The position numbers and the translations under genes were made by a program. A stretch of DNA of 64,000 bases, from positions 1,302,001 through 1,366,000 of the forward strand of contig NZ_CP114904.1 in NCBI RefSeq assembly GCF_027497215.1, read 5' to 3'. Source of the DNA: Micromonospora sp. WMMD812 (GTDB lineage Bacteria > Actinomycetota > Actinomycetes > Mycobacteriales > Micromonosporaceae). Below, piece after piece: positions 1 through 64,000 of this stretch. The notes beneath the pieces were generated by a model, which saw only the letters and a program-made list of their open reading frames with translations, did no database searches and had not been told where the DNA came from. How positions within the stretch are numbered: the first letter of the stretch is position 1; each line of letters starts with the position of its first letter.

Positions 1-84
1 CCGGACCCGCGGCAGAGGCCGCGGCGGACCGAGAAGTGGCGCCATCCCCGCCACGGCGACCCGCCGGAGTGAGCGGACACGGTC
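1..84. other. window edge, no supported gene
   Basis: The first 72 bases are open in plus frame 1 and end in TGA, reading PDPRQRPRRT and onward, just before a strong hairpin. This could be the tail of an upstream plus-strand gene, but the piece is too short and arginine/proline-rich to support that. Confidence 0.2.
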
Positions 85-112
85 GGGGCCGGCACGGAAT
101 CGTGCCGGCCCC
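85..112. terminator. hairpin terminator after the sigma factor gene
   Basis: A perfect 12-bp stem (GGGGCCGGCACG and its complement) encloses a GAAT tetraloop. There is no T-tract, as is usual in high-GC actinobacteria. It lies about 100 bases beyond the stop codon of the minus-strand sigma gene and could also end a plus-strand gene entering from the window edge. Confidence 0.6.
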
Positions 113-130
113 GGGCGCCCGTGGCGGAGG

Positions 131-232
131 CGTGCCTCAGTCGTGTGCGGGTGCGAGCGTGCCCCAGTCGGGTGCGGGTGCGCCTCAGTCGTGTGCGGGT
201 GCGAGCGCGCCTCAGTCGTGTGCGGGTGCGAG
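131..232. repeat. four tandem copies of a 23-27 bp unit over the sigma gene stop codon
   Basis: The unit core CTCAGTCGTGTGCGGGTGCG occurs three times exactly. A fourth, shorter and diverged copy lies at 158-180. The last copy contains the final codons of the sigma-STAS gene (LAPAHD and the stop), so each full copy on the minus strand repeats the same C-terminal codons and stop. It looks like tandem duplication by replication slippage. Confidence 0.85.
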
Positions 233-1348
233 ACCGGCGGCGGTGAGTGAGCGGCGTACCGCCGGCTGCACCCGGGTCAGCCGCAGCGGCACTCCGGTGC
301 GGGCCGCGGCGTCCCGGCCGGCCATCAGGGCGGCGATCCCGCCGGCGTCGAAACCGCCCGCGCCGACCAGGTCGACCACCACCTCGCTCGGCTGGCCGGT
401 GACCGCCTCGATCATCGCCCGGCGCAGTTGGTCGGCGCCGTCCCGGTCGACCTCCCCGCCGACCTCGACCACCACCCGGTCACCGGTCTGCCGGACGGAG
501 ATCCGGGCCTTCGCCGGCTCCGACTCGGCCGCACCGTTCTGCCAGGGCGGCGGCGCGTCGGCGAGCATCGCCTGGCGCAGCCAGGTCAGCGCGCGCGACA
601 GCAGGCGGGAGACGTGCATCTGGGAGATGCCGAACCGGGCCGCGATCTCCGCCTGGGTCTGGTTGCCGTAGAAGCGCATGGCCAGGATGCGTCGCTCCCG
701 CCAGGGCAGCCGGTGCAGCAGCCCGCTGACCGTGACGCGGTCGTCGACCGACTCCAGGGCGTTGTCCGACTCGCCGACCAGGTCGCCGAACTCGGCGGAG
801 CTCTCACCGCCCACCGGCGCGTTCAGGGAGGCCGGACTGTAGCCGGCGGCCGACTCCAGCGCGGCGAGGATCTCCTCCTCCGGCGTCTCCAGCCGTTCGG
901 CCAGCTCGGCCACCGAGGGCGCCCGGGACAGCTCGCTGGTCAGCGCCGCGGTCGCCTGCCCCACCTCGAGGATCAGGTCGCGCAGCCGGCGGGGCACGTG
1001 CACACCCCACGTCCGGTCGCGGAAGTGGCGTTTGATCTCGCCCACGATGGTGATCGCCGCGTACGCGGTGAAGGAGCCCCGTTCCGGGTCGTACCGGTCG
1101 ACGGCGTTCACCAGCCCCAGCCGGGCCACCTGCTCCAGATCCTCCAGCGGCTCCCCCCGTCCCCGGTACCGGCGGGCGAGCCGGCCGGCGAACGGGAGCG
1201 CGAACCGGACCAGGTCGTCGCGGGCCTCCTGCCGCCGCTCGGGGGGCAGGCCGGCGATCCGTGCCGCGTACGCCAGTGCGGCCGCGTCGAGGTCCTCCAG
1301 CCCCCGTTCGGTGGGTGGTGGTGTGCTTGTGGTGGTCTGTCCGAACAT
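212..1348 (-). CDS. SigB/SigF-type RNA polymerase sigma factor fused to a C-terminal STAS domain
   Basis: The 378-residue product is a sigma-70 family protein of the SigB/SigF/SigG stress group. Region 2 spans about residues 48-120 (YDPERGSFTAYA), region 3 about 125-190, and the region 4 helix-turn-helix about 220-260 (AEIAARFGISQMHVSRLL). From about residue 280 a STAS fold follows, the domain of anti-sigma factor antagonists. Where antagonists carry a phosphorylatable serine (DSxG), this one reads FDAGGIAAL, so the serine is missing. The ATG was chosen for AGGGAGG five bases upstream; a longer in-frame start has no such site. Known antagonists free their sigma factor by binding an anti-sigma kinase; here the two are one chain, so self-protection is a reasonable inference. 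A possible self-recognised promoter (GGTTTC, 13 bases, GGGACC, 1367-1391) is weak. No anti-sigma kinase lies in the window. Confidence 0.9.
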   Translation of the reverse strand: MFGQTTTSTPPPTERGLEDLDAAALAYAARIAGLPPERRQEARDDLVRFALPFAGRLARRYRGRGEPLEDLEQVARLGLVNAVDRYDPERGSFTAYAAITIVGEIKRHFRDRTWGVHVPRRLRDLILEVGQATAALTSELSRAPSVAELAERLETPEEEILAALESAAGYSPASLNAPVGGESSAEFGDLVGESDNALESVDDRVTVSGLLHRLPWRERRILAMRFYGNQTQAEIAARFGISQMHVSRLLSRALTWLRQAMLADAPPPWQNGAAESEPAKARISVRQTGDRVVVEVGGEVDRDGADQLRRAMIEAVTGQPSEVVVDLVGAGGFDAGGIAALMAGRDAAARTGVPLRLTRVQPAVRRSLTAAGLAPAHD

Positions 1349-1571
1349 CCGCGCCTCCCTCAGGAAGGTCCCCCGCCCGGATTGGGAAACCGGTCGTGCG
1401 CGTGGTCGGGCCACGCACCGGGCCGGAAGTGGGTTACGTGACTGGGACGCCAGCGGGCGACGACACCGTGCTGCGCAGCGTGTTCAGGCCGTCGCAGCCA
1501 GCGATGTTCCCGCTCCGTAGGTACTCAATCACGGGATCCCCGGTTCGCGAGGATGTTTCGGTGTGCTCCCC

Positions 1572-3011
1572 TCAAGAGACGAGCAACCCCTGGTGGGTGC
1601 CGCTGTCGCGGAGCACGGCGAGGGCCTCGGCGGCGGCCATCGGAGGCGGCACGGGCAGGTCGTACGGCTGGGCCCGCAGGACCTCCGTGGCCCTCCGCGT
1701 GGGTACCGAGGTGACCGGATAGCCCCGCGCCGACGTGCGGTCCAGCGCGCGACGCCGACGGCCGAACCCGGCCACCGCCAGCCACTGCGGCAGCCCGGCG
1801 AGCGCCGGCGACCGGACCCCGGGCGGCTCGGGCAGCACGTCCACCGAGCTGAACGGCTCGCTCCCGGCGAGCCACCACTCGGCCCCCTCGACGCTGCGCC
1901 GGGTCGCGTTCTCGCACCAGTACGGCACCATCCCCGCCCGCACCACCTGCCACGGGTCGAGCAGGCGTCCGCACTCCACCACGAGCCGGTCGCCGGTCTT
2001 GCCGGCGGCGCGCAGCCAGCGCCGGTACAGGTCGGCGGTCGCCGCGCTCAACGCCTCCGGCCGGGGAAAGAGCACCCGGTGCAGCCGGCGACCTGCGCGA
2101 CCGGCCCAGTCCCGGGCGCTGAGTTCGAAACCGGACTCCACGCCGTGCTCCGCGTAGCCGGAGGGCGAGGAGACCTGCGGCGGCTCCCACCGGGCGGCGT
2201 CGCCACCCGCCGACCGGAGCACCTGGCGCAGGGCGTGGCTGTCCGGGTGGAAGTCCACCGGGTCCAGCCCGCTGCTCGGGCAGCCGACCTGGAAGCTGTG
2301 CCCCTGCCCCGGGTCGAGCACCGGCCAGGTCCGCGCGTCACGCAGCAGCAGCACCGGCGCCCCCGGCGCCAACCGGTCGGCCAGGAACCGCCGGTACGCC
2401 GCCGGCAGGGTCCGCCAGCGGGCGGCGAGCGAGACCGTCGCGCCGGCCAGCGCGCCCCGGCTGGCCGGACAGTGCACCTGGCGGACGTGCAGGTCGTCGT
2501 TGCCGGCGAGCAGCCGGGCGGCGAGAGCCGAGCCGTGGTCCAGCGCGGCCCCCGGCAGGTCCACGCCGCCCTGGGCCCAGTGCACGGTCATCTCGAAGCT
2601 CGCCGGCAGCCACGGCATCCCGAGGGCGACCGCCAGGTGCACGGCGGCACCGTGCGGTGACCCGAGCACGGCCCCCGGATAGCTGCCCCGCGGGTACTGG
2701 TCGACGAACCACGCGGCCACCCGACCGGCGTCGACCTCCGCGGTCTGCCCCGGCGTCAGCGCCACCCGGCCGGCGGCGCGGGTGACCGCGGCCCGGCGGA
2801 CCGGCTCCGGTGCCCCCGGGAACCGGGAGACCGGGCCCATGTGTCCGAGATCGGCGCAGTCGGCGCCGCGCAGCGCGCGCGCCGTGGCGGCGACCAGGAC
2901 CCGTGCCGTGCTACCGGCCGACACGACCCGGTCGCCGGCCAGACCGGCACCGTTGGCCGTGAGCCCCTCGCGCACCTTGTGCACCGGCCCCACCTTGCCT
3001 CGTTCGCTCAC
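1572..3011 (-). CDS. conserved actinobacterial protein of unknown function
   Basis: The 479-residue product is not assignable to a characterised family. It has no signal peptide, membrane segment or recognisable cofactor motif. Conserved-looking blocks are LGSPHGAAVHLAVALGMPWL near residue 130 and LLDPWQVVRAGMVPYWCE near 355, the latter followed by WWLAGSE. The C terminus ends in LRDSGTHQGLLV. I recall similar proteins, all annotated hypothetical, in related actinomycetes. The GTG chosen starts a sequence (SERGKVGPVHK) that continues without low complexity; upstream codons of the longer reading frame are arginine/proline-rich and lie over the promoter. A SigB-type promoter sits immediately upstream and would give a very short leader. 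Monocistronic by position, 223 bases upstream of the sigma factor gene on the same strand. Confidence 0.75.
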   Translation of the reverse strand: MSERGKVGPVHKVREGLTANGAGLAGDRVVSAGSTARVLVAATARALRGADCADLGHMGPVSRFPGAPEPVRRAAVTRAAGRVALTPGQTAEVDAGRVAAWFVDQYPRGSYPGAVLGSPHGAAVHLAVALGMPWLPASFEMTVHWAQGGVDLPGAALDHGSALAARLLAGNDDLHVRQVHCPASRGALAGATVSLAARWRTLPAAYRRFLADRLAPGAPVLLLRDARTWPVLDPGQGHSFQVGCPSSGLDPVDFHPDSHALRQVLRSAGGDAARWEPPQVSSPSGYAEHGVESGFELSARDWAGRAGRRLHRVLFPRPEALSAATADLYRRWLRAAGKTGDRLVVECGRLLDPWQVVRAGMVPYWCENATRRSVEGAEWWLAGSEPFSSVDVLPEPPGVRSPALAGLPQWLAVAGFGRRRRALDRTSARGYPVTSVPTRRATEVLRAQPYDLPVPPPMAAAEALAVLRDSGTHQGLLVS

Positions 3012-3023
3012 CACGCGGCCCGG

Positions 3024-3049
3024 CTTCCCGTCCCGATGCGGTTCAAACG
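3024..3049 (-). promoter_or_regulatory. SigB/SigF-type promoter for the unknown protein
   Basis: On the minus strand CGTTTG and GGGAAG are separated by 14 bases, matching the SigB/SigF pattern GTTT-N14-16-GGGWA. The expected transcription start lies only a few bases before the GTG at 3011, so the message would be nearly leaderless. Confidence 0.5.
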
Positions 3050-3274
3050 GCCCGTCCCCCACCAGGCGGGACCAATCCGCAGGTCGGCGGCCCTTCGCCG
3101 GTCGCGGGCGGTTAACGGCGTCCGGCCCGCCTCGGGCCGGCCGTCCCGCCCGGGCCGGATCCGCCCCACGTGCGCCCACGCCCGATTCGCCGCCCCGCCG
3201 CCGCGCCCGCTCCGCCCCCGGGCGCCCGGGAACCCGGAGACCGCGATCATCAAATAGAGAGCACGACAGACCCC
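3050..3274. other. intergenic stretch without a supported gene
   Basis: Apart from the promoter at one end and the hairpin at the other, this interval shows no ribosome binding site with a credible reading frame. It is very rich in CCG/GCC. The AT-richer patch near 3250 (ATCATCAAATAGAGAG) is the only compositional break. Confidence 0.5.
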
Positions 3275-3316
3275 CGACCTGGCGGTGTCCCGAGACACGG
3301 CGACACCGCCAGGTCG
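3275..3316 (-). terminator. hairpin terminator of the TPP enzyme operon
   Basis: A perfect 15-bp inverted repeat (CGACCTGGCGGTGTC and its complement) surrounds a 12-base loop. It lies about 100 bases after the stop codon of the minus-strand TPP enzyme gene. Confidence 0.7.
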
Positions 3317-3418
3317 GCGACACCAAGTGGATCAGTCGTCAGGCACGCCCCGCCGTCGCCGGGGCCACGACCACGGTCTCGGCCAGCAGCTGGGGCCGGG
3401 CGCGCCCCGGCCGACGGT

Positions 3419-5179
3419 CTAGATCAGCTCCTCCGCGGCCAGGGACAGCCGCCGGTCCAGCTGGTCGCGGACCCGCCGGGCCGCCTCTCCCTCGGCGAAG
3501 ACGCCCCGCAGGTCCGCGAAGGCCGGCTCCGGTGGCGACAGCGGCACCGCGGGATCGACCACCGCCTCCAACACCGAGGGCCGGTCCGCGGCCAAGGCCT
3601 CGTCCCAGGCGGCGCCGACCAGTTCGGGCCGGTCGACCCGTACGCCGTGGAGGCCGAGCAGCCGGGCCCAGCCGGCGTACGGAACGTCGGGGCGGCGCCG
3701 GGCCGGATCGGTGCTCGGCGGCCGTCCGCCGCCCATGCCGGACTGGTCCCGGTTGTTGAGCACCAGCACCACCAGCCGCGGATCACGCCACTCGGACCAG
3801 TGGTGCGACACGGTGATTAGTTCGGCGAGGCCGTTGAGCTGCATCGCTCCGTCGCCCACCAGCGCGATGACCGGCTGGTCCGGCGCGGCGAGCTTGGCGG
3901 CGATCGCGTACGGCAGGGCGCACCCCATCGACCCGAGCGTGCCGCAGAGCTGCGCGTTCACCCCGGGCGGCAGCTCCAGGTGGCGGGCGTACCAGTAGAT
4001 GACCGACCCGATGTCGACCGCGACCGCGCCGGTGCGCGGCACCCGGCTGGAGAGCTCCTGGAGCACCAGTTGCGGGTTCACCGGCTCGGCGGGCGCGGCG
4101 GCCCGCTCGGTAACCTCCGACCGCCAGCGGTCCACCGAGTTCTCCACGGTGGCCCGCCACTGCGGGTTGGGCCGGTCCGGCACCCGGTCCAGCAGCGCGC
4201 GCAGCGTCTCGGCGGCGTCGCCGACCAGCGCGACGTCAACCGGGTAGCGGGTGCCGATCCGCCGGCCGTCGATGTCGATCTGCACGGTCCGGACCTGCCC
4301 CGGCATGGGGAAGTAGTCGGTCCACGGGTCGTTGGTGCCGACCAGCAGGAGCGTGTCGCAGCCGCCCATCAGCTCGGCGGCGGCACGAGTGCCCACCTCG
4401 CCGAGCACGCCGGCGTGGAACGGCAGCCGCTCGTCGAGCACCGGCTTGCCGAGCAGCGAGGTGGCGATCCCGGCGCCGAGCCGGTCGGCCAGCGCGACGA
4501 TCTCGTCCTCGGCGCCCCGGCCGCCCTGGCCGACCAGGATCGCGGTGCGCTGGCCGCTGCCGAGCAGTTGCGCGGCGGCGGCCAGGTCGACCTCGTGCGG
4601 CAGCACCCGCGCCAGCGGCTCGCCGGGCGTCGCGCTGATGACCCCGGCGGCGTGCACCTGCAGGTCGGGCACGGCGGCCTCCTGCACCTCCCGGGGCAGC
4701 ACCACGCAGACCGGGCTGCGGGTGGCCGCGGCGGTGCGGAACGCCTGGTCGAGCAGGGTCGGCACCTGCCCGGGGCCGCGCGCGTACCGGACGAACTGGT
4801 TGCAGACGTCGGCGAAGAGCCGGCTCAGCCCGATCTCCTGGTGCGCGCCGCCGAGCGGGCCGGAGACGTCCTCACCGACGATCGCCACGACCGGCTTGCT
4901 GTCCAGCTTGGCGTCGTAGAGCCCGTTGAGCAGCTGCACGGCGCTCGGCCCCTGGGTGGCCAGGCAGACCCCGATGCCGCCGGTGAACTTGGCGTGCCCG
5001 GTGGCCATGAAGGAGGCGGTCTCCTCGTGCCGCGCCGGGATGAACGCCGGGTCGCCGCCGGCGCGGTCCAGCGCCGCGACGATCGGGGCGATCGCCTCGC
5101 CGGGGTAGCCGAACGCGCGGGGCACTCGCCAGGCGCGCAGCCGGTCGACCACCAGGTCGGCGACGATACGGTCAGCCAT
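3419..5179 (-). CDS. thiamine pyrophosphate-dependent enzyme, pyruvate oxidase/dehydrogenase (PoxB) type
   Basis: The 586-residue protein has the three-domain layout of the acetolactate synthase/pyruvate oxidase family. The N-terminal PYR domain carries the TPP-activating glutamate in ARHEETASFMA near residue 50. The middle domain spans about 190-330, and the C-terminal PP domain has GDGAMQLNG and LNNRDQSG near 435-465, the metal-diphosphate motif. Family members decarboxylate pyruvate or related 2-oxoacids; PoxB-like members pass electrons to FAD and quinone. The substrate cannot be fixed from sequence, and no C-terminal membrane-binding helix is obvious. Its ATG overlaps the end of the upstream Vms1-like gene by eight bases, so the two are probably translationally coupled. 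A strong hairpin follows the gene. Confidence 0.85.
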   Translation of the reverse strand: MADRIVADLVVDRLRAWRVPRAFGYPGEAIAPIVAALDRAGGDPAFIPARHEETASFMATGHAKFTGGIGVCLATQGPSAVQLLNGLYDAKLDSKPVVAIVGEDVSGPLGGAHQEIGLSRLFADVCNQFVRYARGPGQVPTLLDQAFRTAAATRSPVCVVLPREVQEAAVPDLQVHAAGVISATPGEPLARVLPHEVDLAAAAQLLGSGQRTAILVGQGGRGAEDEIVALADRLGAGIATSLLGKPVLDERLPFHAGVLGEVGTRAAAELMGGCDTLLLVGTNDPWTDYFPMPGQVRTVQIDIDGRRIGTRYPVDVALVGDAAETLRALLDRVPDRPNPQWRATVENSVDRWRSEVTERAAAPAEPVNPQLVLQELSSRVPRTGAVAVDIGSVIYWYARHLELPPGVNAQLCGTLGSMGCALPYAIAAKLAAPDQPVIALVGDGAMQLNGLAELITVSHHWSEWRDPRLVVLVLNNRDQSGMGGGRPPSTDPARRRPDVPYAGWARLLGLHGVRVDRPELVGAAWDEALAADRPSVLEAVVDPAVPLSPPEPAFADLRGVFAEGEAARRVRDQLDRRLSLAAEELI

Positions 5180-6296
5180 TGCCGCGTCCGGGGGTGCTCG
5201 CGTCTGCGTACCGCAGCACCGCGCCGACGCCGTCAGTCAGGTCGGGCGCCTCGTCCGGCCCGAGGACGGCCAGTTCGGCGTTGGTGCCGACCAGCGCGCG
5301 CACCAGCGCGGCGTCGGCGCGTACCCGCTGCGGGTCGGCGACCGACATCGCGGCCAGCTGCCCCGGGTCGACGGCGATCTCGGTGGCCTCCGGGCCGATC
5401 CACAGCTCGCCGTTGGCGGACGGGTCGTCCACGATCAGCATCGTGTCGACCTGGTTGCGTTGGAGCGCGGCGACCACGGCGTCTAGGCCGGCGCCGACGT
5501 CCTCCTGCATGCCGAACTTGTCCAGCGCCGCGGTGATCCGCTGGTCGGCCACCTCGGCGATGGTCTGCACGGTCAGGTCGTCCAGCAGGGCCTGGTCGGC
5601 GCCGCCGGCCCGGGACCCCGCGTCGGTGCGCACCACCATGTCCTGCCAGCGCTCCGGCATCTGCGCGGCGATCACGCCGGTGGCCCGTACGTCGCCGGCC
5701 ACCACCACCACCTCGGCGCCGACCCTCTCGGCCAGCTCCACGGTCGCCGCGGTGACGTCCCCGGCGTTGTGGTGCCACGCCTCCATGGCCGCGCGCTGGT
5801 AGCGCGACTGCGACCAGCCGCCCGGCTTCACCCGGCGCAACTGGTACTCCTCCCGCCCGACGACGTGCGCCCGGCGCGGCACCCCGCCGGCGCTGACCGC
5901 CATCGCGTCGGCGCCGGTGCGGTCGGCCAGCACCCGCACCCAGGCCACCTGCTCGCCGCGCTGCGCGAGCAGCGGCATCACGTGCGGCAGCGGCGCGTAC
6001 GCGGCGAGGTCGCGCAGCGGCGGGGCGGAGAGGTACTCGGTGAGGACCACCCGCCCGCGGGTGGCGAAGGCGGCGATCCCGTAGTCCCCCGCGATCGGGT
6101 CGTGGCCGCGGACCACGCGGTCCAGCGCGGCGACCGTCGGCTCGTCCGCGCCCTGGTCGACCAGTTGGCCCTGCAGCGCCCGCCAGCGCAGGTCGAGCGC
6201 CGGGTGGGCGTCGTGTGTGTCGGCGGACGCGTCCATGTACACCGAGCACCACGGCCCGGGGCGGCCGTAGAGCGGGCGCAGGAAGGACAGCTGCAT
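5172..6296 (-). CDS. Vms1/eRF1-like protein (baeRF family), Rv2629-like
   Basis: The 374-residue product belongs to the bacterial relatives of archaeo-eukaryotic release factor 1 and Vms1/Ankzf1 peptidyl-tRNA hydrolases, a group that includes mycobacterial Rv2629. The N terminus (LSFLRPLYGRPGPWCSVYMD) is typical. The central segment KPGGWSQSRYQRAAMEAWHH near residue 165 resembles the GxSQ-type loop where Vms1 holds its catalytic glutamine in place of the eRF1 GGQ. A C-terminal L7Ae-like part follows (VDTMLIVDDPSANGELWIG). By family it may act on stalled ribosomes or cleave peptidyl-tRNA, but bacterial members are poorly studied. The ATG is followed at once by this conserved N terminus. It is the first gene of a two-gene unit with the TPP enzyme. 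A weak SigB-like element lies 30-56 bases upstream. Confidence 0.8.
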   Translation of the reverse strand: MQLSFLRPLYGRPGPWCSVYMDASADTHDAHPALDLRWRALQGQLVDQGADEPTVAALDRVVRGHDPIAGDYGIAAFATRGRVVLTEYLSAPPLRDLAAYAPLPHVMPLLAQRGEQVAWVRVLADRTGADAMAVSAGGVPRRAHVVGREEYQLRRVKPGGWSQSRYQRAAMEAWHHNAGDVTAATVELAERVGAEVVVVAGDVRATGVIAAQMPERWQDMVVRTDAGSRAGGADQALLDDLTVQTIAEVADQRITAALDKFGMQEDVGAGLDAVVAALQRNQVDTMLIVDDPSANGELWIGPEATEIAVDPGQLAAMSVADPQRVRADAALVRALVGTNAELAVLGPDEAPDLTDGVGAVLRYADASTPGRGNG

Positions 6297-6326
6297 GCTC
6301 GACCCCTTTCCAGCTCGGCCCCCCGC

Positions 6327-6352
6327 TTACCCGTGCCGTCCCGGATGTCACC
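6327..6352 (-). promoter_or_regulatory. possible SigB-like promoter upstream of the Vms1-like gene
   Basis: The minus strand reads GGTGAC, 14 bases, GGGTAA. The -10 half and spacing fit the SigB/SigF type, but the -35 half matches GGTTTC at only four of six positions. Confidence 0.3.
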
Positions 6353-6448
6353 TCGGCGGTCATGAGCGCGTGACCAGGTTTCATTCACGCCGTTCAACCC
6401 GGAGCGCGGATACCATCAGTGAACGGATCAGGACTCTCGGTGGTGACC

Positions 6449-6988
6449 ATGGACAGCGGGCTCGATACGAGGCGGATCGCCCATCCCACGGAACGGATCG
6501 TCACCGGCCGGGTCGTCCGGCTGCTCGACGGCTACTCCCGCGAGGTGGCGATCGGCCAACCGGTGCTGGTCGCCGTGCTGGCGACCGCGGGCGTGGCGGG
6601 GTTGCTGATGCTGCTGGTGCGCTCGGTGCTGCCCGGCGCGGCCGGCGGCGGCCGGCGGCGCTGGAAGGACCTGAAGAAGGGCCCGGAGTACCTGGTGACG
6701 CCGCTCCGACTGCGCGACACCACCGGCCGGCTCTGCGAGGTCGAGCTGCACGGCCACCTGCCGCAGAGCGCGCTGCACCCGGCCGACCACGTGCAGCTCA
6801 CCCTGCGGCCCCAGCGGGACCCGGACCTGCCACCCCGGATCGAGCGGATCGTCAACCTCACGACCGGGCAGCTGCTCACGCCACGGACGGCGACGCTCTG
6901 GACGCACCTCGGCCCGCCGCTGCTGCTCCAGGCGATGCTCGGCGCGGTGCTGCTGCTCGGCGTCGCCGTCTGGTCCGCGCTGCGCTGA
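6449..6988 (+). CDS. two-helix membrane protein of unknown function
   Basis: The 179-residue product has two predicted membrane segments, about residues 37-58 (VLVAVLATAGVAGLLMLLV) and 157-177 (LLLQAMLGAVLLLGVAVW), around a soluble domain of roughly 100 residues. Basic residues after the first helix (GGGRRRWKDLKKG) suggest that domain is cytoplasmic. I do not recognise a family. Two upstream in-frame GTG codons exist, at 6419 and 6443; the ATG was preferred because the extra N-terminal residues have no conserved look. It is divergent from the Vms1-like gene and followed 54 bases later by the alpha/beta hydrolase on the same strand, which may be cotranscribed. Confidence 0.65.
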   Translation: MDSGLDTRRIAHPTERIVTGRVVRLLDGYSREVAIGQPVLVAVLATAGVAGLLMLLVRSVLPGAAGGGRRRWKDLKKGPEYLVTPLRLRDTTGRLCEVELHGHLPQSALHPADHVQLTLRPQRDPDLPPRIERIVNLTTGQLLTPRTATLWTHLGPPLLLQAMLGAVLLLGVAVWSALR

Positions 6989-7042
6989 GGCGCGCCGCCG
7001 GCCGACGTTTCGGCGAGCGGTGGGTGGGGCACCGGGGACGCC

Positions 7043-7903
7043 ATGTTCGCCGGATTCGCCCTGGACGAGATCGACGTCGGCCCGGTGCGGCTGCGGGTCC
7101 GCCACGGCGGTTCTGGTCCGCCGGTCGTGCTGCTGCACGGCCATCCGCGTACCCACGCCACCTGGCACCGGGTCGCGCCGCTGCTCGCCGACCGGTTCAC
7201 GGTGATCTGCCCGGACCTGCGTGGGTACGGCGGATCGTCGGCGCCGTCGGACACGGCCGACCACTCCTCGTACGCGAAACGGGCGATGGCCGCCGACGTG
7301 GTGGCACTGCTCGACGTCCTCGGTCACCGGCGCGCCGCGGTGGTCGGGCACGACCGGGGCTGCTACGTGGCGATGCGCGCCGCGCTGGACCACCCCGACC
7401 GGGTCACCCGGCTCGGGGTGCTCGACGGGGTGCCGATCGGCGAGGCCCTCGCCCGCGCCGACGCGCGGTTCGCCGCGCGGTGGTGGCACTGGTTCTTCCT
7501 CGGCCAGCGGGACAAGCCGGCCGAGCGGGTGATCAACGCGGACCCCGACGCGTGGTACGGAGGCTCCCCGGCGCAGATGGGCGAGGAGGCGTACGCCGAC
7601 TACCGGCGGGCGATCCACGACCCGGCGACGGTGCACGCGATGTGCGAGGACTACCGGGCCGGGCTGGGCCCGGACCGGGCCGCCGACGACGCCGACCGGG
7701 CCGCCGGTCGACGGATCCGCTGCCCGGTGCTCTTCGTCTGGTCGGAGCGGGACGACATGGTCGAGCTCTACGGCGACCCGGCGGCGATCTGGCGGGGCTG
7801 GGCCGACGACGTCCGGGCCGCATCGGTGAACTCCGGGCACCACATGGCCGAGGAGGCGCCGGAGCAGCTCGCCGCGCTGCTCGGCGACTTCCTCACGGAG
7901 TGA
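7043..7903 (+). CDS. alpha/beta hydrolase, haloacetate dehalogenase-like, with one active-site arginine replaced
   Basis: The 286-residue enzyme follows fluoroacetate dehalogenases almost residue for residue. The nucleophile is aspartate 104 (VGHDRG) rather than serine. The acid D128 (VLDG), the base H266 (SGHHMAEE), the H149-W150 pair of the halide pocket (WWHWFF) and a tyrosine near 204 (CEDYRAG) are all present. Of the two arginines that bind the substrate carboxylate, R105 is present, but the position equivalent to R108 is tyrosine (DRGCY). The fold and aspartate nucleophile are secure; haloacetate as substrate is not, and an epoxide or a larger halo-acid is possible. The gene lies alone or behind the small membrane protein, and a strong hairpin follows it. 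Confidence 0.85.
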   Translation: MFAGFALDEIDVGPVRLRVRHGGSGPPVVLLHGHPRTHATWHRVAPLLADRFTVICPDLRGYGGSSAPSDTADHSSYAKRAMAADVVALLDVLGHRRAAVVGHDRGCYVAMRAALDHPDRVTRLGVLDGVPIGEALARADARFAARWWHWFFLGQRDKPAERVINADPDAWYGGSPAQMGEEAYADYRRAIHDPATVHAMCEDYRAGLGPDRAADDADRAAGRRIRCPVLFVWSERDDMVELYGDPAAIWRGWADDVRAASVNSGHHMAEEAPEQLAALLGDFLTE

Positions 7904-7939
7904 GCCGGGCGGACCGTGGAGCCCGGCAACGGTGTCCGG

Positions 7940-7974
7940 CCCGACCGCCGCGAGCCCTCGCGGGCCCGGTCGGG
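7940..7974. terminator. bidirectional hairpin between convergent genes
   Basis: An outer stem CCCGACCG/CGGTCGGG and an inner stem CCGCGAG/CTCGCGG stack with a three-base bulge. It sits between the stop codons of the hydrolase (plus) and the DUF3817 gene (minus). Confidence 0.65.
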
Positions 7975-7982
7975 TCCGGGGT

Positions 7983-8324
7983 TCAGGCCACCGGTGTCGG
8001 TTCGCGGTGCGCCGGGGCGGCCGTCGCGCCGAGCATGCCCCGGCGGCTGGCCCACCGCTCGAACACCACGGTGGCGAACGGGGGCACCGCGCAGACCAGG
8101 GCCACGGCGGTCGCGAGCAGGCTCCACCGGTGCCGCCGGGCTACGGCGAGGACCAGCACCAGGTACGCGACGAAGAGACCGCCGTGGATCGGCCCGAAGA
8201 TCTTCACGCCGACCTCGTTGCCGGGCGGGCCGTACTTGACGGCCATGCCGACCAGCAGGCCGAGCCAGGAGCAGGCCTCGGCGATCGCCGCCCCGACGAA
8301 CAGTTTCGTCACCTTGTCGCGCAT
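7983..8324 (-). CDS. DUF3817 family integral membrane protein
   Basis: The 113-residue protein has the pattern of DUF3817: an N-terminal helix with the block [18 protein letters not shown], then [18 protein letters not shown], then a third helix ([20 protein letters not shown]). Family members are small three-helix proteins of unknown role. The start is either this ATG or a GTG six bases upstream, which is closer to AGAGG; both give essentially the same protein. A much longer upstream reading frame exists but overlaps the leader of the divergent ligase gene and lacks membrane character. The C-terminal tail is cytoplasmic and alanine/proline-rich. Confidence 0.8.
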
Positions 8325-8508
8325 CGACACCGCCACCACCTCTCGGGGCGCCATGTTAGCGGCGACGCGCCGGCCCGCCGGCAGGAACTGCCCGGACGCG
8401 ACGGGGATCACCCCGCGACAGGCTGGGTAGAGAAAGGGGTCAACGGGCCTTCCCCCACTTGCACTCGCGTGCGAGGTTAGGAGGACCAGCGGTGACAGGG
8501 TGGTGACC

Positions 8509-9987
8509 ATGGGCGAGGAAGTCGGTGTGCGGACCTTCAGCCGTGAGGATCGGGCCCGCTACCGGGACAAGGTCCGCCGGTGCCTGGACGTCTTCGCCGA
8601 GATGCTGCGCGAGTCCCGCTTCGACGTGGACCGCCCGATGTCCGGGCTGGAGATCGAGCTCAACCTGGTCGACGACGAGTCGCAGCCGACCATGCGCAAC
8701 GCCGACGTGCTGGCCGCCGTCGCCGACCCGAGCTTCCAGACCGAGCTGGGCCAGTTCAACGTCGAGATCAACGTGGCGCCGCGTCGGCTGACCGGCACCG
8801 GCACGGCAGAGTTCGAGGAGCATGTCCGGGCCAGCCTGAACGCCGCCGAGCAGAAGGCCCGCACGATCGGCGCGCACATGGTGATGATCGGCATCCTGCC
8901 GACCCTGCGGCCGGAGCACCTCACCGCCCGGACGCTCTCGGCCAACCCGCGCTACGAGCTGCTCAACGAGCAGATCTTCGCCGCCCGGGGCGAGGACCTG
9001 CGGATCTCCATCAACGGGGTGGAGCGGCTGGCGGTCACCGCCGACACGATCACCCCGGAGGCGGCCTGCACGAGCACCCAGTTCCACCTCCAGGTGAGTC
9101 CGGCGCAGTTCGCCGACTACTGGAACGCCGCGCAGGCCGTCGCCGGCGTCCAAGTCGCCCTGGGCGCCAACTCGCCGCTGTTCTTCGGCCGGGAGCTGTG
9201 GCGCGAGACCCGGATCCCGCTGTTCCAGCAGGCCACCGACACCCGGTCGGAGGAGATCAAGGCGCAGGGCGTACGGCCGCGGGTGTGGTTCGGCGAACGC
9301 TGGATCACGAACGTCTTCGACCTGTTCGAGGAGAACGTGCGCTACTTCCCGGCGTTGCTGCCGGTGTGCGACGCGGAGGACCCGGCCGAGGCGCTCGCGG
9401 GCGGCGGGGTGCCGAGGCTGTCCGAGCTGCGGCTGCACAACGGCACCGTCTACCGGTGGAACCGCCCGGTCTACGACGTGCTGCGCGGCCGGCCGCACCT
9501 GCGGGTGGAGAACCGGGTGCTGCCGGCCGGTCCGACCGTCCTGGACACCATCGCCAACGGCGCCTTCTACTTCGGGTTGGTCCGGGCGCTGGCCGAGTCC
9601 GATCGGCCACTGTGGTCGCAGATGTCGTTCAGCGCCGCGGAGGAGAACTTCACCAGCTGCGCCCGGTACGGCATCGACGCGCAGGTGTACTGGCCGAGCC
9701 TGGGCTACCTGCCGGTCACCGAGCTGGTGCTGCGCCGGCTGCTGCCGATGGCCCACCACGGGCTGGACCGGTGGGGGCTCGACCCGGCCGAGCGGGACCG
9801 GCTGCTCGGCGTCATCGAGCAGCGCTGCCTGACCGGGCGCAACGGGGCGACCTGGCAGGTGGAGACGCTGCACCGGCTGGAGTCCGCCGACCACCTCGAC
9901 CGACCGGCCGCGCTGCGCGAGATCGTCCGGCACTACGTGACCCTCATGCACAGCAACCGGCCGGTGCACGAGTGGCCGCTGCCCTGA
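8509..9987 (+). CDS. GCS2-family carboxylate-amine ligase (glutamate-cysteine ligase-like)
   Basis: The 492-residue protein belongs to the GCS2 fold, the family of plant-type glutamate-cysteine ligases and YbdK. Typical blocks are MSGLEIELNLVD near residue 45 (metal- and ATP-binding glutamates), GQFNVEINVAPRR near 82, THFHLQ-like TSTQFHLQVSP near 185, and HLRVENRVLPAGPT near 335. Actinobacteria usually make mycothiol rather than glutathione, so the product may be another gamma-glutamyl amide, and several family members make none. The ATG was chosen among three nearby in-frame starts because CAGGGTGG precedes it at a normal distance; GTG at 8500 is the main alternative. Downstream is a convergent acetyltransferase, nine bases from this stop. 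Confidence 0.8.
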   Translation: MGEEVGVRTFSREDRARYRDKVRRCLDVFAEMLRESRFDVDRPMSGLEIELNLVDDESQPTMRNADVLAAVADPSFQTELGQFNVEINVAPRRLTGTGTAEFEEHVRASLNAAEQKARTIGAHMVMIGILPTLRPEHLTARTLSANPRYELLNEQIFAARGEDLRISINGVERLAVTADTITPEAACTSTQFHLQVSPAQFADYWNAAQAVAGVQVALGANSPLFFGRELWRETRIPLFQQATDTRSEEIKAQGVRPRVWFGERWITNVFDLFEENVRYFPALLPVCDAEDPAEALAGGGVPRLSELRLHNGTVYRWNRPVYDVLRGRPHLRVENRVLPAGPTVLDTIANGAFYFGLVRALAESDRPLWSQMSFSAAEENFTSCARYGIDAQVYWPSLGYLPVTELVLRRLLPMAHHGLDRWGLDPAERDRLLGVIEQRCLTGRNGATWQVETLHRLESADHLDRPAALREIVRHYVTLMHSNRPVHEWPLP

Positions 9988-9996
9988 CCGGGCAGG

Positions 9997-10587
9997 TCAG
10001 GCCCCGGGCCCGTCCCACGGCGACGGGTCGTCGCGCAGCCGGCTGTAGAGGTAGCCGTCACGCCACCGCCCGGCACGGAACTCGCAGGCCCGGACCACGC
10101 CCTCCAGCCGGAACCCGGCCTTCTCCAGCGACCGCTGCTCGGGGATGTTCTCCGGGTGGGTGCCGGCCTGGATGCGCTGGGCCGGGCTGTGGGCGAAGAG
10201 GTAGTCGCAGATGAGCGCCTGGGCCCGCCAGCCGATCCCCCGACCGCGCCACTCCGGCAGCAGCGCGATGCCGATCTCCCAGTGCCGGGCCGTCCCGCCG
10301 TAGAGCCCCGAGCGGTAGCTGACGAATCCGGTGACGGCCGCTTCCGGGCCGACCTCGACGATGAGCCGGCCGTCCTCCTCGCCGAGCCAGCCGTCGGCGG
10401 CGAAGCGCCGTGCCGGCGCCCCGGCGTCGCGGAAGCCGCCCCAGTCCAGGCCGATCAGGCCCGGCTCGGTGAGGAACCGCCGGAACATCGCCAGGTCGGG
10501 CTCGGTCACCGGACGCAGGCGGACGCTCGTCCCGCCCCCCTCGTGCGCGGTGCCGGCCACGGACACCGGCGGGTAGCCGCTCTCCAC
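9997..10587 (-). CDS. GNAT family N-acetyltransferase (RimJ/RimL type)
   Basis: The product of about 196 residues is a GNAT acetyltransferase. The acetyl-CoA loop is LPEWRGRGIGWRAQ near residue 115, and the C-terminal block NIPEQRSLEKAGFRLEGVVR is the RimJ/RimL signature. Such enzymes acetylate N-terminal alpha-amines or small molecules; the target is unknown. The gene follows the ion channel gene so closely that their ends almost touch. A -10-like TAGCGT overlaps the channel stop codon seven bases before the chosen GTG. An in-frame GTG nine bases further upstream is the alternative if the gene is read only as part of the operon. Confidence 0.8.
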   Translation of the reverse strand: MESGYPPVSVAGTAHEGGGTSVRLRPVTEPDLAMFRRFLTEPGLIGLDWGGFRDAGAPARRFAADGWLGEEDGRLIVEVGPEAAVTGFVSYRSGLYGGTARHWEIGIALLPEWRGRGIGWRAQALICDYLFAHSPAQRIQAGTHPENIPEQRSLEKAGFRLEGVVRACEFRAGRWRDGYLYSRLRDDPSPWDGPGA

Positions 10588-10594
10588 GCTGGAC

Positions 10595-10600
10595 ACGCTA
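10595..10600 (-). promoter_or_regulatory. possible internal -10 element for a leaderless acetyltransferase message
   Basis: TAGCGT lies seven bases before a GTG start, the same arrangement as upstream of the PRC-barrel-like gene at 57866. It is inside an operon, so it would be a secondary promoter. Confidence 0.3.
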
Positions 10601-11545
10601 TCCGCCCACGGACCGGCCCGCCGTCCCGTGCCGGGCCGGCCCGTCCTCGCGGTCGATGCGCAGTTCCCGCTCCAGTTCGGCGATGACGGCGCGCAGGTCG
10701 TCCAGCCGCTGCGTGAGCGCGATCCGGTCGACCTCGTCGGGCACGCCGTCGCCGTCCTCGTCGTACCCGGGCGCCAGGCGCTCGGTCATCTCCAGCCGGC
10801 GCGCCTCCTCCATCGAGTTGACGATGACCGCGATCAGGATGTTGAGCAGCAGGTTCACCGTGATGATCACGTAGCTGACGTAGTAGAGCAGGGTCCACGG
10901 GGACACCGCCATGCCCTGCACGATGAGGTCCGGGAGCGTCTCCAGGGAGAGCAGCACGAACAGCGTCAGGAGGGACCGGCCGATGTCGCCGTACTGCTCC
11001 GGGTAGGTGTCCTTGAAGATCAGCCAGCCGGCCATGCCGTAGACGTACAGGGTCACCACGGCCAGCGCGAGGAACCCGGCGACGCCCGGGAGGCTCCGCC
11101 ACAACGCCGCCACGATCGTGCGCAGACCCGGGGAGAACCGCACCAGCCGCAGGACCCGGGCCACCCGCACCACGCGCAGCAGCGCCGAGTCACCATGCAG
11201 GCCGGGGATGAAGATCGCCAGGGTGACGAGGAAGTCGAAGATGTTCCAGCCGTGCCGGAAGAAGTCCAGTGGACGGCGCCCGTGGGCCAGCACCCGGACG
11301 GCTATCTCGGCGACGAACGCGGCGCGGAACGACAGCTCCAGCCAGTGCAGGGCGGGGCCGGCCTCGCCCAGGTGCCGGTACGTCTCCAGCCCGAGCACGA
11401 CGCCGTTGGCCATGATGAGGACGACGATCGCGATCTCGAACGGTCGTGACCGGACCGCGCGGGCGCACCAGTCGGCCAGCTGCGAGAAGCCGGTCGCCGG
11501 CGCGGCCGTGGGCCGGCGCTGGCGGGGCGTGCGCGTGCGACTCAC
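10598..11545 (-). CDS. voltage-gated cation channel (bacterial Nav-like) with acidic calcium-binding-type tail
   Basis: The 315-residue protein has the six-helix layout of a single-domain voltage-gated channel. S4 is an arginine ladder (RVVRVARVLRLVRF, about residues 115-128). The pore loop holds LSLETLPDL near 190, resembling the TLESW filter of NaChBac-type sodium channels rather than the GYG of potassium channels. After S6 (LLLNILIAVIVNSMEEARR) comes a cytoplasmic tail with DEDGDGVPDEVD near 262, which looks like an EF-hand or dockerin-type calcium loop, then a coiled coil (LTQRLDDLRAVIAELERELR) as in other bacterial channels. The GTG start overlaps the stop codon of a 20-codon leader ORF in a GTGA arrangement, so translation is likely coupled. 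The acetyltransferase gene follows directly. Confidence 0.85.
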   Translation of the reverse strand: MSRTRTPRQRRPTAAPATGFSQLADWCARAVRSRPFEIAIVVLIMANGVVLGLETYRHLGEAGPALHWLELSFRAAFVAEIAVRVLAHGRRPLDFFRHGWNIFDFLVTLAIFIPGLHGDSALLRVVRVARVLRLVRFSPGLRTIVAALWRSLPGVAGFLALAVVTLYVYGMAGWLIFKDTYPEQYGDIGRSLLTLFVLLSLETLPDLIVQGMAVSPWTLLYYVSYVIITVNLLLNILIAVIVNSMEEARRLEMTERLAPGYDEDGDGVPDEVDRIALTQRLDDLRAVIAELERELRIDREDGPARHGTAGRSVGG

Positions 11546-11604
11546 CGTCTCGTGAGCTTCGCCGCCGGCACCTCGTCACCCGGATCCTGTGTCGCGACGC
11601 GCAT
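11542..11604 (-). CDS. 20-residue leader ORF coupled to the channel gene
   Basis: ATG opens a 20-codon frame (MRVATQDPGDEVPAAKLTRR). Its TGA shares bases with the GTG of the ion channel gene (GTGA). A -10-like TAGGCT lies six bases before the ATG, so the message probably begins at or next to this codon. The channel GTG itself has no convincing ribosome binding site, which supports re-initiation from the leader. The peptide has no membrane or secretion character; its role may be purely translational. The alternative is that it is part of an untranslated leader. Confidence 0.45.
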   Translation of the reverse strand: MRVATQDPGDEVPAAKLTRR

Positions 11605-11610
11605 GGCGCC

Positions 11611-11616
11611 AGCCTA
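11611..11616 (-). promoter_or_regulatory. -10 element for the channel operon
   Basis: TAGGCT is followed by six bases (GGCGCC) and ATG, giving a leaderless transcript. The spacing is the same as at the arginase-fold and lysozyme-like genes. Confidence 0.4.
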
Positions 11617-11657
11617 TCGGCCGCCTGGAGGCACGGGAGCCCGGCGAGGTCGCCGGG

Positions 11658-12830
11658 TCAGACGGTGAGCACCACCTTCGAGCACTCGTCCTGCTTCTTC
11701 TGGAAGATCCGGTAGCCCTTCGGCGCGTCGTCGAGCGACATCCGGTGGCTGACGACGAAGCTCGGGTCGATGTCCCCCCGCCGGATCCGGTCCAGCAGCG
11801 GGCGGGTGTAGCGCTGCACGTGGCACTGTCCGGTCCGCATGGTCAGCGACCGGTTCATGAACGCCCCCATCGGGAACTTGTCGACCACGCCGCCGTACGC
11901 ACCCACCACCGAGACCACGCCACCGCTGCGGCAGGCCAGGATCGCCTGGCGCAACGCGGACGGACGCTCGGTCTCCAGACGGACCGACTGCTTCGTCCGG
12001 TCGTACGCCTGGATGGCGGCGTTGCCGTGGTGCCCCTCCAGACCGACGGCGTCGATGCAGGCGTCCGGGCCGCGGCCGGCGGTCAGCGCGTTGAGCGCGT
12101 CCTGCACGTCGGTCTCCTCGTAGTTGACGGTCTCCGCGCCGACGTGTTCCCGCGCCAGCCCCAGCCGGTACGGATACCGGTCGATGACGATCACCCGTTC
12201 CGCGCCGAGCATCCGCGCGCTGGCAGCGGCGAACAGCCCGACCGGGCCGGCGCCCCAGACCGCGACCACGTCGCCGGGATTGATGTCGCACATCTCGGCG
12301 CCCATGTAGCCGGTGGGGAACACGTCGGCGAGCAGCACCGCCTGCTCGTCGGGCACCTCGTCGGGCACCTTCAACGGCCCGACGTCGGCGAACGGCACCC
12401 GGACGTACTCGGCCTGGCCGCCGGCGTACCCGCCGAGCAGGTGGCTGTAGCCGAAGAGGCCGCCCGGTGAGTGCCCGAGGAGCTTCTCGGCGATGCCGGC
12501 GTTCGGGTTGGAGTTCTCGCAGACCGAGTAGAAGCCGCGCTGGCAGGAGGTGCAGTGCCCGCAGGCAATCGGGAAGGGGACCACCACCCGGTCGCCCGGG
12601 CGCAGGTTGCGGACCTGCGGGCCGACCTCGACCACCTCGCCCATGAACTCGTGGCCGAGGATGTCGCCCTTGCGCATGGCGGGGATGTAGCCGTGGTAGA
12701 GGTGCAGGTCCGAGCCGCAGATGGCGGTCGTGGTGACCCGCACGATGGCGTCCCGGGCGTTCATGATCGTCGGGTCGGGCACGTCGACGACCTTGACGGT
12801 GTCCTTGCCCATCCAGGCGACGGCCTTCAT
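11658..12830 (-). CDS. zinc-dependent alcohol dehydrogenase (formaldehyde dehydrogenase-like MDR)
   Basis: The 390-residue protein is a medium-chain dehydrogenase/reductase. The catalytic zinc ligands are C38 (TAICGSDLH) and the GHEFMGE histidine near 60. The structural zinc lobe is CGHCTSCQRGFYSVC near residue 91. The Rossmann motif is VWGAGPVGLFAAAS near 190, ending at an aspartate (IDRYPYR) that favours NAD. The long insert and the KVVLTV end are typical of glutathione-independent formaldehyde dehydrogenase-like enzymes; the actual alcohol or aldehyde is unknown. It is the second gene after the SRPBCC protein, 25 bases apart on the same strand. Confidence 0.9.
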   Translation of the reverse strand: MKAVAWMGKDTVKVVDVPDPTIMNARDAIVRVTTTAICGSDLHLYHGYIPAMRKGDILGHEFMGEVVEVGPQVRNLRPGDRVVVPFPIACGHCTSCQRGFYSVCENSNPNAGIAEKLLGHSPGGLFGYSHLLGGYAGGQAEYVRVPFADVGPLKVPDEVPDEQAVLLADVFPTGYMGAEMCDINPGDVVAVWGAGPVGLFAAASARMLGAERVIVIDRYPYRLGLAREHVGAETVNYEETDVQDALNALTAGRGPDACIDAVGLEGHHGNAAIQAYDRTKQSVRLETERPSALRQAILACRSGGVVSVVGAYGGVVDKFPMGAFMNRSLTMRTGQCHVQRYTRPLLDRIRRGDIDPSFVVSHRMSLDDAPKGYRIFQKKQDECSKVVLTV

Positions 12831-12855
12831 CGTCGTCCCTCCTCGCGTCGCACGG

Positions 12856-13812
12856 TCAGCGCCGGTGGCCGTTCGGCAGGGGCTGGGCGGGGCGCTGCAT
12901 GACCTGCTGCCGCACGGAGATCCCGTCCGGGCTGCCCTCGGAGCGGACCACCTCGCCGGTCTCCAGCACCTGCTTGAACCGGCGCAGGTCGTCGCGGACC
13001 TGCTGCTCGGGGGCCTCGCCGAAGAGCTTGGCCACGGCGCGGCCGAGCGCTCCGGCCGGAGGCGCGTAGCCGAGTTGCACCCGTACCTCGGTGCCCCGGT
13101 CGCCCGGGGCGGGCACGAACCGGACCCGGCCGGCGTTCGGCACCTGGGCGCCGGGCAGCGACCGCCACGCGATCGACCGGTTCGGCTGGTCGTCGAGGAT
13201 CTCCGCGTCCCACTCGATGCGGCGACCGGCCGGGCCGTGGGCGGTCCAGTGCGACCGCCGCAGGTCCTCGGCGCGGACCGACTCGAGGTGCGACATGAAC
13301 CGGGGCAGGTTCTCCACGTCGCGCCAGTAGCGGTACGCCTCGGCCGGCGAGCGGTTCACCGTCACCCCGATGTCGATCCGGATCATCCGGGCGCGGGCTC
13401 GTTGGGCGCGGACGGCACCGACCGCGGCGAGCACGTCGACGGCGGTGATCCCGGCGATCACCGCCGTCGTGAGGGCCACCCGGCGGCGCCGTTCGCCCTC
13501 CCGGTCGGCCAGGGCCCGGGCGAGCAGGGTCAGGTCCAGGACGTCGCCGGCCACCCGGCTCCACGCCCAGCCGGCCGCCCGACGGCCCGCGATGAGCCCG
13601 CTGGCGTGCCCCAGCTCGCGGGCGCCGAGGGCCGGGATGACGACGCGGGCGGCGGGCGAGTCGTCCACACCGGTCAGTCGGGCGAGTCGGCCGGCGGCCG
13701 CGATCGTGCCGGCTCCGAGGGCGAGGCTCAGCCAGCCGAGCGCGCGGGCCAGCCGGGGCTCGCCGCCCGGGTCGTCCAGCTCGGGCAGGAGCACTCCGTC
13801 GATGCGCTTCAC
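12856..13812 (-). CDS. SRPBCC family (cyclase/dehydrase-like) protein with N-terminal membrane helices
   Basis: The 318-residue protein has two or three hydrophobic segments in its first 125 residues (ALGWLSLALGAGTIAAAGRL; VALTTAVIAGITAVDVLAAV). A polyketide cyclase/START-like domain follows, with the hallmark VNRSPAEAYRYWRDVENLPR near residue 150 and IEWDAEILDDQPNRSIAWRS near 205. Such domains bind hydrophobic ligands; membrane-anchored versions are common in actinobacteria and have no known substrate. The GTG was chosen because GGAGGGACCGAG lies directly upstream; the much longer open frame beyond it runs into the divergent secreted-protein gene. It probably forms an operon with the alcohol dehydrogenase behind it. 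Confidence 0.8.
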   Translation of the reverse strand: MKRIDGVLLPELDDPGGEPRLARALGWLSLALGAGTIAAAGRLARLTGVDDSPAARVVIPALGARELGHASGLIAGRRAAGWAWSRVAGDVLDLTLLARALADREGERRRRVALTTAVIAGITAVDVLAAVGAVRAQRARARMIRIDIGVTVNRSPAEAYRYWRDVENLPRFMSHLESVRAEDLRRSHWTAHGPAGRRIEWDAEILDDQPNRSIAWRSLPGAQVPNAGRVRFVPAPGDRGTEVRVQLGYAPPAGALGRAVAKLFGEAPEQQVRDDLRRFKQVLETGEVVRSEGSPDGISVRQQVMQRPAQPLPNGHRR

Positions 13813-14097
13813 CTCGGTCCCTCCGCTCGGCGCGGGGCCGCCGACGGTCCGGCGGCGTGGCGGTGACGCCGCCACCGTGACGCTATGCGGTACGGCGGCT
13901 CGGTGTGCCCGGTTCGGGAGAGAACATCCGGTACGCCGGTGACGGGCTCGTGCGGGAGACGCGCCGGGGACGCGCTTGCGGGTGACGGCAGCGGAGATGA
14001 GGGCGATTCGGTCGTTGCTCACATTCGCCTGGCCTAGCATTCGCGGCAGACGTCCGAATTGTCCGGGCGTCGGCCACTTTCGACCATGGAGGGGCAG

Positions 14098-14820
14098 ATG
14101 GCACGCCGTACGCTTCGGACGCTGGTCTCGGCGCTCGCCACCGGCGTGATCGCCATCGGCGTGATGACACCGGGCTCGGCCGGCGCCCCTCCGCCTCCGC
14201 CAACCCCGACCGGTGGCGCCACGCCCGCCGGGCGGCCCGGGCCGGAGGAGCCCCGGCCGCCTCTGCTCCCAGCGGACTTCCGCGGCACGGGCCGCTACAT
14301 CGTCCGCGATCTCGGGATCGACGTCCCGTTCAGCTGGCAGGGCCGGGGCGGGGACAGCCAGATGATCGCCGGGGGCCCGAACCACCCGATCTGGTTCACG
14401 AACCTGATCTACAAGAACACGCTCTACACGCTCACCTACAAGTGGCCGAACATCCCGCTGGAACCGCCACGCCCCTGCGACCGGGTGGGGTTCTTCAACC
14501 GCCAGATGTTGAACGACCTGCTGAAGACCTCGCGCTACGTCGGACCGGAGATCCTGCAGGGGAACAGGGACCGGCACGTCGACCACTGGCGGGTCGGTGT
14601 CGTCGGCGGCTCCACCCAGCCGGGCGAGGCCATCCGGTTCCCGATCGCGCTGGGCGACGTCTACGTCGACCAGAAGGATCCGAGCCGGTGGTGGCAGGGG
14701 TTGCAGTTCGGCTTCCAGAACCTCTTCGACCCCGCGCTGGACGAGTGGTTCACGATGTCGACGTTCACCCACCAGCCGGGGCAGGTCACGCTCCCCGACC
14801 GGTGCCCGCCACCCTTGTAG
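14098..14820 (+). CDS. secreted protein of unknown function
   Basis: The 240-residue product starts with a classical Sec signal peptide (MARRTLRTLVSALATGVIA, cleavage near SAGAP). A proline-rich linker (PPPPPTPT) leads to a globular domain of about 180 residues. The mature part is rich in aromatic residues (WFTNLIYKNTLYTLTYKW; WWQGLQFGFQNLF), suggesting a beta-rich extracellular fold. I do not recognise a family. The ATG has GGAGGGGC directly upstream. A -10-like TAGCAT is 58 bases before the start. The gene is convergent with the S33 peptidase, 15 bases away, with no obvious hairpin between them. Confidence 0.7.
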   Translation: MARRTLRTLVSALATGVIAIGVMTPGSAGAPPPPPTPTGGATPAGRPGPEEPRPPLLPADFRGTGRYIVRDLGIDVPFSWQGRGGDSQMIAGGPNHPIWFTNLIYKNTLYTLTYKWPNIPLEPPRPCDRVGFFNRQMLNDLLKTSRYVGPEILQGNRDRHVDHWRVGVVGGSTQPGEAIRFPIALGDVYVDQKDPSRWWQGLQFGFQNLFDPALDEWFTMSTFTHQPGQVTLPDRCPPPL

Positions 14821-14835
14821 CTGGTCGCGCCGTCC

Positions 14836-16194
14836 TCACGCCTCGTCGCGGACCATCCGGATCAGCCGGTCGAGGACGCGCCCGTCGCTCACCCGCAGGC
14901 CGTCGTGCTCGTACTCGTTGGTGATCCAGGGGCGCAGACCGCGCACCGATCGCGCGGTGGCCAACGAGTCCTCGGTGTCGACGTACATGTCGTCGTGGTA
15001 GACGGCGGCGGCCACCGGCACCTCGTTGCGCGCCAACTGCCGCGGGTCGTACAGGTCCGGCCACTCCTCACGGCGCGCCAGCAGGTCGGCCACCTCACGC
15101 AGCGGGGCCAGCGCCGGGTCGGTGGCGAACATCCAGGGGTAGATCATCTCACCGGTCAGCAGCACCGGCCGGTCCTCCGCCAGCGCCCCGTCGACGTCGA
15201 ACTGCGGGAACTCGGCGCGTACCGCCTCGGCCGCCCATCCGGTGGCCTGCGGGGTCACCGACCGCTGCCCGTAGATCGACTCGTGCAGCAGCGCGTAGAG
15301 CGGGCGGCCCGCGTACGAGAGGTGGCTCTGCACCTCGGCGAGGAACGGATCGGAGAGCTGACGCTCGGACACGCCGGCCACGAAGGCGTCTTCGAGCAGG
15401 TAGTGCAGCGTGTGCGAACCGTTGCCGGTGCCCAGCGTGATGCCGAGCGCCTGGAACGCCTCGGCGCTCAGCAGCCCGCCGCCGGGCAGCCGCACCTCCC
15501 GCTCCCGCAGGTGCCGCACGATCGCGCGGACGGTCTCGACGTCCTCCGGGTAGCGCGCGTAGTGCGCCTCGACCTTCCGCCGCACGCGCGGGTAGGCGGC
15601 CCGGTAGACGTCCTGCGCCGTGCTGCGCAGGCCGGGGAGGCCGCCGGTCACGAAGGCCTCACGGACGCCGCCGGGCGCGTACGACAGGTAGGTGAGGGTG
15701 CAGAAGCCGCCGTAGCTCTGACCGAGCAGGCTCCACCGGCCGTCCTCGCCGAGCAGTTCCCGGCGGATCAGCTCGCAGTCCCGGACGATCGAGTCGGCTC
15801 GGAAGTGCGCCAGGTACTCGGCCTGCGCGGCGGCGTCGCCCCGTCCTGGCAGCGTCTGCCGGCCGGCGGGGGTGGAGCGGCCGGTGCCCCGCTGGTCCAG
15901 CAACAGCACCCGGTAGTCGTTCAGCGCCCGGTCCAGCCAGCTGTCCCGGCCTACCGGCCGCGGCGAGCGACCCCCGGGCCCACCCTGCAGGAAGAGCAGC
16001 CAGGGCAGCGGGTCGCGCTCCCGGCCGGCGGCCACGACCTCGCGGGCGTACACCTCGATCCGCTCGCCGGCCGGGTCCGCGTGGTCGAGCGGCACGTGGA
16101 AGCGGTGGTCGGTGATGACGGTGCCTGGCTGGCGGTAGGTCGGCACGGGTCGCCTTCCGGGAAGATGCGATGAGGTGTGCGCGGGTGCGTTCAC
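14836..16194 (-). CDS. S33 family alpha/beta hydrolase, proline iminopeptidase-like
   Basis: The 452-residue enzyme has the alpha/beta hydrolase signatures of peptidase family S33. The oxyanion loop is FLQGGPGGRSPRP near residue 68, LLDQRGTGRS near 97, and the nucleophile elbow is GQSYGGFC near 158. A long cap domain follows and a C-terminal histidine is seen in NEYEHDGLR near 431. Family members release N-terminal proline or act on related amides and esters. No signal peptide is visible, so it is cytoplasmic. The GyrI-like gene ends six bases upstream on the same strand, so the two are almost certainly cotranscribed. Confidence 0.85.
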   Translation of the reverse strand: MNAPAHTSSHLPGRRPVPTYRQPGTVITDHRFHVPLDHADPAGERIEVYAREVVAAGRERDPLPWLLFLQGGPGGRSPRPVGRDSWLDRALNDYRVLLLDQRGTGRSTPAGRQTLPGRGDAAAQAEYLAHFRADSIVRDCELIRRELLGEDGRWSLLGQSYGGFCTLTYLSYAPGGVREAFVTGGLPGLRSTAQDVYRAAYPRVRRKVEAHYARYPEDVETVRAIVRHLREREVRLPGGGLLSAEAFQALGITLGTGNGSHTLHYLLEDAFVAGVSERQLSDPFLAEVQSHLSYAGRPLYALLHESIYGQRSVTPQATGWAAEAVRAEFPQFDVDGALAEDRPVLLTGEMIYPWMFATDPALAPLREVADLLARREEWPDLYDPRQLARNEVPVAAAVYHDDMYVDTEDSLATARSVRGLRPWITNEYEHDGLRVSDGRVLDRLIRMVRDEA

Positions 16195-16200
16195 TCGTGG

Positions 16201-16860
16201 TCAGCTCCCCGGCTGGGCCGGCGTCGCCGCGCCGGGTGCGGCCTCGGTGGTGACCGGCTGCCGGAGGATGGTCCGACGCTTCTCCGGTGCGACCCTGCGG
16301 AAGTCGCTGAGATAGATCTCGTGGTGCGTGCCGACCAGGCGAAACCCCTGGTTGGGGATGACCTCGTGATGCAGTTGCGCGAGCACGTCCGCCTCGTCGT
16401 CGAAGGAACCGATGTGCAGCGTCTGCACGCATCGCCCCTCGGACAGCGTCTCCAGATGAACATCATCCAGGCGCGCCGGCTGGTTCTTCGCCCGAACTTG
16501 CTCGACAACGGTGCTGAACATGGTCTGGTCGATCCAGTCCGGGACCATGAGCATCAGCGTCCAGTGCCACCGCGACTTGTCCCGCGCCACCGTGAAGGAG
16601 GCCATGTCCTCGGCCCACCACAGACCTTCCAGCGGCGGGACGACATAGTCGCGCCCGAGGTCTCGCTTGCTGGCGAACTTCAGCTTGTACGCCACCGGAT
16701 AGAGCGCTTCGACCGCCTCGGTGAAGGCGGGCGAGGTGTTGGGGTCGCCGTGGCCGTCGATCATGAGATATCGCATGTCGGGCACGTCCACCACCCGGAA
16801 CCGGCCCTGTTGTGCCCGGTAGGCGTCGAGGGTCTTCCTGAAGTCGGTCTTGTTCGTCAT
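16201..16860 (-). CDS. GyrI-like small-molecule-binding domain protein
   Basis: The 219-residue protein matches the GyrI-like group of standalone effector-binding proteins. Characteristic blocks are PDMRYLMIDGHGDPNTSPAF near residue 25, YVVPPLEGLWWAED near 73, and the C-terminal GFRLVGTHHEIYLSDFRRV. GyrI/SbmC-like folds bind hydrophobic compounds or protect gyrase; standalone actinobacterial members have no proven role. Base composition is slightly less GC-rich than its neighbours. TTGACG lies 19-24 bases before the ATG, but no -10 follows within a fitting distance. It sits between the treZ gene, 26 bases upstream, and the S33 peptidase, so it may be the tail of the trehalose operon. Confidence 0.8.
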   Translation of the reverse strand: MTNKTDFRKTLDAYRAQQGRFRVVDVPDMRYLMIDGHGDPNTSPAFTEAVEALYPVAYKLKFASKRDLGRDYVVPPLEGLWWAEDMASFTVARDKSRWHWTLMLMVPDWIDQTMFSTVVEQVRAKNQPARLDDVHLETLSEGRCVQTLHIGSFDDEADVLAQLHHEVIPNQGFRLVGTHHEIYLSDFRRVAPEKRRTILRQPVTTEAAPGAATPAQPGS

Positions 16861-16886
16861 CGGCACCTGGACTGTCGACGTCAACC

Positions 16887-18620
16887 TCACAGGGCGACGA
16901 TCGCGGCCGTCTCCGCCGGTAGCTGGATCCGGTCGCGCATCACCGTGACGCCCTCCCCCGTGGCCAGCAGCACCCGCCGCGCCACCCCCGGCAGCGAAAT
17001 CCCCTGCGCCCGACCGGCCAGGTTCGCCACCACGAGCGTGTCCCCCCGGCGCATCACCAGGAACTGGTCCCCGTGCTGCACGCGCACCGCGTGCAGTCGA
17101 GGATCGGACAGGTCGCGCCGGCTCTTGCGCAGCGCGATGAGTCGCCGGTAGAAGTCCAGCATCTCCCGATGCTCCGGCTTCTCCAGCTCGGCCCAGTCCA
17201 GCCGCGACCGCAGGTACGTCTGCGGGTCCTGCGGGTCGGGAACGTCGCCCTCCGGCCAGCCGTGTGCGGCGAACTCCCGCCGCCGGCCGGTCGCCACGGC
17301 GGTCGCCAGCTCGGGCTCGGGGTGGCTGGTGAAGAACTGCCACGGGGTGCTGGCCGCCCACTCCTCCCCCATGAACAGCATCGGCGTGAACGGGGCCGTC
17401 ATCAGCAATGTCGCCCCGACGCGCAGCAACGCGGGCGAGAGGGTGGCGGAGATGCGGTCGCCGGTGGCCCGGTTGCCGATCTGGTCGTGATTCTGCAGGT
17501 ACGCCACGAACCGGTGGCCGGGGGTGCGCTGCCGGTCCACCGGCCGGCCGTGCTGGCGCTTGCGGAAGCTGGACCAGGTGCCGGCGTGGAAGAAGGCGCC
17601 GGTGAGCACGTCGGCGAGGGTTTCCAGGGAGCCGAAGTCGCTGTAGTAGCCCTGCCGTTCGCCGGTGAGCAGGGTGTGCAGCGCGTGGTGGGCGTCGTCG
17701 TTCCACTGGGCGTGCAGGCCGTAGCCGCCCGCCTCGCGCGGGGTGATCAGGCGGGGGTCGTTGAGGTCGGACTCGGCGATCAGCGACAGCGGCAACGCGA
17801 GGTGGGTGGAGAGCGCCTCCACCTCGATGGCCAGCTCCTCCAGCAACGGCACGGCCCGGGTGTCCGGCAGCGCGTGCACCGCGTCCAGCCGCAGGCCGTC
17901 GACGTGGTAGTCACGCAGCCACATCAAGACGCTGTCGACGATGTAGCGGCGCACCTCGTCGGAGTGCGGGCCGTCGAGGTTGACCGAGCGGCCCCAGGTG
18001 TTGCTCTGCTCGGCCAGGTAGGGGCCGAACCGCGGCGCGTAGGCCCCGGAGGGCCCGAAATGGTTGTAGACGACGTCGAGGATCACCCCCAGCCCCTTGC
18101 CGTGCGCCGCGTCGACCAGCCGTTTCAGCCCGTCGGGGCCGCCGTAGGGCTGGTGCGGCGCATACCAGCACACGCCGTCGTAGCCCCAGTTGTGCTCGCC
18201 GTTGAAGGCGTTGACCGGCAGCAGCTCGATGAGGTCGACGCCGAGCGAGACCAGGTGGTCGAGGCGTTCGATGGCGGCGTCGAAGGTGCCCTCGGGCGTG
18301 AAGGTGCCGATGTGCAGCTCGTAGAGGACGCTGCCGGGCAGTTGCCGCCCGGTCCACCCGCCGTCGGTCCATCCGAACGCCGCGTGGTCGTAGAGCCTGC
18401 TCGGCCCGTGCACCCCCTCGGGCTGCCACGCGGACCGGGGATCGGGCAGCGGGCGGTCGTCGTCGTCGAGCAGGAAGGCGTAGTCGGTGCCGGGGCCTGC
18501 GCCGGGCACGTCGGCCCGCCACCACCCGTTCGGGCCGGCGGTCATCTCGTGGTCGGCGGCGCCGGTGAGCCGGAGCCGGACCCGGGCGGCGTCGGGCGCC
18601 CACACCGTGAACTCGGTCAT
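16887..18620 (-). CDS. treZ: malto-oligosyltrehalose trehalohydrolase
   Basis: The 577-residue enzyme releases free trehalose from maltooligosyl-trehalose, the last step of the TreY-TreZ route from glycogen. An N-terminal E-set domain (FTVWAPDAARVRLRL) precedes the GH13 barrel. The nucleophile aspartate is in DGLRLDAVHAL near residue 243, the acid glutamate in LIAESDLND near 285, and the third carboxylate in LQNHDQIGNR near 370. The length is normal for TreZ. The ATG overlaps the treY stop codon in an ATGA, so translation is coupled. A very long minus-strand frame running through treY in this phase is a coding shadow and not a fusion. Confidence 0.95.
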   Translation of the reverse strand: MTEFTVWAPDAARVRLRLTGAADHEMTAGPNGWWRADVPGAGPGTDYAFLLDDDDRPLPDPRSAWQPEGVHGPSRLYDHAAFGWTDGGWTGRQLPGSVLYELHIGTFTPEGTFDAAIERLDHLVSLGVDLIELLPVNAFNGEHNWGYDGVCWYAPHQPYGGPDGLKRLVDAAHGKGLGVILDVVYNHFGPSGAYAPRFGPYLAEQSNTWGRSVNLDGPHSDEVRRYIVDSVLMWLRDYHVDGLRLDAVHALPDTRAVPLLEELAIEVEALSTHLALPLSLIAESDLNDPRLITPREAGGYGLHAQWNDDAHHALHTLLTGERQGYYSDFGSLETLADVLTGAFFHAGTWSSFRKRQHGRPVDRQRTPGHRFVAYLQNHDQIGNRATGDRISATLSPALLRVGATLLMTAPFTPMLFMGEEWAASTPWQFFTSHPEPELATAVATGRRREFAAHGWPEGDVPDPQDPQTYLRSRLDWAELEKPEHREMLDFYRRLIALRKSRRDLSDPRLHAVRVQHGDQFLVMRRGDTLVVANLAGRAQGISLPGVARRVLLATGEGVTVMRDRIQLPAETAAIVAL

Positions 18621-20953
18621 GACGCAGCCTCCACGGACTCGATGGTGGGAGCCAGCAGCGCGACGGGATAGGTGGCCAGGAGGTCGGCCAGACGGGTCTC
18701 CCCGCCACTGTAGACCCGCCCGGTGAACAGGTCGGTCAGGTTGTGAACGGGGAGCGACAGGATCGTGTCGCGCCACCCACCGGCACGCGCCAGCCGCAGC
18801 GGCAGCCGGGTGGCGACCGCCACCGCGCCGCCGCGGTCGAAGGCCACCGTGTGCGGCCCGGCCGGTCCGCGCGCCGGCACCGGCCGGTAGCCGGTGAACA
18901 GGTCGGGCCGGCTGCGGCGCAGCCGTAGCGTGCGGGAGACCACGAGCAGCTTCGCCGCCCCGCCGGCGTCGACCGGCGGCCGCCAGCCCGCGTCTAGCCG
19001 GGCCAGAAGGTCCCGGCGTACGGCGAAGTCGACCGGTCGGCGGTTGTCCGGGTCGACCAGCGAGTTGTCCCACAGCTCGGTGCCCTGGTAGAGGTCGGGC
19101 ACCCCCGGCATGGCCAGCTGCACCAGCTTCTGCCCGAGCGCGTTGGACCAGCCGGCCGGGGTGATCTCGTCGGCGAACGCGGTCAGCTCTGCGTGCAGCT
19201 CCGGGTCGTCGTACATCCGGTCGACCACCGCGTGCATCGCCTGCTCGAAGGCCGGGTCGGGGTCGGCCCAGCTGGTCGACACCGACGCCTCCCGCGCGGC
19301 CTTCTCCCCGTACGCGTGCAGCCGCTCGCGGGGGATCGGCCACGCGCCGACGGCCGTCTGCCAGAGCAGGTGCGCGAAGGCCGGGTCGGGCAGCTCCGCC
19401 ACCGCCATCCAGCGGGACACCCGCTCCGCCCAGCGGTGCGGCAGCTCGCTGAGGACCGCCAGCCGGGCCCGCACGTCCTCGCTGCGCTTCGTGTCGTGGG
19501 TGGACAGCGCGGTCATGGCGGCCGGCCAGCGCACCCCCCGGGCGGCGACGAAGCGGTGGAACTCCGCCGGCGGCACGCCGAAGTGCGCCGGGGTGCCGCC
19601 GACCTCGTTCAGCGCGACGAACCGGCTCCACCGGTAGAAGGCGGTGTCCTCCACCCCCTTGGCCATCACCGCGCCGGTGAGCTGGGGGAACCGCTGGGCC
19701 AGCTCGTCGCCCGGGTCGCGCAGCCGGCGGGTGACCGCGTCCAGCGCGCCGGCCAGGTCGGGTCGGCGCCGGCCGGCCTCGGAGCGGGCGGCGGCCAGGT
19801 GCCGGGCACCGTGCGGGGGGTAGCCCCGGTAGACGGGGAAGGCGGCCGCCAGCTCGGCGAGCGCGGCCCGGGCGGCCGGCGGCGGCACCTCGGGGACGAG
19901 CGCGGCCAGCCGGGTCAGTTCGGCGGCGAGCAGGCGGGTGGCCGCGGCCAGCTTGGTGGCGTGGGTGAGGTCCTCCCACGAGGTGTGCCGTCCGACCAGC
20001 CGGGTGTCCAGCGCGGTGAAGTCGCCCTCGGCGGCCGGGTCGACGAAGAGCCCGGAGACCGCGGCCAGGGCCTCGTAGCCGGTGGTGCCGTGCACCGGCC
20101 AGTCCGGCAGCTCCTCGCCGTACTCGAGGATCTTCTCCACCACCAGCCAGACGGCGGGCGCGGCGGCCCGCAGCCGGGCCAGGTAGCCGCCGGGGTCGCG
20201 GAGGCCGTCCGGGTGGTCGACGCGGATGCCGTCGACCTCGCCGGCCGCCGCCCAGCGCAGGATCTCCGCGTGGGTGGCGGCGAAGACCTCCGGGTCCTCC
20301 ACGCGCAGGCCGGCGAGATCGGAGACCGCGAAGAACCGGCGGTACGTCAGCTCGGCGTCGCCGCGCCGCCAGGAGACCAGCTCGTAGTGCTGCCGGTCGT
20401 GCACCGCGCGGGCCGTCCCGCCGTCGGTGCCGTCGGCGATCGGGAAGCGGTGCTCGTGGTAGCGCAGCTCCCCGTCGACGATCTTCAGGTCGTCGAGGGC
20501 GTCGGGCGAGTCGGCCAGCACCGGCAGCAGCAGGCGGCCTCGGTCCCAGTCGATGTCGAACCAGCGCGCGTACGCCGAGGACCGCCCCCGGCGCAGCACG
20601 TCCCACCAGGCCGGGTTCGCGGCGGGCACGGCGACCCCGGCGTGGTTGGGCACGATGTCGACGACCAGGCCGAGCCCGGCGGCGCGCAGCGCCCGCAGCA
20701 GCCGCTGCCGGCCCGCCTCGCCGCCGAGCTCCGGGTTGACCGCCCGGTGGTCGACGACGTCGTAGCCGTGCGCCGAGCCGGGGGCGGCGGTGAGCAGCGG
20801 CGCGCTGTAGAGGTGGGTCACGCCCAGGTCGGCGAGGTAGCCGGCGAGCCCGGCGGTGGCGTCCAGGTCGAAGCCCGGGCGGATCTGGACCCGGTAGGTC
20901 GCGCCGACCCGGGCCGTGGGCGTCGTCTCGTCGGCGTGAGGGGTCGCCGGCAT
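18617..20953 (-). CDS. treY: malto-oligosyltrehalose synthase
   Basis: The 778-residue GH13 enzyme turns the reducing-end glucose of maltodextrins into a terminal trehalose unit. Signatures are TYRVQIRPGFDLDATAGLAG at the N terminus, VDIVPNHAGVA near residue 100, DGIRVDHPDGL near 244 (nucleophile), VVEKILEYGEELPDW near 268 (acid) and STHDTKRSEDVRAR near 485. The length and the long insert after the nucleophile are typical of TreY. It is the middle gene of treX-treY-treZ, one base after treX and overlapping treZ. The products work in series on debranched glycogen in the cytoplasm. Confidence 0.95.
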   Translation of the reverse strand: MPATPHADETTPTARVGATYRVQIRPGFDLDATAGLAGYLADLGVTHLYSAPLLTAAPGSAHGYDVVDHRAVNPELGGEAGRQRLLRALRAAGLGLVVDIVPNHAGVAVPAANPAWWDVLRRGRSSAYARWFDIDWDRGRLLLPVLADSPDALDDLKIVDGELRYHEHRFPIADGTDGGTARAVHDRQHYELVSWRRGDAELTYRRFFAVSDLAGLRVEDPEVFAATHAEILRWAAAGEVDGIRVDHPDGLRDPGGYLARLRAAAPAVWLVVEKILEYGEELPDWPVHGTTGYEALAAVSGLFVDPAAEGDFTALDTRLVGRHTSWEDLTHATKLAAATRLLAAELTRLAALVPEVPPPAARAALAELAAAFPVYRGYPPHGARHLAAARSEAGRRRPDLAGALDAVTRRLRDPGDELAQRFPQLTGAVMAKGVEDTAFYRWSRFVALNEVGGTPAHFGVPPAEFHRFVAARGVRWPAAMTALSTHDTKRSEDVRARLAVLSELPHRWAERVSRWMAVAELPDPAFAHLLWQTAVGAWPIPRERLHAYGEKAAREASVSTSWADPDPAFEQAMHAVVDRMYDDPELHAELTAFADEITPAGWSNALGQKLVQLAMPGVPDLYQGTELWDNSLVDPDNRRPVDFAVRRDLLARLDAGWRPPVDAGGAAKLLVVSRTLRLRRSRPDLFTGYRPVPARGPAGPHTVAFDRGGAVAVATRLPLRLARAGGWRDTILSLPVHNLTDLFTGRVYSGGETRLADLLATYPVALLAPTIESVEAAS

Positions 20954-20954
20954 G

Positions 20955-23072
<2,118 letters not shown>

Positions 23073-23091
23073 GTCGCTCCTTCGGTTCTGA

Positions 23092-23122
23092 TCATGAGCG
23101 CACCGCCTCATGAGCGCACCGC
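23092..23122. repeat. two 15-bp direct repeats upstream of treX
   Basis: TCATGAGCGCACCGC occurs twice with a one-base gap, a 16-base period. The position just upstream of treX suits a regulator site or the leader. The rest of the 23073-23406 interval has no other gene or strong hairpin that I can see. Confidence 0.55.
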
Positions 23123-23406
23123 ACGGCGGGCCGGGCAGCGCACACGGCGGTAATGCCCCGCACCCGGTTCGGCCAATCCATCCTCCCAGCCGATGACGGG
23201 TATCGACCCGACTCGTGCGCCCTCCGACCGGTCAGGTGTCTTCCATCACCTTGGGCGCTTTTCGAGGTGCAAGATCCGGCTCGATGCCCTTTCCTGGTTC
23301 AGGGACGCGCCCGCGTGCGTCGCGACCCAGCCTTCGGCCTACCCCACCCACCGCTGTTCTGCCGCCACCGGCGTCGGCGGTAGCTCCTGCCTGGACGGAG
23401 ATCGAT

Positions 23407-24807
23407 GTGACCACCCTGCGGGTCGGCGAGCAGCTCGCCACCGCCCCGGACCGCACCTGCCGCCCCACCCTCACCCGCACACTCATCGCCCAGCCCGCCG
23501 GCGCCGCCGCTCCCCCGCCGAAGCGGCGGATCCTGATGCTCTCGTGGGAGTACCCGCCGGTGCTCGTCGGCGGCCTCGGGCGCCACGTCCACGCCCTGTC
23601 GGTCGCCCTGGCAACCGCCGGCCACGAGGTCACCGTGGTCACCCGCCACGCCGACGGCGCACCCCTCGAGGAGTACGCCGACGGCGTCCGCATCATCCGC
23701 GCCGCCGAAGACCCCGTCACCTTCCCCCTGGCCACCAACAGCCTCCTGGCCTGGACCATGGCCTTCAACCACACCCTCACCCGCGCCGCCCTCCGCGCCA
23801 CCGAAACCGCCGACTACGACGTCATCCACGCCCACGACTGGCTCGTCGCCCACACCGCGATGACCCTGCGCGAGCACCTCGACCTGCCCCTGGTCACCAC
23901 CATCCACGCCACCGAAGCCGGCCGACACCAGGGCTGGCTGCCCGAGGAGATGAACCGCACCATCCACGGCGTCGAACACTGGCTCAGCAGCGAGTCGGGC
24001 CGGGTGATCGTCTGCTCCGGGTACATGCGCGACGAGGTGACCGGGCTGTTCGGGGTCCCGGCCGGGCGGGTCGACGTCGTGCCCAACGGGGTCGAGCCGC
24101 ACCGCTGGCAGGCGTCGCACGGCGCGGTGGCGGCCGCCCGGGCCCGGTTCGCCGCGGACGGGCCGCTGGTCACCTTCGCCGGCCGGCTGGTCTACGAGAA
24201 GGGCGTGCAGCACCTCCTCGCCGGCCTGCCCCGGCTGCGGGACCGGCACCCGGGCCTGCGCGTGGTGATCGCCGGCGACGGCCCCTACCGGGGCGAACTG
24301 GAGGCCGACGTGCGCCGCCTCGGCCTGGACGGCGCGGTCAGCATGCCGGGCTTCCTCGGCGGGGCCGAACTGCCCGCGGTGATGGCCGCGTCGGACTGCT
24401 TCGCGGTGCCGAGCATCTACGAGCCGTTCGGCATGGTGGCCCTCGAGGGCGCTGCGGCGGGCGCGCCGCTCGCGGTCGCGGCGACCGGCGGACTCGCCGA
24501 GATCGTCGAGCCGGGGGTGACCGGGATGACGTTCCGGCCGCAGGATCCGGACGGGCTGACCGAGGCGGTGCACGCGCTGCTGTCGGACCGGGAGCGGGCC
24601 CGGACGCTGGCCCGCCGCGCCCGGACGATGGTGCACGAGCAGTACGGCTGGTCGGCGATCGCCCAGCGCACCGCGGCCAGCTACGCCACGGCCATCGCGC
24701 AGAACCCCGCGTTCCACACCGAGCGGGCCGAGCAGCGCATGGCGGCGGGCCGGGCGCTGCCGCCGGTCGCCGCCGGCAACCTGCTCGCCGCCGCGGGCCT
24801 GCGCTGA
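23407..24807 (+). CDS. GT4 family glycosyltransferase (GlgA/GlgM-like)
   Basis: The 466-residue enzyme is a retaining GT-B glycosyltransferase of family 4. The N-terminal block LMLSWEYPPVLVGGLGRHVH near residue 44 is the glycine-rich sugar-nucleotide loop typical of glucan synthases. DVIHAHDWLVAH near 138 and the C-terminal EPFGMVALEGAAAG motif (the EX7E pair, near 339) complete the active site. Its location beside treX-treY-treZ suggests an alpha-glucan or maltose-1-phosphate substrate, by inference. GTG has GGAG seven bases upstream; the open frame before it is low-complexity. The first 590 bases are strongly C-rich on this strand and the rest is G-rich, a sharp change inside one gene. Confidence 0.85.
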   Translation: MTTLRVGEQLATAPDRTCRPTLTRTLIAQPAGAAAPPPKRRILMLSWEYPPVLVGGLGRHVHALSVALATAGHEVTVVTRHADGAPLEEYADGVRIIRAAEDPVTFPLATNSLLAWTMAFNHTLTRAALRATETADYDVIHAHDWLVAHTAMTLREHLDLPLVTTIHATEAGRHQGWLPEEMNRTIHGVEHWLSSESGRVIVCSGYMRDEVTGLFGVPAGRVDVVPNGVEPHRWQASHGAVAAARARFAADGPLVTFAGRLVYEKGVQHLLAGLPRLRDRHPGLRVVIAGDGPYRGELEADVRRLGLDGAVSMPGFLGGAELPAVMAASDCFAVPSIYEPFGMVALEGAAAGAPLAVAATGGLAEIVEPGVTGMTFRPQDPDGLTEAVHALLSDRERARTLARRARTMVHEQYGWSAIAQRTAASYATAIAQNPAFHTERAEQRMAAGRALPPVAAGNLLAAAGLR

Positions 24808-24845
24808 GACCCGCCCGACCCGCCCATGCTGATCGCCGCGACCTT

Positions 24846-24869
24846 CGCGGCCCCGGCACCGGGGCCGCG
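24846..24869 (+). terminator. hairpin terminator of the GT4 gene
   Basis: CGCGGCCCCG and its exact complement form a 10-bp stem around GCAC, about 40 bases after the stop codon. A third copy of the arm follows at 24876-24885, allowing an alternative pairing. Confidence 0.6.
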
Positions 24870-24940
24870 ACGGGTCGCGGCCCCGGTTCCGGACGGCGTG
24901 CGGCGTGGCTCCGGGGCCTCGATACCGCTGCGTGGCGCCT

Positions 24941-24973
24941 TTGGAGCTGAGTCGCTCACGACATCAGCTCCAA
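24941..24973. repeat. palindromic element with nested stem
   Basis: TTGGAGCTGA pairs with TCAGCTCCAA, and inside it GTCG-CTCA-CGAC continues the stem with a one-base bulge, 14 pairs in all. It is AT-richer than its surroundings and lies between two ordinary terminators, so it looks like a dispersed palindromic repeat rather than a third terminator. The rest of 24808-25144 has no credible gene. Confidence 0.55.
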
Positions 24974-25087
24974 TGGCGGCCGAACCCGAACCCCGAACAC
25001 GACGGATCCCCGCCGGCCCCGCGAAGTGCCCGACCGCAACCAGGCGCCCCGGATGGCCCGAGCGGCGGCTGGACCTGGTACGACACG

Positions 25088-25126
25088 CGACAGGCCGCCG
25101 ACCCTCGCGGGGTCGGCGGCCTGTCG
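25088..25126 (-). terminator. hairpin terminator of the citrate synthase gene
   Basis: A perfect 16-bp stem (CGACAGGCCGCCGACC and its complement) with a seven-base loop begins 19 bases beyond the citrate synthase stop codon. Confidence 0.75.
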
Positions 25127-25144
25127 GTGGGGCCGGAAGGCGGG

Positions 25145-26428
<1,284 letters not shown>

Positions 26429-26540
26429 GTGGTTCCTCGCTTCGCCGGCAGATCTACGTTGAATTGCCTTCGCTTCTACCGTAATTGCGGTTCCGGGGAC
26501 ACCGCCCGGCGTGGTTCGGCGGTGAGGTCTGCGTCACCCG

Positions 26541-26566
26541 ATTCCCGACCGGCGGGATCGGAAACC
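26541..26566 (-). promoter_or_regulatory. SigB/SigF-type promoter candidate upstream of gltA
   Basis: The minus strand reads GGTTTC, 14 bases, GGGAAT. A transcript from here would have a leader of about 105 bases before the citrate synthase ATG. A separate vegetative promoter nearer the gene is likely but was not identified with confidence. Confidence 0.45.
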
Positions 26567-26586
26567 CGGCGAACGGCATCGCCGGC

Positions 26587-28671
26587 TCAGGAGAGCGCGA
26601 GGTGGCGCAGCCCGCCGTCACCTGCGATCTCGTAGACGTCGAGCTGGTTCTGGCCGGCATGGAAGAGCCGGTCGTCGGCGAGCAGCGCGGCGAACCGGCG
26701 ACCCCCCGCGTCCGGCGGCACCACCGGCACCACCGCTCCGACCCGGCCGTTCACGGCTACCGCCAGCAGCGTCCCGTCGGGCACCTGGTCCGGGACGGTA
26801 CCCCAGACCAGTGCCGGCAGCGTGCCGGTGTCGGGGTCGGTGGCGTGGAACGCGGCCAGGTCGGCGACCCGGGCCGACCCGCCGCCCGGGCGCTGCCCCA
26901 CCACGGTGCCGACCAGCGGGTGCGGGGCCGGCAGCGGTGGTGGCGCCGGCACCCCGTCCGGAATGGTGATCGGCTCCGCCGGCCGGTCGTAGAAGTGCTT
27001 CTGCCCCGCCGGGCGGGGGGCCGACCGCGCGGACCGGCCGTCCACCCGCCACGGCAGCCGGATGCCGGCCTCGTCGGCCACGGTCGGTAGCAGGTCCACG
27101 TGCTCCCAGTTCCGGTCGTCGACCCGACCGGCCCGCTGGCCGGGCTCCTTGACGAACATCGGCACCCAGGCCACCTCGCCCGGAGCCGCGTTGATGGCGT
27201 CCAGGCCGCGCCCCTGGAAGCCCGGCTTGAAGCTGACCCCGTGGTCGGCGGTCACCACCACCGTCGCCTGGTCGTAGAGGCCCGTGGCGCGCAGGGTGCG
27301 CAGCGTCTCGCCGATCAGCCGGTCGGTGTAGCCGAGCTGGGCCAGGTGCCGCTGCCGGGCCAGCTCCACCCAGCCGCTGCCGTCGTTCGGCAGGTCGTCC
27401 GGGGCGTCGTAGCGCGCTCCGGAGGGCAGGAACGCCCACGGGGAGTGCGGCATCAGCAGGTGCAGGAAGTGCAGCGTGGGACGGGGTTCGGGCTTCAGCC
27501 CGGCCAGGAAGCTGGTGAACCGGACAGGCTGGTTGTCGTCCAGGCTGTCCCAGCGGAACTTCGGGTCGTCCGGCACCGGCTCGGCGGCGTCCAGACCGGC
27601 CTCCGCCCGGGTCTGCTCCCGGTAGGAGTCCTCCGGGTCGATCTGACTGTCCCGCGGTGCGGTGACCTGGCCCAGCAACTTCCTGGTCTCCCGGACCAGC
27701 ACGCCGAGCCCCTGCTCGGGGGTGACCGGCTGCTCGCAGCGGCTGGGCGGGCAGAGCCGGGTGATGCTCTCCTCGGCGCGGATGTCGTACAGGCCGCCGA
27801 AGGCGGTGAAGAGGTTGTCCGGGTACTGGGAGTAGTGCGGCGCGACGCCGCGCGCCGGGTACCGGCCGGTGAGCATGGCCGGCAGCGCGTACGGGGTCCA
27901 GCCGCTGACCCCGGTCGCGTTGCGGTACCAGGTCGATCCGGCGGCCAGCTCGGCGAAGTGCGGGAACCGGGCGGCGTCGATCCGGCCGTCCGGGCCGAGC
28001 AGCGAGACCAGCGGCAACTCGTCGAGGATCAGCATCACCACCGGCGGGTGGACCGCGGTCGCCGCGGTGCCGGTCGCGCCGTCGGCCGCGCGCGGCAGCA
28101 CCAGCACCGAGGTGGGTGAGACGACCAGGAACAGCCCGACGAACACCAGCGGACCCACGGCGGCCACCCGCAGCACCCGCCGGGGCGCCCGCCACCTGCG
28201 GTGGGCGGCCGCGCCGGCCGCGCCGACCAGCGCCGCGACCACCAGCAGCGGTACGCCCCGCAGCGGCGTACCGTGCCGCCCGACCTGGACGGCCAGCGCG
28301 GCGACCAGCAGCGCGACCAGCAGCGTGTGCGTGACCGACCGGGCGGCCCGGCCGGCCAGCCGGCTGAGCGCGCCGAGCAGCGCCGGCGGCACGGTGGGGA
28401 CCACCGCGACCAGGGCCACCAGGATCAGGATGTCCTCCCGTCCGGCGCGGTGGAACAGGAAGAAGTCGGGGCTGCGGCCGAGGACGTCCAGCACCGGCTG
28501 GGTGACGACCAGCCCGACCAACGCCACGATCTCCAGCAGCCGGCCGAGTTCGGCCCGTGCGCCGGCCAGCCAGCGCCGGCGTCGCTTCCCCGCCGATGTG
28601 GCGCGGCTCGGCGGGGCGTCACCGTCGGCCGGGTCCGGCGGCGGGGCGCCCGCGGGCGCCGGCTCAGCCAC
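26587..28671 (-). CDS. membrane-anchored sulfatase/phosphotransferase-like protein
   Basis: The 694-residue protein has about five membrane helices in its first 200 residues (LLEIVALVGLVVTQPVLDVL onward), then an extracytoplasmic alkaline phosphatase-superfamily domain. Metal-site blocks are VVMLILDELPLVSL near residue 221, SGWTPYALPAMLTGRYPARG near 263 (the nucleophile is the threonine or a neighbour) and VVTADHGVSF near 458. This is the layout of envelope phosphoethanolamine, phosphoglycerol or sulfate-handling enzymes such as LtaS. The GTG start overlaps the stop of the methyltransferase gene in GTGGCTGA. It is the third gene of an envelope-type operon that begins with a 49-residue membrane protein. 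Confidence 0.8.
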   Translation of the reverse strand: MAEPAPAGAPPPDPADGDAPPSRATSAGKRRRRWLAGARAELGRLLEIVALVGLVVTQPVLDVLGRSPDFFLFHRAGREDILILVALVAVVPTVPPALLGALSRLAGRAARSVTHTLLVALLVAALAVQVGRHGTPLRGVPLLVVAALVGAAGAAAHRRWRAPRRVLRVAAVGPLVFVGLFLVVSPTSVLVLPRAADGATGTAATAVHPPVVMLILDELPLVSLLGPDGRIDAARFPHFAELAAGSTWYRNATGVSGWTPYALPAMLTGRYPARGVAPHYSQYPDNLFTAFGGLYDIRAEESITRLCPPSRCEQPVTPEQGLGVLVRETRKLLGQVTAPRDSQIDPEDSYREQTRAEAGLDAAEPVPDDPKFRWDSLDDNQPVRFTSFLAGLKPEPRPTLHFLHLLMPHSPWAFLPSGARYDAPDDLPNDGSGWVELARQRHLAQLGYTDRLIGETLRTLRATGLYDQATVVVTADHGVSFKPGFQGRGLDAINAAPGEVAWVPMFVKEPGQRAGRVDDRNWEHVDLLPTVADEAGIRLPWRVDGRSARSAPRPAGQKHFYDRPAEPITIPDGVPAPPPLPAPHPLVGTVVGQRPGGGSARVADLAAFHATDPDTGTLPALVWGTVPDQVPDGTLLAVAVNGRVGAVVPVVPPDAGGRRFAALLADDRLFHAGQNQLDVYEIAGDGGLRHLALS

Positions 28672-30088
28672 CCACGACCGCCGTGTAGAGCGTCCGGGTC
28701 CCCGACGGCAGCTCCTCGCGCCGCGCGATCCGGCAGCGCGCCGCCAGCAGCCGCTCGAACTCCTCCCGCCGGTAGTCGGGGAAGAGCCCGTCGGGCTTGT
28801 TGGCCAGCAGCCGCCGGGCCATCGGGTCATCCGGGTGGACGAACTCCACCACGACCCGCGCGCCGGGTGCGCCGAGGCCGGCGAGCCAGGCCACCACCTC
28901 GGGCAGCGGCACGTTGCGGCCGATCGCCAGGTGGTGCACGACGGCGAGGGCGAGCACCACGTCGGCGGCGGCCCGGTCGGCGAAGGAGGCCCGCTCGACG
29001 CCCCGCCAGCCGCCGCCGGGCGACGGGTCGGCGAGATCCATCACGAGCGGCAGGACGCGGCGCTCCCCCTCGGCGCGCAGCGCCCGATAGAGCGTGTCGA
29101 CCACGGCCGGGTCCTGCTCGACGGCGACCACGTGGTCGGCGTGCCGGGCGGCGAGGCGGGCGTACCGGCCGTCGTTGGCTCCCAGGTCCAGCACCAGGCG
29201 GGGCCGGGTGCCGGCGGTCAGCGCGGCGGTGACGAACCGTTCCTTGCCGGCCCGGTCCTGCGCGGAGTAGCCGCAGGTGCGCTGGTAGTCGGCCCAGTGG
29301 CTGGCCGCGGGGGCCCGGTCGAGCCGGCGGACCAGCTTCTCGATGCCCCGTACGGTGGCCAGCGCCAGCTCGCGGGAGTAGCCGGCGGCCCGCAGTTGGG
29401 CGCGGACGTCGGTCGTGGTGGCGGCGGCGTGCCGGCTCTGCATCGCCCCGTGCAGGTGCACGTGGGTCGGTACGCCGGGCAGCAGCCGCCGGACGCCGCG
29501 GAAGAGCGGCCGGAGCTGGTCGGCCTCGATCCCGTCCACCCGGGCCCGCAGCCACGGTTGGAAGTCCACGCCGAGGTGCGCGGTGAGGAGCAGCGGGTAG
29601 AGCAGCGTCTGACAGAACTGGCGGTACCCGGCCCAGGGTTCGCCGTCGCGCACCGGCTCGAAGGAGCCGACGTCGATGAAGACCGGTTCGCTGCCCCGCC
29701 ACTGGAGGTTGTACGCCGACCCGTCCTTGGTGGTGAACCCGGCGGGCAGCGCCGCCCGGAGGATCTCCAGGTGCAGCAGCGCCGCGTCGCGCAGCATGCC
29801 GAAGGACCACTCGTACGGGTGGGAGACGAACGGGATGCGCTCGTGCCGCAGCACGGCGGCCCAGGGCAGGCCGTCGGGCACCCGTGCCGGGTCGAGGGCT
29901 TCGGTGCCGCAGACCTTGCCCTCGGCGAGCAGGGCGGGAAAGAAGTCCGTGCCGGCCAGCGCCCGCCACTGCTCGGCCGCCTGCGCGTCGAGCCCGCGCA
30001 GCACGTCGTCGCCGAGGTGGAAGACCCGGTTGGCCGGGTCGCGGAAGGAGCCAGGTTCGGGCCGGACGCCCGTGGGGGAGATCGCCAT
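28664..30088 (-). CDS. class I SAM-dependent methyltransferase with N-terminal accessory domain (NoeA-like)
   Basis: The 474-residue protein has a Rossmann methyltransferase domain in its C-terminal half: motif I LVLDLGANDGRYARLAARH near residue 300, the acidic VAVEQDP at the end of strand 2, and LALAVVHHLAIG near 380. The N-terminal 280 residues (SHPYEWSFGMLRDAALLHLE; GSEPVFIDVGSFEPV) resemble the group that includes nodulation protein NoeA. A sugar or lipid head group on an envelope glycoconjugate is a likely target, by context only. The ATG was chosen because its frame starts 11 bases after the small upstream gene; the longer open frame overlaps that gene. Coupled to the sulfatase-like gene downstream. 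Confidence 0.8.
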   Translation of the reverse strand: MAISPTGVRPEPGSFRDPANRVFHLGDDVLRGLDAQAAEQWRALAGTDFFPALLAEGKVCGTEALDPARVPDGLPWAAVLRHERIPFVSHPYEWSFGMLRDAALLHLEILRAALPAGFTTKDGSAYNLQWRGSEPVFIDVGSFEPVRDGEPWAGYRQFCQTLLYPLLLTAHLGVDFQPWLRARVDGIEADQLRPLFRGVRRLLPGVPTHVHLHGAMQSRHAAATTTDVRAQLRAAGYSRELALATVRGIEKLVRRLDRAPAASHWADYQRTCGYSAQDRAGKERFVTAALTAGTRPRLVLDLGANDGRYARLAARHADHVVAVEQDPAVVDTLYRALRAEGERRVLPLVMDLADPSPGGGWRGVERASFADRAAADVVLALAVVHHLAIGRNVPLPEVVAWLAGLGAPGARVVVEFVHPDDPMARRLLANKPDGLFPDYRREEFERLLAARCRIARREELPSGTRTLYTAVVGG

Positions 30089-30099
30089 CGCCGGCCGGG

Positions 30100-30249
30100 T
30101 CAGTGGTGGTCGGTGGGCTGCCGGCGGAACCGGTCGACCAGCCGCCGCCAGTAGAGCTTGGCGGCCACCGCGGCGCCGGCCACGCCGCCGACCACCGCCT
30201 GCACGATGAGGCTGCCGGATCCCGCGTCCAGGTAGGCCAGATGGATCAC
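30100..30249 (-). CDS. 49-residue single-helix membrane protein
   Basis: GTG opens a 49-codon frame with AAGGAG six bases upstream. The N terminus is MIHLAYLDAGSGSL, a one-helix segment follows (LIVQAVVGGVAGAAVAAKLY), then a basic end (WRRLVDRFRRQPTDHH). The pattern Y-[LI]-D-x-G-[ST]-G-S followed by a glycine-rich helix recurs in small proteins beside capsule, sulfatase and methyltransferase genes in several phyla, from memory. It is the first gene of a tight three-gene operon, 11 bases before the methyltransferase. It may be an assembly or anchoring subunit of that system. It is too short for usual gene-length cut-offs but has good coding character and start signals. Confidence 0.75.
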   Translation of the reverse strand: MIHLAYLDAGSGSLIVQAVVGGVAGAAVAAKLYWRRLVDRFRRQPTDHH

Positions 30250-30439
30250 CGACCGCTCCTTCCTTCGCCGTCACGACACCGGCGTCCCGAGCGGTACAGC
30301 GCTGAGGCTTTTGACCCGTAAAGCCGGACTTGTCTGCCACCGTACGCCGAACACCGATGCCGTGAAGGGCACACGGACCACTGACCCCCGTCCGTTTCGT
30401 TCAAGACGGCCACCGGGCGCGGTCCCTACCGTGGACGGC

Positions 30440-30838
30440 ATGACCCTCCGATTCGACTTCATCAGCCTGCTCGTCACCGACATGGCCCGCACCCTGGACT
30501 TCTACCGCCGGCTCGGGTTGGAGATCCCGCCCGGCGCCGAGTCGGAACAGCACGTCGAGGCGACCCTGACCGACGGCGTCCGGATCGCCTGGGACACCGT
30601 GGAGATGGTCCGCTCGTTCAGCCCGGAGTGGACGCCGCCCACCGGCAGCCCCCGGATGAGCCTCGCCTTCCGCTGCGCCGAGCCGGCCGAGGTCGACCGC
30701 CGGTACGCCGAACTGACCGAGGCCGGTTTCCATGGCGAGCTCAAGCCCTGGGACGCCTTCTGGGGTCAGCGGTACGCGTCGCTGCTGGACCCCGAGGGCA
30801 ACGGCGTGGACCTGTACGCGCCGCTGACGCAGGCGTGA
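30440..30838 (+). CDS. VOC/glyoxalase-fold protein
   Basis: The 132-residue protein is one vicinal-oxygen-chelate module. Features are LLVTDMARTLDFYRRLGLEI at the N terminus, the second beta-alpha-beta unit EVDRRYAELTEAGFHGEL near residue 82, and YASLLDPEGNGVDLYAPL at the C terminus, whose terminal part normally holds a metal-binding glutamate but reads VDLY here. The missing ligand suggests a drug-binding or resistance-type member rather than a glyoxalase. ATG begins a protein that starts with the conserved strand. The gene is divergent from the envelope operon and convergent with the AraC-type regulator. Confidence 0.8.
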   Translation: MTLRFDFISLLVTDMARTLDFYRRLGLEIPPGAESEQHVEATLTDGVRIAWDTVEMVRSFSPEWTPPTGSPRMSLAFRCAEPAEVDRRYAELTEAGFHGELKPWDAFWGQRYASLLDPEGNGVDLYAPLTQA

Positions 30839-30871
30839 GGCGGGCCGGGCGGTGCCGGCGGCCGGGGCGGG

Positions 30872-31558
30872 TCAGGCCGCCAGCAGGGCGGTCGGCGGCA
30901 CCCCGGCGAAGTCCCGCACGTCGCGGGTGAGGTGCGCCTGGTCGGCGTAGCCGCACACGGCGGCGACCTCGGCGAGCGGCGTGCCGGCCCGGGCCAGAGC
31001 CAGCGCCCGGCGCATCCGCAGGATCCGGGCGAGCGTCTTCGGGCCGTAGCCGAACAGGCGCCGGCTGTGCCGGTGCAGGGCGCGCGGGTCCAGGTCGACC
31101 TCGGCGGCGATGGCGGCCACCGGAACACCGGCGGCCGCCGCGGCGGCGACCCGGGCGCCGAGCCGGTCCGGCCCGCCGGCCGCGCCCAGTCGCCGCGCGG
31201 CGAGCGCCGGCAGCGCCGCCGCCGGGTCGGCCGCGACGCGCTCGCCGAGCCCGGCCACCGCCCGGTCGCCCCAGAGCGCGGCCAGCGGCACCCGGCTGTC
31301 CCGCAGCTCGTCGGCGGGCACGCCGAGCACCGCGGGGCCGACGCCGGGGGGCATCCGCAGCCCCACCCACCGCTCGCCCGCCACGCCGACGCTCAGGAAC
31401 GCCGTCCGGTCGGGGCCAGCGACCAGCAGCCCGGCCGCACTCGACCAGAGCAGGTCGACGCAGCCGTCGGGGAGCACCCGGGTCGTCCGGCCACCGGCCG
31501 GAGCGGTGCTGGTCCAGAGCACGGCGCCGGCCACGCCGGCGGGACGCTCCCGGTACAT
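30872..31558 (-). CDS. AraC family transcriptional regulator
   Basis: The 228-residue protein has an N-terminal ligand domain of the DUF6597 type (VLPDGCVDLLWSSAAGLLVAG near residue 30, ERWVGLRMPPGVGPAVLGVP near 64) and a C-terminal AraC double helix-turn-helix. The latter reads VAAIAAEVDLDPRALHRHSR near 150 and AEVAAVCGYADQAHLTRDVR near 200, ending in the standard FAGVPPTAL. Such regulators often control adjacent genes; the divergently placed arginase-fold gene and the convergent VOC gene are the candidates. The ATG has AGGGTGAGCGC upstream. Confidence 0.9.
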   Translation of the reverse strand: MYRERPAGVAGAVLWTSTAPAGGRTTRVLPDGCVDLLWSSAAGLLVAGPDRTAFLSVGVAGERWVGLRMPPGVGPAVLGVPADELRDSRVPLAALWGDRAVAGLGERVAADPAAALPALAARRLGAAGGPDRLGARVAAAAAAGVPVAAIAAEVDLDPRALHRHSRRLFGYGPKTLARILRMRRALALARAGTPLAEVAAVCGYADQAHLTRDVRDFAGVPPTALLAA

Positions 31559-31655
31559 GCGCTCACCCTGCCACGCCGGTACGACACTCGGTCTCCAGGC
31601 GCGCGGGCCGGCGCGGTGCCGGCCGAACAGCGGGCGCGACCGCTGCCGGTGCGGA

Positions 31656-31661
31656 TAGCCT
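31656..31661 (+). promoter_or_regulatory. -10 element for the leaderless arginase-fold gene
   Basis: TAGCCT is followed by six bases and then the GTG start, so transcription should begin at or next to the start codon. No ribosome binding site exists. Confidence 0.5.
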
Positions 31662-31667
31662 GCCGGT

Positions 31668-32522
31668 GTGCGGTGGGTGGTGGTGGACGCGCCGCTGGAC
31701 TCCTCCGGCCGGGGCCGGGGCGAGCAGCGCGCGCCGGCGGCGCTGCGTGACGCCGGCCTGCTCGCCGCGACGGGGGCCGACGACGGCGGCGAGATCGACG
31801 CGTGGATGCGTGACCCGACCCGCGACCCGGAGAGCGGTCTGATCGGCGCTGCGGCGGTACGCCGAGCCGGCGCGGCCATCGCCGCGCGCGTCGGCGAGCT
31901 GCTCGCCGCCGGTCGGCGGCCGCTGGTGCTGGGCGGCGACTGCGCCATCCTGCCCGGGATCTGCGGCGCCCTGCCGCCTGCGACCGAGCTGTGGTTCGTC
32001 GACGGCCACCCGGACTTCTACGACGGGGTGACCTCGGAGACCGGCGAGGGCGCCGACATGGACCTCAGCGTGGTCACCGGGCACGGCCCGGCCGCCGCCG
32101 TGGGTGTCGACGGCCCGCTGCTCGACCCCGCCCGGGTCCACCTGCTCGGCCACCGCCCGGCCACCGAGGAGAGCAGCCGGCGAGAGGCCGCGCGCATCGA
32201 CCCGCGGATCCATCAGTTGCCCGCCGCCGAGCTGCGCCGGCGCGGGCCGGGCGCGACCGGCGCGGCCCTGGCCGGCGGCGGCGACGGCCCCGCCTGGCTG
32301 CATCTCGACCTGGACGCGGTCGATCCCCGCGACCTGCCGGCGGTCACCTATCCGGAGCCGGACGGCCTGCGCTGGCCCGACCTGGTCGACCTGGTCACGC
32401 CGCTGGCCCGCGCCGGCCGGCTGCTCGGCATGAGCGTGACGGACCTGAACAGCGACGAGGACCCCGACGGGCGCCACGCGCGGCGCGTCGTCGAGGTCCT
32501 CGCCGAGGTGCTGGCTCCCTGA
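31668..32522 (+). CDS. arginase/agmatinase-fold protein with altered metal site
   Basis: The 284-residue protein has the ureohydrolase fold. The metal-binding blocks are GGDCAILPG near residue 89, FVDGHPDFYDG near 112 and LHLDLDAVDP near 214. In arginases the first block is GGDHS, and its histidine binds a manganese; here that residue is cysteine. The second block has DGHPD where DAHxD is usual, keeping Asp-His-Asp. A functional dimetal enzyme with changed specificity is possible. The substrate may be arginine, agmatine, a guanidino acid or formiminoglutamate. Transcription looks leaderless from a -10 box six bases upstream. The AraC-type gene is divergent and could regulate it. Confidence 0.8.
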   Translation: MRWVVVDAPLDSSGRGRGEQRAPAALRDAGLLAATGADDGGEIDAWMRDPTRDPESGLIGAAAVRRAGAAIAARVGELLAAGRRPLVLGGDCAILPGICGALPPATELWFVDGHPDFYDGVTSETGEGADMDLSVVTGHGPAAAVGVDGPLLDPARVHLLGHRPATEESSRREAARIDPRIHQLPAAELRRRGPGATGAALAGGGDGPAWLHLDLDAVDPRDLPAVTYPEPDGLRWPDLVDLVTPLARAGRLLGMSVTDLNSDEDPDGRHARRVVEVLAEVLAP

Positions 32523-32550
32523 GCCGCCCGCACGGCTTCCGGCCGCCCGG

Positions 32551-33810
32551 TCAGGTCCGGCGGTGGTGCATGCCGAACCGGAGCAGGACGAACCGCAGCA
32601 CGGTGGCGGCCAGATTCGCCGCGACCAGGACCGCCAGTTCCACCGGGCGACCCGGCACGGTGGCGACCGCGTGCAGCACCGCGAGCGAGCCGCTGGTCAG
32701 GGCGAGGCCGAGCGCGAACGCGAGCAGCCCCTGGAGGTGGTGCCGCCCGGCGTGCCGGCGCCCGGTGATGCCGAAGGTCAGCCGCCGGTTGGCGGCGGTG
32801 TTCGCCACCGCGGTGACCAGCAGCGCCAGCAGATTCGCCGGTTGCGCCCCGAGGACGCCCCGGGTGGCCACGAAGAGCAGCAGGTACGCCAGCGTGCTGG
32901 CCACCCCGACGGCGGCGAACCGGGCGAGCTGCCGGGGCAGCCCGGCCGGCAGCCGACCCGGCGGGGCCGCCAGCGGCGCCCGGCCCAGCTGTTCGCGTAG
33001 CTCGGCCAGTGGCAGCGCGCCGGTCAGCAGGCCCCGGCTCAACCGCCCGATGCCCCGCAGGTCGGCGTACGCGGTGGCGACGATGTCGACCCGGCTGTCC
33101 GGGTCGTCCACCCAGTCCACCGGCACCTCGTGGATCCGCAGGCCGGCCCGCTGGGCGAGCACCAGCAGCTCGGTGTCGAAGAACCAGCCGGTGTCCTGGA
33201 CCAGCGGCAGCAGGCCCGCCGCCACGTCGGCGCGGATCGCCTTGAACCCGCACTGCGCGTCGGAGAACCGGGCCGCCAGCGTGCCGCGCAGCAGCAGGTT
33301 GTAGGCCCGGGAGATCACCTCCCGCTTGGCGCCGCGGACGACCCGGGAGGTCCGGGCCAGCCGGGTGCCGATCGCCACGTCGGAGTGGCCGGAGATGAGG
33401 GGCGCGACCAGCGGCAGCAGCGCGGCCAGGTCGGTGGAGAGGTCCACGTCCATGTACGCGAGCACCGGCGCGGACGACGCCGACCAGGCGGCCCGCAGCG
33501 CCCGGCCGCGCCCCTTGGCGTCGAGGTGCAGCACGCCGACCGCGGGCAGCTCGGCGGCGAGCGCCTCCGCCACCGCCAGCGTGGTGTCGGTGCTGGCGTT
33601 GTCGGCAATGGTGATCTGGAACGGGTACGGGAAGTGCGCGCTCAGGTGGGCGTGCAGCCGCCGTACGCACGGGCCGAGGTCGGTCTCCTCGTTGTAGACG
33701 GGGACGACGACATCCAGCACCGCCGCCGGGGCGGCCGGCGCGGCCCGCAGAGTGGCCCGGGCGGTCGGCGCGACCCGCAGGGCAGCGCCCGCCTCGTAGG
33801 AGCCGGTCAT
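32551..33810 (-). CDS. bifunctional GT2 glycosyltransferase-GtrA membrane protein
   Basis: The 419-residue protein starts with a GT-A family 2 domain (VVPVYNEETDLGPCV near residue 36, the DXD-type YMDVDLSTDL near 118, the TGWFFDTELLVLAQRAG block near 205). It ends with a four-helix GtrA domain from about residue 285 (FAAVGVASTLAYLLLFV; NRRLTFGITGR). GT2-GtrA proteins transfer a sugar to polyprenyl phosphate and help flip it, feeding membrane GT-C enzymes. The upstream GT39-type gene fits that. The ATG has GGGAGGGGTGACC upstream; a GTG six bases earlier overlaps the GT39 stop in GTGA and is the alternative start. Last gene of a four-gene operon. Confidence 0.85.
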   Translation of the reverse strand: MTGSYEAGAALRVAPTARATLRAAPAAPAAVLDVVVPVYNEETDLGPCVRRLHAHLSAHFPYPFQITIADNASTDTTLAVAEALAAELPAVGVLHLDAKGRGRALRAAWSASSAPVLAYMDVDLSTDLAALLPLVAPLISGHSDVAIGTRLARTSRVVRGAKREVISRAYNLLLRGTLAARFSDAQCGFKAIRADVAAGLLPLVQDTGWFFDTELLVLAQRAGLRIHEVPVDWVDDPDSRVDIVATAYADLRGIGRLSRGLLTGALPLAELREQLGRAPLAAPPGRLPAGLPRQLARFAAVGVASTLAYLLLFVATRGVLGAQPANLLALLVTAVANTAANRRLTFGITGRRHAGRHHLQGLLAFALGLALTSGSLAVLHAVATVPGRPVELAVLVAANLAATVLRFVLLRFGMHHRRT

Positions 33811-33812
33811 GG

Positions 33813-36125
33813 TCACCCCTCCCGTCCGCTGCTCAGGTCGTAGACCGTGACCCCGTCGACCGTCTGCGCCGAGAAGGTCGAGGCCACCCAGGAGGCGATC
33901 TCCCCGGAGGCGGAGCTGCCGCCGTTGGCCCGGAAGCCGCCGCCGCCGATGAAGTAGTGGATCCGGCCCTCGGCCACGTACCGCTGGAACTGGGCCAGCG
34001 TCGGCGACGGGTCGCTGCCGTTGAAGCCGCCGATCGGCAGCACCGGATCGCCGGTGGCGAGCTGGTAGCCGGAGGCGTTGTTCGACCCGACCGCGGCGGC
34101 GACCCAGGTGTACCGGTCGGCGTCCCGCTCCAGCAGCGCGCGCAGCGCGGCGCTGGGCTCGCGGGAGTCCAGCAGCCCGCCCATGCCGCCGGCCCGGTTC
34201 GACCGTCCGGCACTGCCGGGACGCTGACCGGCCTGACCGGTGGTCGTGCCGGCGCCCGGGGCCTGGCCGGTGGTCGTGCCCCCGCCCGGCGCCTGCCCGT
34301 TCTGGCCGCCGGGGAAGCCGGGTGCCGCGTTGCCGTCGGTCCCACCGGGGAGGCCCGGAGGCTGGCCCGGCCCGCCGGGGAACGCCCCGTTCTGGCCGCC
34401 GGGGAACGTCCGGCTGCCGGGAAGCTCCGCGCCGGCGGGGGTCCGGCCACCGGGGAAGCCGCCACCGCCGCGGCCGAAGTCACCGGCCACGAACGGCCCG
34501 GCGCTCGGGATGGATCCGGTGTGCGGCGTGGCCGCGGTCTGCACCGAGTACGCCACCGGTCCGGCGAGCGCCGCCGCAGCGCCCAGGGCGAGCATCACCG
34601 GCGCCGCCCGGCGCGGCAGCACGTCGATCAGGACGATCAGCGCCGCGGCGGCCAGCCCGCCCACGAGCACGGCGGTCCGCAACCACGGGTGCCAGTCGGC
34701 GCTGCGACCCAGCAGCACCCAGGACCACCAGGCGGTGACCGCCAGGGTGGCCGCCAGCGTCGCGGTGGCGGCCAGCGACCGCCACGCCGGCCGCCGGGCG
34801 CCGACCGGGTCCGCGCTGATCGCGGCGGTCGGGCCGGGGTCGACGGTCGCGGCGGGGTCCCTGTGGAGACCGCCGTCCGGCGTGGGCCCGGTGGCCGTCG
34901 TACGCTGCCGCCACAGCAGGGTGGCGCCGATGCCGACCAGGGCACCGACCGCCGGGGCCAGCGCCACCGTGTAGTAGGCGTGGAAGATGCCGGACATGAA
35001 GCTGAAGATCAGGCCGGTGACCAGCAGCCAGCCGCCCCAGAGCACCAGCCCCGCCCGGGTCCGGTCGGTCCGGGCCGCGCGGCCGGCCAGCACCAGACCG
35101 GCGACCAGCAGGATCAGTGCGGCCGGCAGCAGCCAGGAGATCTGACCGCCGACCTCGCCGCCGAACATCCGCAGCCAACCGGTCTGCCCGGAGAACGGGC
35201 CACCGCCGCCCATCGGGCCGCCACCCCCGCCGACGCTGCCGACCTCGTCGCCGGTGATCCGGCCGAGGCCGTTGTAGCCGAGGGTCAGCTCCAGGATGGA
35301 GTTGGTCTGCGAGCCACCGATGTAGGGCCGGGCGTCGGCCGGTGCCAGCTCGACGATCGCCACCCACCAGCCGGCGGCCACCACGAGGGCGAGCCCGGCC
35401 AGCAGCAGGTCCCGGATCCGCCGCCACAGGCCGGTCGGCGCGGCGAGCAGGTAGACGCCGGCGAAGACCGGCACCACCAGGAAGGCCTGCAGCATCTTGG
35501 TGAGGAAGCCGAGGCCGACCAGGGCGCCGGCGAGCACGATCCACCGGGTGCCGGCCGCCTCCACCGCTCGGACGGTGGCGTAGGCGCCGGCGACCAGCAG
35601 CAGCACCAGCAGCGCGTCCGGGTTGTTGAAGCGGAACATCAGCGTCGCCACCGGGGTGACCGCGAGCACCGCACCGGCGAGCAGGCCGGCGACCGGGCCG
35701 TACCAGCGTCGCACGGCGGCGTACAGCACGCCGACCGAGGCGACCCCGCAGAGCGCCTGCGGGACGAGCATCGCCCAGCTGTTCAGGCCGAAGACGCGTA
35801 CCGAGAGGGCCATCAGCCAGAGCGAGGCGGGGGTCTTGTCGACGGTGATCGAGTTGGCCGCGTCCGAGGAGCCGTAGAAGAGGGCCTTCCAGCTGACCGA
35901 TCCGGCCTGCGCCGCCGCGGCGTAGAAGGAGTTCGCCCAGCCGGAGGCGCCCAGGCCCCAGAGGTAGAGCACGCCGGTGGCGAGCAGCAGCACCGCCAGG
36001 GCGGGTCGGGTCCACGTCCGGGCCGGCCGTCGCGGCGGGTCGCCGTCGAGGTGTGTGGTCCGCGGTGCCGGGCCGGACTCGGTTGGCCCGGCGGGCACGG
36101 TCAGCATGGTCTCGGTTCTGTCCAT
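33813..36125 (-). CDS. GT39-type membrane glycosyltransferase (YkcB/ArnT-like) with Gly-rich insert
   Basis: The 770-residue GT-C protein has about twelve membrane helices. The first external loop contains the catalytic-type acidic motif near residue 85 (SSDAANSITVDKTPASLWLM), as in ArnT/PMT enzymes that use polyprenyl-phosphate sugars. A second extracytoplasmic loop is glycine-rich (VGSVGGGGGPMGGGGPF near 290). After the last helix a 110-residue collagen-like stretch of FPGG, TFPGGQ and TTTGQAPG repeats spans about 545-655. A globular tail follows, with the YkcA/YkcB-type block QLATGDPVLPIGGFNGSDPS near 700. Sugar and acceptor are unknown. It lies between the histidine kinase and the GT2-GtrA gene in one operon. 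Confidence 0.85.
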   Translation of the reverse strand: MDRTETMLTVPAGPTESGPAPRTTHLDGDPPRRPARTWTRPALAVLLLATGVLYLWGLGASGWANSFYAAAAQAGSVSWKALFYGSSDAANSITVDKTPASLWLMALSVRVFGLNSWAMLVPQALCGVASVGVLYAAVRRWYGPVAGLLAGAVLAVTPVATLMFRFNNPDALLVLLLVAGAYATVRAVEAAGTRWIVLAGALVGLGFLTKMLQAFLVVPVFAGVYLLAAPTGLWRRIRDLLLAGLALVVAAGWWVAIVELAPADARPYIGGSQTNSILELTLGYNGLGRITGDEVGSVGGGGGPMGGGGPFSGQTGWLRMFGGEVGGQISWLLPAALILLVAGLVLAGRAARTDRTRAGLVLWGGWLLVTGLIFSFMSGIFHAYYTVALAPAVGALVGIGATLLWRQRTTATGPTPDGGLHRDPAATVDPGPTAAISADPVGARRPAWRSLAATATLAATLAVTAWWSWVLLGRSADWHPWLRTAVLVGGLAAAALIVLIDVLPRRAAPVMLALGAAAALAGPVAYSVQTAATPHTGSIPSAGPFVAGDFGRGGGGFPGGRTPAGAELPGSRTFPGGQNGAFPGGPGQPPGLPGGTDGNAAPGFPGGQNGQAPGGGTTTGQAPGAGTTTGQAGQRPGSAGRSNRAGGMGGLLDSREPSAALRALLERDADRYTWVAAAVGSNNASGYQLATGDPVLPIGGFNGSDPSPTLAQFQRYVAEGRIHYFIGGGGFRANGGSSASGEIASWVASTFSAQTVDGVTVYDLSSGREG

Positions 36126-36170
36126 GCCGGCAAGCCTCGGCGGCCGGCCTGGCCGGGCACCGTGCGCCGG

Positions 36171-37655
36171 CTATGCGTCCGCTGTGGGATTCGGCAGCCG
36201 GACGGTGAACACGGTCCGGCCGGGGCGGCTCGCCACGGCGACGGAGCCGTTGTGCGCCTCCACCACCGCCGCCACGATGGCCAGGCCCAGGCCGGTGCTG
36301 CCGTGCGCCCGCGACCGGGAGCTGTCGCCGCGGGCGAACCGCTCGAAGACCTCCGGTTGCAGCTCCGGCGGTACGCCGGGGCCGTCGTCGGCGACGCTGA
36401 GCACGGCGGCGTCCGGCTCGGCGCGCAGGGTGGTGGTGACCGTGCTGCCGGGTGCGGTGTGCACCCGCGCGTTGGCCAGCAGGTTCGCCACCACCTGGTG
36501 CAGCCGGGCGGCGTCGCCGGGCACCCGGATCACCACGTCCGGCAGGTCGAGCTGCCAGCGGTGCTCGGGGCCGGCCACGTGCGCGTCGCTGACCGCGTCC
36601 ACGACCAGCGCGGAAAGGTCTACCGGTTCGGCCGCGAGCGGCCGACCGGAGTCGAGCCGCGCCAGCAGCAGCAGGTCGTCGACGAGGCTGGTCATCCGGG
36701 TGCTCTCCGACTCCACCCGGCGCAGGGCGTGTGCGACATCGGGCGGCACCCGGTCCCGGCCGCGGCGGGCGACCTCGGCGTACCCGCGGATCGCCGCGAG
36801 GGGGGTGCGCAGCTCGTGGCTCGCGTCGGCGACGAACTGGCGGACCCGGGTCTCGCTGGCCTGCCGGGCGGCGAGGGCGGCGGCGACGTGCCCAAGCATC
36901 CGGTTGAGCGCGGCGCCGACCTGCCCCACCTCCGTACGCGGGTCGGTGTCGGGCGCCGGGACGCGCTCGGAGAGCGCCACCTCGCCCCGGTCCAGGGTGA
37001 GTTCGCTGACCCGACCGGCGGTGGCGGCGACCCGGCGCAGCGGGCGCAGCGTGGCTCGTACGATCAACGCGCCCAGGCTGCCGGCGACCAGCAGCCCGGC
37101 GGCGGCGACGGCGGCCTGCGCGGCGATCATCCGCTGGACCGTCTCCTGCACGTCGGCCAGCGGTAGCGCGAGGGCCTGGACCCGCCCGCTGGGCGACTGC
37201 CGGGCCACGGCGCGGTAGTCGCCCCGCGCGCCGAGGTCCACCGTGCGGGGTACGGCGTCGACGGGCAGCCCGGCCAGCGCCGCCACCTCGTCGGCCGCGA
37301 GCGGCTCGCCGCCGGGCTGGTTTCCGGTCTGGCTCCGCGCGGCGGTCACCCGGCCGTCGGCGACCGTGGCGACCACCGAGCCCGGGGGCAGGCCGGGTGG
37401 GATCTCCGGCTGGGGCCGCCACGGCCGGTCGCCGCGGCCCATGGGGCCGGCGACCAGCTGGGTGTCGACCCGCTCGATCAGGAAGTGCCGCAGCGCCACC
37501 GTGGTGAGGCCGCCGACGGCGACGCTGACCAGGGCCAGCAGGGCGACCAGGGTGACCACCAGTCGGGTACGCAGCGACCAGCCGGCCAGGCGGCGGCGCA
37601 GGGCGCCCGGCCGGCGGGTCCCTTCGCCGGTGTCACTCCGCCGGCTTGAGGACAT
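36171..37655 (-). CDS. sensor histidine kinase with HAMP domain
   Basis: The 494-residue kinase has two membrane helices (RLVVTLVALLALVSVAVGGL near residue 35 and AAVAAAGLLVAGSLGALIV near 185) around an extracytoplasmic sensor of about 130 residues. HAMP follows, then the HisKA box DASHELRTPLAAIRGY (His near 277), the N box NLLANARVHT near 395, DDGPGVP and GLGLAIVAAVVEAHNGS. It should phosphorylate the response regulator whose gene overlaps its start by 23 bases. The overlap and the shared operon with two envelope glycosyltransferase genes suggest envelope or cell-surface sensing, by inference. Confidence 0.93.
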   Translation of the reverse strand: MSSSRRSDTGEGTRRPGALRRRLAGWSLRTRLVVTLVALLALVSVAVGGLTTVALRHFLIERVDTQLVAGPMGRGDRPWRPQPEIPPGLPPGSVVATVADGRVTAARSQTGNQPGGEPLAADEVAALAGLPVDAVPRTVDLGARGDYRAVARQSPSGRVQALALPLADVQETVQRMIAAQAAVAAAGLLVAGSLGALIVRATLRPLRRVAATAGRVSELTLDRGEVALSERVPAPDTDPRTEVGQVGAALNRMLGHVAAALAARQASETRVRQFVADASHELRTPLAAIRGYAEVARRGRDRVPPDVAHALRRVESESTRMTSLVDDLLLLARLDSGRPLAAEPVDLSALVVDAVSDAHVAGPEHRWQLDLPDVVIRVPGDAARLHQVVANLLANARVHTAPGSTVTTTLRAEPDAAVLSVADDGPGVPPELQPEVFERFARGDSSRSRAHGSTGLGLAIVAAVVEAHNGSVAVASRPGRTVFTVRLPNPTADA

Positions 37656-38373
37656 ACCCCGCGCCGCGCAGCGTGTGGATCATCGGCTCCCGGCCCGCGT
37701 CGATCTTCTTACGCAGGTACGAGATGTAGAGCTCGACCACGTTGGCCTGACCGCCGAAGTCGTAGTTCCAGACCCGGTCGAGGATCTGCGCCTTGCTCAG
37801 CACGCGGCGCGGGTTGCGCATCAGGTAGCGCAGCAGCTCGAACTCGGTGGCGGTCAGCGTGATCAGCTGGCCGCCGCGGCGCACCTCGTGGCTGTCCTCG
37901 TCGAGGGTGAGGTCGCCGACGGTGAGCACCGCCTCCTCCCGGGCGGCGATCGCGAAACCGGAGCGGCGCAGCAGCGCGCGCAGCCGGGCGATCACCTCCT
38001 CCAGGCTGAACGGCTTGGTGACGTAGTCGTCCCCGCCGACGGTCAGCCCCGCGATGCGCTCCTCGACCGCGTCGCGGGCGGTCAGGAAGAGCACCGGAAC
38101 GGTGGGCGCCTGCTCGCGCAGCCGGCGCAGGACCTGGAAGCCGTCCAGATCGGGCAGCATCACGTCGAGCACCACCGCGTCCGGCTGGAACTGCCGGGCC
38201 GCGGTGAGCGCCGCCATGCCGTTGCCGGCGCTGCGGACGTGCCAGCCCTCGTAGCGCAGCGCCATCGACAGCAGGTCGGTCAGCGTCGGTTCGTCGTCGA
38301 CCACCAGCACCCGGACCGGCTCGCCGTCCGGGCGGCGCAGCTCGATGCGGCCCTGCGCGGCCTGCCCGTCCAT
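37633..38373 (-). CDS. OmpR/PhoB family response regulator
   Basis: The 246-residue regulator has a receiver domain: acidic pair VVDDEPT near residue 25, phosphoacceptor in VLDVMLPDLDG near 69, and the lysine in YVTKPFSLEE near 119. A winged helix DNA-binding domain follows (TATEFELLRYLMRNPRRVLS; VVELYISYLRKKID; TLRGAGYVL). It resembles MprA/TcrX-type actinobacterial regulators. Of two ATGs six bases apart, the second has GGAGG at a normal distance. It heads the operon with the histidine kinase, GT39 and GT2-GtrA genes and probably controls it. Confidence 0.93.
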   Translation of the reverse strand: MDGQAAQGRIELRRPDGEPVRVLVVDDEPTLTDLLSMALRYEGWHVRSAGNGMAALTAARQFQPDAVVLDVMLPDLDGFQVLRRLREQAPTVPVLFLTARDAVEERIAGLTVGGDDYVTKPFSLEEVIARLRALLRRSGFAIAAREEAVLTVGDLTLDEDSHEVRRGGQLITLTATEFELLRYLMRNPRRVLSKAQILDRVWNYDFGGQANVVELYISYLRKKIDAGREPMIHTLRGAGYVLKPAE

Positions 38374-38447
38374 GACCATGCCTCCATCGTGGGCGTGTTC
38401 CCTGTGCCGCGCCCCTGCGTAACCTGTGTGCCGGCTGTGCGCGGGCC

Positions 38448-38678
38448 CTACTCGGTGACGCCGAGCGGGTCGGTGCGGACGAAGCGCATCGTCCAGGTGC
38501 CCGTGCCGTCGGGTCGCTCGCGCTCGTAGAGGTGGTCCGGGCCGCCGCCGACCGGTCCGGTGCCCTGCGGGTGTCGCATGACCCACCGCGGTGGCGGAGC
38601 GCCGTCCGGACCGGCGGGCAGCTCCCGGACCAGGTCGTGCGCCGGCCCGCCGACGAACCGCACGGTCACCTCGCTCAT
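38448..38678 (-). CDS. small hypothetical protein
   Basis: The 76-residue product (MSEVTVRFVGGPAHDLVREL) is soluble, proline/glycine-rich and has no recognised domain. Two short conserved-looking pieces are RFVGGPAHDL at the N terminus and TWTMRFVRTDP at the C terminus; the middle (DHLYERERPDG) may form a strand pair. The ATG has GAGGGGAACGGCG upstream, which supports translation. It precedes the response regulator by 74 bases on the same strand and may be cotranscribed with it, but its function is unknown. Confidence 0.65.
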   Translation of the reverse strand: MSEVTVRFVGGPAHDLVRELPAGPDGAPPPRWVMRHPQGTGPVGGGPDHLYERERPDGTGTWTMRFVRTDPLGVTE

Positions 38679-38814
38679 CGCCGTTCCCCTCGGTGTCCGG
38701 GCCGACACTCCGGGTGATACCGGCCCCGGCTCGCAAGCTACCGCACCCGCCGGACCGCCCGCAGCGCGGTCGGCGACGCCCACCGCGGGCACCGGGCCGC
38801 CTCCTGATCACCGC

Positions 38815-38841
38815 GGTTTGCCCTGATGGGAGCCCGGGTAC
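38815..38841 (+). promoter_or_regulatory. SigB/SigF-type promoter for the Ser/Thr kinase
   Basis: GGTTTG and GGGTAC are separated by 15 bases, 52 bases before the kinase ATG. Confidence 0.5.
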
Positions 38842-38892
38842 CGCGATCAGAGGCGCCCACCGAACGGTGCCCGAGGAGCGAGGAGTCGACCG

Positions 38893-39930
38893 ATGCGGAC
38901 GCTGGACGGGCGGTACCGGCTCGAACAGCGCATCGGCATCGGGGGGATGTCCGAGGTGTGGCGCGCCCACGACGTGGTGCTCGACCGGCCGGTCGCGGTG
39001 AAGCTGATCTCCGCCGGTCAGGACGGGCTGGACAGCTCGGTCGAGCGGATCCGGACCGAGGCCCGCGCGGCGGCGCGGCTGGTGCACCCGAACGTGGCCA
39101 GCGTGCACGACTTCGGCACCTGCGCGACGCTGCCCGACCGCCGGATGCCGTACATCGTCATGGAGCTGGCGGAGGGCGAGACGCTCGCCGCGCACCTGCG
39201 GGCCGGGCCGCTGGACTGGCGGATCGCGGTGCGGGTGTGCGCGGAGGTGTCCGCCGCGCTGGCCGCGGCGCACGCGCACGGCATCGTCCACCGGGACGTG
39301 AAGCCGGCGAACGTCATCCTCACCCCGGCCGGGGTGAAGGTGCTCGACTTCGGGATCGCCCTTCGGGCCGGCGCACCGGACCCGGCGCCGGACGGGATGG
39401 TGGTGGGCACTCCGGCGTACCTCGCCCCGGAGCAGCTGGATCGGGCGCCCGCGACCCCGGCCGCCGACATGTACGCCCTCGGCGTGCTGCTGTACTACTG
39501 CCTGACCGGGCGGCTGCCGTACCCGGCGGAGACCGCCACCCAGCTGTTCGGCGCGCGCCGGCGCCAACGGCCAGAGCCGCTGCCCGGGATCGACGGGTTG
39601 CCGCCCGAGGTGGTCGAGCTGTGCCGCCGCTGCCTGGCCGACGAGCCGGCCGACCGGCCGTCCAGCCTGGTCGCCGCGCTATTGCTGGCCGAGGCGGTGG
39701 ACGCCCGGGTGTACGTGCCGATGCACCTGCCGACGGCGCCCCGACCGCGGCGCGCGAGGGTGCGCCCGTGGACCGAGCGCGCCGCGACCGAGGTCACCGA
39801 GGCCGCGCCGGCGCTCGACCGGCCCGCAGCGGCGCTCGACCTCCCCGAGCCGGCGCTCGAACCGCCCGTGCCGGCGCTCGAGCCGAACGCGCCGGTGGGC
39901 GACCGGCGTGGCTCGGCCGGCGACGCCTGA
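38893..39930 (+). CDS. soluble serine/threonine protein kinase (PknA/PknB-like)
   Basis: The 345-residue kinase has all core motifs: glycine loop GIGGMSEV (residues 15-22), VAVK lysine K37, catalytic HRDVKPAN (133-140), DFG (152-154) and the APE of the P+1 loop (178-180). The kinase domain ends near 275. The tail lacks a membrane helix and sensor. It is instead a basic linker followed by imperfect proline/acidic repeats (ALDRP, ALDLPEP, ALEPPVP, ALEPNAP), so the kinase is cytoplasmic and may be recruited through the tail. The ATG has GAGGAGCGAGGAG upstream. A SigB-type promoter suggests stress induction. The OsmC gene follows on the same strand with its own promoter. Confidence 0.93.
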   Translation: MRTLDGRYRLEQRIGIGGMSEVWRAHDVVLDRPVAVKLISAGQDGLDSSVERIRTEARAAARLVHPNVASVHDFGTCATLPDRRMPYIVMELAEGETLAAHLRAGPLDWRIAVRVCAEVSAALAAAHAHGIVHRDVKPANVILTPAGVKVLDFGIALRAGAPDPAPDGMVVGTPAYLAPEQLDRAPATPAADMYALGVLLYYCLTGRLPYPAETATQLFGARRRQRPEPLPGIDGLPPEVVELCRRCLADEPADRPSSLVAALLLAEAVDARVYVPMHLPTAPRPRRARVRPWTERAATEVTEAAPALDRPAAALDLPEPALEPPVPALEPNAPVGDRRGSAGDA

Positions 39931-39964
39931 CCTCCCTGAGCTGGGCCGACGGTGACCCCGGCCC

Positions 39965-39990
39965 GGTTTCACCGGTCGGGGGTCGGGTAG
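39965..39990 (+). promoter_or_regulatory. SigB/SigF-type promoter for the OsmC gene
   Basis: GGTTTC, 14 bases, GGGTAG: one of the two closest matches in the window to the SigB/SigF pattern. It lies 30 bases before the ATG, with GGGAGG between. Confidence 0.65.
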
Positions 39991-40019
39991 CCGGGCCGGT
40001 GAGTGACGGGAGGAACGCG

Positions 40020-40445
40020 ATGCCGGATCCGAGTTCCTGGCTGCATGAGGCCGCCGCGACCGCCGAGGGCGGGCACGTACGCACCGACGACGGGGGGCTC
40101 TCCACCGCGCTGGCGTCCCCGCTCGCGGCGCACTGCACCGGGCTGCGACCCGAACAGCTGCTGGCCGCGGCGTTCGCGTCCTGCCTGCACCACGCCGCGG
40201 TGGAGGCGGCCGGTGAGATCACCGACGAGTCACACACCGTGCAGGTGCGCGCCGAGGCGAAGCTGGGCCGCGACGGCGACGGCCGGTACCGGGCGGACGT
40301 GCACGCGTCGATCGCCTCGGCCGGGCTGACCCGTCAGCAGCTCGCCCAGCTGGTCGAGTACGCCGACCGGCTGTGGCCGTTCTCCAGCGGTGACAACAGC
40401 CGGCACCGGCTCACCGTCACCCCGGCCGAGAACGGCCGGCACTGA
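40020..40445 (+). CDS. OsmC/Ohr family protein lacking the resolving cysteine
   Basis: The 141-residue protein has the OsmC fold: GLSTALASPLAAHCTGLRPE, then the helix with the peroxidatic cysteine in AFASCLHHAA near residue 60, then the C-terminal block. Ohr and OsmC reduce organic peroxides with two cysteines. The second normally sits in VCPYS; here that position is LWPFSSGD, so the resolving cysteine is tryptophan. It may be a one-cysteine peroxidase with an external thiol, or a non-catalytic member. The ATG has GGGAGGAACGCG upstream. The SigB-type promoter fits a stress role. It is convergent with the EEP-family gene, nine bases away. Confidence 0.85.
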   Translation: MPDPSSWLHEAAATAEGGHVRTDDGGLSTALASPLAAHCTGLRPEQLLAAAFASCLHHAAVEAAGEITDESHTVQVRAEAKLGRDGDGRYRADVHASIASAGLTRQQLAQLVEYADRLWPFSSGDNSRHRLTVTPAENGRH

Positions 40446-40454
40446 GCTCCGCCG

Positions 40455-41459
40455 CTACCAGCGGAAGCTCGCGGTCACCGCACGGTGATCGCTGGCCGGG
40501 GTACGCAGCACCCCGGCCGAGATGGCCGTCACTCCCCGGTAGAGGACGTGGTCCGGGCGGGTCACCGGGACCGCGGCGGGCCACGTGAATCCGAAGCCGC
40601 GGCCGGCGTCGGCCTGCGCGTCCCCGAGCAGCCGGTTCAGCGGGGCGAAGACCCGGTCGGTGCTGGCCGTGTTGAGGTCACCGAGCACGACCAGGCGCGG
40701 CGCGGGGTCCGCGCGCACCTGGGCGGCCAGGGCGGCGACGGTCTGATCCCGGGTGGCGGTGTCCCCCGCCCGCGCCGAACCGAGATGGACCACGTACACG
40801 GCCAGGTCACCGCTCGGGGTCTCCACCACCGCGCGGAGCGCCCGGGTCCAGCCGAGGCCGGTGTCCACCCCGGCCCGGTCCCGGATCGGGTAGCGGCTGT
40901 AGAGCGCGACCGTGGAGACGGACGCCCGGTGGGGATGATCCGGGCGGAGGACGTCGGCCACCCGGTCGTCGGCGACCTCCTGGAGGGCTATCAGGTCGGC
41001 GCCGGCCGTGGCGAGGGCCCGCGCGGTGGCCGCCGGATCCGGGTTGGCGGCGCGCAGGTTCTGGCTCGCCACCCGCAGGCCGCCCGCACCCGCCGCGGCG
41101 CCGGGCCGCAGCCAGGCTCCGGCGTACAGGGCAGCCCAGACGACGGCGGGCAGCAGCACGGCGATCAGCGCGAGGCGCGAGCGGCGCAGCAGCGCGCCCA
41201 GCGCCAGCAGCGGCACGCCGGCGCCGAGCAGCGGGGTGACGCTGTCCAGGAGGCTGCCCAGGCCACGGACGTTGGGCACGGCGCGGTGTCCGGCGAGCAC
41301 GGCGGCGAGCAGCACGGCCGCCGCGGCGAGGAGCCAGCCTCGCCGATTGCGACGCGGCCCGTCCGACTCATCAGCCGCTCGGCCGTCCGGCCGAGCGGCT
41401 AATCCGCTGTTCGGTGGAGGTGCGGCGGGCCGCCGCGCCGCTCGCCCAAGATCACCCAT
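40455..41459 (-). CDS. membrane endonuclease/exonuclease/phosphatase family protein
   Basis: The 334-residue protein has three membrane helices in residues 40-125 (WLLAAAAVLLAAVLAG onward) and an EEP domain facing outward. EEP motifs are LRVASQNLRAANPDP near 127, DLIALQEVADD near 153, LVVLGDLNTASTDR near 243 and the C-terminal ASDHRAVTASF, holding the catalytic Asn, Glu, Asp and His. Actinobacterial relatives are extracytoplasmic phosphodiesterases of unknown substrate. An ATG at 41473 opens a seven-codon frame (MSRTDG, stop) that ends inside this start (ATGGGTGA), so leader coupling is possible. A palindrome lies 20 bases upstream of the start. Confidence 0.8.
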   Translation of the reverse strand: MGDLGRAARRPAAPPPNSGLAARPDGRAADESDGPRRNRRGWLLAAAAVLLAAVLAGHRAVPNVRGLGSLLDSVTPLLGAGVPLLALGALLRRSRLALIAVLLPAVVWAALYAGAWLRPGAAAGAGGLRVASQNLRAANPDPAATARALATAGADLIALQEVADDRVADVLRPDHPHRASVSTVALYSRYPIRDRAGVDTGLGWTRALRAVVETPSGDLAVYVVHLGSARAGDTATRDQTVAALAAQVRADPAPRLVVLGDLNTASTDRVFAPLNRLLGDAQADAGRGFGFTWPAAVPVTRPDHVLYRGVTAISAGVLRTPASDHRAVTASFRW

Positions 41460-41479
41460 CTGTCCTGCTCATGCCGACG

Positions 41480-41497
41480 TTACGGTCATTACGGTAA
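41480..41497. promoter_or_regulatory. AT-rich imperfect palindrome, possible operator
   Basis: TTACGGTCATTACGGTAA matches its own complement at 14 of 18 positions and also contains a direct repeat TTACGG. It lies in an unusually AT-rich island between divergent genes, where a TetR- or MarR-type repressor might bind. Confidence 0.4.
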
Positions 41498-41615
41498 TAC
41501 CCGTGTTAGGCGCTTAATCACCTTCGCGGCCTATCGAGAGCAATCACCCCACCGAAGGTTGCAAATTGTGACGCATGCCACCAACCAGGCGGATGGCAAG
41601 GCCCGCTCGACTTTC

Positions 41616-41621
41616 TAGCCT
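41616..41621 (+). promoter_or_regulatory. -10 element for the leaderless lysozyme-like gene
   Basis: TAGCCT lies six bases before the GTG start, and no ribosome binding site is present. Confidence 0.5.
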
Positions 41622-41627
41622 CGGCGG

Positions 41628-42476
41628 GTGCATCCCGACGACCCCTCCGACCAGAAGCTGACCACTGCTCGCGCCGCAACCCCTCCGGCCAACCGGGCAT
41701 CCACCGAACGGACGATCGGCCGGCACCGCGCCCCCGAGCCGCCCCGGCGCGGCGCCCGGGCGCTGCTGACGTCGACCCCGCTGCGAGTCGCCCTCGCCAC
41801 CGGCGTCACCTGCTGCCTCGGCGTCGCCGCGTACGCCGGCGTGCGGGACGACACCGTCCAGCGGGACGAACCGCTGACCCAGGCCGTGGCCGACCGGGCG
41901 GCACTGGCCAACGAGCGCGCCTCCCGGTCGCTGGAGCGCACCGCCTCCCCCACCCCGGTCAGCCCGAGCCCCACGGCGTCACCCAGCCCCACGGCGACCA
42001 AGAAGAAGCCGGCGCCGAAGAAGCCGGCGAAGCCGCGCCGACCCAAGCCGGTCGCCGGACTCACCCAGGCGCAGATGGACAACGCGAAGGTGATCGTCGA
42101 CGTCGGCCGCGACCTCGACCTCCCCAAGCGCGGCATGATCATCGCGGTCGCGACCGCCATGCAGGAGAGCACCCTGCTCAACTACGCCAGCGGCGTGCTG
42201 CCCGAGTCGCAGAACTACCCGCACCAGGCCATCGGCTGGGACCACGACTCGGTCGGGCTGTTCCAGCAGCGGCCCAGCAGCGGCTGGGGCACCGTCGAGG
42301 AGCTGATGCGTCCCGCGTTCGCGGCGCGCGCCTTCTACCTCGCCCTGCTCAAGGTTCCGGGCTGGCAGGACATGAGCCTGACCCTGGCCGCCCAGACCGT
42401 TCAGGTCTCCGCGTTCCCCGACGCGTACGCCCAGCACGAGGAGCGGGCGACCACCGTCGTTGACGCGCTCACCTGA
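41628..42476 (+). CDS. membrane-anchored lysozyme-like cell-wall protein
   Basis: The 282-residue protein has a cytoplasmic basic N terminus of about 45 residues, one membrane helix (LRVALATGVTCCLGVAAYAG, residues 52-71), a serine/threonine/proline spacer with lysine repeats (KKKPAPKKPAKPRRPKP) and a C-terminal lysozyme-like domain from about 145. That domain carries the candidate catalytic glutamate in ATAMQESTLLNYAS, then DSVGLFQQRPSSGWGT, PGWQDM and SAFPDAYAQHE. This module recurs in actinobacterial peptidoglycan hydrolases, often with NlpC/P60 domains. The role is probably peptidoglycan remodelling, by family. GTG is preceded by a -10 box at leaderless spacing. Confidence 0.8.
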   Translation: MHPDDPSDQKLTTARAATPPANRASTERTIGRHRAPEPPRRGARALLTSTPLRVALATGVTCCLGVAAYAGVRDDTVQRDEPLTQAVADRAALANERASRSLERTASPTPVSPSPTASPSPTATKKKPAPKKPAKPRRPKPVAGLTQAQMDNAKVIVDVGRDLDLPKRGMIIAVATAMQESTLLNYASGVLPESQNYPHQAIGWDHDSVGLFQQRPSSGWGTVEELMRPAFAARAFYLALLKVPGWQDMSLTLAAQTVQVSAFPDAYAQHEERATTVVDALT

Positions 42477-42495
42477 GCCGGCGCGGGCAGCCGCC

Positions 42496-43032
42496 TCACC
42501 GCACGGGCGCGCCGTCCCGGCCGGTCGGTGGTTCCGCCGGCCCCTCGACGCCACCGGCGGCCACCCGGGTCGCGGGCACCCCGGCCGCCGCGGTCGGCGT
42601 GTCGACCGGTACCGGCTCGACGGTCACCTCGCTGAGGATCTCGTCCACCCGGGCCTCCCGCCGCCGACGGGCCTCCAGCGCCGCCTCGAAGTCACGGCGC
42701 GCCTGCACGGCCTCGGCGTACGCCCGCTCGCGCAACTGGCGGGCCTCCTCACGGGCCGCGTCCAGCTCGACGCGCGCCAGGGCCAGGATCGCGCCCGCCT
42801 CCCGGTCGACCTCGCCGGCACTGCGCCCCACCACCGCCGCATCGTCCAGGTCGAGCCGGCGCAGCAGGCCGCAGAGCCCGCTCGCCTCCTGCCGGATCCG
42901 GTCGCCCTCCCGACCGGGCCCCGCGGCGCTCTCCGCCCATGCCGCGAGCCGGGTCAACCGGAAACCCAGCTCATCCAGGCAGGAGTCCACCTGCCGCTGG
43001 TCGTAACCGATCTCCACGACGGAGAACCTCAT
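42496..43032 (-). CDS. DivIVA-like coiled-coil protein
   Basis: The 178-residue protein starts with MRFSVVEIGYDQRQVDSCLD, close to the DivIVA N-terminal signature (GYDxxxVDxFLD). It continues into a helical region ending in a long charged coiled coil (ARVELDAAREEARQLRERAY; ARRDFEAALEARRRREARVD, about residues 90-140) and a disordered tail. DivIVA-type proteins bind curved membrane or act as scaffolds. The ATG with this N terminus was preferred to a longer start. It is the last of the minus-strand genes of the signalling island and could be a scaffold for it, by position only. Confidence 0.7.
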   Translation of the reverse strand: MRFSVVEIGYDQRQVDSCLDELGFRLTRLAAWAESAAGPGREGDRIRQEASGLCGLLRRLDLDDAAVVGRSAGEVDREAGAILALARVELDAAREEARQLRERAYAEAVQARRDFEAALEARRRREARVDEILSEVTVEPVPVDTPTAAAGVPATRVAAGGVEGPAEPPTGRDGAPVR

Positions 43033-43187
43033 GCTGTCGCCCCCCAGGCAGCCGGAAACATGTCCCCACCTGGATCCTCGACCGTGCCGCACACTCGCGA
43101 GGCGGTTCGGCCGAATTGTTCAGCATCCGGGCGGCCGGCGGGTCCGCGCGGCGCGCGGAGCGGGACGTCCGGGGTGGTCGGGGACGG

Positions 43188-43634
43188 TCAGGGGCGCTTG
43201 GGCAGCACGACCACCCGGCCGAAGAACTCGTCGATCCGGTGCACCACGTCGTTGAAGTCGTCCAAATCGATCGGCTTGGTGACGTACGCGTTGGCCTGGA
43301 GGGTGTAGCTGCCGACGATGTCGGTGTCCGCGTTCGAGGTGGTCAGCACGACGATCGGGATGGTGCGCAGGTCCTCGTCCTGCTTGACCTCGCCGAGCAC
43401 CTGCCGCCCATCCATCCGGGGCATGTTCAGGTCGAGCAGGATGACGTCCGGCCGTACGGCCTCCGTGTGCCGGCCCTCGCGGCGGAGGAACTCCATCGCC
43501 TCCTGCCCGTCGCCGACCACGTCGATGACCTTGTCGACGTCCGAGTCGCCGAGCGCCTCCTCGATCATGAGCACGTCGCCCGGGTCGTCGTCCACCACAA
43601 GGATGCGCACCGGGTTCGGGCTGTCTGCGCCCAT
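43188..43634 (-). CDS. single-domain response regulator (receiver only)
   Basis: The 148-residue protein is a stand-alone receiver. It has the acidic cluster VVDDDPGD near residue 16, the phosphoacceptor in ILLDLNMPRMDG near 69, the threonine/serine in VVLTTSNAD near 98 and the lysine in YVTKPIDLDDF near 121. The extended alpha1 (GDVLMIEEAL) resembles Rcp1/CheY-like partners of phytochrome-type or hybrid kinases. It has no output domain, so it should act by protein contact. No cognate histidine kinase is adjacent; the STAS and SpoIIE genes upstream suggest a link to the partner-switching module. Confidence 0.9.
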   Translation of the reverse strand: MGADSPNPVRILVVDDDPGDVLMIEEALGDSDVDKVIDVVGDGQEAMEFLRREGRHTEAVRPDVILLDLNMPRMDGRQVLGEVKQDEDLRTIPIVVLTTSNADTDIVGSYTLQANAYVTKPIDLDDFNDVVHRIDEFFGRVVVLPKRP

Positions 43635-43702
43635 GATCTACCTGCCTCGGGTCGGCGGGAACGGGACCTCGCGGTCACGTGCTGGCGGGGAAATCTAGTC
43701 CA

Positions 43703-44050
43703 TCACGGGAGGATCTGCGAGGCCGGGTCGGCGGTGTCCGGTTCGTACCGGAGCACCTCGGCGAGGCCGGTGAGGCGCAGCACCCGCTCCACCCGACCGC
43801 TGGCCCCGGTGACCCGCAGCCAACCGCCGTCCGCCGCCGCGTGGTTGTCGCCCCGGACGAAGGCCGCGATGCCGGTGGAGTCGCAGAACGTCAGCTCGGT
43901 GAGATCCACGAGCAGGCGCCGCTCGCCCGCCTCGGTCAGCCGGTCGATCACGGCGTTCAGCTCCGGCGCGGTGCTCATGTCCAGCTCACCGACGAGGCGC
44001 AGACACGTGCCACCGCCGTCGCGGTCGGCGTACGTGACGGTGAACGGCAC
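43703..44050 (-). CDS. STAS-domain anti-sigma factor antagonist
   Basis: The 115-residue protein is a single STAS domain of the SpoIIAA/RsbV type: TCLRLVGELDMSTAPEL near residue 17, and LTFCDSTGIAAFVRG near 57, with the serine that anti-sigma kinases phosphorylate. The C-terminal RVLRLTGLAEVL helix is standard. The unphosphorylated form would bind an anti-sigma kinase and free the sigma factor; a SpoIIE-type phosphatase reactivates it. Such a phosphatase is encoded two genes upstream on the same strand. The GTG start has GGGGGAG upstream. Confidence 0.9.
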   Translation of the reverse strand: MPFTVTYADRDGGGTCLRLVGELDMSTAPELNAVIDRLTEAGERRLLVDLTELTFCDSTGIAAFVRGDNHAAADGGWLRVTGASGRVERVLRLTGLAEVLRYEPDTADPASQILP

Positions 44051-44135
44051 CGTGCTCCCCCTCGCTCCCACGCAGGTGGGACGTTTGCAGTGGGGCAAGT
44101 ATAAGCAGGGGCGGGCCACCGGCCCACCCGCCGGC

Positions 44136-45185
44136 TCAGCCGTTCGACGGGGCGCCCGCCGGGGTGACGAGCAGCCGGCTCCGGTCCAGGTAGCCGACCG
44201 CGCGCGGGAAGTCACGCAGCACCCGACCGAAGTGCTCCAGCGTCAGCCCGAGCGCCGCGGCCGGCACGCCACGGCTGGTCAGAATGGCCGCCAGCCACTC
44301 GACGAACTCGGTGAAGAGCGAACCGTCGTCCACGTAGAGCGCGGCCGCCAGGAAGTCCACGACGTAGCCCAGGTCGCTCACCGTCGAGTCGACCTGCGCC
44401 GGGGTGTACGACTGGGTCGCCGGCGCCCGCTCCCGGAGGTCGGCCAGCGCGCCGTCGATCAGCTCGGCCCGCCGCCGGACCAGGCCGGCGTACTCGTCGT
44501 CGGCCAGGTGGGACAGCTCGGCCGGCGGGACGCGGCGCAGCGCCCGCTCGTCGGCGACCAGGTCGGCGGCGCCGGGTGCGTCCGGCGACCACGCCACACC
44601 GAGGCGGCGGGCCCAGCGGCCGTCGACTCCGAAGCCACGCCCGCCCACCACGACGGGGACGTCGGACCGGCGGCACGCCTCGATCATGCGGTGCGCGTGC
44701 GGCAGCCGCATCGGCAGCGCGCAGGCCAGCGCGACCGCGTGCGCGTCGTGCCGGTGCAGGTACGACACCAGGTGCGCGGCCGGGACGCTGGCCCCGAGGA
44801 ACGTGACCTGCCAGCCGCGCAGCCGCAGCACCTCGGCGACCAACCGCGGCGGAAGCGCGTGCCACTCCCCGTCCATGCAGGCCACCACGATCCGGCCCCG
44901 GGTCGGCCGCGGGCCGGCCTGACCGGCGATCGCGGCCACCACGCGCTCGCTGATGTGCGTGGCGGCGTGCTCCTGGGCGACGCTCCACTCGTTGCGCGCC
45001 CAGCGCTCCCCCACCTCGGCCTGCGCGGGCGCCACCAGGTCCAGCAGCACCCGTTCGGCCGGCACCCCCCGGGACAGCAGGCCGAGGGCGACCTCGATGG
45101 CCGCGTACTCGTCGGCTTCGGTGAGGCAGTCCAGGTAGTCCGCGTAGGCGCCCCCGGGGCTGGCCTGCCTGATCGCCGTGGTCAA
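44136..45185 (-). CDS. CarH-like cobalamin-binding sensor protein without a DNA-binding domain
   Basis: The 349-residue protein has a helical cap domain (about residues 15-90) and a B12-binding Rossmann domain (about 97-215). DGEWHALPPRLVAEVLRLRG puts a histidine (H109) at the cobalt-ligand position. The cap has W62, nine residues, E72-H73, the Wx9EH pattern of CarH/LitR B12 photoreceptors; the residue after W62 is alanine, where CarH has the histidine that binds cobalt after light. There is no MerR-type DNA-binding domain. The C-terminal 130 residues (SLFTEFVEWLAAILTSRGVP) are a helical domain I cannot name. The start is TTG, overlapping the SpoIIE stop codon in TTGA. It probably feeds a B12, light or redox signal to that phosphatase. 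Confidence 0.85.
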   Translation of the reverse strand: MTTAIRQASPGGAYADYLDCLTEADEYAAIEVALGLLSRGVPAERVLLDLVAPAQAEVGERWARNEWSVAQEHAATHISERVVAAIAGQAGPRPTRGRIVVACMDGEWHALPPRLVAEVLRLRGWQVTFLGASVPAAHLVSYLHRHDAHAVALACALPMRLPHAHRMIEACRRSDVPVVVGGRGFGVDGRWARRLGVAWSPDAPGAADLVADERALRRVPPAELSHLADDEYAGLVRRRAELIDGALADLRERAPATQSYTPAQVDSTVSDLGYVVDFLAAALYVDDGSLFTEFVEWLAAILTSRGVPAAALGLTLEHFGRVLRDFPRAVGYLDRSRLLVTPAGAPSNG

Positions 45186-46969
45186 CCGCGGTCCTCCCTC
45201 GCCCCGTCAGGCCCGCCCGCGGGCACCGCGTGCAGGTGCCGGGACGCCCGCCCGGTCGGCCCCGACGCCCGCAACGCCAGGACCGCGATGTCGTCGTGGT
45301 CGCCGTGCCCCAGCCAGTCGCAGGTGACCTGCTCGATCCGCTCGGCGAGCGCCGGCGCCGGCATCCGGTGGCAGCCGGTCAGCACGTCGACCAGCCGCTC
45401 CGGGCCGAACTGCTCGTCGCCCCACCGGCCCCCGCGCGCCTCCGTCACCCCGTCGCTGTAGAGCACGCAGGTCTCGCCGGGCTCCAGCCGGACGGTGACC
45501 TCGCCGACCCGCGGATCCGGGACCACACCGATCAGCATCCCGCGCAGCGGCACCGTCTCCACCTCGCCGGTGGCCCGCAGCACCAGCGGCGGCAGGTGAC
45601 CGCCGCCGGCCATGGTGAGGGTCAACCCGCCGTCGCGGTGCGGGCGCACGACGCCGAGCACCAGGGTGGCGAACCGACCCTGGCCGTGCGCCTGGGTGGT
45701 TTCCAGCAACGCGTCGTTGAGCAGCCCGAGCAGCCGGGCCGGCTGCGACTCGACCCGGTGCAGCGCCTGCAGGCACTGGCGTAGCTGGCCGGTGAAGACG
45801 GCCGCCTCCACTCCCTTGCCGGAGACGTCGCCGAGGAAGAAGACCGAGCCGCCGTCGGGAAGGCGGTGCGAGCCGTAGAAGTCGCCGCCGATCCGCAGAC
45901 CCGCCTGGGCCGACCGGTACGCCGTGCCCCACTGGACGCCGACGGCTTCGGCCGGCTCCACCGGCAGCAGGCTGGCCTGCAGGGTGTCGGCGACCTCGGC
46001 CTGGTCCCGGTAGAGCATCGCGGTGGTCATCGCGGCGCCGGCCCGGGCCGCGAACGCGTGCAGCAGATCGACGTCGCTCTCGTCGTACCAGCCGGTGCCG
46101 CGCCGCGCGACCAGAAGCACCCCGGCCGGGGCGTCCGACCCGGGCAGGGGCACCGCCCGGACGTCGGTGTCCCCCGTCGCGAGGCCCGGCAGCCACCCGG
46201 CCTCGGCCGCCTGTTCGACCAGCCAGTCGACGGCGTGCGGCGCAACGCCGGCCAGGCCGTCGGCGATGGCCACGGGCAGCTCGGCGGCGGCCAGCACGCC
46301 GCTGTCCACGGCCGGGCCCTCGTCGTCCACCCGGGACGCCCGCCACCAGTGAGCCCGTCCCGAACGGGGAGCGAGCACCAGCACGGCCACCTCGGCCAGC
46401 GTGGGCACGGCCAACCGGACCACCGCCGCGGCGGCCCGGGTCGGGTGCAACGGGTTGCCGAGCTTCTCCCCGACCACCGCCAGGAACGCGGAGCGGGCAC
46501 GCTCGGCGAGCAGGGCGTCGGCGCGGCTCACGCTCTCGGTGACGTCCTCCACGTACCAGCAGCAGCGGCCGCCGGAGAGGGGCACCCGCCGCGCGGTCAA
46601 CCGGCGGGAGCGATGGTCGAACGCACCCGTGGCCGGTTCGCCCGACAGGCCGGCGACGCCGGCCGCGGCCAACACCTCCCCGACGGTCACCTCGGGCAGG
46701 AGGCGTTCGGCGACCGGGCTGACATGGCGTACCACCCCGTCCGCGTCGCAGACGACCAGGCCCTCCCGGAAGTGCTCGACGACCTCGGACCAGTCCGGGG
46801 TGGCCGGCGGCCGGGCGGGGGTGAGCGCTGGCGGGGCGGGCGCCGGGCGGGCCGGCGGGGCCGGGGACCACGCCGGAGCCCGGTCGGCACTCGGCGTGGA
46901 GACCCGTCCGTCGCCCGGGTCCCAGTCCCTGACGTCGGCGGCAGTCACCAGCTGAGCCCCACTCCTCAT
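45182..46969 (-). CDS. PAS-GAF-PP2C (SpoIIE/RsbU-type) phosphatase
   Basis: The 595-residue protein has a proline/alanine-rich N terminus, a PAS domain (about residues 65-160, FREGLVVCDADGVVRHVSP), a GAF domain (about 170-330) and a C-terminal PP2C phosphatase domain. Metal-binding blocks are GGDFYGSHRLPDGG near 373, FFLGDVSGKGVEAA near 391, YSDGVTEARGG near 510 and HDDIAVLAL near 565. RsbU/SpoIIE enzymes dephosphorylate STAS antagonists and so switch on stress sigma factors. AGGAGTGGGG lies inside the first codons, so a GTG 21 bases downstream (MTAADVRD) is a possible true start. The B12 sensor gene is coupled to its 3' end. Two STAS genes are divergent. Confidence 0.9.
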   Translation of the reverse strand: MRSGAQLVTAADVRDWDPGDGRVSTPSADRAPAWSPAPPARPAPAPPALTPARPPATPDWSEVVEHFREGLVVCDADGVVRHVSPVAERLLPEVTVGEVLAAAGVAGLSGEPATGAFDHRSRRLTARRVPLSGGRCCWYVEDVTESVSRADALLAERARSAFLAVVGEKLGNPLHPTRAAAAVVRLAVPTLAEVAVLVLAPRSGRAHWWRASRVDDEGPAVDSGVLAAAELPVAIADGLAGVAPHAVDWLVEQAAEAGWLPGLATGDTDVRAVPLPGSDAPAGVLLVARRGTGWYDESDVDLLHAFAARAGAAMTTAMLYRDQAEVADTLQASLLPVEPAEAVGVQWGTAYRSAQAGLRIGGDFYGSHRLPDGGSVFFLGDVSGKGVEAAVFTGQLRQCLQALHRVESQPARLLGLLNDALLETTQAHGQGRFATLVLGVVRPHRDGGLTLTMAGGGHLPPLVLRATGEVETVPLRGMLIGVVPDPRVGEVTVRLEPGETCVLYSDGVTEARGGRWGDEQFGPERLVDVLTGCHRMPAPALAERIEQVTCDWLGHGDHDDIAVLALRASGPTGRASRHLHAVPAGGPDGAREDRG

Positions 46970-47149
46970 CGTCGCGCGACGCGCCGGAACCGGCGTCTAT
47001 GGTCAAATCCCTCCGACCACCCTACGCGGCCTCGCCCGAACCGCCACCCCACGCTCAGGTGCGGCCCGCCGGCACCGGGCGGCGGGGCCTGTGGATTGTT
47101 ACGATCCCCCGGACCCCGGCCGGCCGGCATTCTGCGGAAAGGCGTGATC

Positions 47150-47536
47150 GTGGTACCCCACGGGCGGAAACCCGAGACGACACCGCTGAGTCTGGCCGTC
47201 GACCGGTCGGATCCGGGTGCCCCGCTGATCCAGGTGGGCGGCGACCTGGCGTACACCACGGCGGCGCCGCTGCGGGAGGAGATCGACCGCGTGCTCGCCG
47301 AGCCGCCGCCGGTCATCGTCCTGGACTTCGCCGGCCTGCTCTTCATCGACAGCACCGGCCTCGCGGTGATCGTGCACGCATGGCGCGAGGGTCAGCACCG
47401 TGGCACCGCGATCGAACTGCGGGCCGTCCCCCGCTTCCTGGGGACGATCCTCGACCTCACCGGAGTCACGGGCCTGCTCGCCCGGTCGGGTCCGCCGGCC
47501 CGCCCGCGGATGGACCGACCGACGGCCAGCGTGTGA
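47150..47536 (+). CDS. STAS-domain anti-sigma factor antagonist
   Basis: The 128-residue protein is a STAS domain with a short N-terminal extension (PHGRKPETTPLSLAV). IQVGGDLAYTTAAPLREEID near residue 25 and LLFIDSTGLAVIVHAW near 63 are the core motifs, with an intact phosphorylatable serine. The C-terminal tail (RSGPPARPRMDRPTASV) is disordered. GTG has GGAAAGG seven bases upstream; a GTG six bases earlier is too close to that site. It is divergent from the SpoIIE gene and followed by a second STAS gene 61 bases later. Confidence 0.88.
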   Translation: MVPHGRKPETTPLSLAVDRSDPGAPLIQVGGDLAYTTAAPLREEIDRVLAEPPPVIVLDFAGLLFIDSTGLAVIVHAWREGQHRGTAIELRAVPRFLGTILDLTGVTGLLARSGPPARPRMDRPTASV

Positions 47537-47597
47537 CCACCGGACGGATCGGTCCCGCCCAGGGCTGTGCGGGGCGTGCGGCAGGGAGCAGGGCGGC

Positions 47598-47942
47598 ATG
47601 CCCGCGCAGCTGTTGACCATCGAGGTGAGCCGGCTCGACGCCGGTCGCGCCCGGCTACGACTGATCGGCGACCTCGATTTCGACACCGCGCCGGAGTTCG
47701 CCGCCGCCGCCGCCGAACTGCGGCGGGAGGGCTACCGGGAGCTGGAGATCGACCTGACCGGGGTCGGCCTCTGCGACTCCTCCGGGCTCAGCGCGTTCGT
47801 CGTGGCGCACCGTGCCGGCGCCGGGCCGATCCGGCTGATCGGCGTCAGCCCGCTGCTCCAGCAACTGCTGGACCGCACCGGCCTGGCGGAGCTGCTGACC
47901 GTGGCCCGGTCGTCCGACGACGACCTGCGCGCCATCGGGTGA
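47598..47942 (+). CDS. STAS-domain anti-sigma factor antagonist
   Basis: The 114-residue protein is another RsbV/SpoIIAA-type STAS domain: ARLRLIGDLDFDTAPEFAAA near residue 17 and GVGLCDSSGLSAFVVAHR near 57, with the conserved serine. The end RTGLAELLTVARSSDD is typical. It is the third antagonist within 4 kb, which suggests that several inputs feed anti-sigma kinases encoded elsewhere. The ATG has AGGGCGGC upstream. It is probably cotranscribed with the preceding STAS gene. Confidence 0.9.
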   Translation: MPAQLLTIEVSRLDAGRARLRLIGDLDFDTAPEFAAAAAELRREGYRELEIDLTGVGLCDSSGLSAFVVAHRAGAGPIRLIGVSPLLQQLLDRTGLAELLTVARSSDDDLRAIG

Positions 47943-48131
47943 TCCGCCCCGACCACGCCTCGCGTCCCATTCGACGCGGGCCGTGTCGACCTGCCCCTGA
48001 TCCGCTCCACGTCGCGACAGGCAGTGTCCGTCGGCCCCGGATCCGGCCAGAGCGGTGACGTGGTGGTCGATCCCGGCGGCTACCGACCTTGCTCGGCACA
48101 GGTTCGACCGAGCCGCGCCGAGAAACGGGGT

Positions 48132-48164
48132 GGCCCCCGACCCTGGGACCAGGGGTCGGGGGCC
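48132..48164 (-). terminator. hairpin terminator
   Basis: GGCCCCCGACC pairs perfectly with GGTCGGGGGCC and the stem continues four pairs further with one bulged base. It begins ten bases beyond the stop of the minus-strand 105-residue protein gene and could also stop read-through from the STAS genes. The remaining bases of 47943-48131 show no gene. Confidence 0.7.
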
Positions 48165-48174
48165 GGAGTAGGGC

Positions 48175-48492
48175 CTACTGGGCGGTGACCGGCTGCAGCC
48201 GCGGCCCGTCCGCGCGTCGGTCGACGGCCGACGGCGGCGGCTCGGCGTCCTCCGGCGGGCCGGAATCCGGCGTCTGGAACAGGTACCGGACGAACTCCCC
48301 ACCGGCCTCGTTGTCGTCCGCTCCGGGCCACTGGCCGATGCAGTCGACGCCGATCACCTCCCGGCCGGTGCCGTCGGCCTCCTCGAGCAGCGCCCACAGG
48401 CTCACCGGGTAGCAGCGGGTGGCTTCGGGCGAGAGACGCCAGCGGGCGTACCAACCCGGCCGGGCGGGGACGATCTCGACGATCCGCTTCAT
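48175..48492 (-). CDS. conserved small protein of unknown function
   Basis: The 105-residue protein (MKRIVEIVPARPGWYARWRL) is acidic and soluble. It has a compact N-terminal part up to about residue 75 with VIGVDCIGQWPGADDNEAGG, then a proline-rich disordered tail. Aromatic residues (PGWYARW; FVRYLFQTP) suggest a small beta fold. I recall similar short proteins in related actinomycetes but no function. The ATG has GGAAGGGAAGG upstream; an in-frame ATG 42 bases earlier has no such site. It is divergent from the DUF2267 fusion gene, and its own promoter was not identified. Confidence 0.7.
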   Translation of the reverse strand: MKRIVEIVPARPGWYARWRLSPEATRCYPVSLWALLEEADGTGREVIGVDCIGQWPGADDNEAGGEFVRYLFQTPDSGPPEDAEPPPSAVDRRADGPRLQPVTAQ

Positions 48493-48624
48493 GACGACCT
48501 TCCCTTCCGCGTACCTCGGAAGAACTCCGGTCACTGGCCCGATCGTGCGGGCCGGGCGGGTGATCGCCCCTCACCCCCGCCGGATGAAGCCGTCCGCACC
48601 GCGTCCCGGCCCGGCGGACCGCGT

Positions 48625-48651
48625 CCGTTTCGGTCCCGCCGACGCCGGGAA
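48625..48651 (+). promoter_or_regulatory. SigB/SigF-type promoter for the DUF2267 fusion gene
   Basis: CGTTTC and GGGAAG are 15 bases apart, 44 bases before the ATG. Confidence 0.5.
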
Positions 48652-48694
48652 GGCGACCGGCGGAACCACGGATCCCCAGCGGAAGGGTGTCACC

Positions 48695-49675
48695 ATGCGC
48701 AAGCAGATGGAAGGCGACAACCAACGCCGCCGGACGCTCGCCCGGCAGGCCCGCGAGCAGGGCCGGCAGCCGAGCGAGACGGGTGCCAGCCTGAGCGCCT
48801 CCAAGCAGCTGACCCACCTCGACCGGGGCAAGCGCGCGGGGCCGCCGCCGGCCGGCAGCCGACACAAGCCGGACACCGCGCGCGGCGGGCCGTCCCCGCC
48901 GCCGGCCGGCACCCCGTCGAATCCCCGGCCGCAGCTCGCGCCGGGGGTGAACGCGGGAGGCACGGCCACGATGGGTTACCACGACCTGGTCGAGAACGTC
49001 CGCCGCCGGGCCGGCGTCGACTTCCGTACGGCCAAGGTGGGCGCCGAGGCGACCGTGCTGGTCCTGGCCTTCGCGCTGGGCCAGGCGGAACGCCAACGGC
49101 TGCTCTCGGCGGTGCCGTCGTCCCTGCACGACGTGGTGCCGGTCGACGGCATCGAGCAGCGCCGGGACCTGCCCGGTTTCCTCGCCGAGGTGGGCCGGAT
49201 CAGCGGCAACACGCCGGAGGAGGCCCGGTACCAGGCCGAGGCCACGCTCGCCGCGCTCGCCGACGCCGACGGTGACCTGGTCGAGTCGCTGCACGTCCCG
49301 GAGAGCCTGCGGGAGTTGCTGGCACCGCCGGCGGTCGGCGGCGGCGTGGTCGGCGCGGCCAGCGCGACGCCTCCGCTGAGCGACGCGGAACTCTCGGCGG
49401 CGCTGGCGGACATGCCGTACTGGTCCGGCGACGGCACCGGGCTGTACCGGGTGATCGCGCTGCCCCCGGACAACCTGGACCGGGTGCTGGACCGGATCGA
49501 GCAACTGCGGCAGGAGACGGGACGGGCGCCGACGATCGGCCGCCCCGGCCCGACCGCAGCCGTGCTCACCGTCCGCTCCCGGCAGGCCGGTGCGGTGACC
49601 GCCCTCGACCTGGATCTCGCCCGCAGCATCGACGACGCGATCGACGAGGCGGGCGCCGGCATGGCCACCGGTTGA
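48695..49675 (+). CDS. DUF2267 protein fused to a degenerate pterin dehydratase-like domain
   Basis: The 326-residue product has three parts. Residues 1-92 are basic and proline-rich (MRKQMEGDNQRRRTLARQAR). DUF2267 spans about 93-200 (MGYHDLVENVRRRAG; VLVLAFALGQAERQRLLSAV). Residues 228-326 resemble 4a-hydroxytetrahydrobiopterin dehydratase (LSDAELSAALADMPYWSGDG; DLDLARSIDDAI), but the paired histidines of the active site are absent (GRAPTIGR). DUF2267 proteins are common in actinobacterial stress clusters and have no known activity. GGAAGGG precedes the ATG, and a SigB-type promoter lies upstream. A second DUF2267 gene in the window has the same promoter type. Confidence 0.75.
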   Translation: MRKQMEGDNQRRRTLARQAREQGRQPSETGASLSASKQLTHLDRGKRAGPPPAGSRHKPDTARGGPSPPPAGTPSNPRPQLAPGVNAGGTATMGYHDLVENVRRRAGVDFRTAKVGAEATVLVLAFALGQAERQRLLSAVPSSLHDVVPVDGIEQRRDLPGFLAEVGRISGNTPEEARYQAEATLAALADADGDLVESLHVPESLRELLAPPAVGGGVVGAASATPPLSDAELSAALADMPYWSGDGTGLYRVIALPPDNLDRVLDRIEQLRQETGRAPTIGRPGPTAAVLTVRSRQAGAVTALDLDLARSIDDAIDEAGAGMATG

Positions 49676-49744
49676 CGGGCGCGGACCGGCGGGCCACCAC
49701 CCTGGCCCGCCGGTCCCACCGCCGGCTCCCGGCACACGATCGAC

Positions 49745-49750
49745 TAGCCT
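49745..49750 (+). promoter_or_regulatory. -10 element for the leaderless spermidine synthase-like gene
   Basis: TAGCCT is followed by seven bases and the ATG, with no ribosome binding site. Confidence 0.5.
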
Positions 49751-49757
49751 GCGGCGC

Positions 49758-50552
49758 ATGGACCGCGCCGCCGACCGGCTGGAGCTGGTCGCCGACCCGG
49801 TGCGGCGGACCGGACGCCTGCTGCTCGCCGACGGCGTCGAGCAGTCCTACGTCGACGTCGCCGATCCACGCCACCTGCACTTCGACTACGTACGCCGGAT
49901 GGCCTCCGTGGCCGACACGGCGGCGGCGAAACGCGTCGCGCTGTCCGTGCTGCACCTCGGCGGCGGGGCGCTGACCCTGCCCCGCTATCTGGCCGCCACC
50001 CGGCCCGGCTCGGCGCAGCTGGTCGTCGAGCGGGACGAGGCCGTGGTCTCGCTGGTCACCAGGAAGCTGCCACCGCTCCCACCCGACGTACGCGTCGAGA
50101 TCGCCGACGCGCGCGCCGCGGTCGCCTCGTCCCCGCCCGGCCGCTACGACCTGGTGTTCGCCGACATCTACCGGGCGGCCCGGATGCCCCGGCACGTCCG
50201 GACGATGGAGTTCGTGGCCGAGGCGGCCCGCACGCTGCGGCCGGAGGGCATCTACCTGGTCAACCTCACCGACCTGCCACCGCTGGTGGCCACCCGGGTG
50301 CAGGTCGCCACGCTGTGCGCCGTCTTCCCGGACGTCTGCCTGATCGCCGACCGGCGGATGCTGCGGAGCCGGCGGTACGGCAACCTGGTGCTCGCCGCCG
50401 GGCTCCGCCCCGGCCGGCTGCCGGTGGCCCGGCTGACCACCGCGGCCCTCCGGGACCCGATCCCCGGCATCGTGCTGCACGGGCCGGCGCTGGAGACCTT
50501 CGTGGCCGGCGCCCTGCCCGCGACCGACGCCGACGCCCACAACGCCGGCTGA
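49758..50552 (+). CDS. spermidine synthase-like Rossmann protein
   Basis: The 264-residue protein has the spermidine synthase/methyltransferase fold. SVLHLGGGALTLPRYLAATR near residue 64 is the nucleotide-binding loop, VVERDEAVV near 90 the acidic strand end, and VFADIYRAARMP near 136 stands where spermidine synthase has the catalytic aspartate (DxxDP). The amine-binding residues of true polyamine synthases are not evident, and the N-terminal beta hairpin is short. Actinobacterial proteins of this kind are annotated as fused or spermidine synthase-like without demonstrated activity. Transcription looks leaderless. The AI-2E family gene follows after 66 bases and has its own promoter. Confidence 0.75.
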   Translation: MDRAADRLELVADPVRRTGRLLLADGVEQSYVDVADPRHLHFDYVRRMASVADTAAAKRVALSVLHLGGGALTLPRYLAATRPGSAQLVVERDEAVVSLVTRKLPPLPPDVRVEIADARAAVASSPPGRYDLVFADIYRAARMPRHVRTMEFVAEAARTLRPEGIYLVNLTDLPPLVATRVQVATLCAVFPDVCLIADRRMLRSRRYGNLVLAAGLRPGRLPVARLTTAALRDPIPGIVLHGPALETFVAGALPATDADAHNAG

Positions 50553-50583
50553 GGTGGGGCCCGCGCCCGCCGACGGGGCGGCG

Positions 50584-50609
50584 GGTTTCCGCCGCTCAGG
50601 CGGGGGTAG
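50584..50609 (+). promoter_or_regulatory. SigB/SigF-type promoter giving a leaderless transcript
   Basis: GGTTTC, 14 bases, GGGTAG, then nine bases to the GTG start. It is identical in both boxes and spacing to the element upstream of the OsmC gene. Confidence 0.65.
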
Positions 50610-50618
50610 CCGCCGCAG

Positions 50619-51707
50619 GTGAGCGACCCCGACGACCGGAGGACCGCCCGCCGGGCGTTGATCGTCATCGGGCTGTTGCTGGCCACCCTGCTCGGCCTGG
50701 CGCTGGTGTACGCCACCCGCCGCGTCCTGGTCTGGATCCTGATCGCGGCGTTCTTCGCCGTCGCCCTCAAGCCCCTGGTCGACTGGCTGCAACGGCGGTG
50801 GGTCCACCGGCGCGCGCTGGCCACCCTGCTGGTCTTCGCGGCCACCTTCGTGGTGCTCACCGCGCTGGCCGCGGTGATCATCGTGCCGCTGGTGGACGAG
50901 CTGGCCCGGTTCGCCGATCGCGCGCCGGAGCTGTTACGCGAGACCCGGGCCGGGCGCGGGCCGATCGGCCGGCTCATGGAGAAGGTCGGGCTGCGGGAGT
51001 ACCTGGCCAACCACTCCGACCAGGTCCGCCAGTACGGCGAGCGGCTGCGCCAGCCGGCGTTCGGGGTGCTGCGCAGCGTGGCGGAGACGGTCGCCGGGCT
51101 GGTCACGGTGATCGTGCTGGCGTACCTCATGGTGCTGGAGGCCCCGCGGATCACCCGACCCGCGCTCGCCGCCGTCGGCGAGCAGCGGGGGGAACGGTGG
51201 CGGCGGATCGGCCACGAGATCTCCCGCACCATCACCGGCTACCTCACCGGCAACCTGCTCATCAGCCTGATCTGCGGGCTGCTGACGTTCGTGGTGCTGC
51301 TGCTCACCGGCGTGCCGTTCGCGGCGGTGATCGCCCTGCTGGTGGCGATCGCCGACCTGATCCCGCTGGTGGGCGCGACCCTGGGCGCGGTCATCGCGGC
51401 CGGCGCCGGGTTCCTGCACTCCCCCACCGCCGGCATCGTGGTGCTGGTGTTCTTCGTGGTCTACCAACAGTTCGAGAACCACGTGCTGCAACCGATCATC
51501 CTGGCCTGGGCGGTCCGGCTGAACCCGCTGACCGTGCTGGTCAGCGTGCTGCTGGCCGCGAATCTGGCCGGTCTGGTCGGGGCCCTGCTCGCCATCCCCG
51601 CCGCGGGCATCGTGCAGATCCTGCTGCGCGAGTACGCGCCCTTCCGTCGTCCGCCACCCCCCGCCGCCGGAACCGAGGCGGCCGGGGGCGGTGGGCGGGC
51701 CGCCTGA
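50619..51707 (+). CDS. AI-2E family membrane transporter
   Basis: The 362-residue protein belongs to the AI-2 exporter/PerM family: paired N-terminal helices (ALIVIGLLLATLLGLALVYA; VLVWILIAAFFAVALKPLVD), a soluble segment at about residues 85-150, then helices with the family block LVAIADLIPLVGATLGAVIA near 246 and FENHVLQPIILAWAVRLNPL near 287. Members export autoinducer-2, act as sodium/proton antiporters or are uncharacterised; this one cannot be assigned further. GTG has no ribosome binding site, which fits the leaderless SigB-type promoter. It is convergent with the NDH-2 gene. Confidence 0.88.
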   Translation: MSDPDDRRTARRALIVIGLLLATLLGLALVYATRRVLVWILIAAFFAVALKPLVDWLQRRWVHRRALATLLVFAATFVVLTALAAVIIVPLVDELARFADRAPELLRETRAGRGPIGRLMEKVGLREYLANHSDQVRQYGERLRQPAFGVLRSVAETVAGLVTVIVLAYLMVLEAPRITRPALAAVGEQRGERWRRIGHEISRTITGYLTGNLLISLICGLLTFVVLLLTGVPFAAVIALLVAIADLIPLVGATLGAVIAAGAGFLHSPTAGIVVLVFFVVYQQFENHVLQPIILAWAVRLNPLTVLVSVLLAANLAGLVGALLAIPAAGIVQILLREYAPFRRPPPPAAGTEAAGGGGRAA

Positions 51708-51712
51708 GCAGA

Positions 51713-51778
51713 GGTGGGCGGCCCACCCTGCAGCTTCCAAAGGCGGCCCGCCCGGCAGCCGCCAAAGGCGGCCCGCCC
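51713..51778. repeat. array of three short palindromes between convergent genes
   Basis: GGTGGGCGGCCCACC is followed by two copies of CCAAAGGCGGCCCGCCC, each with its own GGCGG-C-CCGCC palindrome, at a period of about 25 bases. The first could end transcription of the AI-2E family gene, but its stem is short. Confidence 0.5.
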
Positions 51779-51820
51779 TCCCGTTCAGGGCGAGAGCGGG
51801 CGGATCATCCCGGCGTGGCG

Positions 51821-53122
51821 TCAGCGCGTGCGGACCGGCATCTCCGGCGTGGTGCTCTCCAGCGGCACCGCGTTCGCGGGCACCAGCCCCAGCTGGACCG
51901 CGGGGCGGGGCAGGGTCGCGTCGAGCACCCAGTCCGCGCCCACCCGGGACCGGTTGCCGGGCATGGCGAGCAGGTGGTAGCCGCGGGTGACCGCCTTGGC
52001 CGGCAGGCCGGACAGGTTCACCTGCAACGGGTTCGCCGCCGCGTCCTTGCCGCCGAGGTCGACGACCCAACCCAGGTCGTGGTGCTTGTACGGCCGGCGG
52101 CGACCCTTCCCGTACGAGGCGGCGATGTTGTGCGCCGCGAGCTTGCCCTGACGCTGCGCGTGCTGGGCGGTCATCGCGCAGACCTTCCCCGGGTGGGCCA
52201 CGTCGGGCACCGCCGCCGCGTCACCGCAGGCGTACACCTCGGGGAACCCGGGAACGTTCAGGTACTCGTCGACCACCAGCCGGCCCCGCTCGGTGCGCAG
52301 GCCCAGCTCGGCCACGAACGGGTCGGGGCGCACCCCGACGCACCAGACCAGCGAGCAGGTCGGCACGTACTCGCCGTCGGTGAGCTTCACCCCGTCCGCG
52401 GTCGCCTCGGCCACCGAGGTCCCCATCCGGACGTCCACGCCACGCCGCTCGAGGACCCGATGGGCGGTGTCCGACATCCGCTTGTCCAGCTCGGGCAGGA
52501 CGCGGGGCGCCACGTCGAGCAGCATCCACCGGGGGCGCACCGTGAGCCGGGGCCGCTGAGCGTGCAGCGCGTCGGTGAAGAGCTGGCCGTGCGCCGCCAC
52601 CTCGGTCCCGGTGTAGCCGGCCCCGACCACCACGAACGTGGCGCGGGCCTGCTGCTCGGCCGGGTCCTCGGCCTGCTCGGCCAGCTCGACCTGCCGCACG
52701 ATGTGGTCGTGCAGGTAGAGCGCCTCGGGCAGGCCGCGGAAGCCGTGCGCGTACTCGGTCACGCCCGGGATCGGCAGCAGCTTGTTGACACTGCCGACGG
52801 CCAGGATCAGCCGGTCGTACGCGATGCGGTTGCGGTCCCCCTCCTGCTGGGTGAAGCCCACCCACCGGTTCTGCAGATCCACCTCGTCGGCCTCGCCGAT
52901 CACCACCCGGACGCCGCGCAGGGTGCCGGTGAGCGGCACGGCGAGGCGCTTCGGCTCCACCACCCCCGCCGCCACCTCGGGCAGCAGGGGCAGGTAGAGG
53001 AAGTAGTCGGTCGAGTTCAGCACCACGATCTCGGCGCGGTTGCCGGCCAGCCGGCTCAACGTCTTCGCCGCGTGGTAACCGGCGAACCCGGCCCCCACGA
53101 TCACCACACGAGGTTTCGTCAT
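51821..53122 (-). CDS. ndh: type II NADH dehydrogenase (NDH-2)-like flavoprotein
   Basis: The 433-residue protein has two dinucleotide-binding motifs: VVIVGAGFAGYHAAKTL at the N terminus for FAD and VVVGAGYTGTEVAAHGQLF near residue 165 for NADH. VYACGDAAAVPDVAHPGKVC near 300 contacts FAD, and AQHAQRQGKLAAHNI follows as in NDH-2. Such enzymes pass electrons from NADH to menaquinone without pumping protons. The C-terminal membrane-binding part is short. The ATG lies only a few bases after the expected start point of a SigB-type promoter, so the message is nearly leaderless; a 21-base longer in-frame ATG lies inside that promoter and is unlikely. Confidence 0.88.
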   Translation of the reverse strand: MTKPRVVIVGAGFAGYHAAKTLSRLAGNRAEIVVLNSTDYFLYLPLLPEVAAGVVEPKRLAVPLTGTLRGVRVVIGEADEVDLQNRWVGFTQQEGDRNRIAYDRLILAVGSVNKLLPIPGVTEYAHGFRGLPEALYLHDHIVRQVELAEQAEDPAEQQARATFVVVGAGYTGTEVAAHGQLFTDALHAQRPRLTVRPRWMLLDVAPRVLPELDKRMSDTAHRVLERRGVDVRMGTSVAEATADGVKLTDGEYVPTCSLVWCVGVRPDPFVAELGLRTERGRLVVDEYLNVPGFPEVYACGDAAAVPDVAHPGKVCAMTAQHAQRQGKLAAHNIAASYGKGRRRPYKHHDLGWVVDLGGKDAAANPLQVNLSGLPAKAVTRGYHLLAMPGNRSRVGADWVLDATLPRPAVQLGLVPANAVPLESTTPEMPVRTR

Positions 53123-53131
53123 TGCGGACCC

Positions 53132-53157
53132 GTTCCCGTCCATACGCGGGACAAACG
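53132..53157 (-). promoter_or_regulatory. SigB/SigF-type promoter for ndh
   Basis: The minus strand reads CGTTTG, 14 bases, GGGAAC. The -10 box ends nine bases before the ATG. Confidence 0.55.
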
Positions 53158-53163
53158 TGCGCC

Positions 53164-55315
53164 TCAGCCGGGAGAGAGCCGCACGTACCCGGTGGTGGCC
53201 ACCGCCTCCACCTCCCACAGGCGCCCGAAGGCGCGGACCCGATCCGCCGTGATCCGGCCCAGCTCGGGCGGGATGTCCGGGTCGAGGACGAGCTTCCCGT
53301 CGACCGGCTCCATGCCCAGCATCGCCCGTAACAGGGCCAGCGGGGTGCCGCTGGCCCACGCCTGCGGACTGCACGCCGTCGGGTACGGCACCGGGAACAG
53401 GACCCGATTGCGGGCGAACCCGCTCATCGCCTCGGGCAGCCGGTAGTCGAAATGTTCGGCCGCCTCCAGCAGGGCCAGACAGATCCGGTTCGCCTCCTCC
53501 CGGTAGCCGTAACGGGCCAGACCGAGCACCGCGAGCGAGTTGTCGTGCGGCCAGACCGTGCCCAGGTGGTAACCGAGGGCGTTGTAGAGCCGGTCCTCCC
53601 GGGACAGGGTGCGGATCCCCCAGCCGGAGAACATGTCCTCCGACATCAGCTGCCGCACCACCGCGTCGGCCCGCTCGCGCGGCACGATGCCGCTCCACAG
53701 CAGGTGCCCCATGTTCGAGGTCTTCGAGTCGATCGGATTCTTGTTCCCGTCCAGCCCGACGGCGTAGAAGCCGCCCCGCTCGTCGAGCCAGAAGTCCCGG
53801 TTGAACCGCTCGTACAGCCCGGCGGCGTCGGCGCGGAGCCGCTCGGCGAGGGCCGGATCCCCCAGCGGCCCGTCGCACAGCTCGGCCAGCCGCAGCTTCG
53901 CGTCGTAGACGTAGCCCTGCAGGTCGCTAGTGGCGACCGGCAGCTCGGGGATCGTGCCACCGGCGAAGCAGACCCCGTCCGGGGAGTCCCGCCAACACTG
54001 GTTGCCCAGCCCCTCCGGGGACCGGGTGGCGTACTCGACATAGCCGTCGCCGTCCCGATCGCCGTACTCGTCGATCCAGCGCAGCGCCGCGAGCGCGTTG
54101 TCCCGGAGCAGCCGTACGGTGTCGTCGTCGCGGGTCCACCGCCAGTACTCCGACAACAGGATCAGCCAGAGCTGGGTAGCGTCCGCCGTGCCGTAGTACG
54201 GGCCGTACGGCTTCTGCCCGGTCCGGGTCAGCTCGCCGCTGCGCACCTCGTGCAGGATCTTGCCCGGCTCCTCGTCGGTGAAGTCGTCGCAGCGCTCGCC
54301 CTGCAGACGGGCCAGCGCGAGCAGCGCGCCCTTGGCCAGCATGGGGCCGGCGACCAGCGTCTGGTACGCGGTGATCAGGGTGTCCCGGCCGAACACGGTG
54401 AGGAACCACGGCAGCCCGGCGCCGGGAAGCATGATCCGCTGTCCCTTGACCTCCAGGTCGAGCCGGAGCGCCGCCAGGTCGTTCCGCGACCCTCCGTACC
54501 GTCCGCTCGAGTGCGTCGTGGTCGCTGCGCAGCATCGCCCGGTCCTCGACCCAGCGCCGCAACGGGTGGTCCGCACGCCGATGGACCGCGTCGGCGATGT
54601 CGCCCCGCACCGGCTCCACCACCCCCATGCCCGGTGGCAACGGCACGTGCAGGTCCAGCTCCCACTCCTGCTGCGGTTGCAGGGTGAAGACCCAGACCAG
54701 CTCGTCGCCCTCGACCTGGTTCGCCGGCGCGGAACAGCACACCCGGGTCTGCGCGGCGAACCCGTCGCGCTCGTAGGAGAAGCAGAGCTCGGACCCGTCG
54801 GCGGCGTGGCCGCGGGTGATGTGCGCGGACCGGTCGCGCACCCCCGACTTGACCTCGAACAGGTCGGCGAAGTCGGCGCCGACGGAGAGGCGCAGCTCGA
54901 CCCGGACCGGGTCCGGCCGGAACGACACGACCGTGCACCGCTCGTGGAAGCCGTCGCCGACGTAGCGCAGCCGTCGGATGCCGAGACTGTTGGGGGGCAG
55001 ACCGGGCACGCCGGGGTTGGTCAGCATGTACTGGGCCGTGTAGTGGTCGATCAGGTCGGAGCGCAGGTCGAGCAGCCGGCCGCCGTTGACCGACAGCACC
55101 CACGTGCTGAGCAGCCGGGTGTCGAGGTGCACCAGCCCGCCGATGCTGCCCGGGGGCACGTCGCCGCACGGGTCGGAGTACATGAAGGTCGGGCCGCTGA
55201 GCACGGCCATCGCGTTCGGTCCCAGTTCGAGCGGCATCGCCCGCTGGTCGCCCTCGCCGGCCGTAGCGACCTGCCCGGGCATGGGATTCGCGGGCGTCGG
55301 ACGCGCGACAGCCAT
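53164..55315 (-). pseudogene. glycogen debranching-type glucosidase gene with a frameshift
   Basis: Two minus-strand frames encode the two halves of one protein. The first (ATG at 55315) carries the glycogen-debranching N-terminal domain: LSGPTFMYSDPCGDVPPGSI, HLDTRLLSTWVLSVNGG, FEVKSGVRDRS. The second frame carries the six-hairpin glycoside hydrolase domain: AAGLPWF-like GAGLPWFLTVFGRDTLI, TADATQLWLILLSEYW, GTVWPHDNSLAVLG, ending LRAFGRLWEVE-like VRAFGRLWEVEAVAT. The frames meet near 54490. Removing one C from the CCC at 54490-54492 (plus strand) joins them as LERTVRRSRNDLAAL, which reads naturally. As sequenced, translation of the first frame ends at 53927 with a nonsense tail. It is either a real mutation or a sequencing error. 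The intact protein would be about 716 residues and is often annotated amylo-alpha-1,6-glucosidase, substrate unproven. Confidence 0.8.
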
Positions 55316-55432
55316 GCCCCCACCGTAGGAACCGTCCCCCTCGCTCGTCATCACCCACACCGGGTGAAAGAACCACGCCATCCACGCCCGCCGATATGGA
55401 CAGACACCACCGTCGATGGCGAGGATGCGGTC

Positions 55433-56878
55433 ATGGGAACTGACGACAGCGGCGCCCGGCCCACGAGGTCCACCCGCCGCACCTTCCTGTCCGCCGCCAC
55501 TGCCGCCACCGCCGCGACGGTGGCCGTACCCGTGCTCGCCGACCCCGCCGCCGCGGCCTCCGGCGGCGGCCCGTCCGGCCCCGGCCACCCGGTCCGCCCC
55601 CAGCCGCCGGGCCGCGAGCTGCGCGACCTGCTCCGCGCGGTCGACCAGCGCCGCATCGAGGCGATCGTGCGCCGGCTGGCCGAGTTCGGCACCCGGCACA
55701 CCCTCTCGACCCAGGACGACCCCGCGCGGGGCATCGGCGCCGCCCGGGACTGGATCTACGACCGTATGCGCGAGTACGCCGCAGCCTCCGGCGGGCGGAT
55801 GACCGTCGAGCTGCAGTCGTACATCCAGCAGCCGGCGTCCCGGATCCCGGTGCCGACCCGGATCACCAACGTGGTGGCGACCCTGCGCGGGGAGACGTCG
55901 CCGAACCGGACGTACGTGGTGACCGGCCACTACGACTCCCGGTGCACCGACGTGATGGACGCGGTCAGCGACGCGCCGGGCGCGGACGACGACGCGTCCG
56001 GCGTGGCCGTGGTGATGGAGCTGGCCCGGTTGATGACCACCCGGCCCACCGGGGCGACCATCGTCTTCGCTGCCGTGGCTGGCGAGGAGCAGGGGCTCTA
56101 CGGCTCCGCGTACCTGGCCCAGCAGCTCAAGGCGGCCGGCACGGACGTCCAGGGGATGTTCAGCGACGACATCATCGGGAGTAGCACCGCCGACGACGGC
56201 ACTCGCGACCCGCACGCCGTCCGGCTCTTCGCCGAGGGTGTGCCGACCGCGGAGACCCCGGCCGAGGCGAGCACCCGGCAGTCCGTCGGCGGCGAGAACG
56301 ACTCGCCGTCGCGGCAGCTCGCCCGGTTCGTCAAGGACGTGGCCGAGAACGGGGCGACCGACATGCGGGTGCGGGTGATCTACCGCCGGGACCGGTACCT
56401 GCGCGGCAGCGACCACATCTCGTTCCTGCGCGAGGGCTGGCCGGCGGGGCGGTTCACCGAGCCGAACGAGGACTTCGCGCACCAGCACCAGGACGTGCGG
56501 GTCGTCGACGGGCAGCAGTTCGGCGACCTGCCCGAGTTCTGCGACTTCGGGTACATCACCCGGGTGGCCCGGGTGAACGGCGCGGCGCTCTGGTCGCTGG
56601 CCCAGGCGCCCGGCACGCCGAAGGGCGCGATCATCGTCACCACCGACCTGACCAACAACACGACCCTGCGCTGGCAGCGCGGCGCCGAGCCGGACCTGGC
56701 CGGTTACGAGGTGGTGTGGCGGGAGACCACCGCGGCGGAGTGGCAGAAGGTGATCCCCGTCGGCGACGTCACCCAGGTGACCATCGACCTGTCCAAGGAC
56801 AACGTCTTCTTCGGCGTCCGCGCGGTGAACCGCGACAACCTCCGCAGCCCCGTGGCCTTCCCCCGCCCCGGCAGCTAA
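55433..56878 (+). CDS. Tat-exported M28 family metallopeptidase
   Basis: The 481-residue protein starts with a twin-arginine signal (STRRTFLSAATAATAATVAV, cleavage near AAAAS). The M28 zinc-aminopeptidase domain follows: first ligand VVTGHYDSRCTD near residue 160, bridging aspartate GADDDASGVAVVME near 182, catalytic glutamates AVAGEEQGLYGSAYL near 213, and the last histidine in GSDHISFLREGW near 325. A fibronectin III-like C-terminal domain (DLAGYEVVWRETTAAEWQKV) may bind substrate or cell wall. It is secreted folded, with zinc, and should trim peptides outside the cell. The ATG has GAGGATGCGGTC before it. It is divergent from the frameshifted glucosidase gene. Confidence 0.9.
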   Translation: MGTDDSGARPTRSTRRTFLSAATAATAATVAVPVLADPAAAASGGGPSGPGHPVRPQPPGRELRDLLRAVDQRRIEAIVRRLAEFGTRHTLSTQDDPARGIGAARDWIYDRMREYAAASGGRMTVELQSYIQQPASRIPVPTRITNVVATLRGETSPNRTYVVTGHYDSRCTDVMDAVSDAPGADDDASGVAVVMELARLMTTRPTGATIVFAAVAGEEQGLYGSAYLAQQLKAAGTDVQGMFSDDIIGSSTADDGTRDPHAVRLFAEGVPTAETPAEASTRQSVGGENDSPSRQLARFVKDVAENGATDMRVRVIYRRDRYLRGSDHISFLREGWPAGRFTEPNEDFAHQHQDVRVVDGQQFGDLPEFCDFGYITRVARVNGAALWSLAQAPGTPKGAIIVTTDLTNNTTLRWQRGAEPDLAGYEVVWRETTAAEWQKVIPVGDVTQVTIDLSKDNVFFGVRAVNRDNLRSPVAFPRPGS

Positions 56879-56934
56879 CCCCCTGCCCCGCCCTCCCCGG
56901 CGCCCCGCCCCGGGTGGGCGGGGCGGCCGGGGGG

Positions 56935-57456
56935 TCAGGTTGTGGCGGTGATCGCCCAGCGTTCGTGGTCGCGCCAGGCGCCGTTGATGAACAGGTAGTC
57001 CGGCGAGAATCCTTCCAGCCGGAAGCCGAGCTTGCGGGCCACCCGCTTGGACGGCTCGTTGCCGGGCTGGATGTTCGCCTCCAGCCGGTGCAGGCCGAGC
57101 GCGGTGAAGGCGTGCTCGATCGCGAGCCGGATCCCGTCGGACGCGTGCCCGGTCCCGGCGTACGGCAGGAACGCGGCGTAACCGAGGTAGCCGCCGCGCA
57201 GCGCGCCCAGCACGATGCCGCTGATGGTCGCGTAGCCGGCGATCGCGCCGGTGGCCCGGTCGCAGATCAGGTAGCCGGAGTGGTCCCGGCGGCGGATCTT
57301 GCTCAGGTACGCGGCGAACTGATCCGGGGTGTCCGGGGCGGCCAGCCACGGGTGGTGCAGGTCCCGGCTGCGTTCGACGGCGGCGAGGAACTCCTTCTCG
57401 TCGGTCGCCCGGGGTCGGCGGATGGCGGCCGGTCCGCCGCTGCGCAGGTATCTCAC
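56935..57456 (-). CDS. GNAT family N-acetyltransferase (RimJ/RimL type)
   Basis: The 173-residue enzyme has the GNAT core: ISGIVLGALRGGYLGYAAFL near residue 82, the acetyl-CoA loop AGTGHASDGIRLAIEHAF near 103 and the C-terminal NEPSKRVARKLGFRLEGFS typical of RimJ/RimL. The loop reads AGTGHA in place of the usual RGxGxG/A, as in RimJ itself. GTG is preferred because GAGAG lies nine bases upstream; a TTG nine bases earlier is also in frame. The substrate may be a ribosomal protein N terminus or a small amine. It stands alone, convergent with the M28 peptidase gene. Confidence 0.88.
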   Translation of the reverse strand: MRYLRSGGPAAIRRPRATDEKEFLAAVERSRDLHHPWLAAPDTPDQFAAYLSKIRRRDHSGYLICDRATGAIAGYATISGIVLGALRGGYLGYAAFLPYAGTGHASDGIRLAIEHAFTALGLHRLEANIQPGNEPSKRVARKLGFRLEGFSPDYLFINGAWRDHERWAITATT

Positions 57457-57518
57457 GGCGGACAACTCTCACCGCCGGTTCGGCCGTTGTCCAGCCGATT
57501 GCCGCAGCGTGCCGGCCG

Positions 57519-57866
57519 TCACCCTCGGCCCAGCCACCGTCCGACACGGCGAAGGCTCCCGCCGGGACCGGTGCCCTCCTCGGCGGCCGTGGTGCGGGCC
57601 GGCGCGTCCGCGGCCGCGTCGGGCAGGTCGGCGCTGGGCACCGCGAGCACCACCCCCCGCTCGCGGAGTTCCCGGATGTCGTCGCGGCTGGCGAACAGCT
57701 CACGGCGGTCCGGCGGCGGCGTACGCACGACGACGCCGTGGAAGATGTCCTGCCCCTCGTCGGCGACCACCCGCTCGACCGCGCCGACCTGCGTGCCGTC
57801 GTCGTGGTAGACCGGCATCCGGTCGGCCAGGGCCAGGTACGAGATCTTCGCGCCGAGTCCGTCCAC
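57519..57866 (-). CDS. PRC-barrel-like small protein
   Basis: The 115-residue protein has an N-terminal domain of about 80 residues resembling a PRC barrel (MPVYHDDGTQVGAVERVVAD; DIFHGVVVRTPPPDRRELFA), a small beta fold found in RNA-processing and stress proteins. A flexible tail with a basic end (SLRRVGRWLGRG) follows. The second strand pair, with SRDDIRELRERGVVLAV, completes the barrel. GTG lies seven bases after a -10-like TAGCGT and has no ribosome binding site, so a leaderless message is likely. The position between an acetyltransferase and the DUF6510 operon gives no functional clue. Confidence 0.65.
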   Translation of the reverse strand: MDGLGAKISYLALADRMPVYHDDGTQVGAVERVVADEGQDIFHGVVVRTPPPDRRELFASRDDIRELRERGVVLAVPSADLPDAAADAPARTTAAEEGTGPGGSLRRVGRWLGRG

Positions 57867-57873
57867 GGCGTCA

Positions 57874-57879
57874 ACGCTA
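57874..57879 (-). promoter_or_regulatory. -10 element for the leaderless PRC-barrel-like gene
   Basis: TAGCGT, seven bases, GTG. The layout matches the other leaderless genes in the window. Confidence 0.4.
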
Positions 57880-57969
57880 GTCAGGAATCCGCCGCCGCCA
57901 GGCCGTAACCAGCGATTCGGCGGGACGCCGTGGACCCGCGGGCGGCGCCCGGAGCGGTTCCGGGCACGG

Positions 57970-58263
57970 TCACAGCGGGCCGGGATGTGGCTGGTCGAGC
58001 GGCATGGGCACCTGCAGGTAGGTGGTGCCACGCAGGTCGAGCCGGGCCCAGCTGGGCGAGCGGACCAGCCGCAGCATGACCTGTTCGCAGTTGGGGCAGC
58101 GCCCGATGAGACCCGGCGCGTGCGAGTAGACGTGCAGGGCCGCCATCGGGCCGGTCGCCCCGCAGTGCTCGCATCGACCGGTGGCCCCGCTGAGGTCGAC
58201 GGCGAACAACTCCCGCAGCGGGCCGTCGAGCATGTTGCCGTCCAGGTAGGACATGTCAGTCAT
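57970..58263 (-). CDS. DUF6510 zinc-ribbon protein
   Basis: The 97-residue protein matches DUF6510: YLDGNMLDGPLRELFAVDLS at the N terminus, then two CxxC pairs (RCEHCGATGP near residue 30 and RCPNCEQVMLRLVR near 55) forming a zinc ribbon, then LDLRGTTYLQVP at the end. Genes of this family recur beside a ferredoxin-NADP reductase-like gene and a sulfite oxidase-like gene, as here. It may be a metal-bound accessory or electron carrier partner; no activity is known. ATG has GAGGAGACACC upstream. It is the last gene of the operon, 16 bases after the reductase. Confidence 0.85.
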   Translation of the reverse strand: MTDMSYLDGNMLDGPLRELFAVDLSGATGRCEHCGATGPMAALHVYSHAPGLIGRCPNCEQVMLRLVRSPSWARLDLRGTTYLQVPMPLDQPHPGPL

Positions 58264-58279
58264 GGTGTCTCCTCGGCGG

Positions 58280-59056
58280 TCAGCCGGTCGGGCCGAACCG
58301 TTCGGTCTTCACCCGCCGGGGCTGGTGGCCCAGCCCGACGAGCAGGTCGGCCACGGCCTCCACGAAGCCGGTGGGGCCACAGACGTAGTTGAGCGGTTCC
58401 AGGTCGGACGGCCAGCCGTGGTTGTTGACGTCGGCCAGCCCGATCCGGTGCGGCTCCCCCCGCCAGCCCTCCGGTGCCTGGCGGGTGTAGAGGTACGCCA
58501 CGTCCAGCCCGAGGTCGTCGCGGCCGCGCCGGAGCAGTTCGTCGGCGTAGAACACGTCGTCGGGGGTGCGTACCGAGTAGAGCAGCCGGAACGGGGCGCG
58601 GCTGCCGGCCTCCCGGCGGGCCCGCAGGATCGCCATCAGCGGCACGATGCCCGAGCCGCCGCCGACCAGCAGGACCGGTGCGGTCTCCTCGGCGCGCCAG
58701 ACGAACCAGCCGCCGACCGGGCCGCGTACCTCCACCGGGTCGCCCTCGGCGTAGGTGTCGATCAGGTACGGCGACACCTCGCCGTCGGGCACCCGTTGCA
58801 CGGTCAGCTCGATCCGTGGCCCGCCCGGGCCGTCGACGACCGGCCCGGCCAGCGAGTACGACCGGGCGGCCTGGTAGCCGTCGGGGGCGGTGAGCCGGAC
58901 GTCGAGATGCTGCCCGGGCAGGTGCCCGGGCCAGCCGGGCACCTCCAGCACCAGTGTGTGCGCGGTGGGGGTCTCGACCCGGCGTTCGACCAGCCGGGCC
59001 ACCCGCCAGCTCAGCGGGGCCCGGCCCGGGGCACCGACCGCGACGCGCTCAGTCAC
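58280..59056 (-). CDS. FAD-dependent ferredoxin reductase-like oxidoreductase
   Basis: The 258-residue protein is a ferredoxin-NADP reductase-fold enzyme without its own iron-sulfur domain. ARSYSLAGPV near residue 64 binds FAD, VGGGSGIVPLMAILRA near 131 binds the pyridine nucleotide, and NYVCGPTGFVEAVADLL near 223 closes the active site; the chain ends in the FAD-stacking region ERFGPTG. It should pass electrons between NAD(P)H and the molybdenum enzyme encoded just upstream, with which it overlaps by eight bases, so the two are translationally coupled. DUF6510 follows. Confidence 0.9.
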   Translation of the reverse strand: MTERVAVGAPGRAPLSWRVARLVERRVETPTAHTLVLEVPGWPGHLPGQHLDVRLTAPDGYQAARSYSLAGPVVDGPGGPRIELTVQRVPDGEVSPYLIDTYAEGDPVEVRGPVGGWFVWRAEETAPVLLVGGGSGIVPLMAILRARREAGSRAPFRLLYSVRTPDDVFYADELLRRGRDDLGLDVAYLYTRQAPEGWRGEPHRIGLADVNNHGWPSDLEPLNYVCGPTGFVEAVADLLVGLGHQPRRVKTERFGPTG

Positions 59057-59648
59057 CCTGGTACCGCTGCTCGCGCCACGGGTCGCCGTAGTCGTGGTAA
59101 CCCGCGGTCTCCCAGAAGCCCTGCCGGTCCGAGGTCATCAGCCGGATGCCGCGCACCCACTTCGCCGATTTCCAGAAGTAGAGGTGGGGCACCAGCAGCC
59201 GGGCCGGGCCGCCGTGTTCGGCCGGCAGGTCGCCACCGTCGAAGGTGTGCGCCACCCAGGCCCGCCCGCCGCGTAGGTCGTCCAGGGGAAGGTTCGTGGT
59301 GTAGCCGCCGTACGAGTGGGCGAGCGCGTAGTGCGCATCGGTCTCGATGCCGTCGAGCAGCGTGTCCAGCGAGACGCCCTGCCAGTTGGTGCCCAGCTTG
59401 GACCAGCGGGTGACGCAGTGGATGTCGACGTGCGGCGTCTCCTGGGGCAGCGACATCAGCTCCGACCAGGACCACCGGTACTCGGCGCCGGTCTCCGTGG
59501 TGATCACGAACTCCCAGGTGTCCAGCGGCACCTTGGGCGTCGGGCCGGCGGAGAGCACCGGGAAGTCCTGGGTCAGGTACTGCCCCGGCGGCAGCGCCGG
59601 CTCCGACGAGCGGGGGCGGCCCTGGAAGCCTGGTGACACGATTCCCAC
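59049..59648 (-). CDS. sulfite oxidase-like molybdenum oxidoreductase
   Basis: The 199-residue protein is a single molybdopterin domain of the sulfite oxidase superfamily, close to the short MsrP/YuiH-like group. The molybdenum ligand is the cysteine in HVDIHCVTRWSKLG near residue 78. LDDLRGGRAWVAHTFDGGDL and PHLYFWKSAKWVRGI are further family blocks. No Tat signal or heme domain is present, so the enzyme is cytoplasmic and needs an external electron partner, presumably the coupled reductase. The substrate is unknown; sulfite, sulfoxides and oxyanions are possibilities. GTG starts the first gene of the three-gene operon. Confidence 0.88.
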   Translation of the reverse strand: MGIVSPGFQGRPRSSEPALPPGQYLTQDFPVLSAGPTPKVPLDTWEFVITTETGAEYRWSWSELMSLPQETPHVDIHCVTRWSKLGTNWQGVSLDTLLDGIETDAHYALAHSYGGYTTNLPLDDLRGGRAWVAHTFDGGDLPAEHGGPARLLVPHLYFWKSAKWVRGIRLMTSDRQGFWETAGYHDYGDPWREQRYQGD

Positions 59649-59762
59649 CCGTCAGTCGTACCACCCGGCCGGCACGGGCGGGACGGTTCCGCCGTACCGC
59701 CTGGTGTGTCGGCGTGGCGTACGGAGATCGCCCGCGGTGCGGGCGGCGGCGGGCAGACCGAC

Positions 59763-59788
59763 GCCGCGCGGCGCGGACGCCGCGCGGC
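59763..59788 (-). terminator. hairpin terminator of the terC gene
   Basis: Two copies of the self-complementary GCCGCGCGGC flank six bases and can pair as a 10-bp stem, 19 bases beyond the TerC stop codon. Confidence 0.55.
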
Positions 59789-59806
59789 ATCGATCGCGCG
59801 GCGCCG

Positions 59807-60826
59807 TCACCGCCGTTCGGCGACCACCTCGCGCTCGCTCGGCGTCCCGTCGCGGGTGGCCCGCAGGCTGGTCAGGGTGACGACCACGAGGATGCCGATG
59901 ATGACGGCCAGCGAGGCCAGGGTCGGGATCTCCGGCACGCCCTTCCAGATGCCGTGCGCCCAGTGCAGGCCGAGCTTCACGCCGATGAAGGCCAGGATGA
60001 TCGCCAGGCCGTAGCTGAGGTGGACCAGGCGGCTGAGCGCGGCGTGCAGGACGAAGTAGAGCGCGCGCAGGCCGAGCAGGGCGAAGGCGTTCGTGGCGAA
60101 GACCAGGTACGGGTCCTCGGTGATGCCGTAGACGGCCGGCACCGAGTCGACCGCGAAGACCACGTCGGTGGCGAGCACGGCGACCACCACGAGGGCGAAC
60201 GGGGTGAGCGTGCGCCGCCCGGCCTCCCGGATGGTCATCCGGGTGCCGTGGTAGTCGTCGGTGACGGGCATGAACCGGCGCAGCAGGCGGACCGAGCGCA
60301 TGTTGTTGATGTCCACCTCCTGCTGGTGACCCGAGAGGGCGTCACGCAGCAGCTTCACCGCGGTGGCGATGAGGATGACCGCGAAGAGCAGGAACGCGAA
60401 GTCCAGGGTCTCCAGGGCGGCGGCGCCGAGGGCGATGAACACGGCGCGCAGCACGAGCGCGCCGGCGATGCCGTAGAGCAGCACCCGCTGGGCGAGCACC
60501 GCCGGCACCGCGAACGCGGCCAGCAGCAGCATGAAGACGAAGAGGTTGTCGACGGAGAGGGACTTCTCCACCAGGTAGCCGGTGAGGTACTGCACGCCCA
60601 GCTCGGATCCGTAGCGGTTCCAGACCCAGGCGCCGAAGGCCAGCGGAAGGGCTATGTAGAACGCGGACCAGCCGATCGCCTCGCGGAGCGAGACCTCGTG
60701 CGGGCGGCGGGTGACGAGGAAGTCGAGCACCAGCAGCGCGATCACGCCGGCGATGGTCACCACCCACAGAGTGGGGGTGCCGACCGTCGTCAGCTCGGCG
60801 GCGGACAGGTACGACAACTCGGTCAT
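59807..60826 (-). CDS. TerC family membrane protein, probable manganese exporter
   Basis: The 339-residue protein has about eight membrane helices and the two acidic TerC signatures, EKSLSVDNLFVFMLLLAAF near residue 82 and DVVFAVDSVPAVYGITEDPY near 220. Members such as Alx, MeeF and YkoY move manganese out of the cell or load it into secreted metalloproteins. A yybP-ykoY-type manganese riboswitch precedes the gene and makes that assignment strong. The ATG has GAGGAGG four bases upstream, part of which is covered by a regulatory hairpin. It is transcribed alone and ends with a hairpin. Confidence 0.93.
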   Translation of the reverse strand: MTELSYLSAAELTTVGTPTLWVVTIAGVIALLVLDFLVTRRPHEVSLREAIGWSAFYIALPLAFGAWVWNRYGSELGVQYLTGYLVEKSLSVDNLFVFMLLLAAFAVPAVLAQRVLLYGIAGALVLRAVFIALGAAALETLDFAFLLFAVILIATAVKLLRDALSGHQQEVDINNMRSVRLLRRFMPVTDDYHGTRMTIREAGRRTLTPFALVVVAVLATDVVFAVDSVPAVYGITEDPYLVFATNAFALLGLRALYFVLHAALSRLVHLSYGLAIILAFIGVKLGLHWAHGIWKGVPEIPTLASLAVIIGILVVVTLTSLRATRDGTPSEREVVAERR

Positions 60827-60832
60827 GGAGCC

Positions 60833-60952
60833 TCCTCGAACACCGTGTCATGTTCGAGGTCTCCTTCACCCACTTTCGTGGGCAACCACCCGAGGCGTGC
60901 CGGGCACGCCGTACTGACCGGAATGGTTCGTGGGAAGTACTCCCCTCGCAGC
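60833..60952 (-). ncRNA. yybP-ykoY-type manganese riboswitch with translational switch
   Basis: On the minus strand the leader has CTGCGAGGGGAGTA, the conserved first internal loop, then GGTCAGTACGG, and closes with GGAGACCTCG. CGAGG (60944-60948) pairs with CCTCG (60855-60859) as P1. The same CCTCGAACA (60851-60859) can instead pair perfectly over nine bases with TGTTCGAGG (60834-60842), which contains part of the ribosome binding site GAGGAGG (60831-60837). Formation of P1 and of that hairpin are mutually exclusive. The simplest reading is that manganese stabilises P1, frees the ribosome binding site and turns terC on. The family identification is from memory of the consensus. Confidence 0.85.
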
Positions 60953-60956
60953 GACA

Positions 60957-60986
60957 AGGTTAGGTCAGGCTCAATCGGTGCGCCAA
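60957..60986 (-). promoter_or_regulatory. vegetative promoter of terC
   Basis: TTGGCG, 18 bases, TAACCT on the minus strand. The expected start point falls near 60950, exactly where the riboswitch begins. Confidence 0.5.
60960..60978. promoter_or_regulatory. DtxR/IdeR-type box over the terC promoter
   Basis: The plus strand reads TTAGGTCAGGCTCAATCGG. Its left half matches the IdeR/DtxR consensus (TTAGGTTAGGCTAACCTAA) at 12 of the first 14 positions; the right half is poor. It overlaps the -10 element and spacer, a repressor position. An iron regulator or a manganese-sensing relative such as MntR could bind. Confidence 0.5.
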
Positions 60987-61032
60987 GTGGGGCACCCCGG
61001 CGGCGCGGCGATGGTTGCCCAGGTCAACGTGG

Positions 61033-61443
61033 TCAGCTGCGGCGCAGCGTGGCCCCGGGGGCCATCGCCGGCTCGACCATCTCCCGGTAGTCGCGCGGCA
61101 GCTGGGTCACCACGTCGTCGAACTCGCCGCCGGTGATGGCCTCGCGCAGCGTGGTGAAGACCGCGCGGACGGCGTCCCGCGCGACCGGTTCGTCGACTCC
61201 GGCGCGTTGGCTCACCCGGGCCACGAACTCGGCGGCGCCGAACCGGTCCGCCGACTCGGAACTCGGGCTCGGCTTCACCACGACCTGCAGCGGCTTCGGC
61301 AGCTGCGCGGCCAGGTCCAGCACCTCCCCGCCGGTCAGCCGCTCGGCGAGGGTCTCGAGGGTCGCCCGGGTCATGGTGACCGCGCGCTCCGAGGGCATCT
61401 TCGTCCGCTGGGCCACCTGGTCGATGAAGGTGTCGTAGTTCAT
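61033..61443 (-). CDS. DUF2267 family protein
   Basis: The 136-residue protein is a stand-alone DUF2267: MNYDTFIDQVAQRTKMPSER at the N terminus, LETLAERLTGGEVLDLAAQL near residue 30, a second similar half (FVARVSQRAGVDEPVARDAV near 72; LREAITGGEFDDVVTQLP near 100). The two halves look like an internal duplication, each ending in a short helix after a leucine/proline turn. The family is widespread in actinobacteria, often in stress-related neighbourhoods, and has no known biochemical role. The ATG has GAGGAGAACGTG upstream. A good SigB-type promoter lies 34-59 bases upstream. Confidence 0.88.
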   Translation of the reverse strand: MNYDTFIDQVAQRTKMPSERAVTMTRATLETLAERLTGGEVLDLAAQLPKPLQVVVKPSPSSESADRFGAAEFVARVSQRAGVDEPVARDAVRAVFTTLREAITGGEFDDVVTQLPRDYREMVEPAMAPGATLRRS

Positions 61444-61476
61444 CACGTTCTCCTCGGGCTGCGTCGAGCCCTGCGG

Positions 61477-61502
61477 GTACCCGTGGCGTACCGGCGGAAA
61501 CG
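61477..61502 (-). promoter_or_regulatory. SigB/SigF-type promoter for the DUF2267 gene
   Basis: The minus strand reads CGTTTC, 14 bases, GGGTAC, with a leader of about 27 bases that carries a ribosome binding site. Confidence 0.6.
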
Positions 61503-61618
61503 GCGCGGGATCTCCGGGCCGGCGCCGGATTTCCCCCGGCCGGCGGGGCGTGACCGGCCGGGAGTCGGGTAACCGCCGCCGGTCGTGACCGGATTCGATG
61601 CCGCGAGGAGCCGACGCC

Positions 61619-61888
61619 ATGGCGAGCTACGCCGACGTCCTGCAGTACCTGTCGAGCCTGGACTACCCGGCCGGCAAGGACGACGTGATCCGCGAGGCCG
61701 AACGGGAAGGCGCTCCGCCGGACGTGCTGCGCGCATTGCGTGCGCTGCCACCGGTGGACTACGCCAACGGCAACGAGGTGGCCCGTTCCGCCGGCATCGA
61801 GGCCGCGCCCGAGCTGAGCCCGTCGCAGCGCGCGGCGCAGGCCCGCGACCGGCGACCCCGGGTGTCCCAGCACCTGCGCGGCATCTGA
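61619..61888 (+). CDS. DUF2795 family protein
   Basis: The 89-residue protein matches DUF2795: YADVLQYLSSLDYPAGKDDV at the N terminus, LRALRALPPVDYANGNEVAR near residue 44, then a basic tail (AAQARDRRPRVSQHLRGI). The domain is a small helical module found mostly in actinobacteria, of unknown function, and frequently in stress regulons. The ATG has GAGGAG eight bases upstream; an ATG 21 bases earlier is less well placed. GGGTAA at 61567-61572 could be a SigB-type -10, but its -35 is poor. The DUF1345 gene follows seven bases later, so the two form an operon. Confidence 0.85.
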   Translation: MASYADVLQYLSSLDYPAGKDDVIREAEREGAPPDVLRALRALPPVDYANGNEVARSAGIEAAPELSPSQRAAQARDRRPRVSQHLRGI

Positions 61889-61895
61889 TCCGGCG

Positions 61896-62636
61896 GTGCC
61901 CGGACCCGCCGACGAGCACGAGCCGCGGCAAGCGGACCGGGGGCCGCCCGACGAGCACCAGCAGCGGCGGGCGGCGGCCCGGGAGGCCGCGAGCCGACCA
62001 CCGGACGGGCACACACCGGCCGCGGTCCAGATCGCGATCGTGGCGGTGGTGGGCGTCGTCGTCGGGACCGCCTTCGGGCTCCTGGTGTCGCCCATGCACG
62101 CCCCGCTGGTGGGGTGGGACGTGGCCGCCGCGACCTGGTTGGTCATCGTGTGGCGCAAGATCTGGCCGCTGGACCCGATCCAGACCGCCCGGCTGGCCGC
62201 CCACGAGGACCCGAACCGGGCGATCCGCGACGCCGTGCTACTCGGCGCGTGCCTGACCAGCCTGGTCGCGGTCCTCCTGGTGATCGGCACCGCCGACACC
62301 GTGCGGCCCGGCCTCCTCCGCGACCTGTTCGGCGGGTGGGGCGTGCTGAGCGTGCTGCTCGCCTGGACCGTGGTGCACACCGTGTTCGCCGCCCGGTACG
62401 CCCGGGTCTACTACACGGGGCCCGACGGCGGCGTGGACTTCCACCAGCCGGACCCGCCGTGCTACGTGGACTTCGCCTACCTGGCGTTCACCGTCGGGGC
62501 CACCTTCCAGGTCTCCGACACCGATCTGACCAGCATGGAGATGCGCCGGACGGTCCTGACCCACTCGATGGTGTCGTACCTGTTCGGAGCGTTCGTCATC
62601 GCGGCCACGGTGAACCTGGTGGCCGGCCTGACCTGA
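61896..62636 (+). CDS. DUF1345 family membrane protein
   Basis: The 246-residue protein has a hydrophilic N terminus of about 40 residues and five to six membrane helices: VQIAIVAVVGVVVGTAFGLL, VAAATWLVIVWRKIW, LLGACLTSLVAVLLVIGTAD, WGVLSVLLAWTVVHTVFAAR, MVSYLFGAFVIAATVNLVAG. The DUF1345 block is VDFAYLAFTVGATFQVSDTD near residue 192, preceded by FHQPDPPCYVDF. No activity is known for the family. GTG is seven bases after the DUF2795 stop codon, with CCGGCG in between, so translation may depend on the upstream gene. A strong hairpin follows. Confidence 0.85.
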   Translation: MPGPADEHEPRQADRGPPDEHQQRRAAAREAASRPPDGHTPAAVQIAIVAVVGVVVGTAFGLLVSPMHAPLVGWDVAAATWLVIVWRKIWPLDPIQTARLAAHEDPNRAIRDAVLLGACLTSLVAVLLVIGTADTVRPGLLRDLFGGWGVLSVLLAWTVVHTVFAARYARVYYTGPDGGVDFHQPDPPCYVDFAYLAFTVGATFQVSDTDLTSMEMRRTVLTHSMVSYLFGAFVIAATVNLVAGLT

Positions 62637-62717
62637 CGGCGGGCGGCACCACGGCCCGGAAACGGGCGGGCGCCCCGGCTCGCGAACCGCGACCGGGGCG
62701 CCGCACCGACACCTGTC

Positions 62718-62760
62718 CCTGGTGGTCGGTCGCGGCCCGAACCGGGCCGCGACCACCAGG
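62718..62760 (+). terminator. hairpin terminator of the DUF2795-DUF1345 operon
   Basis: GTCGCGGCCCG pairs with CGGGCCGCGAC and, beyond a four-base bulge, CCTGGTG pairs with CACCAGG. The remaining bases up to 62891 are AT-richer but hold no gene. Confidence 0.7.
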
Positions 62761-62891
62761 CGGTTGTACGCCCGAACCGGGCGGGCTTGACTGCCGCGAT
62801 CAGCATACATGCCGGCATCGTCCGAACGGTCATTAAAAGCCGGACTGTGGGCCAAGGCACTCCCACCGATCAGCTCTTCACCTGGGCGTGG

Positions 62892-63557
62892 TCACCTCAT
62901 CACCTCGGCGTACCGCTGCTCCAGGTCCACCCGCGCGAGCGCGCCCACCAGCCAGGCGAGCCGCTCCGACTCGCCGCTGCCGGCCAGTCCGGCCAGGTCA
63001 CCGGCGGATCGGCCGAGCCCGAGCCGACGGGCCGCCACGAGTGCCCGTCGGTCCGCCACGGGCGCCACCTCACGCCAGAGCGCCTGCGCCTCACGGAGGA
63101 ACAACTCGACCACCTGACCGTCCACCCCGGGCAGCGCGGCGAGCAACTCCCGTTCCAGACGCGGGTCGTAGCGCGCCTTCACCCGCAGCCGCCGCAGATC
63201 ACCCCGGTACCGGTCGACCACGGTCTGGGCGAGGTCGCCCAGCGTGTTGGCGAGCGCGTCGACGTCGCCGCGTTGGCCGGCGTCGCGCAGCACCTGCACC
63301 CGCGACTCGTGCAGCGAGCGGGCCAGCCGGGCCGCACTGTCCCAGCCCCGCTCGCGCAGCGCCTGCGCGCTCTCCACCGCGCGCCGGAAGTCGCCCCGTC
63401 GGGAGAGCAGGACCGACAGGTAGAGCAGCTGGAAGAGGCTGGACGGATTGTTGGTGACCTGGAAGCCGTACTGTTCGGCGAAGCCGCGCCCACTGTCCGC
63501 GAGCCGGCGTACCAGGCGCTTCTTGTCCTCGATGCTGGAGATCGCAGTGCTCGGCAT
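62892..63557 (-). CDS. HhH-GPD superfamily (endonuclease III-like) protein without iron-sulfur cluster
   Basis: The 221-residue protein shows the helical fold of base-excision DNA glycosylases: FQLLYLSVLLSRRGDFRRAV near residue 42, a helix-hairpin-helix LPGVDGQVVELFLREAQALW near 140, and the conserved aspartate in VADRRALVAARRLGLG near 167. Endonuclease III has a lysine in the hairpin (LPGVGRKTA); here that position is glutamine. No C-terminal cysteine cluster is present. It may be a monofunctional glycosylase or a non-enzymatic relative. The ATG is eight bases after GGGTAG (63566-63571), a possible SigB-type -10 with a poor -35. The pirin gene lies upstream on the same strand. Confidence 0.7.
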   Translation of the reverse strand: MPSTAISSIEDKKRLVRRLADSGRGFAEQYGFQVTNNPSSLFQLLYLSVLLSRRGDFRRAVESAQALRERGWDSAARLARSLHESRVQVLRDAGQRGDVDALANTLGDLAQTVVDRYRGDLRRLRVKARYDPRLERELLAALPGVDGQVVELFLREAQALWREVAPVADRRALVAARRLGLGRSAGDLAGLAGSGESERLAWLVGALARVDLEQRYAEVMR

Positions 63558-63597
63558 GCCGGCGACTACCCGCGCCGCCGCCGGTCACACTCCCCGC

Positions 63598-64000
63598 TCA
63601 GCCGTGCAGGCCACCGCTGCGGTCACGGGCCTTCAACCGGGTGGTGGGCAGCGCCGGGGCGGGCAGTGGCGGCGCGGGGTCGTCGGCGACGACGCCGAAC
63701 CGTCGCCCGGCCATCCACTCCTCCCGCGCGGCCGCGACCTCCTCGTGCGACCGGCCCACGAAGTTCCACCACATGACCAGCGGCTCCTCGAAGGGCGTGC
63801 CACCGAGCAGCAGCAGTTGACTGCCCGGCACGCCGCGCAGGGTGAGCCGGTCGCGTCCGGAGCCGAGGTACAGCAGCGCGCCCGGCGCGAAGGACACACC
63901 GTCGACCTCGGCCTCGCCGGACATGGCCAGCAGCGCGTACTCGAAGTCGGGACGCAACGGCAGGTCGACCGGCGCCGGTCCTGCCAGCTCGAGCTGCGCG
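63598..64000 (-). CDS. pirin family protein, 3' part only
   Basis: The gene runs off the window edge, so only about 134 C-terminal residues are seen. They form the second cupin barrel of pirin: DFEYALLAMSGEAEVDGVSF, FAPGALLYLGSGRDRLTLRG, LLLLGGTPFEEPLVMWWNFV and GRSHEEVAAAREEW, all typical of pirin C termini. Pirins are bicupin iron proteins; some oxidise quercetin and others act as redox-sensitive cofactors. The metal-binding N-terminal barrel is outside the window. It precedes the HhH-GPD-like gene by 40 bases on the same strand. Confidence 0.88.
   Translation of the reverse strand, partial: AQLELAGPAPVDLPLRPDFEYALLAMSGEAEVDGVSFAPGALLYLGSGRDRLTLRGVPGSQLLLLGGTPFEEPLVMWWNFVGRSHEEVAAAREEWMAGRRFGVVADDPAPPLPAPALPTTRLKARDRSGGLHG

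Follow-up and report, generated by a model that had tools for sequence, protein, structure and literature searches.

A seven-gene island in Micromonospora sp. WMMD812 (42496..47942 of the 64,000-nucleotide stretch analysed here, the window) is probably a light-responsive partner switch, in which a stand-alone photocobilin would serve as an accessory subunit that senses light for a PAS-GAF-SpoIIE phosphatase working on STAS antagonists. By its sequence, the product of 44136-45185 (-) is such a photocobilin, a B12 and bilin protein of the light-sensor type; it belongs to the photocobilin family, keeps the ligand residues, and its gene is coupled to that of the phosphatase in a conserved manner. 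The function of stand-alone photocobilin photoreceptors 'is less clear', according to Zhang et al. (PMC10979010). The present analysis contributes the identification of the partner gene, the counting of the coupling over genera and the description of its losses.

Genes of the island

All seven genes lie where the initial annotation had placed them (Table 1), and their arrangement is kept across loci far more than chance would give. The three STAS antagonists and the stand-alone receiver that had been proposed were recovered by Pfam, with the STAS domains of the 43703-44080 (-), 47147-47536 (+) and 47601-47942 (+) reading frames all exceeding the cut-off and a receiver domain in 43188-43634 (-). 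The TTGA overlap of the SpoIIE stop and the start of the B12 gene was also seen. The proposed DivIVA-like scaffold kept its N-terminal GYDxxxVD-type motif, which we take to be of DivIVA type, and had no Pfam family over the cut-off and no NCBIfam match; this coiled-coil-like gene is present in most, not all, genus-type loci.

Table 1. Features of the island, in window coordinates.
Feature	Position	Strand	Remarks
Coiled-coil-like protein	42496..43092	-	'DivIVA-like' by N-terminal motif only
Stand-alone receiver, Rcp1 / phytochrome response regulator type	43188..43634	-	By phmmer
STAS1 anti-sigma-factor antagonist	43703..44050	-	GTG start at 44050; Pfam STAS_2 E 7e-17
19-bp box TATACTTGCNNCACTGCAA	44085..44103	-	34 bp before STAS1 start; conserved
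Photocobilin, stand-alone (by sequence)	44136..45185	-	TTG start overlaps SpoIIE stop
PAS-GAF-SpoIIE (PP2C-type) serine phosphatase, partner gene	45182..46969	-	Pfam SpoIIE E 1.5e-42
STAS2 antagonist	47147..47536	+	Divergent from SpoIIE; Pfam STAS_2 E 5e-13
STAS3 antagonist	47601..47942	+	Divergent from SpoIIE; Pfam STAS_2 E 6e-14

For the phosphatase (45182-46969, -), Pfam bore out the SpoIIE domain, while the annotated PAS and GAF domains stayed under the Pfam cut-offs and come from the predicted model only, in which we read two folds, one PAS-like and one GAF-like, together with a long helix and the phosphatase. A fold search with this model gave phosphatase matches only among the best 50 listed. 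D363, D381, D506, D559 and D560 are invariant in 17 aligned photocobilin-paired SpoIIEs (that of the window included) and, with the metal-binding role assigned among them as we presume, the island's SpoIIE appears to keep its metal-binding Asp residues intact.

The B12 protein is closest to SasPcob

Pfam finds B12-binding_2 and B12-binding domains in the 44136-45185 (-) product, whose parts are a four-helix cap, a B12 Rossmann domain and a C-terminal bilin-type globin (about residues 230-340). SasPcob, the photocobilin of Saccharothrix syringae with dark and light crystal structures (PDB 8J2W/8J2X; Zhang et al. 2024, PMC10979010), is matched with a phmmer E of 1e-102 (8j2w), and 180 of 316 aligned residues are identical (57%). 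The predicted model (pLDDT 88.5) has 8j2w as its best PDB match (TM 0.87/0.92 over 332 columns, nearly full length), and in this comparison a five-helix globin-like bilin domain is packed on the B12 domain. The protein had been called CarH-like, which holds for the homology of its B12 domain and misses the photocobilin identity, the globin and the second chromophore site.

As can be seen from the alignment, W62, E72, H73, H109, H138, D271 and W297 correspond to all seven cobalamin and biliverdin contact residues of SasPcob; the biliverdin contacts D271, W297 and H138 are Asp270, Trp296 and His137 in SasPcob numbering. The photosensory-B12 Trp...Glu-His and E/DxH motifs are present, the first as W62-x9-E72-H73, and the cobalt position is occupied by H109, as annotated. 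Trp62 is followed by Ala63, where CarH/LitR has the cobalt-ligating lit-state His132. Cys occurs at 20, 103, 155 and 171 only, and the globin part has none, so there is no Cys link. The missing lit-state His had been regarded as an oddity. It is, however, no anomaly, because lit SasPcob is water/hydroxide-ligated without bis-His (PMC10979010) and because His was found at this position in 0 of 200 aligned sequences, against Ala in 147, Gln in 38 and other residues in 15 (own protein included, not de-duplicated).

Could the protein nevertheless act at DNA, as a CarH/LitR-type repressor or an AerR-like antirepressor? The homology of its B12 domain to CarH would suggest so. However, Pfam detects no helix-turn-helix family, in line with the lack of a DNA-binding domain in the initial annotation, the cap helix starts near residue 10 in the model, the His132 equivalent is absent, and the NCBIfam CarH model gives only 65 bits where its cut-off is 400. 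With no DNA-binding domain found, a CarH-type repressor was rejected, and we consider any action at DNA extremely improbable.

The seven-residue signature WEHHHDW is shared by 62 of the 63 genus-type loci and by 106 of 124 further SpoIIE-paired sequences (own gene in, not de-duplicated, three fragments dropped). These residues also bear on whether the protein could be a B12-only sensor, reading the adenosylcobalamin level or redox instead of light, with a bilin pocket that most species would have only as a vestige or leave empty, and still acting on SpoIIE. The second photocobilin of three relatives, which has Ser, Val or Gly at the bilin Asp and still adjoins a SpoIIE, fits such a sensor, as does the small amount of biliverdin bound by AbDPcob (PMC10979010), and the PF01126 heme oxygenase was not found in 8 of 14 sampled photocobilin genomes of the genus. 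Against it, all of the 63 genus-type loci but the cut-short L066 retain Asp271 and Trp297, as bilin binding would predict, and the residues of the adenosyl pocket equal those of light-sensing relatives. We therefore regard a B12-only sensor as unlikely.

This genome has one PF01126 heme oxygenase. In the family sample the enzyme was found in 6 of the 14 photocobilin genomes of the genus, in 3 of them weakly, and over 150 family genomes its association with photocobilin was weak (50/16/48/36, Fisher p 0.02), the search covering the canonical PF01126 family only. Heme oxygenase as a co-occurring bilin source was rejected, given the weak association overall and the poor one within the genus.

SpoIIE is the lasting neighbour of the photocobilin gene

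By tblastn, we scored a photocobilin gene as paired when a SpoIIE gene preceded it on its own strand and ended no more than 700 nt from the match. This holds for 72 of 72 distinct genes of the genus (our own and one from Asanoa included) and for 86 of 98 from other genera, strong conservation of the gene pair, which the initial annotation had proposed as a check. Among the other genera, pairing was found for 75 of 77 genes at 40% or more identity to the window protein and for 11 of 21 below 40%. The 4-nt overlap of the two genes is seen in 50 of 65 genus-type loci. No SpoIIE-photocobilin fusion (Rosetta-stone evidence) was found in the 203 loci examined, and on 10 of the 12 SpoIIE-less photocobilins Pfam shows B12 domains only, with no fused output. 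Since the genome holds 14 SpoIIE domains, chance adjacency to a photocobilin would be rare. When 67 neighbouring SpoIIEs from widely fetched loci (three being second copies within the genus) were compared with these 14, the best match was the paired one for 48, the SpoIIE of the second photocobilin (L218) for 8 and another (L216) for 11.

Among 121 genus genomes, 88 have both genes, one photocobilin alone, seven SpoIIE alone and 25 neither (kinship not corrected for). The single photocobilin without a matched SpoIIE lies at the end of a 3.49-kb contig; the seven SpoIIEs without a matched photocobilin comprise three clean absences, three damaged genes and one contig end. In the clean losses (L233, L234 and L236), SpoIIE, STAS1 and the receiver remain. 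This survival indicates that other inputs must reach the phosphatase and that the sensor is not essential; the photocobilin depends on the phosphatase one-way.

It is also possible that the photocobilin acts on another protein, such as a STAS antagonist, the Rcp1-type receiver or a distant enzyme, and adjoins SpoIIE through shared transcription only. The receiver, whose best phmmer match is the response regulator receiver protein 5te9 (E 4e-40), followed by RCP1 (1i3c, E 2.4e-35) and RcpA (1k68, E 4e-35), is present at 80% or more identity in 64 of 66 genus-type loci (L007-L072); the two that lack it are that of Asanoa (L063) and the truncated L066. It is thus kept as strictly as SpoIIE, and conservation within the genus does not single out SpoIIE. 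Directly downstream of the photocobilin, where STAS1 lies in the window, 57 of the 65 genus-type loci that have room carry a STAS gene. The persistence of SpoIIE without a photocobilin, and the 12 of 98 other-genus photocobilins with room that lack an upstream SpoIIE by tblastn, likewise speak for another target. Outside the genus, however, it is SpoIIE that stays, whereas the receiver (at 60% or more identity) is found in 1 of 80 wide loci and a STAS gene directly downstream in only 18 of 78. We thus think a target other than SpoIIE improbable.

STAS antagonists and the missing kinase

STAS1 has a DSTG phosphorylation-type motif, scores over the TIGR00377 cut-off and matches SpoIIAA; it is the likeliest candidate substrate of the phosphatase. 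A phosphorylatable Ser is indicated by motif in all three antagonists, and within the genus (at least 55% identity) DS[ST]G is found in 57 of 58 orthologues of STAS1, 43 of 43 of STAS2 and 57 of 57 of STAS3 (all DSSG). Some genus-type loci lack STAS1 (for example L046, L047, L051, L052 and L067). The TATACTTGCNNCACTGCAA box, exact in 41 of the 66 loci, has a single copy in the genome even with up to 2 mismatches allowed (0 expected in the window); it may be STAS1's own promoter or operator.

A kinase inside the Micromonospora island had to be rejected, as neither this island nor any of the 66 genus-type loci (each covering up to 6 kb per side) yielded one of the anti-sigma type. In the genome, HATPase_c_2 has 46 matches, 30 over the cut-off, many looking like ordinary sensor kinases by their weak scores. 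In some other genera a kinase adjoins the photocobilin-SpoIIE pair, and at four other loci STAS, anti-sigma-type kinase, SpoIIE and photocobilin stand in line (the kinase called by Pfam in L158 and L204, by a purpose-built HMM in L169 and L184).

The bilin globin is related to the RsbR globin (photoglobin-RsbR homology, PMC10151467) and several STAS proteins are nearby, so the photocobilin might be an RsbR-type sensor that assembles with STAS proteins as in a stressosome. This is very unlikely: by Pfam the photocobilin contains no STAS domain, no RsbW/RsbT-family ATPase kinase was found in the genus-type loci, and the island contains neither a globin-STAS fusion nor an RsbT-type kinase.

Proposed mechanism

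By analogy with SasPcob and AbDPcob, from whose biochemistry we take the photochemistry and the contact-mediated control of a partner enzyme, the photocobilin would bind adenosylcobalamin base-off, with His109 below the cobalt, and would hold biliverdin by Asp271, Trp297 and, from the other monomer, His138, forming a head-to-tail dimer in the dark. Green light directly, or red light via biliverdin, would break the Co-C bond; the adenosyl group would then exit the Trp62/Glu72-His73 pocket and the dimer would separate. We infer that this change passes by protein contact, and in this direction, to the PAS-GAF-SpoIIE phosphatase that the same operon encodes, altering its dephosphorylation of STAS1 and perhaps also of STAS2 and STAS3, upon which an anti-sigma kinase encoded elsewhere would take up or release its sigma factor.

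A wider reading, to which we give an even chance, is that actinomycete stand-alone photocobilins are dedicated, dispensable light subunits of one ancient SpoIIE lineage, through which green and red light, via B12 and biliverdin, set STAS phosphorylation; they would occur in about three quarters of sampled genus genomes and have been lost repeatedly while the phosphatase pathway was kept. If true, soil actinomycetes would link STAS/sigma control to the photochemistry of B12 and bilin, and a serine phosphatase would be under light control in trans. The paired phosphatase and the natural loss strains offer a concrete target and comparison strains for stand-alone photocobilin function.

Comparison with known systems

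With CarH/LitR the photocobilin shares the B12-binding core, Wx9EH and the cobalt-binding His; it differs in having no MerR DNA-binding domain and no lit-state His, and in its extra globin domain. The B. subtilis SpoIIE/RsbU-type switch likewise has a PP2C phosphatase whose N-terminal part is regulatory and STAS antagonists with DS[ST]G, whereas none of the seven annotated genes of our island is for a kinase or sigma factor and the sensor proposed here is a light-sensor protein of its own. The initial annotation knew of no characterised system of this architecture, yet SasPcob has structures, and STAS, SpoIIE and PP2C proteins have been named as its potential partners (PMC10979010). SasPcob resembles the window protein in full-length architecture, 57% identity, the seven contact residues, and the absence of a lit-state His and of a DNA-binding domain; no structural difference is seen with the predicted model of the window protein. 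Stand-alone photocobilins altered a diguanylate cyclase added in trans (PMC10979010). AbDPcob (8J2Y) has the same sensor fold, and in it light controls an enzyme; its output, however, is a fused diguanylate cyclase, whereas the candidate output here would be a separate gene product, and the position of Asp270 is His in AbDPcob (weak biliverdin binding), whereas the window protein keeps the Asp.

Organization of the island

The host genome is a single contig of 7.13 Mb, of which the window covers 64 kb. Micromonospora species were the closest named relatives found, and the host is taken to belong to this genus of actinomycetes. The initial annotation described the genes of the island accurately overall, with one domain of the B12-binding protein overlooked; its 'DivIVA-like' label for the coiled-coil-like protein is without any family support.

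Features of the island and its surroundings, in window coordinates
Feature	Position	Strand	Remark
SpoIIE phosphatase gene (paired SpoIIE)	45182-46969	-	first of the minus-strand run; overlaps the B12 gene via TTGA
B12-binding protein (photocobilin)	44136-45185	-	directly after the SpoIIE gene
Box TATACTTGCNNCACTGCAA, 19 bp	44085-44103	-	ahead of STAS1; TTGC-N6-GCAA palindrome over TATACT
STAS antagonist (STAS1)	43703-44050	-	after the B12-binding protein
Single receiver	43188-43634	-	after STAS1
Coiled-coil-like protein	42496-43092	-	after the receiver
STAS gene (STAS2)	47147-47536	+	opposite direction to the SpoIIE run
STAS gene (STAS3)	47601-47942	+	opposite direction to the SpoIIE run
DUF2267 domain gene	48698-49675	+	followed by a pterin-4a-carbinolamine-dehydratase-like stretch slightly below its cut-off
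Ser/Thr protein kinase domain	38893-39930	+	near the island
HAMP-HisKA sensor kinase	36171-37655	-	near the island

Identity of the B12-binding protein

In a search of solved structures, residues 17-338 of the B12-binding protein matched 8j2w/8j2x (E 1e-102), and the protein also matched 8j2y (E 2.6e-49); according to Zhang et al. 2024 (PMC10979010), these are the photocobilins SasPcob, from Saccharothrix syringae, and AbDPcob, which is fused to a diguanylate cyclase. The window protein is identical to SasPcob at 180 of 316 aligned residues, including all those named for SasPcob there: W62, E72, H73, H109, H138, D271 and W297 correspond to SasPcob W61, E71, H72, H108, H137, D270 and W296. The predicted model (14-sequence alignment, pLDDT 88.5) likewise has 8j2w as its top PDB match (TM 0.87/0.92). 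The C-terminal helices, which had been left uninterpreted, are a bilin-type globin. In a photocobilin relative adjoining a SpoIIE at locus L168, Arg replaces the cobalt His, and substitutions are also seen at both Trp, at the Asp and at the second His; this is apparently a chromophore-blind copy.

The initial annotation correctly read alanine where the His that ligates lit cobalt stands in the B12 photoreceptor CarH. The residue is, however, no anomaly: across 200 aligned sequences (the window's own gene included, identical sequences kept) this position was Ala in 147, Gln in 38, another residue in 15 and His in none. The missing His is, by this alignment, a family trait.

A PF01126 heme oxygenase is encoded in the window's genome (C1:72916-73515). 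Photocobilin shows a weak association with PF01126 in a set of 150 family genomes (both 50, photocobilin only 16, heme oxygenase only 48, neither 36; p 0.02), but only 6 of the 14 photocobilin genomes of the genus sample have a PF01126 match, 3 of these weak.

Conservation of the SpoIIE-photocobilin pair

A protein search of genome contigs gave 66 genus-type loci (65 Micromonospora/Verrucosispora, 1 Asanoa); further loci represent most places found in 150 family and 394 class genomes, with 27 of 146 places left out. Removal of three fragments and of identical sequences left 171 distinct photocobilin genes. SpoIIE was scored by tblastn and counted when it shared the strand of the photocobilin match and its stop was no more than 700 nt away. 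Conservation of the pair, a check proposed in the initial annotation, was borne out: SpoIIE lies upstream of 72/72 distinct genes of the genus (the window's gene, Asanoa L063 and three second copies are among them) and of 86/98 from other genera with enough upstream sequence; tblastn may have overlooked divergent SpoIIEs. In other genera pairing was seen for 75/77 photocobilins of at least 40% identity to the window protein and 11/21 of those below 40%. The two genes overlap by 4 nt in 50 of 65 genus-type loci.

The window's genome has 14 SpoIIE domains. The neighbours compared with these were 67 wide-fetched SpoIIEs, of which 64 belong to other genera and three are second copies of the genus; the best match was the paired SpoIIE for 48, L216 for 11, and L218, the SpoIIE accompanying a second photocobilin in relatives, for 8. 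Since the paired SpoIIE was the best match in 48 of 67, photocobilin travels mostly with one phosphatase lineage. In three relatives (L150-L152) a second photocobilin lies between two SpoIIE genes, with Ser, Val or Gly at the bilin Asp position; none was found at L230 of the own genome (C1:5852000-5862000), where two SpoIIE frames abut. At L200, two tandem photocobilin genes lie downstream of one SpoIIE and are followed by a STAS gene.

Loss of photocobilin within the genus

Photocobilin is present in 89 of 121 genus genomes (E <= 1e-100) and the paired SpoIIE in 95 (query including the PAS-GAF part; one 41% paralogue match excluded). Both occur in 88, photocobilin alone in 1, SpoIIE alone in 7 and neither in 25, counts that ignore phylogeny. 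The sole photocobilin-only case sits on a 3490-base contig; the L049 contig, likewise of 3490 bases, begins inside SpoIIE. Photocobilin without the phosphatase is thus not clearly seen in the genus, and the phosphatase can do without photocobilin.

The seven SpoIIE-only cases correspond to L231-L237. At L231-L236 photocobilin is lost or damaged, while SpoIIE and the receiver are kept, as is STAS1 except at L235. The gene is cleanly absent at L233, L234 and L236 (where the coiled-coil gene is also retained), has an internal gap at L232 and a broken frame at L235; L231 has an interruption of about 2 kb ahead of STAS1. L231 and L071, as well as L235 and L070, are apparently the same contigs. At L237 a contig edge falls inside SpoIIE. 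This one-way dependence fits a role for photocobilin as accessory sensor in a SpoIIE-STAS pathway that also takes other inputs.

Components of the proposed partner switch

The DS[ST]G motif is present in 57/58 STAS1, 43/43 STAS2 and 57/57 STAS3 orthologues checked, and an alignment of 17 photocobilin-paired SpoIIEs shows no variation at D363, D381, D506, D559 and D560 of the phosphatase. At L046, L047, L051, L052 and L067 the supposed substrate, STAS1, is lost, and photocobilin is directly followed by the receiver. No anti-sigma-type kinase was found in the 66 genus-type loci. In 13 of 80 wide loci one was placed within 4.5 kb by a purpose-built HMM, 5 of whose 9 seeds were drawn from the wide loci themselves; L204, outside these 13, has a kinase found by Pfam. 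At L158, L204, L169 and L184, STAS, kinase, SpoIIE and photocobilin follow in that order on one strand, an arrangement that unites switch antagonist, kinase and phosphatase with the light sensor.

The box ahead of STAS1 occurs once in the window's genome, is exact in 41 of 66 genus-type loci and is retained in four loci with lost or damaged photocobilin. It may be a promoter or operator, placing STAS1 under its own control. The receiver has 5te9 as its top match and resembles the phytochrome response regulators Rcp1 (1i3c, E 2.4e-35) and RcpA (E 4e-35), a likeness suggestive of a light locus, although receivers of this type also serve other kinases. Genus-type loci retain the window's receiver no less strictly than SpoIIE (64 of 66), but only 1 of 80 wide loci has it at 60% identity or more.

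Comparison with known photocobilins

According to PMC10979010, SasPcob and AbDPcob are dimers in the dark with AdoCbl bound, and are photolysed by green light, or by red light via biliverdin; lit SasPcob is monomeric, and photocobilin controls the diguanylate cyclase even if added in trans. By analogy, the window photocobilin would most likely work in the same way, from an AdoCbl-bound dark dimer through green or, where biliverdin is bound, red photolysis, and its natural trans partner is likely to be the SpoIIE phosphatase. Its globin has no Cys, in agreement with photocobilins, which are described there as having no covalent bilin link. With Ala in place of the CarH His, it also differs from CarH; lit SasPcob has water- or hydroxide-ligated cobalt and no bis-His form (PMC10979010).

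Among the matches listed in full-text literature searches, no other paper connected photocobilins with SpoIIE by title or abstract. Zhang et al. 2024 (PMC10979010) already named STAS, SpoIIE and PP2C proteins as potential SasPcob partners by network analysis; the advance is therefore a firmer and testable assignment of SpoIIE as the partner.
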